Assembly (NCBI GenBank): GCA_021432635.1
Contig: MU270085.1
Location: 287,862 to 351,861, forward strand
Length of the DNA: 64,000 nt
From: Thozetella sp. PMI_491
Lineage: Eukaryota; Ascomycota; Sordariomycetes; Chaetosphaeriales; Chaetosphaeriaceae
Direction of reading: 5' to 3'
Position numbers and translations under genes: made by a program. Under the pieces are notes generated by a model. The model did not search any database, was not told where the DNA came from, and saw only the letters and a program-made list of their open reading frames with translations. Below, piece after piece: positions 1-64,000 of this stretch; the stretch's first letter is position 1, and every line of letters begins with the position of its first letter.

Positions 1-451
1 AAATCTTCTTCCATGGGCCGCCCATAACCTCCGCTAGCTACTGTGCAATCCAAGTAGACAGAGACAAATATCTGCATTGTGCAATTCGCGGTGCTGTCTG
101 CCACAGAGTCCTTCTTCGCACGGGTCCTCTCATGGCACATCGCCCAGGCCACTAGAGCATGTTCCCTCGCAAGGTACCCGCCGTCGACTTGTGCTCGCAT
201 TGAGCATCTGGCTCTACCCCCTGTCGAGTATTCATCGCGGCCAGCGCCAAAAGTAGTAAACAATCACATGCGATCCACCCGTTTTCAAGTACCTGTATCA
301 TGGTATATCAGGGAGGTGTCTCGCCATGGGACTTCACCAAGCGGTCGCCTTCACAGGCTTGCGTGCGTCCCTTCGAGAGAATATCACCAGCAAGGACCCC
401 TGTGGAGGTCACCCGAATACCTACACGCGTCAAAGAGCATATTCACGGGTG
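1..451. other. Intergenic DNA upstream of the P450 gene
   Basis: No convincing gene is visible. A 125-codon open frame on the plus strand starts with GTG and resembles no family I know. The right end grades into the TATA-containing promoter of the P450 gene. Confidence 0.5.
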
Positions 452-475
452 TATAAAAAAATAAAAATAAAAATC
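452..475 (+). promoter_or_regulatory. TATA box and A-rich tract of the CYP52 gene
   Basis: TATAAAAAA begins at 452 and continues into an A/T-rich run, ending roughly 55-75 nt before the first in-frame ATG at 528. The position and sequence fit a fungal core promoter. The transcription start is inferred, not seen. Confidence 0.5.
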
Positions 476-527
476 CTCCCTCCTCCATTCCGAGTCTTAC
501 GGCGGCCCCGCATAACCACGAGTCGAC

Positions 528-2715
528 ATGAACTCTTCCGGCTTCGTTGGTTCTGACCAGCCGCGAGTCCTCACCCCGTTCCCGTTAGCTACTATGGTGC
601 TCCTGGTGGTAGCTTCGTACTGGGTATTGGCTGGATACCACCGGCAACGAAGAAACCTTCAGGTATGTTCTCGCAGCGTTTATTTGTGCCTCTACTTTCC
701 TCTACTTTCCTCTCGTACCAGAAAGAGCCTCGAACGCATGCACATCCTTGTGGTCTAAGTGTGTATGTTGGTCTATACACAAGTGGCAAGCGGCCCACCG
801 CGCGGCGGAAGGAGGCGCACCAAGCTTGGTAGCAAGGTGGTAGCCATAGCCAATCATGGCATCGTGTAGCCGTACCGCCAACCTCGGAGCTGTGTCATTT
901 TCACCCCCGCGTCTCGAGCCCCAAGACTCTCGCCTGGTCATCTCTAACTCCTTCTACCGTGGATGAATAGGCCGGCTTGGAACGAGGGTGTCAGCCCGTG
1001 AAGGCATGGGATGCGAAATGGCCGTTCGGGCTTGACATGCTGTTCAAAGCCCTCCGCTATTCTCGTGAACAGCATATCCTTCAGTTCTTTGTCGACGTCA
1101 CCGAAACGTCTGGGACGACGTTCGAGCAGAACCTGCTAGGGGCCCGCGGGATCGATACCATTGACCCCGAGAACATCGAGACCGTTCTATCCACCAAATT
1201 CTCAGGTATAGGAGTAGCGATAGCAGCCAGATTTCCTAACACTTTTTATTCTCTGGCTGACGCTGAATCCAGACTACAGCCTGGGCCTGCGCGCCCCGAC
1301 CTTCCACCCCCTCTTGGGCAACGGAATCTTTACTCAGGATGGCGAGCCGTGGAAACACTCGCGCCAGCTGCTCCGGCCCCAGTTTGCCTCGAACCGCACG
1401 CGGAACTTTGAGCAGATCAAAGCCTGCGTCCAGCAGCTCATCCAAGACCTCCCATCAGATGGCTCTACTGTGGACCTGCAGCCCATCTTCTTCAAGTTGA
1501 CGTTTGACACCACCATGTTTCTCCTATTCGGCGACGCCGTCTCCGACAGGGACTGGGGAAAGGTTGCCGGTCAAGAGTCTGCCTTTGCCAGCGCGTTCAA
1601 CACAGGCCAGGACTATCTAGCTCATCGCGGCCGGCTCGGTCCCTTTTACTGGTTGCTCTCGGACAGGACCTTCCGGGCTGCCTGCGCGACTTGTCATCGA
1701 TTCATCGAAGAGGCCATCCAAAAGGCGTTGGAGGTTGACGGCGACGAAGAAAAGGAGGATGAGGAAGAAGGCTATGTCTTCATCAAGGCGCTCGCTCAGA
1801 GGACGGACGACAAGCTCGTGCTGCGAGACCAGAGCCTGAATGTGTTGTTGGCTGGGCGCGACACCACCGGCTGCTGTCTGAGCTGGACCTTGTAAGTTGA
1901 GAGGGGCCTCGTTAGAGTAGCAGGCAAGGACCTCCTAACCATATGAGCAACAGTCGCCTGCTCGCTCGTCACCAGGTCGTCCTCGGGAAATTGAGGGACG
2001 AGATACGGTCTATCTGCAGTCTCGGTGCCAACGCGGACCCCCCAACAAGAGATCAGCTGAAAGCCATGCCTTATCTCAGCATAGTAGTGAAGGAAGGTGT
2101 GTTAGCATGCCCCGCCTCGCGCAGTTGCTTACAGCTACGCTATCCACCGATACCCGGCGATAAGTAGCTAACCAGATGTACGGCAGTCCTTCGTCTCTAC
2201 CCCTCGGTCCCCGTCAACTCTAGAGAGGCGGCCACGACAACTGTGCTCCCCAGAGGCGGCGGCCCGGGCGGAAAGGCTCCGATCCTCGTGCATCCTGGAG
2301 AAGCAGTAGGCTACTGCGCCTACGCTATGCACCGCCGCAAGGATCTCTACGGAGAGGATGCCGACAGATTCCGTCCGGAGCGATGGGAGGACGGCTCTCT
2401 CAAATCCATTGGCTGGGCGTATCTGCCCTTCAATGGAGGTCCCAGGATTTGTTTAGGCCGTAAGTCGCCAGCTGCTCGGCGCGATTCCCTTGCCCTCCCG
2501 AAATTCTTGGGCCGTTGAACCCACAGGGCTAACCTGCCTGGATAGAAGACTTCGCGCTGCTCGAGGTATACTACACCGTTGTGCGGCTGATCCAAGTTTT
2601 TCCGAACATCACGGTCCCTGATTCGGAACCCCGTGTCGAGGTCGGCAAGGAGAGGCAAACGCTCACATTGGTCGTGGCATCTGCGGACGGCTGTCGCGTT
2701 TCAATGAAGCGGTAA
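528..2715 (+). CDS. Cytochrome P450, CYP52-type alkane/fatty-acid hydroxylase
   Basis: CYP52 enzymes are ER-membrane P450s that hydroxylate the terminal carbon of n-alkanes and fatty acids, using electrons from NADPH-P450 reductase. The model has six exons: 528-662, 971-1205, 1273-1891, 1954-2096, 2187-2459 and 2546-2715. Every intron is GT-AG, all phases agree, and the total is 524 aa, normal for the family. Visible features are an N-terminal hydrophobic anchor (about residues 23-36), a GCQPV segment, the I-helix motif AGRDTT, the K-helix ExxR (KEVLRLYP, with its Val codon split by intron 4), PERW, and the heme loop [10 protein letters not shown] followed after intron 5 by QDFALLE. An acidic stretch rich in D and E (encoded near 1740-1770) sits before the I-helix. 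Intron 1 is unusually long (308 nt), so the N-terminus is the least certain part. A second in-frame ATG is at 594. No cluster partners lie beside it. The substrate is inferred from subfamily only. Confidence 0.9.
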
Positions 2716-4040
2716 CGAGCCCAGGACATAGATGTGTTTAAATCTTCCGCCCGGGCAACACGACTAGTTTCCAGTGCCTTGGTATCGGAAGACGGAGGAG
2801 CGCGGCGGGCAAACAGTCTATGGATGAGGGCTGCTCAAGCAGCCGGGCTCGGGGAACTAGGAATCTAAGTACCTGCTGTGAAATGTAAGACTCGTAGCAC
2901 AATCCCATAGTGTTGCCATTGGTTTATAACCTCATCTAGTATTCCCACTGCCGTACCTGTACATCTAATCCAATGGCTATTCGGCTCTGCCACGTACCTA
3001 TGTGAGGCGCGTAGATCGCGCATGTTTGTGCTCGGACGCCGTCAAAGCATGCAGCGCCTGTGCTATACGACCTGGCTAGACCACGGCTCTAGGCAGCCCA
3101 GTCTCTAGCTCCTGACCTTGATGAGGGAGTGAGGCTTGCCCTAACTCAGCGCCGCACAAGAATTGCTGCATTGGCGTGGAGACGAATTGAGATTAGATTT
3201 GTTTCTTAATTCTAGGATTGTCCCATGCTCTGGAATACAAGCCCTGTCAACCTTTTTTTCTAGAGACTCAAGCCGCCCAAGTCCATCCCTGGTAATCCCA
3301 GACCGTCCTCCTGGACATGGTATTTTGTTTGATGGCACTTTTTCTGTTCGTCCCAGCCCTTACCCCTCCGTGCTTCTCCACGCTCGTTGTTTGGAAAGCA
3401 TGAGATTATATCCATCCTGCCAGCTCACCAGACAATCCGAATTTGTCCTGGTCTAAACGCCAACACCCAGCAACCCAAGAGCGGTTACACTTCATCCCGC
3501 CTGAATCTCGCCAAAAACAAAGGGTATTGAACGATATGAAATGATCAAGTTGGCGCCGTCTAGCAACACAAACTAAAGGGGGTATGATAAGGGTGGGCTG
3601 CGCACCCCTGGGCGCATCCCGATCGGTGTCGTGGCGTTTTCTTAGTTCCCAAAGCAGATCTCCTGTTCCCGTAATTTGTTGCCACGCTCCCTGTCCCCAT
3701 TTCCCAAAACGCTCCTCCGTAATAATATGGTGTTGCCCGTGTACGTCCGTCGTGTAAGCCGCCGTTCCCTGCGCCATCTATTTTTTTGGTGTAAGACTTC
3801 GCCGAATGCACCTCCTGGTTTGCTGACAAAATGCCAGCCGCGAGAGAAAACAAAAGAGAAGCAGGAGCGCGTGTGTGGTAGTTGATTCCTAGACTCCAAA
3901 GGGGTATATCGAACAAGAAAGGGCCGTAAAAGGAGAATTATGTCTAAGAACTGTGGACAGAGATGCCCGCTTGCTGTCGGGCTGTTGCGCTGTTGCGCTG
4001 TCTGTATGCCCAAGATGTCGACTTCACTCGTCGACTCGCG
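2716..4040. other. Convergent intergenic region
   Basis: This lies between the 3' ends of the P450 (+) and the coiled-coil gene (-), so it should hold both 3' UTRs. A 123-codon ATG frame at 3777-3406 (-) lies in the presumed 3' UTR of the coiled-coil gene. It has no recognisable domain and I do not call it. I saw no RNA gene. Confidence 0.4.
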
Positions 4041-6026
4041 TTAGCGAAACTCGCCGAAAGGAGCGCCGAAGTTGTTGCTCTTCTTCAGCTTTAGCGGAAT
4101 TTCCAGCTCGTCGCTGTCGCTGCCCTTTTCTGTGGGGGAACCTTTGCTCGACCCATTACTCGAATCGTCAGCAGCAGCGGCAGCAGCAGCGCCATCCACG
4201 TTAGTGCCAGCAACTGCCTCGCTCCCGTCTTTTTCGTCGCCGTTCGGCTCGTTCAAGCCAAAGGTGTCCTTGAGGACTGCGGGAACAGCTGCTTGGCTGC
4301 CTTTGCTAACCTCCTCCAGCTTGTCCGAGAGCCTCCGGAAGAAGAGCTCGTCGTGGGCTGGCATGTTGCGGACCATGAGCGGGCCCTTCAACTCAATGTC
4401 GTCCGCAGGCTCCAGGATCGGCTCGGGATGGTCCGTGGTCGCGTGCACCGTCACGTCGAGCTCATAAGGCTGGCTGACGGGCACTGGTTCTTTGCCCTGC
4501 GCAGCCTCCGAGCTGGTGGGGGCAGAAGCGCTATCTTCTAGCTGGAGGGTCGGCGTGCTGTCGCCGCTGCTGCTTGCGGTGGTCACCTGGGAGATTGTGG
4601 CGGTCGGCAGGAGGGAGAGCGAGTGGTTGGGTGTGTGACCAGCATGCATCGTGAGTCTCTCCACGGCGTTGGCGGCGAGCAGCTGCAGCGTGTCGCCCTT
4701 AGCCGCGCGCCTGAGCTTGGCGGTAGCAGCAGCACTCGTGGGTGGCGACGACGCGTTGCTCGACGGCTTCGAGCTTGGGGGAGAAGGGCTGTCTCGGAAT
4801 GTCGGCTTCTGTACAGCGGGCGCCTTGATGGGGATGCCTTCCAATTCAGGGTGGATTTCTTGTATGTCCACGATCGGGATGGGGTCTGCGTCTTCCTGCA
4901 CTGGGGATGCCATTGATTCCGTCGAAGAAGGAGGAAGGGGGATGTGGGAGGCTGGTGGGATGAATGACGCAGATTCGTGTTGCTTTGGGGGGGTGAGACG
5001 CTCTTGAATTGACCCGAGCGGCGCCGCTTGCATCGGGAGCAGCGCAGCCGCACCCGCAATAGGCTGGAATGCGACGGGCGCCCGAGGCCCTCGGAACGCG
5101 TCCCCGCCGCTAACGAGAGCCCCGGTCCGTTGGGCCGGACCAGCACCGTGGGATTGTGTTGCTGAGTCAGAGGGACTCCGGTTCCTTTGTTCCAGCTCCG
5201 CAATGCCATCACCAGATCGCCGAGTCGGAACGGATACGGACGGCCTGTCAGCCCTGTCGACGCGGCTTTCCCCGGCCAGCCGGACGTCCCCCCCTAGCGT
5301 CCAGACCTGCTGCTCAAGTCGCTCGATTTGCTCCACCAGTATAGCCTTCTCCTCCTCCCACTCAGCACGCTCTTCCTCCATCAACGCCCTCTCCTCCTTG
5401 TAGACCTCCTCAGCCCGCTCTCGGTTCGCTTCCATGTACTTCCGCTCGGCTTCCCAGGCTTCTCGGATCCGGCCGTTCTGCTGGACCAAACGGCGGACCA
5501 TCTGGTTCTGCGACGGGGCACCCGCAGCATCTGCCGAGGCGGACCGAGGGTGGCCCGACGACATGGAGCTTAGGGGAGGCACCGCGGTGTGGGAAGCAAA
5601 GCCACCAGCGACGAAGGGGGCGCCAGCGGGCACGCCGCTCGGCGACGACACCATGGAGCGGACCCTGGTTGCGCCGAGGCTAGGGATATGTCGGGTCGGT
5701 GACAAGCTGGCCGAGCGTTGGGGGTGTAATTGGCGTTGCACCTCCCTCGTGAGCGGTGTGAGATGCGGCGAGAGGAACTGCGGTACGCCAGCAGGCGACG
5801 ACGGGGAGTAGACATTGCCGGCCCGCGCCTTCCGTGCGGCGGCGCCGCTTGCGGGGTGGCTTGTCCCGGAGGGGTGATCGAAATAGCCGGTCGTGCCTCG
5901 AGGCAGGGTTAGGGGCGAGATGACGGAGGAGGAAGCGTCGCTGCTGATGCCGGGAAAGCGGAGGTGTGCGCTGTCACGGGCACCCAGAGGGTATGAGTCC
6001 GGCGGCAGACTCGTCATGGTGAGCAT
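4041..6026 (-). CDS. Conserved fungal coiled-coil protein of unknown function
   Basis: This is a single-exon gene of 661 aa. The N-terminal 170 residues are rich in Ser, Pro, Gly and Ala and look disordered. A charged coiled coil covers about residues 175-245 (REAWEAERKYMEANRERAEE and onward, rich in E, R and K). A second long disordered part follows. Near the C-terminus is a better-ordered block containing LDVTVHATTDHPEPI and MPAHDELFFRRLSDKLEEV, and the protein ends in an acidic Ser-rich stretch and a Phe/Gly-containing tail (NFGAPFGEF). The pattern of a short coiled coil plus a conserved C-terminal block is familiar from uncharacterised Pezizomycotina proteins, but I cannot name a family or a function. 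The first ATG (6026) is followed three codons later by another at 6017 in a better context (CTCACCATGAC), so translation may start there (658 aa). Confidence 0.75.
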   Translation of the reverse strand: MLTMTSLPPDSYPLGARDSAHLRFPGISSDASSSVISPLTLPRGTTGYFDHPSGTSHPASGAAARKARAGNVYSPSSPAGVPQFLSPHLTPLTREVQRQLHPQRSASLSPTRHIPSLGATRVRSMVSSPSGVPAGAPFVAGGFASHTAVPPLSSMSSGHPRSASADAAGAPSQNQMVRRLVQQNGRIREAWEAERKYMEANRERAEEVYKEERALMEEERAEWEEEKAILVEQIERLEQQVWTLGGDVRLAGESRVDRADRPSVSVPTRRSGDGIAELEQRNRSPSDSATQSHGAGPAQRTGALVSGGDAFRGPRAPVAFQPIAGAAALLPMQAAPLGSIQERLTPPKQHESASFIPPASHIPLPPSSTESMASPVQEDADPIPIVDIQEIHPELEGIPIKAPAVQKPTFRDSPSPPSSKPSSNASSPPTSAAATAKLRRAAKGDTLQLLAANAVERLTMHAGHTPNHSLSLLPTATISQVTTASSSGDSTPTLQLEDSASAPTSSEAAQGKEPVPVSQPYELDVTVHATTDHPEPILEPADDIELKGPLMVRNMPAHDELFFRRLSDKLEEVSKGSQAAVPAVLKDTFGLNEPNGDEKDGSEAVAGTNVDGAAAAAAADDSSNGSSKGSPTEKGSDSDELEIPLKLKKSNNFGAPFGEFR

Positions 6027-7813
6027 TTGGCAAGATGATGTGGAGAGCTAGGGGTTCTAGGACGTTCCTGTTAGCCGATGAGATCTTCTCCCCTGGTCGT
6101 ACGACCCAGGCCGGGTGGCCAGCGCTGTAGCATGAACCGTGGGTGACAGGGTGACAGGATCGCGCGACCGCAGGCGGGAGGGCATCTGCGGTGCACCGCG
6201 ATCGTGTAACGGGGGGGTTGTTACCGTTCGATGACATCCCAGGCAGTCGCGCCTCTTGCCAGTCTTTTTCTTCCCAAAATCCAGTCCGGGCTGGGCTCGC
6301 AGTGACGAGGTGTGCGGTGTGGTAGTGGTGATGGGCGGGTGCGAGGGGCAAAATGGCGGCGGGCAACGACCACAAGGTGGAAATAACGGACGGGGCCGCA
6401 GCGACGATGACGTTTGAGGGCTTTTAGAGCGCGGGTGGGCCCGTCGAAGGGGATGCGCATCCAGGGGTCAGCAAAAGGATCAGGGGAAGGCTGGAGAAGT
6501 CGGAAAAATCGCAAGAGGGTCGGGTTACGGCTAGCGGGAACGAAGGCGCAGGTGTCAACTCTGTTGTCGTTGTTGTTTTTATTTTTCGTCGGGTCGGGAC
6601 GAGTCAAGCGATGTGAGTTGGGCAAGGTTTGGCCAGTATTTGGGAAAGTGCAGGAGCGCAGGCGAGAGAGGTGCGCAGGGCGAACACACGACCTCTTGTT
6701 CTTGCCGGCCCAGTGGAGTTGGCCGGCTCGGGGGAGCGTCTGGCCGACAGGTCAGGTCCCCTCCACACACTCTCACTCTCTGTCCCGCCCCGCTGCAGTG
6801 CAGGTCCCAGGGAATAGAAAGTCCCCAGTCTCCGCGCGGCGAAATAATCAACGTAGCAGCCGAGCGAATCCACTCTTAGAGCCCTCGTTTCTCCCCAACT
6901 GCTGTGACCAGGGACGTTTCCTCCAATTTTCGGTCGTGGCTAGCCGGGGACTAAAGCCGGTTGGCCCCAGTTGGATATACCCGCCTTGCCGACCCGAGGG
7001 GAATAGCGTTGGAGAAGGGAGGGTCCCTGGGCGTCGGGTCGTTTTTTTTCTGGCCTTGTGACCTGTTCGCTTCAGTCTCTTGGTGCTTTGGGCCCTGCGT
7101 TGACCGCCAATATCGAATTTCCAAGTCCGTGGCTGGTTGAAAAGTCGGTGATGCCCCTCTGGGGACCTTTCTAGGGGTAGGGGGGAAGAAGGAAGGGGCA
7201 AAAGAAGTACAACGAGCCAGGGGGAGGGGGGAGCGAGTTCCGGGCAATCTGTCGGAGAAGGGTCGGTGGAAAATGGGAATAGATCTTCAGGGTTCAACTG
7301 TACCCTACGTAGTATGCAACCTGGCCGGGTTATTATTGCATTCGCCCAGCTGCCATCATCTCCTACTAGTGTAGCTTTTGTTTGGGAGGCGGGAGGCAGA
7401 GAGACTACGCCACAGGAACTACCTTTTACGAAAGAGGTCACTTTTTTCCGGCAAATTTCAATTCCCTCTCCCTCCCTCTCTCCCTTCCCCCTATCTGTCC
7501 AGTCATCAAAATCCTCTTCCTCCCACTGCTAAATCGGGAGAATGGAGGTTGGTGGTCAGAGAGAAAAGGGGGAAAGCGAGCGGTGGCGCTCACTCACGCA
7601 CACGTCTAGAGCTGAGAAGAAAAGAAAGATATGGCTAGCTCGTCTGCACGACGCGAGGGGGGGCGGAACTGCCGTGCATTCCTGCTGGTGGTGAGGTATC
7701 CCGCGACTCCCGCAGCCCTGTCCCGGGGCGCGCGTTGATGAGCTGGCACGGCTGGCACGACAGGAGCCAGAGGAGCACAGCAGGCACAGCATGACGGCAT
7801 GGCGGCATGACAA

Positions 7814-7890
7814 CATGGGAGCATGGGAGCATGGGAGCGCCCACGTATGCGGTCAGGCAGCGCCAGGCCACGCCAGGCCACGCCAGGCAC
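7814..7890. repeat. Two short tandem repeats (CATGGGAG and GCCAGGCCAC units)
   Basis: Three copies of CATGGGAG lie at about 7814-7838, and about three copies of the 10-mer GCCAGGCCAC, the last imperfect, follow at about 7860-7890. They are not in a recognisable gene. Confidence 0.7.
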
Positions 7891-8721
7891 CAAGCACAAA
7901 GGCTTCCGTCCCGCCGGAGCTGGCGGCTGCTGCGCCGGTGGGCTGGGATTCCCAACACGTTGCCAGGAGGGTTTGCTCCTTGGGTCTTACCCTACCTAGA
8001 AAGGTTTGTTGGGGGGAAGGGCACCCTGGTGCAGGACTGTGCCAGCCATGTGCTACGAAGTTTGGCACGCCCAGGGAGAGGGGACGGCCCGCACGCAGGT
8101 GAAACTTTGCAGTCCTTTTTTTTTCTTTCTTTGGACGATAAGATGCAACACACAGACATGATTGGCGTTCCAGGGATAGGCTTCCTCTTTGGAAGGGGGG
8201 AACGGGAGCGCCGCCTTTCACATGTTTTTTTGGAGGGGGTTTTCTCGCTCTCTTCTCGCTCTCCAAAATCTACTGCAAGCGCCCGGCCAAGCTCCCTCGC
8301 TTCTCCGACTCTGACGCTTCGCCGTCTCGCGTCTCCGGCTACGGGCCCGCTCAATTTATTGCCACCAAACCTCCTTGGGGCCCGTCGTCTCCAAATAGCC
8401 CCAATAGTGACAAACCCCTCTCTCCTCACAGGCTCGCAGGCCGCATCTCGGCCGCTCTCCCCTGCTGGCCCGCCACATGGCTCCAATCAAGCATGCATGT
8501 GCGGAGGTCCCTGCGTGGAGAGGCCACGAAGAATGCCCCAGCAAAGCCCAATTCCCCGACAATGAGCCACAGCGTGGCACACGGAATGTTTCGGCTCTGT
8601 GGCGCGGAACCGCCTATTCTCTTTTCCGGGGGGAAAAGGAGACACGAGCAAGGTGACCAGTCCCCAAGGGGGGAGGGTACAGAACAGGATGGTGCATAGT
8701 GTATACCTACATGAGTAATGT

Positions 8722-8772
8722 ATGAGCTTGATGAGCTTGATGAGCTTGGTGAGCTCGATGAGCTTGATGAGC
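8722..8772. repeat. 9-bp tandem repeat, unit ATGAGCTTG, about 5.6 copies
   Basis: The copies at 8722, 8731, 8740 and 8758 are exact, and the one at 8749 differs at two bases (GTGAGCTCG). The period is a multiple of three, so the minus strand reads as a repeated Leu-Ile-Lys motif, but there is no gene context. Confidence 0.85.
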
Positions 8773-9049
8773 CATGGCTTCCCTGGGTCAATCAATTCTG
8801 GAGAAACTGCCATCCAATAATTAACTAACAGGCGCGGCTGCGGTGTCCATTGTACCGAGGGGGGTTCCTCAGACCCACACACACAGGGGAGCTGGGAAGC
8901 TGGGAAGCTGTGGTTGTCACTGAAGCAAACCCCACCAGGAAGGCCTGGGCTGTCACCACCACCACCACGTGACCATTTGCCCGTTGAGGAAGCTGTGCAA
9001 GATGAGGAGCGCAGCACCTACCTCGCACGTCTGTCCGCGTGACCAGAAG

Positions 9050-12000
9050 CTATAAGTGAATTGTCAATGTGCAGTACAGCTCCATTACTGCGCCCATTCC
9101 TCTAAAGACTTGCTATAGAGAAGGAAGATCGGCCCAAAGCAGTCTAGCCTTCCTACCAGACCCAATCCACGCGGAGACATCTCGCGTGCCTTCACATAGA
9201 AACATGCAGAGTTGCAGTAATCGCCCCCGTCATCTTGCTGAAGCCAATACAATACAGTATGGATGTCCACGAAGCTATGCCTTCCCGCGTCTAGCAGGGG
9301 AGAATATCTGGCGGTACCCTCAATGTCATACCTGGAGGGACGCGGTGCCAGGGCGCGCATCAGCAGAGCGCGAGTCCTCGGCGGCAACGCTATGTCCATC
9401 TCTGCGCTCACATATCGTCACCTCCTTTCTTAGCCAGCAGTCAATGGGTGTGCTTGTTGGCAGCTCACCGTATGCACCAAGAGCGCAAGAGTCTCCCTCT
9501 CACAATGCTTTACTTCCATCTGTGAACAGGAAACAGGTGTTAGGAACGGTTCATCTATATCTAACAACTACTACCAAGTCTCCAGCCTCGACTCCATCAA
9601 TGTAACTCCCTACGGTATGGCCTCGACATATGCGCTCTATGAACGGCAACGACGGCATACGTTAGTAACGCGACAAACGTTCAGTCAAGAGAAGAACCCG
9701 AGGCCCAGCTCCACGTCCCCCTTGTCAAGTTTAAATGACACATCGACATGCACTTTCTATCATTATAGTCTCGTTTCTTCCTATCCTCCCTGTAGCCTAC
9801 AAGGCGTCTCCCCGCTCTGCTATAGCCCTCTGTCCCGTGACTCGCCGGTGTGCTCGTTGCGATCCTCACGGCTTGGTTCCAGGGGCCTCGGAGGAATAGA
9901 ACGCACAGCTACCAAAGACACTTCGCCGTTTACTACTAGTTTTCTTCTTTACTTGCAGCTCTGTAACTCGAGTTTTGGGCAAGACGTATGTGAGGGCGAC
10001 TTGGCTGCTAGCGGAGTGGTAATATCACACGCTCCTTGTAGAGAAGCAAACCTCCAAATGTCCGGCGGCCATGCCTCTTCGCTTTATTGGTAATCTCGGG
10101 ACTTGAAGGATGGGTCATAGGCCAATATTCCAACAGATTACCTGGACAAGACGTCTTGTGGACTCAGTTCTCAAAAGAAGCCTTACATCGAGACTTAAGT
10201 AATCCACCTATGAGCAGCCACGTACAAACTCCTTAGAGCTCACTGGTGTGGCCTCTGAGATGCATTCGCAACACCGCCTCTAATTTTCTCTTTGGGCCAT
10301 TAGCCTAATCAGTGTACATCTCTGTGGAGCACAAGCCTGAAAAGGTGGTAAGCAGACACTCGACTACCTTGATCCCTTGTTGTCCTTTATCCGTGAAACA
10401 CCCAGAGAAGCGGACGACAAGCTATCTGTCAGAGGGCAAGCATACGCTGACAATGAGTGAGCGCCGCGTGGTCTGGGTGCCGGTTCCAGCGTCCCCGGAA
10501 GATTTTTTTAGGCTAGATCTCCGAGTCTGTTCGTAACATGGAGTAGAGTGTAGCTCCTCTTTGAACAGGTGTCGTGCTCGGATGCATAGTTGGGTAGGCC
10601 CAGTCGCCATGATCGACAGTGGCAAGAGACTGGAAAGGCGAATGGCCATTTTTCATGTTTATCTTACCCGTTGTCAAGGTTGGCTCTTTGTTGTTGCACA
10701 AAAGAGGAGAGGTTCCCCTTTGGCCTACCCTATGTCTAAAGGTTTAAATAGCAAGTGAGAGTAGGTACAGGGTTTGTTGGCTGGGTAACTTAAGGTGGTT
10801 CGTGCTGTGACACCCGTGGTGTATTTAACCACGGCATATGAAGGTACTATAAGAATACATGACCAGCGTATATGACCTGGGCAGCCGGCGAGGAATTCAC
10901 AAAGCTTCCTTTCCCAGTATCAACTCGATAGTGCTGCTATGTTAACGTCCGCATCTAATACAAAGGCTCTCTTACCGAAAACCTGAACTCGTAGCAGTCT
11001 TATCTTAGATCAATCATTGAATTGTTAGTTCCTGCCTACGAGATAGACGTAGTAAAGACAAAATTCTATTGCGATCTACAGTAGAAAAGCTTTTGGGAAA
11101 GACCTTTTCAACTCTAGACTGTCCATCCCTATTTTCAATGTATTTGAAACGGACATTTGTAAGGCAAAGTTTGGCCATTGTCGCATCAAACCGGAAATGG
11201 TGGAGATGAATGATTACACTGCGTGTCAGATAGTTCAAAGGTACATTCAGTTACCAATGTTGACTTAACTAGCATGTTTGTATCATTATATATGACTAGC
11301 CGGTCTGTAGGACACTCGAATACCTATATCTCCTCTACACATTCTCCCGTTCTCTATTTTATGCCCACTCCGGAGGAACACCTTGTGCGATGTAACTAGA
11401 CGAGCCAGACACCAAGCGTTTAATATGAAACTCAGGTACTATATCATATCATATGCAGTAAGAACAGTAGATGTTGCCATATATGGCCCAGCGTTATTGT
11501 CAACTTGATACATCGCCAGCGTACGCGCTCCAGGTCGTGTGCCAAGTCGTGCTGTTCTCCTATCCCTTAATCTACCAAACTACTTCGCCTGTTGCCACCA
11601 TATCTCGTTTCAGCCTGACATATCCTTTAATACAAAGCGTAAAATTGTACATACAGAGGCCAAGAAAATATGTTTTACAGTTGACTCAGCTCAGACCCTG
11701 AGTGCCTTGTGGCTTTGAGACCGTTGCAATCAACTGCATACCAGTTGACGCCTAGGTTACACCGGCGCCACGATCATAATCGCGACAATCTATAAACTAA
11801 TCTCTTGCTCTTGGCGATTCTACAAGCGTGATGAAAGGCTGGTGCCACGGGTTCACAAACCAGTGGATCGCCTCATGCTCGACCGTTCCCTCATTGGTCA
11901 AGTACAGCTCGTCAAGAGCATGCTGAGCCCGAAGGAACCGATCTTGTCGCGATTTCATGCCGTCACAGCAGACTGAATGTTGGATGGGCTGGGACACCAA

Positions 12001-12550
12001 GCCTTGGCGAATTCTTGAGCCATCCCTGTACACAGCTCTCGTCTATTCAAGTGGCTAGTGTCTCAAGGGTGTTCATATCGGAACAATGAGGGCTGTCGCC
12101 AGATCGAATACGATGGTTTGTGCGCTCTGGACGTACGTATCCTGCCCACTAGCCTGTCTTTGTCGGCCATGGCAAGCCTGGGCAACCATACGAGCGAAGA
12201 CAAGCTAAATTGCTGTGTACTACCTATGTCTTAGGACCGAGAGCCACATAGCGAGGCGAGACCACTGTCACCTGGTTATGACGCAGCCTGCCGCCGTTCC
12301 ATGTTACCTCTACGAGTAGCTTGCAACATAGGGCACCTAATCGGTTGCCTCATCGTGATTTGTTGTACAGAGATAGTTTGGTGCTACGGAGCGCCAAGGA
12401 GTACGTTTCTAAATCGCGGTCAGCTAGACCGCTCCGGATATCCTTTTTTCCTGTGAGGACGACGGTGTCCTGCACCCTACAGACTTAAGCACCAGACTAC
12501 TCGTGCGCCGGTTTCCGCGAGAAAGTCCTGCATTAGTTTGGTCTATGACT
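9050..12550. other. AT-richer, ORF-poor block
   Basis: By eye the GC content falls to roughly 40% in stretches such as 11030-11300, against clearly higher GC in the flanking DNA. TA dinucleotides are frequent and open frames are short. This is what a decayed repeat, possibly altered by repeat-induced point mutation, looks like in Sordariomycetes. I found no transposase motif, terminal repeats or target-site duplication, so the origin is inference. A gene-like frame of 78 codons ends at 11797 on the minus strand (see findings). Confidence 0.45.
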
Positions 12551-12589
12551 AGGCCGTCTCCAACTCCACTACCGTTAAACTGATACAAG

Positions 12590-13201
12590 ATGGCGGTCTC
12601 GGCCTGTGGTGAGATGCGGACAGGTGAATGGCTCGGGCCACTGCCTGGCCGAGGGCGTCAACTCTGGATCCTCGGGCAGCAAGGGATGCATCAGATGGTG
12701 GTCTCTGGCGAAGATCAGGCGTACCCAGAGCTGGTGGTGACGCGAAGTCACCCGAGTGGGCCTGCGCGGGCGGCCATGGGAAGTAGCAGTTTGATATTAC
12801 CGCCGTTCGCGAGGATCCTATGGGACCTGTTCGCTGAATATGTACAATACATGAACCACCGCCACGCCCCGTCATGCGTACTCTTTACAGTCGACCCCAT
12901 GGCTTTCCCGCCGTTTAGCGTAACAGATAGTACCGGGATCCACTGGTCTTCCGAGAGCGAGGCGACATGCAATGCATGCAAGGCGACCGTCTTCCTCGCA
13001 CAAACTGGCGCTTCATGCGCCTGCATAGTCCTGTGCTATGCTGTGCACCTGGGGCCACAGGGATATACTACCGACCGGCACCTGACTTGGATTCCCGCTG
13101 GATCCTTCAGGCAAATGGGCATCCGCCGTCGCCTTCGGGCCTGCATTCCTCGCTGGCGTAGGCCGGAGTTGCGTCGGCCTTTTCCCTTAGACCAAGACTA
13201 A
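12590..13201 (+). CDS. Unassigned open reading frame, 203 aa
   Basis: This ATG-initiated frame has no domain I recognise. Its middle (about residues 120-165) is fairly rich in Cys, including a CNACKA segment. A 108-codon frame (12875-12549) lies opposite its first half. No intron boundaries or promoter elements support it. In DNA this GC-rich a frame of this length can arise by chance, so it is only a candidate. Confidence 0.15.
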   Translation: MAVSACGEMRTGEWLGPLPGRGRQLWILGQQGMHQMVVSGEDQAYPELVVTRSHPSGPARAAMGSSSLILPPFARILWDLFAEYVQYMNHRHAPSCVLFTVDPMAFPPFSVTDSTGIHWSSESEATCNACKATVFLAQTGASCACIVLCYAVHLGPQGYTTDRHLTWIPAGSFRQMGIRRRLRACIPRWRRPELRRPFPLDQD

Positions 13202-16200
13202 ACGGACCGCAGTAGCGTCCCCTGGAGGCGGAGAGCAACTTTGCCTTAGCCTTCTCGCTGCCGCACTCCGGCTGCCCTATCGCAGTGGGTATTGCTACGT
13301 AAATACCCAGAACAAGGGAAATGACCCTCAACAATTGAGTGGCGCGACGAGGTCGGCAAGCTCGGACCTGCACAAGACGGTAGAGAAGGTCATCCCCTCC
13401 CCCGACTCCTTCACTCTGCCCTAGTTGGTTGGGATTCTGGGGGGAAAGAGGGGGGCAGAGCGGAGCAAGTCGGAACCTCTTATCACGACTTGACTCGGTA
13501 CGGACAAGCGCGAGCGTGGGGAAGTGGAGGGGAGGGGGGGGGGGAACAATGCTCGTGAAAAATGACCGGTCAGCAGCCGTGATCTTGTTTTGCTTTCTTG
13601 GCTGAGGATCACGCACGACTGCGGGTGCGCCCTGGCTCGCAGGCTCCAGTCCGGTCTGATCTTCGACAGCGGATGGACCCTTCACGCAGCTGGGTGGAAA
13701 CACGTGCTTAAGCTCCTGGGCAGTCTGGGCGACGGGAATAGGGATAGACTTTGGTGCTGGCGCTGGCATCTTGGCCCGATCCCGCACAACAAAGACCGGA
13801 GCAGGTGCATGGCACTTCTCCCCGCGCGCCAGACCGACTTGGCAGCCGCTACAGAGAGTACTGGGCTTGCGGAGAGACGAGCCACCTCGAGAGGCCGGAG
13901 CGACGACCAAACTGCCGTGGTGTCCGTGCTACCCTCGCTTCGACTCTGCGTAGGATCGATGCTCCTGGGCAAGGAGGTGGTTCTGTCTATTGGCAGCATG
14001 GCTGCCGCCCCCCCCTTTCCCGTCTTGAGCCGCTGAGCCGTCACGGATTGCCTTGAGAACCCCCCCTTGATGACTTGGGAGACCTCCAAGAAAGGCTAAG
14101 GAGATAGGTGCAGGATCTGGCCCAAAATCATGGCCAGGGATGTGCAGGCTGGAGGACGAATGAGAAAACTTGCGAGACCCCTTGCGTTTGCCCCTTTGAT
14201 GCCCATCGACGTCTAGATCGCGACGACCGGCTTACAGCCGACGATCGCGATGCACTGCACGGCGTGGACCAGCCCAGGCCGTATGTATACCACAGGGACC
14301 GGACGGGGTTGGCGATCACTCCTGTACTTAAAAGTGGCATTAGCAAGGAGAAGGGCGGACGATCTTGCGGAAACGGACGCAGAAGAACCCGGCCGACTAT
14401 CTGGGTCATGCCGGCGACGAAGGCGAACTGGGTGGCCGGCCGGCCGGCCGGGACCACTGCGTCTCACGGGCAGGTGGGTGGTGGCATCCCGCTGAGTTTG
14501 CGCCCACCCCACGCCAAGTCGCCTGAGGCGCCTGATGACTTGCATCTCGACTGTTCACGTGCTGGTAGTGGGTACACGGCACAAACTAGGTAACCTGCCT
14601 CGCCTTAGCACTTCGCAGGAGAAGAGTTTTGAAGAGTTTTGGAAGCTCTCTTCTTTTTTGCCGGCTCGACCGAGCCTCAGCTGCTGCGGCGCCAAGCGCA
14701 GGGCAATTAACACCGCCGTCGATCCAAGCAGGCACGGATCTTTAGGCAGTACGCAAACCAAGGCAAGGCAGTTTGATCGCGAATAGGGGAGAACCCGGAG
14801 GCCGGCATACAAACAAGAAATCACGGCGGGGGCGGGTGGTTCGGCAGTCCTGCTTTGACCATTTCGCTTCCCACACAACCGCCGCCGCCTGGCGGGCTCA
14901 AGCCCTACCCCGAACGAGCTGCGAAGTTTCGTCCTGGTCGGCCATGGTGGAGGCGAGGGGATAGAAGATGCCTCTGGTTTTCATGAAGTGCAGATGCTGC
15001 ATCTGGGCACCTCAGCCGAGTTCCCGTCCAACGAGCGTCGTAGTTTGGGAAGGGGTAAATGCAGCCGAAATGTACTGGTACACAACTGAGGCATTTCTCA
15101 CTTGCGGCGGCATGGCTGAACAATTTTTTTTTCTGCCCCCGCCCCTCCATATGCATGCGCAGGTGCCTCGGAGCACACGAGGGAGACGAGAAAGGCTCTG
15201 GCGCTGCAGCATGCCAACACAATGTGCTGAACTTGGTGTTGTAGAGCCAAGCCGTTCGCAGTGGCATGCCTCCCAAGGAGGCGCGAGAACAGGAGCTGGC
15301 CGACGGCGCGCCACCCCGAGTTACAGGCCACACACTCTACTACACTCCCGAGGGAACTTGCCAAGCAGGCTGGTGAGCGGTAGCCGAAACGCCTCCCCTC
15401 AAAGTCCTGGCAAGACTAGGTATGTGTAGCACCTGCGGATGCAGCGAAGCGGTCATCCTGGCACGTACTACTAGTACCTAGCTAGACACCACACAAAGTG
15501 GCGGGAAGTATATATGCATGTCTGGCGAAAGCAGCAGGCAGTCACGAGAGCACGGCTTCGCGGCAGTGTGTAACCAGGCCTGCCCCCCCCCACCCTCAAG
15601 GTCTCACCCTCTTTTTGCCCGCCGTCTCTGCGCCGTCCTTGCCGTCATCTTGTCTCTGCTCTCTTTGGTTCCCGTTGCAGCAGGAGGGCGCGGCGAAAGG
15701 CTCGGCACCCCTCAGCTCCGGCCGTCTAACGCATCCTCACCGCTACTCGCCAGCTCCTGGTTCGCCATGCAATGGCCCGCCGGGGCCGCGCTTCGCTGCC
15801 CGCTCTTGCCATCGGGGAAGGCATCTCGGACATCGGAAGCTATTTCTGACTCTGAATCTACACGTTGCCGCCCCTTGCACCCACCCAGCCGATCTGCGCG
15901 GACGAGGCGGGAATGCGGATAGGTTGCGACGATCCGCCCGTGGCTCGGGCCCCGCATCGACGCCGCTGAAGGAGAAGTAACTAATAGAAGTAACTAATAG
16001 ACTAATCGATCGAGGACCATGTAAAGACATGCCGCGTGCTCCAGTACAACAGGCAGTGGGTCGGTGAGCTGACCCTCTTGGGGAGTCTCGAGAGCCTTGC
16101 GAGGCGAGAGGGTCGCGCCGGTTCCTCCTACATTTCTTCTTTCTCGCCGTTAGGTTTCTCGTGCGCAGGGAATCGCGAACGATGCCGTGCCTGGCCGGGT

Positions 16201-19200
16201 TTACGGGGAAGCACTGCACATGCGCCTCGCGCTGTTTTGTCTCGTTTCAGGGCGGCTTCCTACGGAGTCCGCTGGTGGCAATGATCCCGGCCGAGACGGG
16301 GTCGGACTGCATCGACCCGGGACATGCCCAGACGGGAGATCGCAAAAAGCCAAGACGGTTGATAGATGCTGGTGAGGACAAGGCAAAAAAAGCATGGCTC
16401 ATGCTGTGTGCTATGCGTCGCGCAGAAGGCACGAGGGACAAAGTGCGAGACGGCGCGGGAGCCGGTCCCCACCCGACTTGCTGTCGGCGGTTTCTGGACG
16501 CCTTCTTTCCGGGCAGGAGCCAATGAAGCCCGCTCTCGTCCCCCCAAATGCCCAATGGAGCGGGTGCGACAACGCCGATCGCTGGCCCCGGCAAAAATCG
16601 AGCACTCTCGCAAACCGACACCAGAGTCATCTCGGCTGCCAAGTCGGGCTGCAGCGGCTGTCGGGTTTGTGCACCCCGACTACTGCAGGTGTGCGTGCCT
16701 TAACTAATTGGCCCAGCGCGCCCGTGACTTTTGAGCGTGCGCCGTTCCATTCGCTCCCTTACACCAGCAGATCCTGTGATTCTGTGGTGAAGGAGCGTCT
16801 TCAGAGCGACCACACTCCGGAAATGGGCGTGGCTGCTGGTGGCATAGCGGGACCCGGAACTGATTCAGATAGGACCCCAGAAATAGCACCCGCTGGCGCA
16901 AGCGAGCCGCCTATTCGCCCATTCGAGCAGATCGCATCCGTGAAAGAAACGTGGGGGGAAGAGTAGGAGGAGGAGGAGGAGGAGAAAGAGAGGCAGAGAC
17001 CGGGGGGTGTGGGACGGCGGCAAAGAGGGAAACGGCGGTGAAACGGAGCGATGGCGAACCCATCTGAGGCTGCCATTCGCCCGGCTTGCTCTTTTCGATG
17101 GTGCCGGGCTCCGAAACGATCGACTAGTGCTGCCGACGTCTGCGCAACGCCGCCCTGCGCGCCGCAGCGGCGAGTTTCGACGAAGAATTCAGCGCAGGGG
17201 GCGCACGCTGAGAGAATGCGGAAAGACGGCGGAGGCGCCCTGGGAACGGCACCGACCCAGCGCCTCCACGACGGGCAGTTCGGCGCCTTCCCGGGCCAAG
17301 AAATCGCAATGTTTCTGATGTTTACTGCCCGGCGCCGCCCGAATGACGGACGCCGAGCCTTGGCAGCAGATGAGCTGCCGTACCTTACATACCAGGAGCA
17401 GGCGCCAGCAGAGCAGCCTCCTCTCCGACAGCCCTTTGACAGCTTTTGTGGATATTCCATCTCGTGTCTTCGCTGTCTTTGTCTTGGCCGTGCCTATCGC
17501 CAAGCTTGTTCATGGCCTCTTCCTCCCTTGGCTCCCCGTACCATGATTGCAGTACAGCGAAGGACGCGACAAAGGCTCGACACAACCACAACCGGCAGTA
17601 GCCGGCATCGCCCTTGCTACGTAGTCAATCGCCGCAAGGCGTAAGGAGGAGGAGCAGGACCCTGGTTCTCTCGATCGTGGATACCAGGCAAGCTGGGATG
17701 TCTTGCATCAAATCAAGCCGGTCCGGGGCCATCGCTAATCGCAAGCCGCGAAGAGTGGGAAAAGGGGGGGGGGAGTGCCAAAGGCATTATGCAATCGGAA
17801 CTCGATATCTTGCAAACACATTTGCGTTCATACAAACGGGTTGCTTAGCGCGCGGTATATTGGCCATGGCTGGAGCCAGGGGACGACCCAGGAATGGAAA
17901 AATAGGAGGGCTACCGTGGATTAGCGATCAACCCCCCAAAGGTTGACCGCCACTGTTACGATTCGTGCCCCGTGCCCACTCTGGCGCCCCGTCACGGCGC
18001 CAGCTCGCGAATAGCGAGCGTTACAGGGTGGGGTTCGTCTCGAGACGCTGGAGTGCAAGCGCCGTCGACGCGTCTTGCCAGGCCGGACCGCGGCCAAATT
18101 GGTGGCCTAGGGACCGAATTCCCGAACTACAGGTCTCGCGTGAGCCACAGGTCCCCCCCCCTTCAGGCGTTTCGCTTCGTTCAATCTTCCTTCCCTCCAC
18201 AGGACCATAGCGCACCTGCTCCTGTAGGTACGTAGTAGGTACCTGTGTGATAGCTTAACATGCACTGTACTGGCCAGAGAGTACAATTCCAAACCGGGTC
18301 CAGGGTACGCTAGCCGAAGGGCCGGTCGGCCAGGTCAGCACAGAGCTGAGGTGACACCTCGGCGTTTCTTGGCCAGCGGGCTTTGCCTGTCCGTTTCTCA
18401 ACAGTTTGGCTACCTAGGTATTAGTAGGTAGGATGGGAGAAGGAAGGGAAAAAAAGATATGTCCATTTGCGTCCTGCAGCCACCCAGTCCTGATCAGAGT
18501 TTCGTCAATCCCCTGTTTGGGGCAACTGCGGAAAGCAAGTCTGCAGCGCCGAGTGCCAAAGTAAACCCCTGACCCGGGTCGAGTCGTATTACTTCCGCTT
18601 GTCCTGCGCGTGGGCACGAGGAACAAAGAAAAGCCCGAGAATGGCCCAGCAAAAATCCAGAAGCCAGCAAAACCCCATCAAAAATACCGGTACTGTACGA
18701 GTGAAGGACCCACTTTCTGCTTTGGAGTGGGCCAGCCACGATGACGCAGTTCGCGATTGAGGTTGGTCTGTGCCTTGGCAGGGGTCTTGCCTGTCAGCGC
18801 CAGTCAGGCCAGTAGTCAAAGGCCGGCGCCCATCGGACGAGGGAGCACAAACACCGCCGTTTGCGCTGCGTGTGATTGCGGGCTGCTTGTGGGCGCGTGG
18901 GTGGGGGGCAGAGAAGGGGGGGTGTGGGTCTTTCTGCAGGCTACACAAACAGGCGCTGCTAACAGGCAGGGCGGGAGACACTTCCCAAGAGCTGTTAGTG
19001 CCGTCCTCTCCTGGGAAACCGACCTCCTGCGCCGTACATACACACTCCGTACTGTTACACATGTACAAATCTACGCTTGTGGGACCGTCGGCGTCGGCGA
19101 CACGGACGGAAAAAGGGAACCATCGGCATTCGGCAGCCTTTCCTCGTCGCGAGGAGCGTTGGTGGTAGGTACTGTACGTACTTTGCCCAGCAAAAACGCG

Positions 19201-19527
19201 CCGTTGCTCTCGTGATACGACCGACTCGGCTGGTAGCTTACACGGTCGGTCCCTGGAGGAATCCGTCTCGTTCAGATGCCGAGAACAGCCAAGAAGGCCA
19301 AGTCCAGTTCGTCTTGTTCAATTATTGCGAATCGCTTTGCCCTCAATTCTTGGCCCTTGGCATCTCTATCTCTACTGAGCAAGTCGCCCCTGGGCTTCCG
19401 GGGAACGAGGAGGGGCGAGCAAGGGGGTGGGAGGGAGGGAAGAAGAGGGGTGGAAATGGGTTGGTTGCACTGACCACCAAGCACCGCGGGCGTCATCAGC
19501 GCCCCGGGCTCAGGGCCTAATTACAGG

Positions 19528-19560
19528 TTGGCTGGCTGGCTGGCTGGCCGGGCTGGCTCA
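19528..19560. repeat. GGCT tetranucleotide microsatellite
   Basis: A run of GGCT units with one CC interruption lies in intergenic DNA. A similar CCAG run occurs at about 28692-28714. Confidence 0.7.
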
Positions 19561-21814
19561 GCAAACAACCCATCCGGGGAAAAGGTCAAGGATTCGCAAA
19601 GCCGACAGATCGGGAAGCAGGCGAGCTAGGGCAAGGCAGAATGGAGGCAAACGGAGACACCTTCTGCTGATCAGCATGTCCCTTTCGATGGCCGATTTCT
19701 AATAATGACGGATTACACTCGCTCAGCGTACCCTCTCCACCGTCTTTTCGCCTCCAAGGGCCGCGGGAAAACCACACCGGCGCTTTCTAGAACAACAACG
19801 ATTCACGTCTGCCCTGCTCTCTGGGCCTTCCGGATCCAATCATGGGGAGCTACTATTATCGGACTGCTAGGCTGAGGTATGAAGGCCGGAGGCTAGGCCA
19901 GAAATGGAGAGGGAGAGGAGGCAAATGCCAAACGGACATCGGGGAAGGGGGGATCACGATGGTGAGGCTGTACTGTATGGATAGAGGAGGAGACATGCAT
20001 CCTCCCCCCCTATCAAACCCAGTTTCCACGTTGTACCTGGAGTACTGACCGAGGACGAAGTGGGTTTGGAGGGGCGCCAACCTCTAAAAGGCCTCACCAA
20101 AGCTTGCCCAAAAATCGCTCACATTGTGGCCCACGGCCACGTCTGTCTGTCTCTCTCCGTCTGTCGGGCCTTGCGGGGGGGGCTGATAAGCGTTGCCCGG
20201 CCTCGCAGGGCGAGCCGGTCGCCAGACCCACGGATTCCGAAAATATTTGATTCGGGGCCTAAGACTAGGTTTGGCCCTGCCGGGTGCGGCCGTCGGAGGC
20301 TTTGTTCGCATGGGGCCGGGGAAAGACGAGAGACAAGGAAAACAGGCTCTCGGCAGCACGCAGAACCAAGCCTTGTCCTCCGGAGAAACGGGGATATGGT
20401 CAATGGCATGTGTGCTGGGCAGCCGGAGACTAGACTACATAGTACCTCGATCGCTTCTGGGCGCTCGTCGCGAGGGCATCCACAGTAGAGCAGCGTCATC
20501 GACGGCCCCGCCGACCACGGCTCCGTCTCGTCCCCCGGTGCCACTCGAACCAATTCACACACCGTACTAAGGAACCGGTTTGTCATAGGGGTGGCGGGCA
20601 ATCAATGCGACGCGGGCACGAGTAATTGGTGAGTTGTATGTACAATGGGAAAAGCATGACGTGGGAAGAGAGAGTCAGGCGCTGTTGCATGCCAGCTGCT
20701 AGCACAACCGGTCTCTCTATCATCTCAACGCAGCCGTTTTCAGCGTCTCGCCCACCACACCCCCCCCCTTCCTTCCATGGTCCTCCCCAGTTGCCGCTCT
20801 CGTCCGCCTTGCATGATGCTTCGTCTCTTTCGAGAAATGCTGTCTGTCGTCAGCCTCTCTATTCCTCCTCCTACCTTGCAACCCTTACGAAAGTAGGAAG
20901 TGAAAGCCAGGGGCTCGACCCAGCTCGCATCCGGCCCTACTCTCGTACGCTAGCTGTAACTACTACTGCTACCACCGAACAGGACTCGTAGCATTGGCCT
21001 GCCTTGGTACGTAGCAGGCCAGCTACATAGTATGTTGGCATGTCCATGTACGTACAGAGGGTATGTACATAATGCATGCACGTTCTGTACTGTAGTTTGT
21101 GTCTCTGTAGCCTGTCAAGCCTGGTCCAGTCCCATGTGCCCGACTGCTGCTGCCCACCACATGCCCTCTCGTTTCCAAGGTAGGAAACGGCTAGCGTTCG
21201 CCCCTCTGGCGCTGGCTGAGGAGGGCCTCAGGGCCTCCTCGCTTGCCTCGTTAATAATACCACTGATCTAATACGGACCAATCCGCCAATGGCAACGGTC
21301 TGCACGATCGTGTTCATGCAGCCCGATCCAAGCGCCAGAAACAGGGTTTGTGGGGCTCCGAACCCTTGGATCGCCAAAGTACCCGATACGTTTCGAGATA
21401 CGTGCTTTGGACCAGTCGCCGCCCACCCGGCCGCTGGCGGAGACGCGAATGGAGCTCCAGTCGTCCGTCGTGCTGTACGTAGCAACGATAGCAACAGGAA
21501 CAGAAACAGCAGCAGCAGCAGCAGCAGTAGCAAAGAGGGCGGCGAGCAGGTCACGCTATGGGAGTTCATCTGAGTTGACCTTCAGGGACTGCTTCGTGAA
21601 CCAAGTAGAATACAGGGCGGCCTGTCGCACCGCTTTTCTTCGTGAAAACGTTCAAGGCAGGCTATCGCTCTCTTCCTGCTGCAGAGGAGATCATACAGCC
21701 CTTCCCAGGGCCGGACGGGGGTCGCCGCCAGGCACCGCCAGAGAGGTTGGAGGGTACGCAGGTACGATGCTCACCGACATTCATCTTACTTCCTCGCTCA
21801 CGCAGACGCCCTTG

Positions 21815-21846
21815 CTTCTTCTTCTTCTTCTTCTTCTTCTTCTTCT
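21815..21846. repeat. CTT trinucleotide microsatellite, about 10 units
   Basis: A nearly pure run of CTT lies in intergenic DNA. It makes poly-Leu, poly-Phe or poly-Ser (plus) and poly-Lys (minus) in chance reading frames. It is flanked by CT-rich sequence. Confidence 0.85.
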
Positions 21847-22250
21847 GTCCAACCCTATCTCTCTTCCCTCCCTCTATCTCTCCCTCTCTGGCTGGCTTTT
21901 CTGGTAGGTTATGCCCACCCTCGGTCGAACCCACTGCCGTCTGGTGCTTTGCATCTGCAATTTGCTGGGGGAGGGGGGGAAGAGGGAGGGGAGGGGCAGG
22001 GGAGGGCGGGGATAGGTTTGAGCCACTCCGGGTCCATTCAGCCATGGGCCAGTTGGGCCACTCAGTAGGCGTTCCCTCTCTCCCCACAAAGCCCACACCC
22101 CTCCGTTCCCGCCGTACATAGTACATTGTTGGTTCCTCCTTTCGCACCCCACCACCGCCCACCATTGTGCTGCACCCAGACAGCCAGGCGGAGTAGAGCT
22201 ACACCAACCCACGGGGCCGAGGAGACGCTGGGTGGACACCCTCATCATAA

Positions 22251-22306
22251 GTACATACATACATACCCTGCCCTGCTGTACTGTATGTATGTATGTATGT
22301 ATGTAC
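22251..22306. repeat. TACA/TATG inverted repeat
   Basis: The left arm is GTACATACATACATAC (22251-22266). The right arm (22283-22306) is a GTAT-repeat run whose last 16 bases are its exact reverse complement. The 16-base spacer is CCTGCCCTGCTGTACT. The pair could form a perfect 16-bp hairpin in DNA or RNA. Confidence 0.85.
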
Positions 22307-23426
22307 GTACCCACGCTCGCAGGGTCGTCTCCGTATTATTCACGGAGAACCTTGTCGCCTACGGGCCTCGTCTCGCCGATCAGTAGCCAGCACCAGAGAT
22401 CCCCCAAAAACCACCCACTGCCCTCCACCCTCCTGAGCCTCGCCTCCCCCCCCCCTCTGAATCGAATCTACCGTCACCTTCCCTCCACAACCCACCGTTG
22501 CTCGCTGGACCCTGTTTTCTCTTTCCTCCAGCAGAACGCTCGCTCTCGCGGGGAAAAAACAACGACTCTTTAGACCCATCCCCCCTCAGCATGTCTTTAT
22601 AATCCCCACGCCCACGGGCGAGCAGCAATCAGCGTGGTCTTGTGTGCATCCTCCGGGACTGAGCCCCAAATCTTAGACGCCAAGAATTGCCGAGCGAGAC
22701 GACAACCTCCCTCTACGGTATCTGAACTGTAGATCTCACACCGTTCCGCGCCTACGACCAGACTCATCCCAGACGCCACTCTTGCCGGGCAGGCCCTCGC
22801 TCAAATCTCGCCTCGTAGAGGAATTTCTTCGGACACGGCCAGTTCTTGGCAGGGCAGCATATCCGCCGCTCAGGAATTGCCAATCCCCTTGGCATTGACG
22901 CCTCGATCTAGCCGGTCCGGCTCTTATTTTTTTATTTTATAACGAGGCGTCTTTGCTGTCTCGCAGCCGTGCAGTCCTCTGGACTTGTTCGACCTTTGTG
23001 GGCTCGCAGAGCTTCAGCGAAACATCGTCACTGCCATACCCCTCGTCTTAGGCGAGGAACACACGGTTCGATCTCTTAGGGAACAACAGGCGCGTTAGCT
23101 CCTAGGCTTCAGCGGAAATCACCACCCAGACACTCTGGCCGAGAAACAGCGAGGGGAGAAGAAAAGAGAAACGAAAAAAAGAAAAAAGAAGAGCACGAAA
23201 AGAAAAGGGGTCGAGAGTGAACAGGTCGGAACGTGGTCTGCGTGGTTTGACCAACAGGGAACTACAGCCTGCTTTGGCCGGCATCCCCGATTGACAAACC
23301 ACAAGGTCCCGTCTACACCGTGTGCTCTCTGGTTGTCGCTGGCACTTCCTCGCCTTGACTCTCTTGGGCATTCTGCAAAGACTGCTTCTGCTGAGTGGCG
23401 GATTAGGAAGCACCTTGGCATACCTA

Positions 23427-23512
23427 CCTTTTTTTTTCTTACCTCTTCTTGATCTCGCCTCTCTCTCTCTTCTCTCTTTTCTTGTTCTCTCGCCCGCTGC
23501 TTTCGCTTCTCC
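23427..23512 (+). promoter_or_regulatory. Pyrimidine-rich tract upstream of the kinase gene
   Basis: An almost continuous C/T run ends about 85 nt before the kinase ATG. Such tracts commonly lie next to transcription starts of highly expressed or TATA-less genes in filamentous fungi. I saw no clear TATA box here. Confidence 0.5.
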
Positions 23513-23597
23513 GAAGCTGGCAGTCGCGAGTGGTCCGCTGCGCCAAACGACGCTAAAGCCCGCCTGTTAGTCCCGAGATCCTCCCACCACCACCAAC

Positions 23598-25949
23598 ATG
23601 GCAGTGTCGGTGCTCGCTGCGGCAGCTGCGCAGGCCTCTTCTTTAGGTATTACCCCCTCCTTACAAATGTTACAAATGGACAGGGACAAGCTCCCGCCAC
23701 CTCCTCCTTTTCACCTCCCCATCCCCTTTTTGCGTCGCACTACGTCTGCGCCTTCTTTTTCCCCATTCCGCGTCCCGCCTCTGGCTGCAAATAACTCAAC
23801 CCTTGCGTCCGCAGACCACAAACACCCCGTCGAGGGCCAATCCAGTCTGTCCTCGTCCCCGCGCCAGTACCCGACCGATCTTTCTAGTCCCATTCTCGAA
23901 GAGGGCGATGAGACCGAGAGTGAGCCGATCAACGAGCCTGTCACTCCTGTGAGCGGCCGCCAGAGCCAGGACTTCCAGAACCTCCCCGCCAACCACCCCG
24001 ACATCCACCCGGACACCAACCCCGACTCCCTCGCCTCCAGCACTACATTTGCCCCCGTGCACACCGAGGTCGCGCCCGCGAGCAAATCCGGCCTCGTCCT
24101 AGACACGAGCGCTGCCACCTCGCGGCCCACGACCGCCGAGACCTCCCCGAGGACAGCACGGCCGCCGCCCACGCCGAGCGCGCAGCCGGACCAGGAACCA
24201 GCCCCGACCCCCATCTCGCGCCGGTCGACTCGCAGTTCCATCTCGGGCGTCAAGCGCACCATGTCCAACTTCTTCCGGCGCAGCAATTCCCAGACGGACA
24301 AGGCCGCCTTTGGCTTGACCGAGCCCGGCTACATCGCCTCCTCCGACCCTAACCTGCAGGAGGCGGCGCCCAGGAAAATGCCAAATCGCCGGTGGTCCAT
24401 GAACCGCAGCTCGAATACGACACGGTCCAACACGCCGCCCTCGCCGAGCTCGCCGCTCGAGATGGCGGTCAAGACACGGGAGCAGGCTTCGACGCCAACA
24501 GTTCCCAACTCGGACCAGTTCTTCCAGTCAGATTCGCGTAAGAACCGGGCCTCGACTGGCTTTCACCTCCGCTCCAAGGTGGGCTTCGCCGGCAGCAACG
24601 AAGCGCGACCGCAGCATCAGGCGGTTCGGCGCCGGGCGAGCAGCTTCGACTACTCCAAGCAGGAAAAGCCCAGCGCCGCGGGCTCCAACGACCCGATCCA
24701 CATGGAGCGTGCCCTGTGGGGGATGCCGGCCGAATCGGGCACCGGCGTAAAGGCACGGCGGATGAGCTTGAGCCTGCCCGACGACTTCACGGTGGACGTG
24801 GCCGAGCTCTTGGCCGAGTTTGAGTACCAGCACAAGTTCCTGGGTCGCCACGGCAAGCACCTTGGCAAGGGTGCCACGTCCAAGGTGACGCTGATGGTAC
24901 GCAAGGGCTGCCCCACCGAGCTGTATGCGGTCAAGGAGTTCCGTGGCAAGTCGTCGAGCGAGACGGCCGAGGAGTACGAGAAGAAGATCAAGTCCGAGTA
25001 CACGCTCGCCAAGAGCCTGCATCACCCTAACATTGTCGAGACGATCCGCCTCTGCACGGACCACGGCCGATGGAACCACGTCATGGAGTACTGCCAGGAG
25101 GGCGATCTATTCACCATGGTGAACAAGAAATACCTCAAGGCCGAAGACCGTGAGAAGGACCGGCTGTGTCTGTTCCGCCAGCTCGTGCAGGGCATTAACT
25201 ACCTGCACGCCAACGGCGTGGCGCACCGCGACATCAAGCTGGAGAACCTGCTGCTCACAACCGATAGCAAGCTCAAGATTACCGACTTCGGCGTCTCGGA
25301 GGTCTTCTCGGGCATCCACCCGGGCCTCCGGGAGGCGGGCGGCCAGTGCGGCAAGAACATGGGCGAGATGCGCCTATGTGCGCCCGGAATCTGCGGTAGC
25401 GAGCCGTACATCGCCCCCGAGGTGCTCAAGAAGGACGGCCGGTACGACCCCCGCGCGCTCGATGTGTGGAGCTCGGCCATCGTCATGATCAACCTCATCT
25501 TCGGCGCGCCGTTGTGGCAGCGCGCCGAGCTCGCGCCCAAGAACCCCAAGCCGCACCCCAACTACGTCAAGCTCGTCCGGGGCTGGGAGAAGTGGGAGGC
25601 CAAGCACAGCGAAGCCGAGCCCGTCATCACCGAGGCTGACTATCCCAAGGTGGACGCGTTCGACTTTTGTGTCAAGCCGCCGGCGCTCCGCCGCATCCTG
25701 CTGCAAATGCTGAACCCGGAGCCCAGCAAGCGCATCACCATTCCCGAAGTTCTCAACAACCGCTGGTTCAAGAATATTGAGTGCTGCCAGCTCGAGAGCT
25801 ACGAGGACCCGGCCAAGATGATTGACGCATCCAAGAAGACGTGTCTGAACCGCGGCGGGCAGCGCAAGATCTTTTGCCACAACCACCTACCCCCCAGGGA
25901 GCACAACACACACTCCCTGGGCAAGATGCCGGGCAGTGCAGGATACTGA
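23598..25949 (+). CDS. Serine/threonine protein kinase, HAL4/SAT4-type (NPR/HAL subfamily)
   Basis: Fungal HAL4/SAT4-like kinases phosphorylate regulators of plasma-membrane transporters and support K+ uptake and salt tolerance. This is a single exon of 783 aa with a good start context (CACCAACATGG). Residues 1 to about 405 are Ser/Pro/Thr-rich and look disordered, with several short basic segments. The kinase domain follows. The Gly loop LGKGATSKV starts at residue 422, the ATP-binding Lys is K446 in YAVKEF, HRDIKLEN has its catalytic Asp at D545, DFG is at 563-565 and APE at 606-608. An insert between DFG and APE (GGQCGKNMGEMRLCAPGICG) and the C-terminal His-rich tail (CHNHLPP and onward) are typical of the filamentous-fungal HAL-type kinases as I know them. 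All catalytic residues are present, so it should be active. The exact orthology (HAL4/SAT4 versus HAL5 or OCA2) is inference. Confidence 0.9.
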   Translation: MAVSVLAAAAAQASSLGITPSLQMLQMDRDKLPPPPPFHLPIPFLRRTTSAPSFSPFRVPPLAANNSTLASADHKHPVEGQSSLSSSPRQYPTDLSSPILEEGDETESEPINEPVTPVSGRQSQDFQNLPANHPDIHPDTNPDSLASSTTFAPVHTEVAPASKSGLVLDTSAATSRPTTAETSPRTARPPPTPSAQPDQEPAPTPISRRSTRSSISGVKRTMSNFFRRSNSQTDKAAFGLTEPGYIASSDPNLQEAAPRKMPNRRWSMNRSSNTTRSNTPPSPSSPLEMAVKTREQASTPTVPNSDQFFQSDSRKNRASTGFHLRSKVGFAGSNEARPQHQAVRRRASSFDYSKQEKPSAAGSNDPIHMERALWGMPAESGTGVKARRMSLSLPDDFTVDVAELLAEFEYQHKFLGRHGKHLGKGATSKVTLMVRKGCPTELYAVKEFRGKSSSETAEEYEKKIKSEYTLAKSLHHPNIVETIRLCTDHGRWNHVMEYCQEGDLFTMVNKKYLKAEDREKDRLCLFRQLVQGINYLHANGVAHRDIKLENLLLTTDSKLKITDFGVSEVFSGIHPGLREAGGQCGKNMGEMRLCAPGICGSEPYIAPEVLKKDGRYDPRALDVWSSAIVMINLIFGAPLWQRAELAPKNPKPHPNYVKLVRGWEKWEAKHSEAEPVITEADYPKVDAFDFCVKPPALRRILLQMLNPEPSKRITIPEVLNNRWFKNIECCQLESYEDPAKMIDASKKTCLNRGGQRKIFCHNHLPPREHNTHSLGKMPGSAGY

Positions 25950-28900
25950 AATTTTCGTTACTACATACAACTACATACAATACCACCTTGACGACTTGCA
26001 TCCGGGACCTAGTCATATCCCCCCGACAACTCCATCATTCCTTTCTTTCTCTTTCCTAGTCTTCGGTTATTACTCTCCGGAGCCGTTATGATGATTGTAG
26101 CAATCGGAAAGGGGCGGGAGCATCGGGCATCCTTCGTTTTTGTCTTTTGTCTTTTTATACTCTAACCCCTGGCGTTACTAAGGAGGTCACTCATGAGAAG
26201 GGGGGGGAGGTGGTTCATCGCGCGGAATGGACCGCCTGATGTCTTCATCTTTCTATTCCCCTCCCCTTCCCCCCTATAAGGGGGGAAGGAGGCTAAGACG
26301 ATATTCCTTTTGTGCAGCATCCAATCACGGAGCTCCTAGTCATTTTTAATCATGAAGCACACTGCTACTACCATTGAGTATCGCATCCCGGCAGTGGCAT
26401 CTGCAGCGAGGATGCGATCTACGATGGGTACATACAAACATACATCTCTTGCGTTTTCCTGCGCCATAAAACAAACGCACTTTTTGATCTCGTCTGTTAC
26501 TTGTTTTAATCACATTCATTCCCATTGCCTGTACGATTTCCGGGGCACGGCGGTCAGGAGGTGCCAAGTGCGAGAACAAAGATGGCGACCTGTGGCACAA
26601 GGCCGCTCTAGGACCAGGACCCCTATGCTGGATTAGGAAGAGGATAAGGGAGAAAGAAGCCAGACCCGAGAATGCGGGTATTCCGAGAGGGCCGACGCTG
26701 TAACCCTATGGGCTGGTCTCCAGGCAAATGAGCCAACAAAAAGGGGGAGCGGGATAACCTAGAGCGAAGGAGGGGGGCGACCGAGGAGGATGAGGATGAG
26801 GACGAGGGGAAAAAAGGCGGCCAGATGAAATGCCTTGGCCCTGCCGGCGCAATTGACGAAGACTTTCTACAGTCACAATGACAACGCAACGTACCTCGCT
26901 TCCCTCTCGCTTGGTAGATTGTCCAGTACTACAAGATGGTGCTGCCGTCGGCAGTACTCGTGAGGTAGGTCATCTGCTCAGTACTACCGTGGCTTGCTTG
27001 CCTGTCTGCCTGCCCGCAGTGAATGCTCTACAAGGTACTCACAGAGCCCGCAGGCCCCCGTACCTGTGAGGGATCACGGGGCTGGTCGAGAGGTTCTTGG
27101 GGCCAACTCGACATCAGCTATCTCGGGAAAGGCCAGGCGGGATACCCGAAGGGAAACGTACCCCGCTTGGGTCGAGAGGCGGCCCTCCCTCCCTCCTCCC
27201 TTCTCCTTGCCTTGTCCCTCTACCGAGCAGACTGCCGCTCCCTCTTAGCAGCAGTGGCACGCTGCAACCGAGACAAGAAATCTCGGGGAAGGGGGGGAGG
27301 CTGCCAAGTGCATCTTATCTTGTTCTGTCGCATGTTGTCCCAGTGCTACTAGGGCATGACGTCGGCGCACCACCTCCCGGTAGAGCAAATAGTTCTCTCT
27401 TTTCTTCATGTCGCTGACGATGCTTTATTGCTTCCAAGCCGCCCGCCCCTCCTGGTCGTTTACGGACCACTTTCGTGCCGTGGGGCACAGCGAACGAGAC
27501 CCAGACCAGATCGGTATACAAGTTTGATTGCTCATCATTAATCACATATTCGCTCCCGGGTTTTGTATCACTTGGGGGTACAGCAGGAGCAGCAGGAAAT
27601 GAGGGGTTCTCGTGCGAAGGAGGCACCCGCATTGTTAAAGACCTCGAGTTGGGGGGGCTTCTGCTGTCTCTAGGGACTAGGCTGCCGCTCACTTCAGGTG
27701 ACTGAGCACTCTAGTTTGTAGGGGCATGCGCAGCAGCCACGGGCCCGCCTCCTAGAAGGCCATACTGGGGAGAAGGGAGGGGGGTGGCGCATTCTATGTT
27801 ACTCGAGGTCCAATGCCGCCGCCTAGACCGACCGTTGCTAGGCTCTGGGGCGACTAAAATTTCAGTCTATAATCCCCATTCGACATGGGCCAAACCCCGA
27901 TCCCACCACGGATTCCGCGCTTTCTTCCATGTGTCCCGGGCGAGCGATGTGGAAGAATTAGAAATAGGGGAGTAGGAGGGTAGGGGAATAGGGGATTGGG
28001 GCAGGATGGGGAGAGACACGAAACGGAGGGCAAGAGAGAGTACGGCAAGAGAAGCAGAGCCAAGGCAACCCATTTCGCATCAATTCACACAGCACCCATT
28101 CATTGCCAAGAGGCACAAAAAACCCTCTTGTGCAACCGAATCACACACAATTCCGATGCGTGCATGGCTGTCCTGCACGTCGACTAAATCGGTAGGGCAT
28201 CTGTCCCTTCCCCCGCTTTCACCCCCCTCCCCCCGGCCGTCTCTCAAAACGTGCCTGTCTCTGTCGTCCCCCCATCCGTCGACTCCTCCCGTTGGTGGGA
28301 TGTCGTGCGAGACGCCACCCCATCGAACGCTGTGGCATTGTTCGCCAAGAGCCAGTAGCGCAGCATATGCCCTTGGCCACACGTTCTAGAAGACGAGCCA
28401 AAAGGGAGGGGGGGGGGGCCGTCCGCTCCATGACGCGAGGCGGCTTGGCTCTTTGGAGGGGGTTCAAAAAGGCAGCGAGTGAGGGCTTAGCCGGCCGGCC
28501 CTTCTCCGAGAGCGCTCGGGTTCGGACTCGGGAGGAGAGGTTGGCCGGCAGAGAAATCGCGGCAGGCCTATTGACGGTATGCCAGCGACGATACTATTAG
28601 AGGGTAGAGGATCGGCCGTGGGCACGCGTGGACCTGCTCTTTCGGTCCGCCTTTCCCATCCTGCTCCCGCTACAGCCCAGCCCGGCCCAGCCCAGCCAGC
28701 CAGCCAGCCAGCCAACCCAGAGAGAGATATGCATGACGCTGTAGGGGGTCTAGGCGAGCCGCTGTACTGCACAGTACGACCTAGTACATACATGCCCTCA
28801 GGCCTGTGGGCAGGCTAGGTCAGACGCCACAGACGGAGGGGCGAGGATGCCAGATGTCCCGGCAGCTCCGTGGCGCTGCAGGGTGGCCAGAGCTACTGGA

Positions 28901-31815
28901 TTCCAACAGGGCTCTGGCGGCCAGGTCCGCATCATGAGACGATGACCTGATCCCTCATGGAGGCTTTACCTCCACCAGTTTAGTAGAATGGGCATGGAGA
29001 TGAGGCCATACTGGGCGCACGCGACGACTGCCTTGGCGCTCGAGGCGTATCTCGCGGGGGGCCACGGCAAGGCAGAGGCTCTTTCCTGTTGCCGGACTTC
29101 CATACCGCCCTCCATCTCCATCTCACTGTATGTTCCGCTGGATTGGATTCAAGTATTGGGCCGTCTTGCTCTCTCGGGGCATTGGTCTGACCCAAATTGC
29201 AAGGGCAAAGTCCCTGTTCGCGCTTGACAACGCCGGCCGAAATGGCGAGCGTGCAGCGGGATAACCAGACGAGCCAGATTGCCCCGCCAGTTGGAACCGC
29301 TTCTCTCCCCCGCCCGCCCCCCCAATCCATGACAGAGAAATCCCCGGCTAGAGGCTCCGCCTGCAGTGCAACGCCTCCCGGGTCTCACATGGTGCGTTGC
29401 GTGGGGGTGAGCGCCCCACCCGCTATGCCCAATGCCCGGCTACAGCGCTCCCCTCCAGTGACGTTTCGGTGATGTCCTCTGCCCCGGCTCAGTGGGGGTG
29501 ATGAAGTCATGGCGATGGAACCAGGGAGTATCTGGTTTTTTTATTTTTTATTTATTTTTTATTTTGCCTCTTCCAAGTTGTGTTTCCATGCAGGCCCAAG
29601 CTCTTGGAGCGTTGGAAGGGGTCAGGGGGTCAACAGTGCATGTAAACACAGCATGGCCCCTCTTCCCTCCTTCTTCTTTTACCCCCCCCCCCCCCCCTTT
29701 TATCCTTTGGGGGGAAAGGGAGGGCGGGGGCGAGCTAAGTTGCTAAACCCAAAGATCAGGGCCGCCCAATAGCATACCGTTAGACCCGGTAGACAGTCTA
29801 CAGTCCGCAGTCCGTCTTTCCGTACGACTTTGTAAGATTCGTACGGTATGCGGGGACGCCGGCTTGTGTACAGTTACAACAAGAGTGCCTTCTCCCCTCA
29901 CCCCCCCCCTCGGGACCTCTAAGTCTCTTCTGCTGCAGGTTGTAGCTGCAGGCTGATTTGTGCACAGCAGCTGTGTTTCCCTCTCTGAGGCTCTGAACAG
30001 TCACAAGGCCGAACGTAGTTGCGCCATGCATGGCCTCGAGCCGCCGCTCATTCTGTTTTGGTGCGACTTGAGGGGGAAGCTACGGCGTGGCACTCGTAGA
30101 GGACCAAGCCCTATAGGTAGTATACACACGAAATCGGCGCAAGGCAATCTTGGAGCGCACGTCGACCCAGCATCTCCTTTTAGACAGACCTCCCTTTCCA
30201 GACGGCAGGAGGAAGTCTGCGACGACGGGGGTTCGGCTGGCGGGCCGCCCGACTGGACGTCCGTCGGTCTGTCTTTCTCAAGTCGTCTTATTGTGCCTAT
30301 GAAACAGCTCTTCTTCCTCCATGTCACCGCTACAAGGCGATGTTCACGGCGAAAAAGAAACGTGCCACAGGCCAAGGGAGCGAAATCAAAAATTAGGACT
30401 AGAACGACCCCGAAGGGGAGGTTCACGAGTGGGAGACGCCACGACGTGCGACGCGGGCCATCCACCCTCCTCCATGGTGTTCATGATCGCCTTGGAGACA
30501 GTCAACTAAGTATGAAGAGACGGGAGGAAGCAAGATACCACCATCTATTTGTAGCCTAATGCTATATAGGCGAGGCACAGGTGGTCCTTGCACGTTAGCA
30601 CATTTTGAAGGTCCAGCATATTTTTCGGGCATGCCGGAGATAATTATGGTACCCAGCTAAGTAATTGGCTAAGTAAGACTCTCGTGATGACCGAGGCGTG
30701 GTGCTCGCCCCCGCCCCCCGGTAGGGCCCAAAGGCTGGCGTCGAGGGGCAGCGCAACGAGAGCCCCGCTTGGCCGATAGCACAGAAGCTCATACAATGAT
30801 ATGTCCTCAGGGCCCATGTTTGATGGCAGCTGGTGGCATGCGTTGACACCGGAGGTCTCACTACATTTCGGATAACATTTCTTTTTCCTTCCGAAGTCGT
30901 GCGATTCAGGGGCATGTAAACAAATCTAAACAGCCTGGGCCACGGCCCGTCAAGCCCCCTCTCTCCCCCGCTAAGAAGTGGCTAAGCGTTGAGACGGTGC
31001 CTCTTCTTGCGTTGACTTGTGTGTTCGGGCCGATACAAGCCACGCTTAGGATGTGTTTCCCCGCGGCCAGTCTGCACATCGCAAGGCGCATGAAGCGCAC
31101 CTGGACATTTGCAAACAAGCCTCCGAGTACCTAGAGGGTCTAAATACCGCTCAGGTGCCCGCAAATCTCTACATGATACTACGGCAGATGGGCTTAGAAC
31201 GGCTACGACTAGGTGAGGAGGGGGTTTGGTTTTGGTGCAATGTGTGTGCTATGAATGTGTGGATTGCATTTGCATGCGCTCTGATCTCACGATTTCGCCC
31301 CGCTCTTGCCGGCCGGACGACACCAGTCCCGGCTCAACTTCTGTCTGCCACGGTCGATACATGCGCTCCTCCGCTCAGGGATCCGTTCTCCGCCATCGAG
31401 CACCCTCTGTCAGTTCTCCTAATATCATTGCCCCTTCGACCCACTCGTGGCTGCGAGGGGGGTTTTGGGGGAGCGGGGGGGGGGGGGGGAAGGGGGATGG
31501 GTTTGGGGGGTTTGGTGTTGATTTCTGACTATAGATGCACTGTTCTTCTCTCTTTCATCATCCGGGTACCAGATCCATTATCCATCCTGACGCACCACGC
31601 CTAGGCCACTCGGTATACACTTGTATCCGGATCGATTTCGGCGTCTCCAAGTTGCAGTTTGGCGAAACATCGCACAAGGGGAAGGGGAGGCGAAGGTGGG
31701 GGGTTTGAGGTACGAGATGGGTCATGCTGGGCCCGGAGCTGAGGGATAGGGGGCCCTGCCTCGGCTCCAGCTGCGTTCACGCTGCTGGGTTTCACTCGAC
31801 AGCCATCGGTACAAC
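25950..31815. other. Intergenic DNA between kinase and importin genes
   Basis: The genes on either side converge here, so both 3' UTRs lie in it. The rest is spacer with homopolymers (16 C at 29682-29697, 15 G at 31475-31489), a CCAG microsatellite near 28692 and an A/T run near 29538-29565. Frames up to 199 codons exist, but none has a domain or coherent splicing. Confidence 0.4.
29682..29697. repeat. Poly-C tract, 16 nt
   Basis: This is an uninterrupted run of 16 C in an intergenic pyrimidine-rich stretch. Its exact length is prone to sequencing error. Confidence 0.8.
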
Positions 31816-34800
31816 CTAGCTGGCTGCACCATTGGCGGGCTGTGTAACGCCGGCCGCCGCCGCGGCCTGCTGAGCAATCAAGGCTTGGTTCTCGGCTTGC
31901 TGGCAGACAGCGGTGATGATGTTCTGTTCATCGGCTGAGAGATGCGACGTCAAAGAAGCGTAGAACTGAGGTTGCTCCTGCTGGAGGGCTGCTATGGCGT
32001 TAGCGAGACCTGTCCGCTCTGCGCACCCGCGAGGGAGTGGGGGTTCAAACTCGTACCTAGCAGAGCTCCACGGAAGATGCCGTACGGCTCAATTTTGTCG
32101 AGGGGCGACTCGAGCAGGACGCTATCTTCGCCGAGCTCATCGTCTGAGTCGGTGCCGACAGCGCCAAACTTTTGTGCCTGCTCAAGGTTCTTGTCAGCGA
32201 TCCTGCGGACCTAGGACGTACGCGTGTCAACTCGACCGGCCGTGGGGATAATCTTGACCACTAAAAATCGATAGCCAGAGGGCGACTTACCTCCTCATTG
32301 AGAAACTCGAGGTATGCTGTGCTCTCGTCCTTGACATCTTGTCCACCATCGTCTTCGTTTTCTTCTTCGCCCGTCCAAGCAGACTCGTCTTCGTTCCACT
32401 CCTCGTCCTCATCGTAGCCGTATCCGGCTTCCAACTGGAAATCATCCTTGAGCGCCTCTTCACGATCTAATGTCGCGGGGAGAGTATGTTAGCAATGAGA
32501 CCAAACTAGTAGAACTGAGGAATTGCAGCGAAGGGTCTCTGGCGCCCAAGGGAGAGTGCCGGTGGGATTCAAGCGGGTTCAGCGTACTTTTCATGGCATT
32601 GGGTAAAGTGCTGAACAGCACTGTGATGCCCTGGAGCAAACGAGGCCACCCAACCGACACGCTGGCCGGGATCTGGTCAGCAGGGATGCGGAGCAAGGCC
32701 ACGATAGCGATGATGCAGAGCTTCTTGTCGTGCACCCGAGTGAAGGAGTCCATGCTCCCGAACCACAGGCTGAAGAACTTATTCGTCCAGCCCTTGGATT
32801 CGAGAATTTGGAGGGCCAGCAGCGGGTTGTAGTGGATCGCGTTGATAACCATCTCCATCAAGTGAATCTTGTATGACTTGATAGTGACCTCCTGCGTCGC
32901 GAGGACATTCATCGCCATCTCGATGAACCCGTGCACGCAGCTGTCGATGTGGCCCCGGAGGCTCAGCATCATGGCCTCGGCCAGTTTACAGGCACAGATC
33001 CTGTCCACACCGCCAACCTTGGCGTCGGTGAACATATCAGACACCATGGAGAAAAGTGCCTGCACGTATTCAGGCTTCTGGATGAGCTGGGGGACGCCGT
33101 ATTGCACGTAGTTGTCCAGCGCGGGGAGCATGTCCTCGAGATACAGTTCTGCGCCCGACTTAAATGTCGCGTGAACAAGCTCAAAGGCTTGCCACATCGT
33201 GTTGGAGATGGCCTTGGCGGCAAAAGTGCAGCTGTCGATTATCTCAAACACTTCGTTAAAAAGGTCTTGGGGCGGCCCGAGTTAGCTGCATGGGATCGTG
33301 ACGGGGGGTCAGACCGGGGAAGTGGGGCGGGGAGATTACCGTAGAGCTTGTTCTCCAGTGTTACCTGGATGACAGGCATCAAGATGGACTCGATGTGAAG
33401 AAGTACGTCCGGCGTGCTCTCGAGGGTGAGGATCAAGGTCCCAATGGTCTGCAACACGCCGAGCGCCGTAATGCTCTTATCGTCCAGGAAGTCGCCATAT
33501 TCGCCGTCGTCGTTTTGCTTGTCGTTCTTCTCGAGAAGCTCACGCACGATCCTGAGGTATGTGTCACGGAGCTGCTCGCTCAGTGCGACGGCGAATGGTG
33601 TCAATTCGCGAGCAAACACCTCAACAAAGTCCTCCATCACATTGGCCAGGGCGTCAATGTCGACCTCGTTCGCCAGCTTAAGCAGCTGCTGCATAATGGT
33701 TGGGATGCTCGTCTGCATGGTCGTCCGGATGACCTCGTGTCTGATCAGGGGCTGAAGGGCGAGCGCGGCCGTGACTCGGACCGGTAGAGCGGAATCCGCC
33801 ATACACTCAATGATGTGGCGATAGATGACGAGCAGGTTGGCGGGCTCCTTGAAGTTGAGCTGCTCGAACTTCTCGATCGTGTCGCAAGCGCGCGCCCTGA
33901 GGTAGCCTTCGGAGCTGGTGAAGTCGGGAAACACGTAGCGGATCAGGAAGTACTCGACCTGGTCGGCGATGGGCGACTTCTTGCCGAGGATGACGGGGGC
34001 CAGAATGCCAATCATGCGCAAGGCACCCTCTTTGGAAATATGGTTCTTCTCAGCTTCCGCTGCCTGTTCGTATTGGTTGACGACCTCGTTGATGAACTTG
34101 AGGATCTCAAACGTTTGTTTCCTCCTAGTCTTGGTGAGGGTGACCAGGAAGTTAGTCGCTGCCACATCGGGAGCCGCCACTTCTTCGTAGAAATTGAGCT
34201 TGCGATGCAGATACTCCTCCGGCTGATCCTCGAAATTCTCCAGGTCCTCCTCTGAGAGACAAATGATGGGGAAGATCAAGTGGGTGATGAGGTTGTTCAG
34301 GTGCCCCTTGAGGTGGCTCCACATATCCTTAGGCCGGATGCACTCGTCAAGAAACACTATCGTGTACGACAAGCACGGCCGGCTTAGCCATACCGTCTTA
34401 GACACCCACTTCTCGATCTCCTGGAGGTAATGCTTAAGAATCTCGGGCGCGATCTGGGCTGAGAACTCCTTAGCAAAACGAACTGCGACGTCATTGCTTG
34501 ACTTGTCCATAATGGTTGCAGGATTTCCGTGCCTGCAGACTCGGTCAGCTAGAGCAGTCCACTCATTCGCTCCCACGGGTTTCCCCTGTGCTTCTTGTCT
34601 TCCGCGGGGAGGCCGGCATACCTAATGTAGAGGCGGTTTAGGTTGAAGTAGGCCCACTTCTTCGCCTTCCACCAGTGGTGTCGCTCGCGCTCGGGGGGGT
34701 CGTCGTTCATGGCGCTGGCCGGGATGGCCTTGGATACGGTCTGCAAGAAGATGGTGCACCATCCAATGTTCACGGGACCGTCCCTGAGGAAGTCGGAGAG

Positions 34801-35893
34801 CTCGAGCTGCGAGACTATGTCAGCATACGCCCCCTAACACCCGAAACGCCTGCCCGACCGGGGGGGGGGCCGAGATCACCCACCCATGTGGCATGCTTGT
34901 AGGCCTTCAAGGCAATGTGCAGCATCTCGCCGGCCTCGTCGCTCTCTTGGTTGACCAACTCATTGCAGATGGCGAGCAGGCGGGGGAAGCTAGCCGCGAT
35001 GATCTTGTCAAAATGAGATCGATTCGCGCCGTCGCTCGCCTTGAACCGATACGCGCGGCAAACGGCTAGCAGGCATTGGAGACCAGCGAGAACCGAGGGC
35101 GCATCATTGGTGTTCAAAAGCTGGAGGGTGAAGTCCATAAAACTAGGCCATTGGTTGGGGAAGTCGAAGTGCAGGATCCGCTGGAGGATGGGGATGAGCT
35201 GCTGCCGCACCAAGGGCTGGGACACGGCTAGGATGGGCAGCAACCGGTCTCGAAAGCGGGCCTTTTCATCTTCGGGTATCACCGTCTCGGTCGGGTATTG
35301 CTCTGAGCGATTCCAAGCACGGTTGACGCGGTTCTTGAGGTAGATGACAGCTACGGACGCGTCAGTATTTTGACCGGGATGCCGGAGAGGGGGGAGGAGA
35401 GAAGGGGCAGGGGTCTCGTGTCGAGGCATGGCAGAGCGGCAAAGGTGAGCGGCAAGGGGCACAGGGCATACTCGAAAGCTGGAGGTTGACGTCTTGCTCC
35501 GACTGCAAGATCTCGAGGAGGATATCGGTGAAGCCGGCGTGCTCTTCGGCCTAGAAAGCGGGAGCAGGCCGCGATGCGTTAGCAAGCAGGGAGATGTGTG
35601 GCAGTCGGAGGACCGAGGGGTAGGCGGGCCCGGAAGGCGGTGACGGCGCTCCTCCCGAGAAAGAAAAACAAAGAAGCAGGCCGTGTGCGAGGGTGGCGGG
35701 AGCCGGTAGCCAGCGTGCGCAGGAGCGATCCACGGCAGGAGGGAGGCAGGCTGACGCGCAGGTGCGGGCGCGAAAGGGGGGGGGGGAGGGAGCCGGGACT
35801 GACCTGCTTGAGTTGAAGCTCAGCCCGTCTTCGAGTGTCGGTGTCGGCATCGAGGGTGCCAACGATGCAGTTCCGAATGGTAGCGGCATCCAT
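31816..35893 (-). CDS. Importin-beta family karyopherin, importin-7/8 type (Nmd5/Sxm1-like)
   Basis: These karyopherins bind RanGTP and carry cargo such as ribosomal proteins, TFIIS and Hog1-type MAP kinases through nuclear pores. I join nine exons: 35893-35804, 35550-35472, 35350-34884, 34806-34622, 34532-33340, 33265-32588, 32466-32291, 32210-32057 and 31991-31816. All junctions are GT-AG and in phase, giving 1065 aa, the usual size for the family. The N-terminus is an importin-beta N domain (RRRAELQLKQ, then YLKNRVNRAW). Typical importin-7 segments follow: FPNQWPSFMDF, KKWAYFNLNRLYIR, HLIFPIICLSEED, EVFEIIDSCTFAAKAIS and AELYLEDMLPALDNYVQYG. Near the C-terminus lies a D/E-rich stretch (YGYDEDEEWNEDESAW), as in the acidic loops of this class, and the end is an Ala/Gln-rich tail. 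Some of the nine exons are too short to stand out as open frames. Whether it matches yeast Nmd5 or Sxm1 cannot be settled from sequence alone. Confidence 0.9.
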
Positions 35894-38800
35894 CGTGGGC
35901 GGCGGCAGGAGCCAGGGGTGGCATGCAGTTGCTAAAATTCCTCCTCGCTCGGTTCGTGGTGGGAAAGGAGCGTAGCCGATAAGGATGGAAAAGACTGTGT
36001 TGTGCGGTCGAGAAAACAAGGGGGGCAAAGTTGTCGAGGGGACGAAGCTAAAAAAATTCGGGTCGCTGCAGTGGTTGCAATTCTTCCCACACTTCATAAA
36101 TGGCGGGGCAATATGAAGTTAGTGAGGTGCAGGAAAGAGGGCAGCTCCCACCCGACCGCAGCGTACACCGCATCGAACCGCATTTCAGGCGCCAAGGAGG
36201 GGGGAGGGGCGACGAAAGGGGGGGCAGTATTTCCGTCGCTAGTGGGGCAGAGAGGGCGAGGGAGGGAAAAAGAAGAATGCCTTGGTCGCCTGCCTTCTAC
36301 GTCTCCTTGCCGTCTCTTTGCGCTCCCTATCACTCTCCTCTCCCTCTCTCACGCGCCCCTCAAACCCATTGGTTAGCTTGGTCCTTCCGGCTTCACAGCA
36401 TCCAGCACCACCAGGTCGGTAAGGCAAACAAGGCAAATCCCTCTCTGGAGCTGTAGTGGCATTCCCTTGGGACTACCTCGAGCTACTTCGGGCTAATTTG
36501 ACCAAACCCTTCTCCCTCCAACACCATCGAACAACAATTCAGAAAGCAGCACCGGGCCACAAATCAAACCAGCAAACCAGAAAAGCAGGAAAAAAAAAAA
36601 CCAACCCTGGGCAGGAACTTAATGCGTGCGAGTGACTGAGGACCTTCCCCATGTTTTCCACCCCCCTTTTTAGCGCTATTCGGTATTGTTGCAACTCAGA
36701 AAATGGCCAAGCCGATATGCAATCGATAGCCCTCAGTTGACTGTAGCCCAGACTTAAGAGCAACGGTGCAAGGCACTGACTGACAAGGCCCGTTTCAGTC
36801 AGTCCTTCGTCCGGCCGTCTCTCAGTTGAGATGGCAGACCAGGGGGCTGGCGCAGAGAGTTTCGCTTTTGCAGGCAATGCGGGCCACCAGTGGCCGAACC
36901 CCTAGGCTGTTTGCCACGGACAAGACCGTCTGAAGACGATGGGTTTCATTGTCAACATGCCCGAATGCGGCCTCTTTTCTAGCACCCCTCCTCAAGGTTT
37001 TGACCTATTCAAGATCATCTACAATAGTTTGAGGCTTCAGGCTAAGTGCGCTAGAGCGAGACTCGGCCTCGCCATTGTATCGGCGACACTGAGTTTCGTA
37101 TGTATAGTGCAGGTCAATACTGATAGCACTCCGACTGCATAGACCGGGCGGTGGGGGGGGGAGGCCCTTCCATCCACAAATCAGGCTCGCCCAGACTTTT
37201 CAGTCTCGATGAATTCTGTTCTTAACGAAGTGGCCAAGAAATATGTAGAAGGAATAGCAAAGCAACCGACAGGTGAGGCCCTTGGGCACAGCTTAACCCC
37301 TCCCGCCTCCCATCCTGCTTTTTTCTGCCCCTCGCTATTCTCATGGGCCTCGCTATGTTCATGTCGTGAGCTGCAGAGCCACTACTCCCCGCGTGGCTTT
37401 TTGGGGGGTCCAGATCTCGGATCCTCCCCGCGTCCTCCTCTCCAACTTCCGATTCCACCATTGCGGTAACGAACACAAACGATGCGCTCACCCCACGGGC
37501 CTGCAGCCGCTGACGCCCCAGCCTACCCTTGTCCTCCCATTCCTCAACCCCCTTGAACATCTCTACCTTCGTGTATACCAGCCCAACCGCTATTCCTAGA
37601 GACACTCCATAGGGAATACCCACTCGCCGCCATGTTCGTGTTTGCCACAAATTCTGCCTTAGCCTTTTCCGACCCTCTGCTGTGCTAGCGAGTTCTCCAT
37701 CCCGCCCAAGTTGGTTCCAGGTATTCTAACTCTGCCTCCAAGACATGAGCCGCTTCTTGGGATTGGGGGAACACCGGATTGAGACAGTGTGCAGTTGGGG
37801 GGGCCGGGGGTTGGCCATGCCTCCTCATATGCATTGCCTGCAGCAATATCTACCTTGTGTCGATCCCAGTCATTTGGTCCCAACAGCCGGGTGAAGCATT
37901 TATCAACCCGCGTCTTACTTCAGCATCAGGTGGTACCAATCGCCTCAGCATCCAGCTAGCATCCAACTCTACTACTCTCTGCCCTTTTGACGCAGGTATG
38001 GACGCCGCCCCAAGCGATTCTAGACCATCGTGATGTTCTTAGAGCGGTATACCGTAGCATATCACCCGCTTCTTTATTTCTGTATTATTCGCCCTCGTTG
38101 TGAGATAGGACCAAGAACAAAAGTGCCCCTGTCCCCGTGCCCCCGTCCCCATACGTTTTGCCTCGACGAACAAACAGATCGATTCCTCTATGAAGGGAAC
38201 CTCACTCTAGGCCCCAGATCTCATAACTCAACTTAGTTACGCTAGGCGGAAGCCGGAGGGACTGATTTATTTCCGGTTGCTATCCGAGGCGCAAAACATA
38301 ACAGAATGAAATTTAGTATATATGGTCTATAAATAAACGTCCCGAGCCAGCCAGTACTCCTGAGCTCCGCCCTGGCTGCTAGCATCTCCTTTGCACGCCA
38401 GCCCATGGTATCCTTCTGCTTCTGAAACGGACAGGGAAGCCTTAATACTACTTGGCTTCTTTCACAGTTGGTCCTGGACTTCTCCCCGCTCTATGCAAGT
38501 TCAGGGTCCTGCCCCAAGTTCGCCCCCCGCAGCCCTTCCTTCACAACCCCAGGTCTCGAGCACGAGCACAAGAACGAGGCTGGCGATTGGGCCTTGAAGA
38601 CCCGAGAGCAAAAATGGGCGGTTGCGCTGGCCCCGCCCGAGCATGAATCCGTGTTCATATGATCTAAGACCACGGAACAGTAAATATCATGCATGCTTAG
38701 GGCTCGTACAGGGCTCTAGACGGTCATTTCCAGAAATGCCTTTTGTATTCATGGCTAGAGTACGCATAACAGACACCGTGATCATGTAACAAGAGACGGA

Positions 38801-39736
38801 GAATGAAAAAAAAAGAGACCAAGGCCGCCCATCGCAATCAACCGTAAAAGCATGGTGCCTCCAACTCCGGACGGTGCCCGATAAGAAATAGTAAAGTACA
38901 AGACATAACATTTGCTCCCTTAAGTTCTCTTCATGTTGAATGCTACCATAAACGCAAGCCGCCACTCAGTGAAAACCCACTAGGACCCAAACTCCGGTCC
39001 AAATAAAGATACAGGCCCATCAAGCAAACAAGTCCATACGCACTCCAGAACTATCAACATAATTAGTAAATGGTCCAGTTCACCTCGACCACACATGCGC
39101 TTCCAAATTACTCAGAATGGACAGGCTTTACCAAAAAAAAAGGTCGGGCCAAAGAAAAAAGAAGCAAATGACTAACAGTGCGTTTAGACCATGCTTGGCT
39201 GGCAGGATGCCGGGGCCGTGTACATCAAATCCAGGACGGAGCAAGGGTACGGGAGAAGTCCAAATACGAAACGACGAATCCAAGGCCGATAGCTGGTCCG
39301 GGGTAATCCTGGTGGTCTCCGGGAGGTAGTGGCAATTTGCCCTTGGATATCCTTATATGTGCAATTTTTTTGCGCTTGAGAATCCCAGTAGAGTTGAGCA
39401 TGTGCTGAGACAAAAAAAAGTGGCCTCGAGGAATCCAAATGCCAGACAAGCTTGAGCCACAGACCCGAGGAAACGTAATACTCCAAACTTGGTACCTAAC
39501 ACCTTGACGGCCGGCGTCGCCATCCAGAAGACGATGAAGCAAGAGAATTCAAACTAATGGCGTCCCGGGAAACAGGCGATGATCATGTCCGGTTTTGGTT
39601 GTACCCGGCTATGGGCAAACGGCCATGGTCTTACCACTTCCGACTCGTGTCGAGTCATGCAGCTGTCTTGATATGGAGCATCCACGGGTGTAGAGCAAGC
39701 AAAGGAGAGCCTGGCTGAGGCTGTCGGCCAGTGCCA
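35894..39736. other. Intergenic DNA upstream of the importin gene
   Basis: The left end should hold the importin promoter. From about 36.9 kb the DNA becomes AT-richer. A TATATATGG plus CTATAAATAAA element near 38317-38336 (+) looks like a core promoter, but I found no coding frame after it. A short ATG frame at 37209 (MNSVLNEVAKKYVEG) ends at a plausible GTGAGG donor but could not be joined to a second exon. Confidence 0.35.
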
Positions 39737-40348
39737 TCATGGATGGCTTGGTGGGCACACACACACTGCGATGATGGCATTTGTCCCGTGGTCAACCCAT
39801 GGAGCTTGTGGCTTCAATAGAAAAACGAGATTCCGTGGCTGGCCTTGTCCGGGCGTAAACAGCCCTTGGTGGCAGTTGTTATCCAGGAATTCCGTGCGGC
39901 TTGCAAGTCTGGGAACAGTCCAACGGTGGATCCATGGCAGCCAAACAAGTTGGTAGGACAACCCGGGCGGTAAAAGTAATAGAGAATCCCGCAAGGTATG
40001 CCCGGAGTCCAAGGTCTGTAGTGTGTTAGTGGCGGCAAGCTCACTGGGATCGATTGATCGCCCGACTGGTCCGGTCAAGGGAATAGTGATGGAGTAGCGC
40101 GCGTTGAGATCAGAGATATTTACACTCTCCAAACACTTACCTTGCTGTCCGGACCACCGGCCCGTCCTGTCTCCTGGGCGGCGAGGGAGGTTGTGTCTCT
40201 CCATTGCTCCCAAGGCGTCAACACCAAGTCGGATCCAGATGCGCGGCAAGGCAAGGCTCGGCTCATGGGGGCAGTCAAAGAGGGCCCATCTCCGGACAGC
40301 AAGGGCTGGAGGCGAGACAAGGTAAAATGCAGCAAAAAATGAGACCAT
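39737..40348 (-). CDS. Unassigned open reading frame, 203 aa
   Basis: An ATG frame begins with a hydrophobic stretch (MVSFFAAFYLVSPPALAV) that could act as a signal peptide. The rest shows no domain I recognise. It lies just downstream of the RfeG-like gene on the same strand, so part may be the 3' UTR of that gene. No intron or promoter evidence supports it. Confidence 0.15.
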   Translation of the reverse strand: MVSFFAAFYLVSPPALAVRRWALFDCPHEPSLALPRIWIRLGVDALGAMERHNLPRRPGDRTGRWSGQQGKCLESVNISDLNARYSITIPLTGPVGRSIDPSELAATNTLQTLDSGHTLRDSLLLLPPGLSYQLVWLPWIHRWTVPRLASRTEFLDNNCHQGLFTPGQGQPRNLVFLLKPQAPWVDHGTNAIIAVCVCPPSHP

Positions 40349-40970
40349 ACCATCTCAGCGTAGCTCCCTCCTATACTCCTCCCCCTGAGGTCCTTTGGTA
40401 TCATCATGGGTCATGTCATTTTACCAATTCTTCCGGTGGAACAGGAAATGCATATTAGAAGGAAAACACCCCGACTTGCAGCTCCGCCCGCATGCAGATG
40501 CCCCCACACGCAAGAAGAGAGTAGATAAGAGAGGAGAAGAAAGAAACGGGAAAGCGGCTCAGCCGAGCCAAGTCCGTCCAGGAAACGAAGGCCGTCCATC
40601 CAGGGGTATATAGGTGGGGTTGGTCCATGGAGGGCAATTCCTTGGCAAAAAGATGTGACATTCGGAACCACGTGCGAGCTCCGATGCCCGCTGGCTGGTG
40701 ACAATATCGATGGAGGTGCAGACTTGCAGCTCTGAAAGCATATTCAAACCTCTATCCCTGTATCCAGGACGAGACAAAGCAAGATGCAAGCAAGAGCCGA
40801 CGCCGTGTAGTATGAGGTGGGTAAGAGGGGACAAGGAACCGGGTCCAGGGTCCGCGGTAACAAGCAGAAGCATTAGGAAGCACTCACGAGACTGGCATCT
40901 CGTGCGAGGTCATAGAGAAGAAGGGACCCGCCCGGCAGGATCAAGCAAGGCGTAGTCGGGGAGAGGCCTT

Positions 40971-42491
40971 TCATCGATGGCGGTGCTGGCGATGCTCCCG
41001 GCGCTCGTTCGCGTGTCGGTCCTCTCGGTCACGTTCCCGCTCGCGGTCGCGGTCGCCGCGTTCCCTGTGGGGCCGTTCCGGTCGTTCTCGCGCATCACGT
41101 TCACCTTCACGGCGGGAGGTTGCCCCGGGGGTTCCACTGTTGGTCATCTGAGTGTCTGTACTACTGGCAGGAACTGGGGTGCGGGACGACGAAGGCGGGG
41201 CCTGGGGCTGGCCGGAATACTGCTGCTGCGCGTCGGGGAGAGTACTGTACCCTGTATTCGATTGTGCGCCTGCGGGAGATGCTACAGCGTCAGAAGAAGC
41301 CTGGGTGGCGGCGGAGACTTGGATCCCGGCGTTGTACGCACCACCTTGGCCACGGCCGTAGAAGGCATCAATGGGCTGGGAATAATTGGACTGCGCTCCA
41401 TAGTATGGGTCTTGGGCATAGCCTCCTGACTGTGTCTGCCCGTACGCCTGGGCCCTGCTCGAGGCCGGGACAGGAGGGGGGGCCATCCTGTTTTGGGTGT
41501 AATCAGTAGCACCAGCAGCATTGTTATAGTTGGCACCCGTGGCAACATAAGGGGCGCCTAGGTTATACTGGTCCGTAGGTTGGACACCGGGGCCTGTGGC
41601 TGGCGCACCAGTCCTATCCACGGCGGCGTGCGGGACCTGGTATTGGCTGGATCCATAGCCAGAGTAGCCCTGCTGCGCCTGTGAGCCGTATCCGGGCTGG
41701 GCTCCGTAGGCGGGGGCAGGGGCCGGGTTGTTCGAGCTCACTCCATAGTATCCGTCGTTTCCAGTTCCTGGGTACCGGGGTGTGGCAGCAGGCTGCGCGA
41801 GAGGGGCATTGGGATAGTCCACGGCCATGGGATCGCCATATCCTGCCTGGGCAGCATCTCCTGAGGTAGGACCGTAGAACTGACGGTGCTGGTGGGTCTC
41901 CGAAGTGTGGTACCTTGGAGGATCACGAGACGAGGGGGCTGTGGGAGAGTTAGACTTTCGCGCAAACACGCCGTTCATCACTTGGCTCGGGAGCGTTGTA
42001 CCTCCGGCGGAGCCGCCAGCGGACCGGGAAGTCGACCGTCTTTCCTGCTCCCAGCGAGCAGAGTCCGCTTTGAGATCTTGGATCATGGCCTGTGACACCA
42101 CCGTTACTCAGTCTCAAGGTTCATATATACAGGCAGCCGTACAAGCCGTATTGCTTCGGGGAGGACAGGTTCATCGGTCACTCACCGTAGTCAGGTTTCG
42201 GTACGCCGTAATGAAGTAGCCCTGAGTTACGCGACCGTCGGGAGCCTAGGGGTGGAAGGAAGAGTCTTGTCAGCAAAGCTAGGCAACACATCCCCGGAAG
42301 ATGGGGTGGGGGGAAGGGAGGTCACAAACCTCGTAGGTGCCAGGGCGGACGAGCGCATCATTGCCCAGATAGCGACAGATGTCGGCGGTGATGACCTCTC
42401 GGTCGATGCCATCGCGCGGCACGAAGTATTCGTTCTGGCGCGCGGCGCCGCCTTGGTTCGGCGGCTGGCCACGACTAGGTCTTGTCGACAT
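40971..42491 (-). CDS. rfeG: RfeG-like putative transcription factor
   Basis: This belongs to a Pezizomycotina family annotated as transcription factor RfeG. Its molecular role is poorly known. Three exons, 42491-42330, 42245-42186 and 42089-40971, join in phase to give 446 aa. The diagnostic N-terminal block is clear: NEYFVPRDGIDREVITADIC, then YLGNDALVRPGTYE at the end of exon 1, GYFITAYRNLTT in exon 2, and AMIQDLKADSARWEQERR in exon 3. The middle is rich in Gly, Tyr, Gln and Ala (many YG and YGxQ units) and looks disordered. The C-terminus is a run of Arg, Glu, Asp and His (RDRERERDREDRHANERREH). The start at 42491 has a CCCACCATG context and matches the family N-terminus. However, the same frame is open upstream to an ATG at 43115, so a longer form cannot be excluded. 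Confidence 0.85.
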
Positions 42492-45400
42492 GGTGGGCGA
42501 CGGGGGAGGAAGGTCAACGACAAGCAGGCGGCTAGCGGGGGCGGCGGGGGAGGAGGGGAGAGGAGAAGGCGAGGCGGGGGCCGCGGACCGAGGAGTGCGA
42601 GAGTCTAAGTTATACTGCGAATAAGGATGGTGGTGAGGCGGTCGGGGGCGACGGCGGCGACGACGGGAAGGCGGCTGCGGGCAGAGTTGGTGGGAGTGGG
42701 AGGGTGGAGGGAGAGAGGAAAGCGGGCGAGGGTGGGAAGAAAAAGGACAGGAAGACCCGGCGCTTTCTTTGGGCTGGCCCTTGGGTTGGGCCGATGGGTG
42801 GGTCAGGGTCAAGCCTGGTGCCGGAGCAGAGTCAACGACTGGTTGGGACTGCGGAGGCAGTACCAGTGGGGATGGGCCCGCGGTCTCTGGTTGGACAGGG
42901 CCCGCAGCGACGGCTCCCAGTTGGCTGGAGGAGGCCACCGTGCTGGGGAGCCTGCGAGCAGAGGCCGTGCCGTGGCGCGCAAGCGGGCTGGCGAAAACCT
43001 GGACGGTGGCGAGGGGATGCCAGCCCAACCAACGAAGCCTAAACCGGAATATGGACCTTGGAGAGGGAGGGATCTCCGGGACACGGAACCAGCCAAGAGG
43101 ATGGGATGGACCCAAAAAGCAAACGAACGAAGAGAGGCGAAATCTAGTACGACATCCAAATGGTCAAAACCCGGAGAGAGGGAGAGGGGTAGGCCGAGAG
43201 GGGAACAGGCAGACGTCTAGGTCCACAAGGCGAGGCTCGACTTTCCAGTCCCAGTGCAGTCAGTCGTCGTGGCTTTTCGAGGGGTGAGGAAAGTGCCAGG
43301 CCAGCAAAAAAATACCGATCCAAAAGGGGAAGGGGTGTGTGGCTTTTTTTTTTCTTCCCACACGCACACACACACGCACACACACGCGATGACGGCAGGA
43401 GCAGCTGTCAGGTGCGACCTCAGTAGGAGCGACGCAAACAAGCCGGGATCAGGGTCTGACAAGCCCCCGAAAAGGGTGGGCTTTGGGGGGCAAGCCTCTT
43501 TCTCCCCTGCTCCCTAGGCGTGGCTTTTGCGAACCTCGTTCGTTGTCGTACAAATGCAACGGCCGAGTTAGCTGCGCGGGTCGAGGTGGCTTGCCTGGCT
43601 TGCCTTGCTCTCCCGCGGGTCTCGCTCGCACAACGATGGCTCGAGGCTGTGGAGAAGGGGGGTGGAGGGGTTGTAGCGTGGAAACCTCCACTAACACGGG
43701 GTATCCGTGAGGCAGAGAGTCACACTGCACAGCAGGCTAGAAACGGCAGCGACACGAGGTTGTGATGGGTAGCCCGTACCGGTACAACTTCCGCAAGGTG
43801 GTGGCGTTCAGCAGCAGCAGCAGTAGCAGCAGCAGCAAGAGGAGGCGGTGGTGGTTCAAAGTGCGCAGAGAGGCAAATGGTAGTAGCGGTGCTGCGTCGG
43901 TAATCCGAGCTCATTTGAACCTCTGCGATGACGCTATGGAAACAAATGTCCGAGAGGGTCAGCCCTGTGTAGACTCGGTAGTTGGGGCCGAGCTTTGACA
44001 CCAGTGAGGCCTGTGGTATCAACCCGGCTTCTAGCTTTTCCCTGGTCCTGATTTCCCACCGTTGTGCGAGGGAGCTGCCTGAAATGGGATAGAAGTCTCC
44101 CCAGTATGTACAGCGGAGGCCAAAAATTTCTCGAGTCAAGAACTCACGCACACCTATGCCTAGCTCCTGAATCAGAGGGCAGGGAAGGCAAAGGGGTGTT
44201 TATCAAATGAACCAGGCCGCTGTATCCAGGTGGGAGATTTGCGTGTCGCTGGTGACTCGATCCGCCACCGAGGAGTATGCAATTAGTACGGTAGGGAAAA
44301 TTATGCTGCGGGCTAGAAGTCGGCGTTCTCCAACCGTTGACCGAAGGAAGACGACGGCTGTTTTGTGTCGAGGTACTTCGGTGACAGCTTTAGGACACAA
44401 GGCTATCGTGCGACTAGCGGTCAACAAGTACGGCAAATTTCCCACGTCGAGCCGGCCGCGGGATGCAAGCGATGCAGCGAAAGGACTTTTCCACGTTATC
44501 TTCTGTTGAAATTTCTGCGAACAGACGAGGGATCGTCTCTCTCTCTTTTTCCCTCTCCTCTCCGAGGATCTTGAACGCAGGGCAATGTGGCTTTATACTA
44601 TCCGCAGGCATTCATTCGTGCCACCCCCCCCCCCCCTTCTTTCTTTCTCTCACACTCTCTCTGACCCCCTCTTCCAGAAAACCTAGCACAGTACACTAAA
44701 ACATCTGAGTGGGCCGCTTGGGTGCCTAATCCCCCAGTTGTGCTTCATCCAGCCAGCGGTCGAGGGCAACCCTGCTAGAAAAGGTGGACAGAAGCGCCCG
44801 CCTGGCTCCAGAGGAAGGCCCGGGTCGACCAGCGGCCTGCTCGGGTTGGCTGGGAAGAATTCTGGAAACCTCGTGTCCTACTCGTCGCATCGCATTGTCA
44901 CCTGCGCGAGCGATTGGGCTCGGTCGTGTCTCCTCCCATTGCCCCTGGACGGGGTCTCGGTTCCATACATTGAGGGCGACGTGGTCACCACCTGCGTCGA
45001 ACGTGGAGAAAAAAAGATCGCACATATCATAGCAGACTTGTATTACATACAACCTACCAGCAGCTGCACACTATGCTCCTTTGCTCGCTCGCCCGCACAA
45101 GCGAGTGCATCAAACTAGTGGGACCTGCGCGTGACGTTTAGGTTTTCCAGGCTCTGGTTTGACACCTTGGGGGGAGGGGGCGGTGGCCGACCTGCCTCGA
45201 CTCATTAGTAGGTCGGGTATCAATGCGTCTGCGAAGCCTTAGCCCAACGCTGCGGGCATGGATGGGCCCATCACGGCAGGCCAATCACCACCGACCACCG
45301 AATTAGGAGACAGATAGGAAGAACCCGATGTTGAGGTCGGTTTGTGGGAAGAAAAGCACGCCGCACGCACCGGTTTGCTTCTCGCCATCGTGATTCCTTC

Positions 45401-46225
45401 GGATCCTCGCCCTGGGACGCGATCCACGCATTAAAGGGCCCCAGGTGCAGCAGGTAAGCCCAAACCATCAGCAGCCTCCAACATCCGCTTTTAGTCCCAG
45501 GATCCCGCTCGACATCCAGGCCATTCATTCGCCCATGAGAAGTCACTGCTCACGTGACCTGAATTGAGCCGCCAAAGTGTGGATAGGGGCCTTGTGTGTG
45601 TTTCCTTCTGTTTCCTTCTCGGTGCCTTAGGTGTCTAGCGCCCTGGTGTGCCAACACCTCAGCAAAATAACGCGCCCTCAATGGACTAGTCAAGCTCGTG
45701 CCGTACCGTGCCATTCAGGGGTACCCGGAAGGAGAGATCCTCGCAGAACGCTTCGCCTGGAGACAGCAGGTGAGAAGATGCAAGACGGGAGCCGGACGCA
45801 AGAACGGGGATCCGCGAAGACTCTGTCTATCTTGCCGCGCCGCCTTCTGTAGTCCCCATATCTGCCCAGTTTCCCGAGTCTCACCCTGCCAACCGCCCTG
45901 CGGCCCACATGGCTCATCATTCATTCCCTTCGCTCTATGCTCGCCCCCCCTCCTTCCCCCTAAAACGCTTTCCGGAGCGCCCGGCCCGTCGTCCTACTCC
46001 GCTTCTTCTCTATCGCACCCTGTGTGAAGGATATCCAAGGGGCATGGGCAAATGTACAATGTTTTGGTCAACATGGCCATCCATGTGAGCCCTTCTAGCC
46101 AAGAGGACAGGACTAGCACCTGGGATGCCCGATTTCATGAGAGTTTGTTTCCATACCAGGCCACGCCGAGACACAAGCTCGTCGAAGGCTGACGTAATAT
46201 CGAGATTGGGGTGGGACACCATGGC
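42492..46225. other. Intergenic DNA between RfeG-like and pol eta genes
   Basis: The left part (to about 43.3 kb) is the presumed leader and promoter of the RfeG-like gene. A CA repeat (43359-43388) and AGC repeats near 43811-43842 are present. The right part should contain the 3' UTR of the pol eta gene. Several frames of 100-145 codons are open on both strands without recognisable domains. Confidence 0.4.
43359..43388. repeat. CA dinucleotide microsatellite
   Basis: A CA run is interrupted by CG dinucleotides (CACACGCACACA units). It lies about 870 nt upstream of the RfeG-like start. Confidence 0.8.
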
Positions 46226-48365
46226 TCATCCAAACTTCAACTTGTTTTTTTGCTCTGGACCGGGCTTGCTGGCCTTTCCCGGTCGCCTCGGAGGTGCAGC
46301 TGCACTTTGCTGCCCGCTGCGACGCGAGGTGGATGCGGAAGCAGCAGCAGTACCAGTGGCCAAAGTCTGGTTGGCAAATCTCGGTCTGACACGTCCTTCT
46401 TCCTCCTGGAGGTCTTTGGCAAAATGCCAGTCCTGGTGGCTTTGGACCGCCTCCGGGCCCTCGAGCCTCGCCGAGCAACGCGAGCACACGCCGTCAATGA
46501 TTGGTGTCTGCTGGTATTTGTCCTCGAGTCGACCCCAAGATGCATCTTCTAGTATGGCTGACATGCTTGCGCCCCGACCCTTCTCGGACGCATGGCCCAT
46601 TTCCGGCCGCTTGTCCCTCAACGTTTCACCGCCATTGCCCGAGGCAGTAGCATCGTTGCTGCCCAACGCCCAAGCTGGGTCTGGAGAGCCCTCACCCCTT
46701 GTGAAAAAGCGGCGTATCCCTTCTTCATGCACCCGCCGTCGTTTCTCGGGCGGCGGTTGGTCGATCTTCCTTCTTGCAAGCTCCTTGGAGCCCGAACCGA
46801 GCTGCTCGGCCTCCTTTCCCTTGACTAGGAAGGCGCCGATGCCCATGTTGCCCGTGATGCCAGACTCGAAGCCGGTGACGCTGAGGCTGAGGTTGTTACA
46901 CGGCCACACCTGCCCTTCCAGAACAATCTGGCTCAGAAGATGCTTTGCTAGCTCAAACAGGGCCTGTTCGTCTAGTACACTGCCCTGGGGAATGGGGCTC
47001 GATCGCGAGCGCGTCGTCCGGGCTTGGCGGTGATGTAGATTGATGGTCCTGGGCCGGCGCCTGTTCTCAAGGATGCCTTCTTCGACCAATCGGGAGAAAA
47101 TGTCGGCCGAAAAGATGCGCAACCACTTGACCCCATGTTCAAAGCTGCGAATCTCAGGGCGGAAGGACTTCGCCGACAACATTGACTTGATCTGAGTGCG
47201 AGAGTTCACTTGGCTATGGTCGATGCCACGCATGGTATTCCACATCCAGACGCCAGTGTCGTCTCCGAGCCTAGACTTTAGCTGCTCGACGGAGACCTCG
47301 AGGAGATCTTTGACGGAGTCGGTGCCGAAGATCTCGCAGACCTGCGCTCCAAGCTTGCCGCCCAGGTTCCGGATCTTGGTGGCGGAAAAGCCGGCTAGAA
47401 AGGGCTGTATTGCCCGGTTGCGTATGACGGTTTGTCGATCAGGCTTAGTGTAGCCACTGCCCAACTTGCTGAGCATTTTGTTACTGGCTATACCTCCTGA
47501 GCACGTGTACTTAAGCTTCTCCCTAACGGCCGCCCTCAGGCCTCGGATAATTTCACTGCCGATCAGGACAGCCACGTCGTCCCAATCAGGGTCCTCGACC
47601 TCTGCACTCTCGTCGGCAAGGTCCACCAAAGCGTCAGCTTCCCAGTCCAGGGCGCTGATGGGGGGCATAGGAAGCGTTGCAGCGGAGTCGTCGCCGGGAG
47701 GCGGCCGTGACAGCTCGGGAAACCGCTCCAGGAGGATTGCGTGGACTTGAGCCGAGAGATCCACAAAGACCTCGTCGATGCCAGCCTTCTCCACCCTTTG
47801 GAGGCCCGGCGGGAGGTGGGACTGGATCACATCCATTATCTTCCTAGATTCGAGCCGGTAGTAGTCCAGGGACACCTTGTGAGTTGCAATATTGATGGCG
47901 GCGTCCTCGTGATATCCCCACCGATCGTCCCCCTCTTTCCACGTTGCGACATGCTGGGCGACCAGTTTAGGGCACAGCTTCTTCGCCTCCGTCACGGTAC
48001 ACATACGGCTAATGCCAAATTTACGTGCAGGGTAATTAACGGCAATGAGGCCTTGCCTTGAGATGTCCCCGTCCACGGTCAGCTGGGCCCCTTCGACCAT
48101 CTCAGTTCCTGAAGAAGAGCCTAAGCAAACACGGGCTAGCTCACCACTGCTGCACGGCGAGGGGCTGGTCCTCGGGCGTGCCGAGACGAATCATCTCACA
48201 CTGGGCATAGAAGCAATCCAAGTCGACGTGGCTGATCACCCTGAGGGGACATGATGCATTGTACGAGGCCAGCTGCGACAGATGGCGGTAGGTAAAGCGC
48301 GAGCGCTTGGCTCCGTGGCCCTCCGCAGGCGACGACTCCCGGAAGGTTTCAGGTGGTGACGGCAT
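46226..48365 (-). CDS. RAD30: DNA polymerase eta (Rad30), translesion Y-family polymerase
   Basis: Pol eta copies past UV-induced pyrimidine dimers in the nucleus and is recruited by ubiquitinated PCNA. Two exons, 48365-48145 and 48056-46226, give 683 aa. I set the acceptor at 48057/48056 because it restores the family sequence PLAVQQW-QGLIAVNYPAR; the other acceptors in the intron would add an unrelated peptide. Catalytic residues are visible: D48 and D50 in SHVDLDCFYAQCEM, SLDYYR at 136-141, and D168/E169 in IDEVFVD. The little-finger region follows, with MLSAKSFRPEI and SLSVTGFESG. The C-terminus has a UBZ3-type ubiquitin-binding zinc finger, C598-x2-C601-x12-H614-x3-H618, then a basic tail ending in KNKLKFG that might hold a PCNA- or nuclear-import signal. 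All expected parts are present, so it should be functional. Confidence 0.93.
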
Positions 48366-51300
48366 CGTAAGGCTTCTCTAGGTCCTCTGAGATAGTCATC
48401 ATCTCGGACGTCAAGTCTTCGGCCCGCGTCCGGGAACTTTCGAAGAGTGCGGCGCTGTAGCTGTTATCACGGCAGAGTGCCGTGTGCGCTCGACATGATG
48501 GTGTCGGGGGGTCGCGATTGGCAGGCGCAGTGACCAGAGGTTGCCTGAGGCCGGAAGAGCCTAGCCGCCTTGGTGCCTGGCCGCTCTCTTCGGTCGGGGA
48601 CCGATGCCGGATTAGTGGCCCGGCCCCACCTCGTTCTACCTCCTCCTGTTCTTTTGTAGTTATGCTGACTGGTCAATGAACGAAACCCCAAAGTTGTTGT
48701 GTGCGGCGGCTAGGGCCGGTGAGAACGGTCAGAGCTTTGGTTATACGGTCAAAATCCCTTATCAAGACACCTCTAATTCTCTGTCGTCGGTTGACGGCGT
48801 GCGCCAATCATGGCCTCCTGCGCTGATCGATGATGCATTCGATCAGAGCAGCTCTTCCCCTCCTTCAACTGGACCCTCCAAGATGTGCGATGTCTTGGCT
48901 CTCAAAATCGAGAGGCATCGAGAGAAGGGAGAGAGGCTCGGCGTAATGTTGACCTTCGGGGTCATCGGCTGCAGTAGGTGCTTCAGCCTCGACCGCGAAT
49001 CCCTCGTGGTCTGTCCAGCACTGAACCATTCCCTTGGGTCCTTCCCCAAATTCCAGGCCTCCGCTGATGAGCTGCCGCTCGGTGAACCGAATCAGAAGAG
49101 CCGCCGACATGTAGCCGCGACGTGTGGGAAGTGCCAATGCGGGGGACCTTTGTTGGTGTTGTCCTGGGATATTTTTTCTGGAGGGGTTATTTTTCGTCGC
49201 ACAATGACCAAGGCCAGGAAGCTCACAACATGGCCGGTGACGGGCCGCCTCCCGGGGATGATGCATGGATAAAGTGCCGTTAGTATCGGCAACCCCGTCA
49301 TACGCCGCGGTCGACGGTTTCCCAAGTGCTCTCACGTAGGTCCAGGATGCACTTGATGGAGTTTGAACTGTACAGTGACTAGGAAAGAGGATTGTTCATC
49401 TGTGAGCAAGAAATACACTTGTTCTCTGGTAGGGCGGAATGACTAGAATCGATATTTTAGGCAGCCTTGCTTGTTACTTGCGGCGGCGCGCTTCCGGCCG
49501 TTGCAGGGCGAGTTCCATCCCCCCATCCCCCCATGCTCCATGCCCCAGACAGCGGGATGTAGCAATCGAGAGGCCCTTCCCCCGCTACATGCTCCCATGA
49601 AGGAGGAGGTTCCACAGGGCGGCGAGGCAAAAAAGAAATCACCCCATATCGGCATGACGGCGGTGGTCATTCTTGATGGTGGTCATGAATGAGCTGCACC
49701 CGCGGTCCGGATCAATTTCTCTCAGGCCGTTTTACGACAAGTGATAGGAGGGTTCAGCTGAAAGGGCGGGAGGGAGGGGAACCCATTGTGGCCTTCCACG
49801 TGGGGACTTCCCAACGTCCATCGTCCCGACAGACCGTTACCACCCCTTGTGCCCCTTGACCGTCGACCTATCGGGGTCGCAACTGCAATGCCAGTCGGTT
49901 GCACCGGAGCAGGGATTGATATGCGCCCAGGCCGGCGGTAGAGGGGAGAATGGCACTCAACTAATATATATCCCAGGCCGGCGGCAGGCATGTCGGAGGG
50001 CGGTTCTGTGCTCCTCGGCGTCTCAAATCCGGAATTGCGAGCGCATATCCTCGGCGCCACCCGCGGCACTTGGACGGCCAAGAGGACAGGGGGCACACAT
50101 GGAGATCCATCACCACGCGGCCACCACGTCGGTAGCGCGGCTACCTGCCTAGTAAGGCCGTAACATGCCCACGACCCGGGTATCTATCGCTTACCAGTCC
50201 CAGCCTCAGTCCCAGCCCTTAGAACCTAGGCCTGTCGCCGGCAGCCAAGGCCGGCGGAATTCGCCCTGTCAGTCTTCGGCAAATCATCCACGAGCCTTCA
50301 CCGTCACCGAGCCGTGCTGAGGGCGTCTTCACGATCGATTGGCCCGTCCGGCCACTGTTTCCCATCCTCTCCCCCATACCATAGAGGGGTTCCTATGTAC
50401 CCTACGAACAGGGCGTGGGTAGCTGCCTATTTGGGCATGGAAGACGTGCAATTCCCAAGCCAGGCTCTCGTTTCTCGCCGAAGGAATTTCCATCGCCCCT
50501 CAGTCCAGCTGCCCCAGCCGTCACACCACGGTCGGTGTGCAAGAGTGCGGAATTTGGGAAACAGCTGCCCGCGATTGTCCCGGGACTAGCTCTCGCCTCT
50601 CAGGTTGGGGGACAGACTAGGCAACGACCTTGCCCACAGCCAAAACCAGCCGGCGGCAGGCTGGCGGTGGACCCAGACCTACGCAGGGACGAGGCTCCGG
50701 CTGACCTTGATACGCTGCAGTCGAGGTGGGAACCCAGCGACCGGGCCGCTGGAATCGGCCACCTGGGCTTGCAGGAGACGTCAGATGAGATAATCCCCTT
50801 GCATCATGCCAAAAACAAATCCCAAGGATGCTAGGCAAAGTCGGGATGCGCGTTTGGGGTCGCGTTGTAGATCAAGAGGAACCATCTCGTGAAACCGCCC
50901 CAGGAGAGGGGGGGCGTAACTTGTGGGCAGAGGGGGCCATGAGGCTCTGTTGTTGGGACCAAGCGGCCTTGCAAGGTAGCCCCCTTCCCCCACAGAAGAG
51001 AGCCTCCCTCTTCCGTTGTCCGTCTCCCTGTCTTGCCCTTGCCGCCCACCAAAGGCTCCTCCCGCGAGGAGGAGCGCAACGGCCACGACAAGGCCGGCTG
51101 GATGCACGCGGCTCCGCTCCGCCACGCCACGGGCATCCATGCCCAGAATCCCGCGTCGGTGGGGAGAGGTGGTCACGACTCACCGTGTTCCCTTGCGCGC
51201 CCGAGGTCGTCACTCCAGGGATTCACATGAGGGGGTGGGTTCGTCGTCAGCAGACAAGGCTAGGGAGTCGGGTGGGTTTTTTTTTTTCCAACACTTCCCG

Positions 51301-51956
51301 TCCCACCACACCGGCCTTAGGCAGGTTTCATTTCCATATTCGTTCCTGGAAATCAGCGCGGTAGTGCTCTCAGCTCGTGACGACAGCCATTCACCAAGCC
51401 AGGACTGGGATCTTTAGGGTCGCATCCGTCACACCGCTTGGCAGGAAGGCCGTCCTCTGCCCTTTTGGGGCGTTACTGTTGCCCTCCGGGGGAGGCACCC
51501 TAGACTTCCTGCCGGGACCGTCACTCCAGGCCCGGTGAGGTGGTGGACAGGCCGTCAGGTTTTTCATCGCGTGCCCCCCTGCCCAATTTCCCGTGCCCAG
51601 TTACCGGGCTATTTTGAATTATTCCAGAAGGAGTGGCTAGGGCTTCGGAATCACACATTCGTTTCGAACCAAGCCCCTTTTCGCAAACCGCCTTGGCGAC
51701 CTCTCAAGAGTCATCACCCACGGGCATGGGGTACCCATCGGCAAATGATTTGTACCTTCTCCCTGCTTCGAGATAATGGCTGTGGCTCTAAGCCCCGGCT
51801 ATGGGGGCCATGTGCTAGAGTAGTACCGTTTATTGTGCGCAACTCGACCGGCAGCGAGGTATTGATACCCTTGTCCCCGGCAAGCCGAAGTGCCCGGTGC
51901 GGCTCCGCGAAGCGTAGAACCAGCAGGAAAAGGCTACCCGTGCCCTCGCCATCCTC
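48366..51956. other. Divergent intergenic region left of the acidic Cys-knuckle locus
   Basis: The left end is the pol eta promoter. No convincing gene is seen except a candidate small frame at 48865-49110 (-). Other frames up to 198 codons overlap on both strands and look like GC-rich background. A 10-nt T run lies near 51279-51288. Confidence 0.35.
48865..49110 (-). CDS. Possible small protein, 81 aa, unassigned
   Basis: From the ATG at 49110 the frame reads MSAALLIRFTERQLISGG and ends in QDIAHLGGSS. Its composition (many Glu, Gly, Leu; few Arg and Cys) is more protein-like than the surrounding chance frames, and codons lean to G or C at the third position. It resembles no family I know. 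It may be a real microprotein, a last exon or chance. The plus-strand frame across it (48676-49272) looks less natural. Confidence 0.22.
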   Translation of the reverse strand: MSAALLIRFTERQLISGGLEFGEGPKGMVQCWTDHEGFAVEAEAPTAADDPEGQHYAEPLSLLSMPLDFESQDIAHLGGSS

Positions 51957-51963
51957 TATAAAG
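51957..51963 (+). promoter_or_regulatory. TATA box upstream of the acidic Cys-knuckle locus
   Basis: TATAAAG lies about 215 nt before the first open codon of the acidic frame. It is followed by a C/T-rich leader (about 52045-52105). The small Cys-knuckle gene at 61.4 kb has the same arrangement, with its TATA about 190-200 nt before the ATG. Confidence 0.4.
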
Positions 51964-52173
51964 TCATGGCAAAGGCTCATGATTGTCGGCTCTGACTCTT
52001 GACTTCAGCTCGGGGCATCTGCGCAGTCATTCGAGACAGCCTATCCACACTTTGCCTTCCCTTACCCCTCTCCTCGTCTCCCTTCCTCTCCTGCCCCTTC
52101 GAGAGCCAGCGGGCCTCGATCCCCATATCACCATTGTACTTGTCATAAGACGTGAGGCACTTCCGAAATGTAG

Positions 52174-52608
52174 GCCCCCCACCTCTACCGTGCTCTGCCG
52201 CCCTCGCATGCTCAACTGTATGAGGGTAGGGCGGATGAGAACAATGACCACTCCGGCAAACCCGACACCTCGGTCCTCGACCCTGAGCCTACTGAAGACA
52301 GGAACGACGATGTCGACGAGGACGAAGTAGACGAAGAGGACGACGAGAATGACGAGGACGGAGAGGACGACGAGGACGAAGACGCTGACGAAAGGGAGTT
52401 GGACCCGGAAGACGAGGAGTTGGACCCGGAGGACGAGGATGTGGACCAAGCACCCCCGCATGAGGATCCAACACCAAGGGCAGGGGAATGGTACTGTTGT
52501 AATGGCGAAAGCAATACTTGGCACTATAACACCTATGCGACGACCGGGACGGAGTACCCAGCCTGTACGACGTGCCAACACAGGTTCTGCGGGACGTGTA
52601 AGGAGTAG
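52174..52608 (+). CDS. Acidic protein with C-terminal Cys/His knuckle; start unresolved, possibly a pseudogene
   Basis: The frame is open from 52174, after a TAG, to the stop at 52606-52608. It encodes a long D/E-rich region (DVDEDEVDEEDDENDED and onward, about 52300-52450) with repeated DPE units. The C-terminal module is EWYCC, followed by C-x2-C-x-H-x2-C-x2-C (codons at 52564, 52573, 52579, 52588 and 52597) and KE. No in-frame ATG precedes the acidic region; the first is at 52399, leaving only 69 residues. Either a short 5' exon joins in, or the start is lost. The first knuckle reads CCNG where the related gene at 61.4 kb has CCKC, so one Cys is missing. The zinc-binding role is inferred from Cys/His spacing; no function is known to me. 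Confidence 0.5.
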   Translation, partial: APHLYRALPPSHAQLYEGRADENNDHSGKPDTSVLDPEPTEDRNDDVDEDEVDEEDDENDEDGEDDEDEDADERELDPEDEELDPEDEDVDQAPPHEDPTPRAGEWYCCNGESNTWHYNTYATTGTEYPACTTCQHRFCGTCKE

Positions 52609-55269
52609 TTCGCCCAAGGCGAGACAGCAAACTGGCCGGTGGGCTCTAGGAGGCACGGCGATTATGGTAGATGCGAAAGATCCTAAGCGGCCATGAGATT
52701 GGATCTAAGGTGGTGCGGAGGAGAAAAGGCAGAGGCGGACACAGATGCCGTGGCCGGGATGCCAGATGTACGATTATGTCTAGCGATCGCGGCTCCTCAA
52801 GACACTCGCGTACACCATTTGTCCTTGTTGACTCCCCTATATTGTGGCGTCGTAAGCATCGATAGTGTCTATGTGGTCCTAGAGATCAGTTCCCTTGTGT
52901 GCTATTTAATTCCCCTCTTTAGTTCCAGCCAAAGACTGACCAGTCCGAACTCACTTGCAAAACAGGCCCAATTTCCTCGCCATCTCACCGTAAAGCAGCT
53001 TCTTGGAAGCAGACAGGGATATGCTGTGGGTGAAGCTTCCACTCACGGCCACCCTAGCTCGCGACGTCGACAGTGCGCAGGGGTATGTGGCCAAACAAAG
53101 TTGGGGTCGGCGGACATCGCTGATGTGCTCCAAATAACAGCGTCGGGCTCGCGCTACGGCGGCTCGGCGACTATGAATTGCGGCCCAGCATTTGAGTTGC
53201 GACCCAGGCGGAATAGTTTGGGGCAAGAAAGAGAAAGGTAGGAGCGGACGTATATTTAATACGCTCCAGGAAAGGGAGAGACGAATGAGCCGCGAAGAAA
53301 CAGCACCGTCGAGATGATCAGGCAACCAACTCTTCAGCCGCCTCCGCGGCCCAGCAGGAGGGATAGGGACCATGGACACGGCATGCTGCGGCAGCCCTAC
53401 CTGCCGGCACCAGGGACATGGACGATGGATGGGTCTGGGGTCCGACCACACCTGACCAGCCCGACGGGGTCGAGCAGGGCTCGGGTATCTTCATTTCGGG
53501 ATCCCGGCTGAATGCCCCCGCGGTCTCGGGCACACCTCGACTTGCTTTCATGGCCAGGGAAGCAGGGGCTGATCCGACACAATGGAGAAAATGGGGGAGG
53601 GGTGGTTCCAGACTGAGACGAATGTTCCGCGGCCCAATCCTGGTGCGCTCGATGACTCTGGGATAAGAGAAAGTGCGGTTTTTTCAGCGCCTCTATGGGC
53701 TGAAGAGCGAGAGGTCGGCAATGCAGCGGCTCGGTGGAGCCCGAGGCAGTCTCTCGCTCGTCGACCAGGGTTGCCCGAAGGGGGAGGTGTGATGGTGGTT
53801 GGAGTGCGACTGGCGCACCGACCGGGCGCCTAGTCGTCTGTTTGCAAGTCGGTAGAATCAAGGTGGTAGGTATAGGCGGGGAAAGGCAGTAATCAAGCAA
53901 ACGTGGCCATGGTCAGAGCTGCTGCTGTTGAATTAGACTTGCCCAGGGGGTACCATGGATCCCCTGTCTAGCGAAGTTGGCCCCCGGACTCCCCCTAGGC
54001 CGATGGAGCGGCAGGCCGCCTTGACCCAGCGCACCATGGTATATGGTATAGCATGCTGGAAAGATGGCCCCTAGTTACATATACTCTCCAAGTCACCCAC
54101 ACTACCTGTGAGCCTCCCGGTTCGCCGCACCGTATTGCGTAGAGCCTACATATACTAGCTTTGGCGATTTCAGCCACCCTACCTTGGCCTCGCTGTTTAC
54201 TCCGCAACTAATCGTGTAACTTCGGCCCCGCCGGAGCCCTTGCGAAAAGCCCTGGTCGTCTCGAGGAAGTTGACATGAGAATTCACAATGCCGAGCACTT
54301 CATATCGGCGAGGAAGATGGTAAATACTTTGGTTCCCGCGCCAAGGCCGCCATTCCGACCTGGAAGGTTTCCGTGGCCGCCTGCAGAAGGAATCCTGACC
54401 CACGAATTATAGTTTTCGGTTCTCTGCCTTGCAGAGCTCTGCTTGCGCCCGGCTTTAGCGAGAACCCTCCACCGCATATCTGTCGCTTTCTGCTGCCATA
54501 CCAGCCCGCTCTTTTCCTTCTTCATAGAGCTCAAGCTCAACCCTTTCAATACAGTTCTATGCCATACCGAACAACCTCATTGCCCCCTTAGCTCTTGATG
54601 TTCTCCCGATCGACACCGAGTAGTGAACTCAAGCACAAGAGGGCTTAGGGGGCATCCCCCTCCCCCCCCCGTGGGCAAAAATTGCTTAGAGAACCCGCTA
54701 CGCGCAGGTAGGCTTGCATAGCCTGCGCGCAAGCTAGGCTGTTAGCTAGGCATAGACAGTTAGGTAGGTTGGCCTATTGAAGAGGATACGAAGGATCGAT
54801 TATCATGCCAACTCTTCGCGCGTTTCGCCCTCCCCCCCTCTGCTGTGACCAAGAAGAGCAGTGCGCCAGTTGAAAAATAAAAGAAAGGCATGCTAGTTCC
54901 GACTCCGACAAAATGCATTCGTTTAATTATTAAGTACTACAGGAGAACAATCGCAATATAGACAGGGTATCTCTGCGTTCCGCCCTTCTTACTCGCTCTC
55001 CCCTCTCTACACATCACCCGGCTTGTCCAGAGCCGACCTTATCCACCTTGTAAACAATCACACCCGGAAAAGGGTGTAACACACACAACAAGAAGAAAAA
55101 AAGACAGAGGACGAAGGAATTGACCTGCCTTGCGTCCTATGTGCCTTTACCCGTGTATGTAGGAAGCACCATTTACGCCGTGTCTGCCTGTCTCCCATTT
55201 GCCTGTAGACGTGCGCTCCCGCCCCCTTTCCCCCCCCGGCGTGCAAGTATTTAGCTCAGCCGAGATTGC
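52609..55269. other. Intergenic DNA between the acidic locus and the palmitoyltransferase
   Basis: A 182-codon frame (52693-53241, +) and others are open but show no domains. The last few hundred bases should be the 3' UTR of the palmitoyltransferase gene on the minus strand. The stretch around 54.6-55.0 kb is AT-richer. Confidence 0.35.
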
Positions 55270-56667
55270 CTATCTCGGGCGTTCAGTCTGTCGGTCAGGT
55301 GGCTCGGGGAGCCCGTATCTTGCTCTGAGTTGGTAGTATAGCGGCCCCATTTCATAGAAACTTTCGTTATTTTCGTAACCCACGCAGGGTGACATCTTGA
55401 CAGGGAGGAGCCAATCAAAGGGGGTGTTTCCCATGACCGACTTCCAGTTGCGATACGGTCCCAAATCCCACGGATTCTCGCCCATATCGGTCCTTACGAT
55501 GGCATAGCTCCGTGTGGCCAGCATATCCCGCGCGGATAACTCAGCTGTTTGGGTAACATGCGGTGGGTGCGGAAGCGGGTAGGTAATGGTGCTGTACCCA
55601 GCTCGCGGGGGCGTATCTCGCGGTATCCGGATGGCTAGCTGGTGAACAATGGACCTCTGCCTAAGCACGTCCACATTGGTGAGATTAATCAGGGCGTAGC
55701 GCATCGAAGTCAGTGTCATTGAGCTCGTAAATAGGCCGAAGAAGCCGGCGATCACAAGGATGGCGACCAAGTCCCCGGGCATAGGTAAACCTTCATCTAG
55801 CATTCCCTTGAGCGAGAGGGCTGTCGCGGTCAAGGTTACGATGCAAAAAAGCGACGTATAGAAGACAAATTGCACAAAGAACTTGAAGGCTGCAGGCGAA
55901 AGGGTCAGTGGGAAAAGTTCTCGGGGCAGTCGGCGGCGGCGCCGCCTAGGGCCTCCACTCACAGGTTTCAGAGACAATACCACCAACCCAAGGGCAATAG
56001 TGGTCCATCTTGCGCACGCATCTATTGAGCTCTCGACTGTGGTGCGCACGATCTGGCTTCCACGCGCGGCAGGCGCTGCAGTAGCGAGGCCGCCCGTCCG
56101 TATCGCATACGAAGACGTCCTTGTTGTAAAACTGCTCCAGGCCAGGGCTGTCGGGATCAAGGTCGGGGTTGTTCTGGGCCCCCGAGGCGGAATGGTCATC
56201 GGTGTCGGGGCCGGGGTCGTACTGGAGGGCTTCGATATCACCGCTCGCCGGGCCACCCGATTCGGTTCGGGTGCGCCTGGTGCGCACACTGCGACGAACC
56301 TTGGAGCGAGCTTCCTCGGCGCCGGGGCCGAGTGGCACCAGCCCCGGGTTGGTCTTGATGACCAGAAGGAGACGTAGGTAGGTAGCCATCATAGCGAGCA
56401 AGAAGACGAAGAAGAGGGCGAGGATGGCTGCGGCGATGCCGCCTCGGTGTTGGAATTTGAGGAACCATTGTACTGCCGGACCTAGTGTCAGCTCCGGTCG
56501 GGACGTCTCACTTGAACAAGGCGTAGGAATCCGGCCCGGGGCACGTTACCGCAGGCACGTCTGACGACGACATAGGTGGCAAAGCCAACACAGCCGGCGA
56601 GCACCAGTGGAATGATTCGCGTGGCCCAGCGCGTAGAGGCGCGCACGCTGCTTGCCCTCGAGGTCAT
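55270..56667 (-). CDS. PFA5: DHHC-type palmitoyltransferase, Pfa5-like
   Basis: DHHC enzymes attach palmitate to Cys residues of membrane proteins through an acyl-enzyme intermediate. Three exons, 56667-56550, 56481-55963 and 55889-55270, join in phase to give 418 aa. Transmembrane segments lie at about residues 18-35 (IIPLVLAGCVGFATYVVV) and 54-72 (GIAAAILALFFVFLLAMMA), and two more follow the catalytic domain (FYTSLFCIVTLTATAL; LVAILVIAGFFGLF). The Cys-rich domain runs from about 165 to 205: RYCSACRAWKPDRAHHSREL, then RCVRKMDHYCPWVGGIVSET. The active-site motif is DHYC (199-202) rather than DHHC, and HHS replaces the usual HHC. Both changes are known in the fungal Pfa5 group, which is why I assign it there. 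Between the second membrane segment and the Cys domain is an acidic, Pro-rich insertion (about 100-155). It ends in a soluble tail with a PFDWLLPV segment. Confidence 0.9.
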
Positions 56668-59600
56668 GTTGGCGTGGCCTCAAGCTTCATTGTTAGCACC
56701 CGGGTCGTTTCGAATCTGGGCCCAGCGAGTGCGGGGGGCGTGGTCGAGATGGAAAGCAACGAGTTGGCGCCTCAAGGAGGCCGACGGCCGGGATTGAGGG
56801 CCCTGCACGCAAGCCAGACCGTTCCGCCGTGTCGCGAATACGGCGCGCCTTGGCGATACGAAATGATGGGTTCGATTGCCTTGCTGCTGCTTCGGTGGAG
56901 CAGTCGCGATTTCTTTGTCCAGGTCCTCCTTTTTTCTACACAGCTATGCCGGATCGCCGGGGCGGAAGATGGGGCGGCAGATGACGTTAAGATTGGCGTT
57001 TCCCGTTCAGTTGAAACGGGCCACTTTTTAGCCTCAGGCATCACTAGCTTGGCACCGCACGTGTACTTGAATACATACTGTAACTAATGGCAATATCTTA
57101 CCGACAATGTGGATACCCCTTGCAACTGGCCGGCTTTGCAAGGGACGCTAAGTTATATTCTATCCAATCAGCGCTTACTACTTAGTACTTTGGTACGCCC
57201 GCTTCGACTTGCCACGCCAGGACCTTACCTTACCTTAGGCCGTTAAGGCAGGTACGGCGACCGGAAACATGAGCTCTTGCCGAGGCATGGCTTCCATTCC
57301 TTCGTATGTTTGGCGGATTTTCAACTTTGAGTCATTTTGCTATCTTGCACCACACTCCAAAGAGTCAGTACCGACAAGCTGGAAATTGGAGCGGAAGCGG
57401 CCGAAGGTCTCACCGAGCTTAGGTCTACGCCCACCGCGACGGGCCGTCAAGGATCCACGGGGTCTACTGACAGTCTGCCCACCCGCAGCCAGCCTTTGGG
57501 CATCGCACCTCTCCCATGGCAGGGGAACTAACGTGGTGGTGTGCACGCGAGAAGGGCGTGCAAAAACGGCCAGCCAAACAGATCCGTCCGCCAGTACAGC
57601 TGCACGCAGTCTTGAGGGCACAAGAGACCATCGAAACCTCTTCTTTTGGTCACGATAGGTCCGGAATCTAGAGATAATCCCCAGTACAGGCGCGTCTTGA
57701 TTGGGCGGGTTCGGGGCATCGGGCTCGGATATGGCGGCCAGACAGCTCTAACGTCCTGGCTACGCTTCGACTTCACCCAGCTTCCCACGCATCTTCCCAC
57801 GTGTCAATGACGGCGCACATTTATCGGATGTGCCCTTTCTTCAGCCGCAAAAAAAAAAAAAAAAAAAAGAAGGTGGGTAGGGAGGGGCTTCAACAGGTTC
57901 CCAGACTTGGTCCGATGACCAGGCAGTCTCAGCCCAAACTGGCGGCATGTCGAAGTGACATCTCGATGGCCAGCGACAAGAGTACAGCGGAAGCCAGCTG
58001 CCACCACGGGGATTCTCTGGCGGTCTCTAGCACCGAGGTTAAACACGCGACCAGGAGAGCTGTATCCTTCCAGCGCGGCAGTTACCAGAGGCTCTGCCAG
58101 AGAGCAGTGGTCTGGCTAATTTCGACATTTGGTATTACATGGCCCACCTGAGAACTGAGATTTCCAGGAAAGGTTGGGATACCGAGATCCTCGAGTCAAA
58201 GGAGTCGAACCAAGCATGAAGATCGCTAAAGGGCGTTGAAGCGATCCAGCCGAGCCCTACGTCCGGATTCAAATCCAAGGTTAGGATGCCGAGACACATT
58301 TCACGTACCTTGCCGTCACGCTTCTCAGCTAGCCAGGCAGCCTCGCAGGAGGCTAGGGCAGGTCATCCATTCTGCTGGCAACATGGTGTCCCGTTGAAGG
58401 CTTTGGTTGGGTCCTGACCACAGGACATGGTTTAGGTGAGGCTCTTTTGCAGAGCCTCAACTGACCTACAAGGTATAAAGGTATGCGGCACCTTCCCTTC
58501 CGCTGAAGAGTGAGACGACGCCGGCGCCGATAACTCTCGATCTACGCATCGACGTAGCGTGGACGTGCTCCCAGAAGACCAACAATTCCGCGTCCTAAGA
58601 CCACGCGAGTTCGACTCATTCCAAGACGGATCACAGGCAAGAACACTCACCTACCGAACCTAGTCTTGGAGGTTCAGACAACCAAGCCCGCTCACCGGCT
58701 CTCCTGAGGTGAGGTTTGGAAGAGCGGCAAGTCGAGGGATTTTTCTTGGTCAATACCGAGCAGGTTGACAAGCTTCACGGTGCGAGATATGGCGATGCCG
58801 CTTCCCCATCTCTGCCAGCAATATCTGCTGGTCCCTTCTCTGGTTATCCCTGGAGACAGAACGGGGCTCTTTCCGCGCGGCGATTATCTTCTTTCTGCAG
58901 TCTGGCCTTAACATCATCGTTCATCTGTGGCAAGGTGTGCTCCCTATCGGTCGGTAATGAGGACGGTGTTGTGGCATGGGCGATTACGGCCAACGCGACT
59001 GTCACTGAACGGTTTACTGCTTAGTCAATGCTGCTGCTGCCAGCGCCGCCGCCGCACTACTACCTCCTCTTCCTGCTTTTGCTCCTACCTTTTTTCCTTC
59101 TCTCTTCCCATTACCACTCCCTGTGCCCTCCTCGCTCGATCGCCGTTGACCGCCTCGGCAGCGATGGTCGTTTGCTGGACACCAGCGGATTGACGAAGAG
59201 CGCGATCCGGCCGTACAGGAAGGACACTGGGGGATTTCTTCTCTCGCGCAATCTACTGCCAATGCGGCTCTGCAATCGAGTCATCGCCCCCGCCCGGTTT
59301 TCTCCATCATGTTGCTGGGTATTACGGTGTTGCGTTGCGCTGCACCCTGCACGCCCCGGGAGTTGGACGCGGGTCGACCTCCATCGCACCTATTCCGACA
59401 CTATCCATCGAATAGCACAGCGAGGATGTCTAGTGCTCCAGGCCAGTGACTCAGAGCGCGACTGTGACGGCACGTCTGCGAGTCGACAGAGTCAAGGCAG
59501 CAACGGGGGGCTGTTCACGGCCTAGGCACGGAGAGTAAGGCTCCAGCCCGCCCAGCCGCCCCGCTAGTGCCCTCCTACCGGCGCAGTCGAGACGCCGTCA

Positions 59601-61197
59601 AGGTCGGGCAGTCTTACACTCAGCACGAGCTATGCCTTGCGAAATCGCCTTCCTGAGAAAATTTCCTCGGCATGGAAATTCCTAAGGCTTTCGGTCAGTG
59701 TTCCGCTGCCCAGCGGTGGAGAGCCCGGGCGGGTAGGGGCAGTGTTCAGGGGACGGCGAGGAAGTCAGCAGAGGAGATGCTTGGGTGGAGCACGCAGACA
59801 CGAAGAACGAGAGGCTGGCTCCAGTACGCCTTTGCAACAGGCAGTGCGACATTGCTTGTGAACGGCTTCTAGGCTCGGTTTATTGCTCCTCTCAAGAACA
59901 GACGCAACTGGATCAGCAGAAGGCCCCGCCGCATCGCATGCATGTCAATTGTCAGTGACAACCGCGAACTGTGAACTTCGCGTTCCCTTACAGGGCCCTT
60001 CCGGGTTGTCCCCAATTTCACACCCCCCTCCTTCACCCCCCCCGATGCCTGCCGGGTGGGCCCTATTAGTGCACGCCCCCCGTTGCACGAGAGAAAGTGC
60101 TCCTTGCACACCCTCTTCCTATCGTCCAGTCTACTCCGTACAGCAGCACGTGTGCCAGTGCTAACAAGGGCACCTCTATTGACTTCGCTTGTTGAGCCGC
60201 ATTTTCTCTCGCAGCGAAGCTTCCCCTCCCCCCTTCCCCTCCCCCCCAAATCCCCACCTACCTATGCTTGCTGTCTTTGGAACCCCCTCTTTTTTGGCTG
60301 TCTCTATGGTCCAACATACGAGACATGGCCCAACCCCCTTAATGAGTCCAATCCAGGCCAACCTGGAGTCAATCTAGCTCCCAGCCTTGCTCAACGGCCG
60401 TCTAGTGTCCCGCTAATCTCATCTTAGACCAGGCACGTCACTTGTGCCCACGCGAATCACCCGCCACGCCGCCCGACTGCCGAATGCGGATGTGCCGTCC
60501 TACAGTTACTTGGGTCTCAGGTACTGGGACAGAGTCCTTGTGAACAGTTCTAAATGCCCGCGCGCCCTGGTGCCCCAACGAACCCCCCGTGCCCTTGGCT
60601 CCACTCCGGGCTCAGGCTCAGTTCGACTTGCTCTCCTCACCGAAACGCTGCGGCGGGAGCGCCAGGCAGAGAGAGGGGCCGTCCGATCACGTATTCGGTG
60701 CCAATGGCCATGGGTGAACACCTCGGCCGCCTCCGCCCACCATCCATTGCCGTGGTACTCCGTTGCTTGCTTCCACCCCTTCCCCCCCCGCCCCAGCTAG
60801 CTAAGGCTCGTGAGTCGACGTTTCAGGGGGAACGTTGACGAACGGGAGCCATGGGCGGAAGGAGACGCCATCGACTGGCTCCTCCTTGACCGGTCTTCGC
60901 GTCCTTGCGCCTTGCGCCCGCCTCGCTTCGCAACGGTTTATTTCTCTTTTAGCGTCCTGCCGCCTAGTGTCTCGCCTGTCTAGTGGGCCCTTCTACAATG
61001 AACGTTACTATGCCTTCTTCTTTCTACGAGGCTCAGGCAGAGACGGGCAGGAGGCGGGATCGCAAGGCGACGATATGGTTGGCTAAAGGCACACTCGCAA
61101 GGCCATTATGGCTCGTGTTTGGCTCTGCAGCAGATGTGTCATTGCAAGCGCCGTACATCTACCCGCCCGGCTTCTCGTTGCCTTCTTTTTGTCGTTC
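56668..61197. other. Intergenic DNA without a convincing gene
   Basis: The left end should hold the palmitoyltransferase promoter. A poly-A run (20 nt, 57849-57868) is present. A frame near 58515-58660 (+) reads like part of a protein (VLPEDQQFRVLRPREFDSFQ) but has a stop close upstream and no start. A 165-codon ATG frame (59028-59525) begins with a Leu-rich stretch produced by C/T repeats. I do not call either. Confidence 0.35.
57849..57868. repeat. Poly-A tract, 20 nt
   Basis: An uninterrupted A run is followed by GAAGG. It could mark the 3' end of a retroposed sequence, but no recognisable element body or target-site duplication is seen beside it. Confidence 0.75.
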
Positions 61198-61205
61198 TAT
61201 ATAAG
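61198..61205 (+). promoter_or_regulatory. TATA box of the small Cys-knuckle gene
   Basis: TATATAAG lies 199 nt before the ATG at 61397. It is followed by a C/T-rich leader with repeats of CCATCCTTTA at about 61286-61316. This is a strong core-promoter candidate and supports the tiny gene downstream. Confidence 0.6.
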
Positions 61206-61396
61206 TCACATAGTCCCTTGGGCCATGGGTTTGTTCGACACAGACACTCGCCTTCCAGCACTCAGCAACATCCCCTTTTCTTCCCTTACCATCCTTTACC
61301 ATCCTTTACCCTCCTTGGGTCCAGACACATAACTTATATTCTATCTTCCAATTCTCCCACAACTGCTACTACATCGTCACCCAACGCCTAGTCAAG

Positions 61397-61713
61397 ATGC
61401 CGAGGACCAAAATCGTCTACTACTGCGTAGGATAACCCCTCCCTCCTCCCCCCCCTTTTTTATCGTTTTCTTTTCCTTCTCCCCTAGTCGAGGTCCTTGG
61501 CTTACCGATATATAGTGCAAATGTGGCGAGGGCCCGTTCAGTGCCGAGGGCTATGCCACATGCATATACTGTGAACATGAACTCGGCTGTATCGACTGCA
61601 CAACGGAGCGCGTACGGGTCAGTTATTCTGTGGATGGGCTTTGGACATCTGGACTTACTTCTAGCTACAGGCGTAGCCAGAATGCTCTTCACAAGCGTAT
61701 GCCTGGCGCATAA
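61397..61713 (+). CDS. Small Cys-rich zinc-knuckle protein, two exons
   Basis: Exon 1 (61397-61426) encodes only MPRTKIVYYC. A GTAGGA donor, a pyrimidine-rich intron of 89 nt with CTTACC near its end, and the acceptor ATATATAG lead to exon 2 (61516-61713). The joined protein is 75 aa. Splicing completes a first knuckle C10-C11-K-C13, followed by GEGP and then C26-x2-C29-x-H31-x3-C35-x2-C38, which could bind one or two zinc ions. Small fungal proteins with a YCC-x-C-x-xGP start and a paired CxxC/H knuckle are familiar to me as uncharacterised Pezizomycotina proteins; no function is known. The start context is good (GTCAAGATGCC) and a TATA box lies upstream. A further possible intron (GTCAGT at 61618 to CTACAG at 61670) would end the protein at a TAG (61674-61676) after 45 residues. 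The acidic frame near 52.2-52.6 kb carries a related module. Confidence 0.65.
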
Positions 61714-64000
61714 CTCCTACTTTTCCATGCCCCCGTCGCGTCCTACATCCACGATGGTTATCGTGGGACTTTTAGCATGGCAACCGCTAGGATCAATCTC
61801 GCCCTGCGCATAGCCGCCACACAGCTACGAAACGCTCGATCTTGGAGTGATCCTTCATGGATCCAGAACGGCCTGCATTGGTACGATTGCACCGCACGGA
61901 GTTCGGTGGACTTGATGGCTTTCCTTGGGTGGTTCCTATCTTTCGGGAGTGGGTACGGGTTCGCTTTTTGGACGCAATACGAATCACGGTCGGACGAACG
62001 AGCGACAACAGCAGCAGCAACGACAACAGTGTTTCGGGTTACTCTTTCTCTCCTTCTCGTCACAAGATTCTCAGGGCTCGCGCCCACGAAGACTAGGGAT
62101 TGGCGCCATGTGTAGTGTATGACTAGGGTTATTCCCGCGGCCACTGTTTTGACACTTCTTCCCTCCATCTCACGCTCATTCCCTGCCTCTCTATCTTTCC
62201 TATTTTCTCTTGCTTTACGTCTCTCTCTATCTTTATCTAGCTTAACTTCGTTCGTTCCTGCATCATCGCGTCTTAGCTTACCACGCTTGTCTCCATCGCT
62301 CCCCAATGACAGTGACTTGTCCCTGAATCCACTCGTGACTTGTAGGCCTCCGGGGCGTTCGGGGGCGTTAGTTCCTAGAAATCAGCGCAACTCAACCTAG
62401 GCCGCCTCGTCGGGCTTCTCCAGTGGGGAAAGGGGGGTTCTTTTCTCTCGTTGCTATACTAGCTAGCCCTTACCAGTCTTGTCTATGGCTTTGGAAAAGA
62501 GCCTAGACTAAAGCATTGCGGTCTAGTCATCCGCCGCGTTTTTCCGGGCGTTCGTCCCATGAGGCGTGGGTTGGGGTTTCGCCACTCGGAATATATCGTG
62601 CCCACCCACCACCCCATGCTTCCTTCCCCCCCCTGGCTCCCGGAGGGGGTCCCCACTGCTTCCGTGCGTTGGGTTTTCTCCCAGGCGTGGAGGCGCCCAG
62701 CACCGCAGTTGTGCATCGCCTAGTAGCACGCCACCTCTTCCCACCTGAAACTGGAGGCGGCTAGAATGCTACCCGGCAAGGCTGGGCCGCAGCCGGGGTC
62801 GCAGACCACCACCGACCACGGCCACGACGCCGCACCCGTAAGCCGCGCCGGGGGAGGACCGAGAGCACATACTATGGCGGCATAGAGATACACAGGCCCG
62901 CCCGATTCGTGTTCACGCTCGTTGCCTGACGAGCTTGGGCACGCGGAGAGCATGCGCAAAGGCGCATAACCCACCGCGCAAGCCTGCGGGAGGTTACATC
63001 CGTTTCGGTCAGACGGAATCCCATGACGCACGGGACGACGGACAATGGTTTGCACGTCGGGAACTGGGCACCGGTGGGATGTGTGCCTTGAGCTTGCTCG
63101 GATTCTCCTCGACTAGCTCAATGTCGACTGGTAGTGCAAATAACCGAGATCACGGCAGGGTTGACTAGGCGGTGCTACGGCCGCTACTGGCCAGGCGCGC
63201 TTTGCGGCTGCCAGCGGGCATGGCCTGCCATCTTACATGCAGGCTATACCCGACAGAAGGGTAGGGAACAAAGAAGAAATTTGGCAGGGCGGGCGCACCC
63301 AACCGACGCAGTGTATTCCATCTACCTCGTTTCGCTACCGAGCCGCTCCCGGGTACCGAGTTTGTTTCGTCCCTTTGCGCGCCCCGGCGGTATTTTTTTG
63401 CACTTTCCCCTCTCGATATGAAATGGAGGGGAGGGGATGGGGCGAGATGGGGGGACGGGCTGCTAGCCTACCGTTGGGAAGGGCTCCCGAGGCTCTGGAT
63501 TCGAGGGACAGGGGGGGCGGAGGGTCTCCCAGGGAGGCAGGTCAAGACTGTCAAGTGAGCAGGTGTGGGTGGCCTCGCAGCTCCCAAGAAACTTTTTTTT
63601 GCGCACTTGGATCGACGCTTGGTGGCGTGGACCTGCACTAAAGCCTCAGCTGAAGGAGGGAAGCTGCCAAAATGAATATCCCTCACGGCCACTCACTTAC
63701 TCCCCGACACACCGCATCCACCACAAAGAGCCGAGGTTGGGAACCATCACAGACGGGCCGGGCGACGGCCAAATAGAAAAAGAGAGAGAGAGAGAGCCAA
63801 GACAGAGAGAGCGCGCGCGAGAGAGAGAGAGAGATGCAGGTCCTCGTACGGAGGGGGGGGGGCGTTTACAGAGGCCAGTAAGGTAGGCGTGCCTCTACGG
63901 AATAACCTCGAGGCTTAGTAGGTACCTACCTGTTAGTTAGTGGGCGTATGCTTCGGGGCGCGCCCTCCTCCTCCGCTTCAGCTGCCCAAGAAACCCCCCC
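61714..64000. other. Intergenic DNA at the right edge
   Basis: Overlapping frames up to 182 codons lack domains. The region holds a C/T-rich stretch near 62150-62260, a GA repeat near 63780-63834 and a TAGGTACCTACC palindrome-like motif near 63917-63930. I see no partial gene running off the end. Confidence 0.35.
63780..63834. repeat. GA dinucleotide-rich microsatellite
   Basis: AG runs are interrupted by CCAAGAC and by a GCGCGCGC block. They lie in intergenic DNA. Confidence 0.8.

Follow-up and report, generated by a model that had tools for sequence, protein, structure and literature searches.

The window analysed here, one stretch of 64 kb, carries on its minus strand an importin/exportin-like gene spread over several frames (32463-35819), a gene whose product resembles DNA polymerase eta and has a UBZ zinc finger (46229-48190) and a DHHC palmitoyltransferase gene (55273-56545) that is likely split by a 73-nt intron. 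A kinase gene is present as well, and no non-coding RNA or tRNA was found in the 64 kb. Gene structure and the genes named here suggest that the window is fungal. On the plus strand lie two stretches that encode a cysteine knuckle, here called locus A and copy B, whose features are collected in Table 1.

Table 1 Features of locus A and copy B, and of a phage stretch (L004, outside the window) with a similar layout.
Feature	Coordinates	Strand	Details
TATA-type box, possible	61198-61205	+	TATATAAG; 199 nt 5' of ATG 61397
Exon 1 (A)	61397-61426	+	10 codons, MPRTKIVYYC; ATG 61397
Intron 1 (A), predicted	61427-61515	+	89 nt, phase 0; GTAGGA...CTTAC...ATATAG; GT 61427-61428, AG ends 61515
Exon 2 (A)	61516-61617	+	CKCGEGPFSAEGYATCIYCEHELGCIDCTTERVR; starts TGC AAA TGT
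Intron 2 (A), likely	61618-61670	+	53 nt, phase 0; GTCAGT...CTTAC...CTACAG; alternative donor 61612
Exon 3 (A), predicted	61671-61676	+	Ala codon, then TAG stop; completes the 45-aa product
TATAAAG	51957-51963	+	217 nt 5' of the copy B open frame
Copy B	52174-52608	+	open frame of 144 codons, no ATG; acidic stretch followed by EWYCCNGESNTWHYNTYATTGTEYPACTTCQHRFCGTCKE before the stop; motif scan
Cys part of copy B	52495-52605	+	CC pair to last codon, frame unbroken; motif scan
Phage 54-aa protein (L004)	3525-3689	minus	W-C-C-C-G-C ... C-P-K-C-x-H-x3-C-x2-C

Proposed exons and introns of locus A

The preliminary description of locus A had proposed an ATG, ten codons, a GT-AG intron and an exon with a Cys-rich frame, and all of these were reproduced from the sequence, as were both the 75-aa and the 45-aa translations. 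The box that it placed 199 nt upstream was confirmed as TATATAAG, starting at 61198, which is one of six plus-strand matches in the window to TATATAAG, TATAAA or TATATAA. The ATG stands in the context TCAAGATGCC, with an A at -3, and is preceded by a stretch that by eye is pyrimidine-rich and leader-like. Exon 2 encodes CKCGEGP and then C-x2-C-x-H-x3-C-x2-C. Two statements had to be revised: exon 2 is recognisable by itself, contrary to the claim that neither exon is, and intron 1 lies outside the knuckle, where the pair that it does split is the CC preceding C-x2-C-x-H.

Once intron 1 is removed, YYC abuts CKC; the CC pair thus appears only in spliced A. For the acceptor at 61516, we searched 700 nt upstream for single ATG...GT exons with intron lengths of 40-300 nt. 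Three in-frame options were found, and the one that starts at 61397 ends in YYC and restores CC. When the same 700-nt stretch was subjected to order-2 shuffling, any option ending in [WFY]-x-C occurred in 28 of 3000 shuffles and some option ending in C in 9.1%. In copy B the aromatic-x-CC (W-Y-CC) is uninterrupted, and this, together with the rarity of the join, is the best evidence that the intron 1 splice is real.

The splice signals themselves are less persuasive. Scored with donor frequencies from Fusarium, as given in an excerpt of PMC5677156, the intron 1 donor GTAGGA reaches -1.24, a level matched by 18.6% of the GTs on both strands of the window, and is weak by that measure. The would-be branch site of both A introns, CTTAC, belongs to a minor class of about 4-5% in Fusarium according to the same excerpt. 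An alternative acceptor for intron 1 at 61487, 28 nt before 61515, was rejected, as the exon following it would leave the Cys frame and as it lies upstream of CTTAC. A rule devised after A had been seen (GT[ACG]NG, CT[AGT]AC, YAG) lists 41 candidate introns on the plus strand of the window, including both A introns, and five further donor-acceptor pairs at the place of intron 2. The best-fitting intron of the DHHC gene (55962-55890), chosen among eight frame-compatible pairs, has GTGAGT, CTGAC and CAG, which suggests that the host uses ordinary fungal signals and that those of A are weaker.

Intron 2 determines the length of the product. By the excerpted Fusarium frequencies its donor at 61618 scores 1.68, a level met by 4.8% of the GTs in the window, and the alternative donor at 61612 scores -0.56 (14.2%). 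If intron 2 is left unspliced, the frame continues to a stop at 61714-61716 and 61397-61713 reads as 75 aa; if it is removed, the 45-aa product ends in RVRA, seven residues past its last Cys. We prefer the shorter reading, since intron 2 ends the protein near the last Cys and copy B likewise stops two residues past its own. The earlier proposal of a spliced Cys-knuckle microprotein gene stands as the best reading of the locus and gains support from the second motif copy in the window; three exons encoding 45 aa are more likely than the two exons and 75 aa proposed with it.

Rarity of the motif and its second copy

The knuckle C-x2-C-x-H-x2-3-C-x2-C occurs twice in the 64-kb window, compared with three occurrences in order-2 Markov simulations totalling 9.6 Mb (both strands), and was absent from 60 windows of 64 kb simulated at order 1. 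The fuller exon 2 pattern, C-x-C-x2-G-P-x4-14-knuckle, is found once in the window and not at all in the 9.6 Mb of order-2 sequence. A loose knuckle match at 21064 contains a stop and was excluded from these counts. The frequency of the knuckle in the window is well above chance.

The second copy of the motif, copy B, has its knuckle at 52564, about 9 kb from A on the same strand, and its Cys part reads EWYCC...CTTCQHRFCGTCKE followed by the stop. It carries a Gly where the third Cys is expected, and its distance from CC to knuckle is seven residues longer than in A. There is no in-frame ATG. With AG acceptors at 52173 and shortly beyond it, the coding sequence of copy B may begin further upstream in another exon; copy B either needs such an exon or is a relic. 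BLASTP, run on A and B as a single pair, gave an E of 0.010 and an alignment of 33 columns that includes a gap of 7 residues. The alignment score was reached by 98 of 5000 full shuffles and by 823 of 5000 shuffles in which Cys and His were kept fixed, so the likeness of the two sequences beyond Cys/His is not significant. Copy B is therefore a second copy of the motif, and may be a true paralogue of A.

Database relatives and rival readings

Neither A nor B matches a Pfam-A family above the curated cut-off. The sole Pfam match listed for A is DUF5374, obtained with the 75-aa product at E 0.12 and 12.5 bits, where the cut-off is 25; copy B has no match up to E 0.1. PDB searches by sequence and with a two-row profile returned weak, unrelated-looking matches, none of them convincing; the last row of the copy B list is TRAF3 (2ecy, E 9.3), an entry that we take to be the RING domain of that protein. 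Judged by title, none of the literature matches listed was recognised as describing the motif, which may yet be published.

A pattern of W-x-CC-x-C...knuckle retrieved 10 viral stretches and 11 from a prokaryotic genome collection, the latter scanned with this first pattern only; two stricter GP patterns found no stretch each in the viral collection. When the 21 loci were translated, 15 contained the pattern in one frame with stops allowed, and it was missing from the remaining six (L006, L013, L014, L016, L018 and L019). L005 and L009 are the same stretch. Judged by eye, L004 alone among the 15 resembles a genuine protein, and the others resemble Cys-rich wrong frames, several with internal stops. 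With the patterns used, neither viral nor prokaryotic contigs yielded a convincing relative, and a relative whose CC is split by an intron, as in A, would be hidden from all of them.

We considered whether A and B could be decaying members of an older Cys-knuckle family that no longer make a functional protein. The missing ATG and third Cys of copy B would fit such decay, as would the weak donor and rare branch sites of A; neither motif is broken by a stop, however, both preserve the spacing of the knuckle, and the acceptors at the start of copy B may join it to an upstream exon. We regard this reading as unlikely. Rather more doubtful is the idea that exon 2 encodes no stand-alone microprotein but the final domain of a larger protein with several exons. 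The architecture of copy B, with its knuckle after a long acidic stretch, points that way. Against it, the upstream search left just three in-frame starts, one of which restores CC, and the ATG of that one is preceded by the TATA-type box and the leader-like stretch.

An open frame that arose by chance, with no gene at all, would account for the shortness of locus A, its weak donor and the want of a convincing database relative. It would have to produce a pattern that did not occur once in 9.6 Mb of simulated sequence, and to do so in a window that contains a second copy of the motif; we consider it slightly more improbable still than the multi-exon protein.

As a whole, locus A is best explained as a small spliced protein-coding gene for a zinc finger that acts as an intracellular binding module, a reading to which we assign a probability of roughly 0.55. 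The gene itself is probably real and spliced and encodes a cysteine-rich, putatively zinc-binding protein of 45 residues. What the analysis shows directly is the sequence, the frame, the rarity of the motif and the presence of its second copy; splicing, zinc binding and the binding role are inferred.

Proposed product and comparison with known zinc fingers

In the proposed scheme, locus A would belong to a fungus-like nuclear genome and code for a small protein, and excision of intron 1 would fuse YYC to CKC within a chain of 45 residues (or 75, should intron 2 prove false). The spliced product offers seven Cys and one His as potential ligands (C10, C11, C13, C26, C29, H31, C35 and C38). One or two zinc ions could be bound by the pairs C10/C13, C26/C29 and C35/C38 together with C11 and H31, which would give a compact finger. 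AlphaFold models of the unspliced pieces, run with two-row alignments, were of low confidence (pLDDT 49.1 and 53.3). An intracellular role is most likely, as no sign of a secretion signal was seen by eye, and the product would most likely serve as a small zinc-stabilised module that binds protein; binding of nucleic acid is less likely. Genes this short and split within their diagnostic motif are easily overlooked by annotation pipelines. If real, locus A would serve studies of spliced microproteins in fungi as a simple test case, and the A and B pair could seed a profile.

The RING finger core is C-x2-C-x(9-39)-C-x(1-3)-H-x(2-3)-C-x2-C, followed by a final C-x2-C pair for the cross-brace. Locus A, with C10-x2-C13-x15-C29-x-H31-x3-C35-x2-C38, matches the first six RING ligands in both order and spacing, and copy B reads C-x-H-R-F-C-x2-C. 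A differs in its additional C11 and C26, and copy B departs from the core, with Gly in place of the second ligand (the C13 position). In both the final C-x2-C is absent: neither product of A, whether of 45 or of 75 aa, has a Cys beyond C38, and none follows the last Cys of B. Because this last pair is missing, we do not file A as a RING finger, and no Pfam RING match is listed for A or B. It is conceivable, though doubtful, that A and B represent an uncharted fungal family with a shortened RING-like core (the first six ligands) plus a CC pair, occurring either as a bare 45-aa microprotein, with CC formed only on splicing, or as the C-terminal part of an acidic protein.

The retroviral-type CCHC knuckle is C-x2-C-x4-H-x4-C, and A, with C-x2-C-x-H-x3-C, falls outside that definition. 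So does the 45-aa product with respect to the RanBP2-type finger, W-x-C-x2-4-C-x3-N-x6-C-x2-C, as it contains neither the W nor the N, and no match of that type is among those listed from Pfam. The preliminary description likened A to uncharacterised small Cys-rich proteins of fungi, and the pattern W-x-C-C-x-C-x2-G-P ... C-x2-C-x-H-x2-C-x2-C, which occurs in small fungal proteins, agrees with this: A shares aromatic-x-CC-x-C-x2-GP and the knuckle, and B shares W-Y-CC and H-x2-C. A differs from them in having Y for W and H-x3-C, and B in lacking the third Cys and GP.

In layout alone, A also resembles archaeal micro-proteins of the HVO_0758 type, as presented in an excerpt of PMC10716476, being under 70 aa and a stand-alone finger with paired Cys. 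HVO_0758 (<70 aa) differs in its two C(P)XCG motifs with four essential Cys, according to the same excerpt. The phage protein L004 has a Cys/His layout similar to that of A and differs in its lysine-rich tail and in its contig, which carries a phage-type DNA polymerase gene. For the 54-aa protein a single PHROG match is listed, at E 0.06. This likeness is probably convergent, and it suggests that such Cys/His layouts arise independently. Locus A looks like one of the small Cys/His zinc-finger-like proteins, a modest addition to them rather than something radically new.
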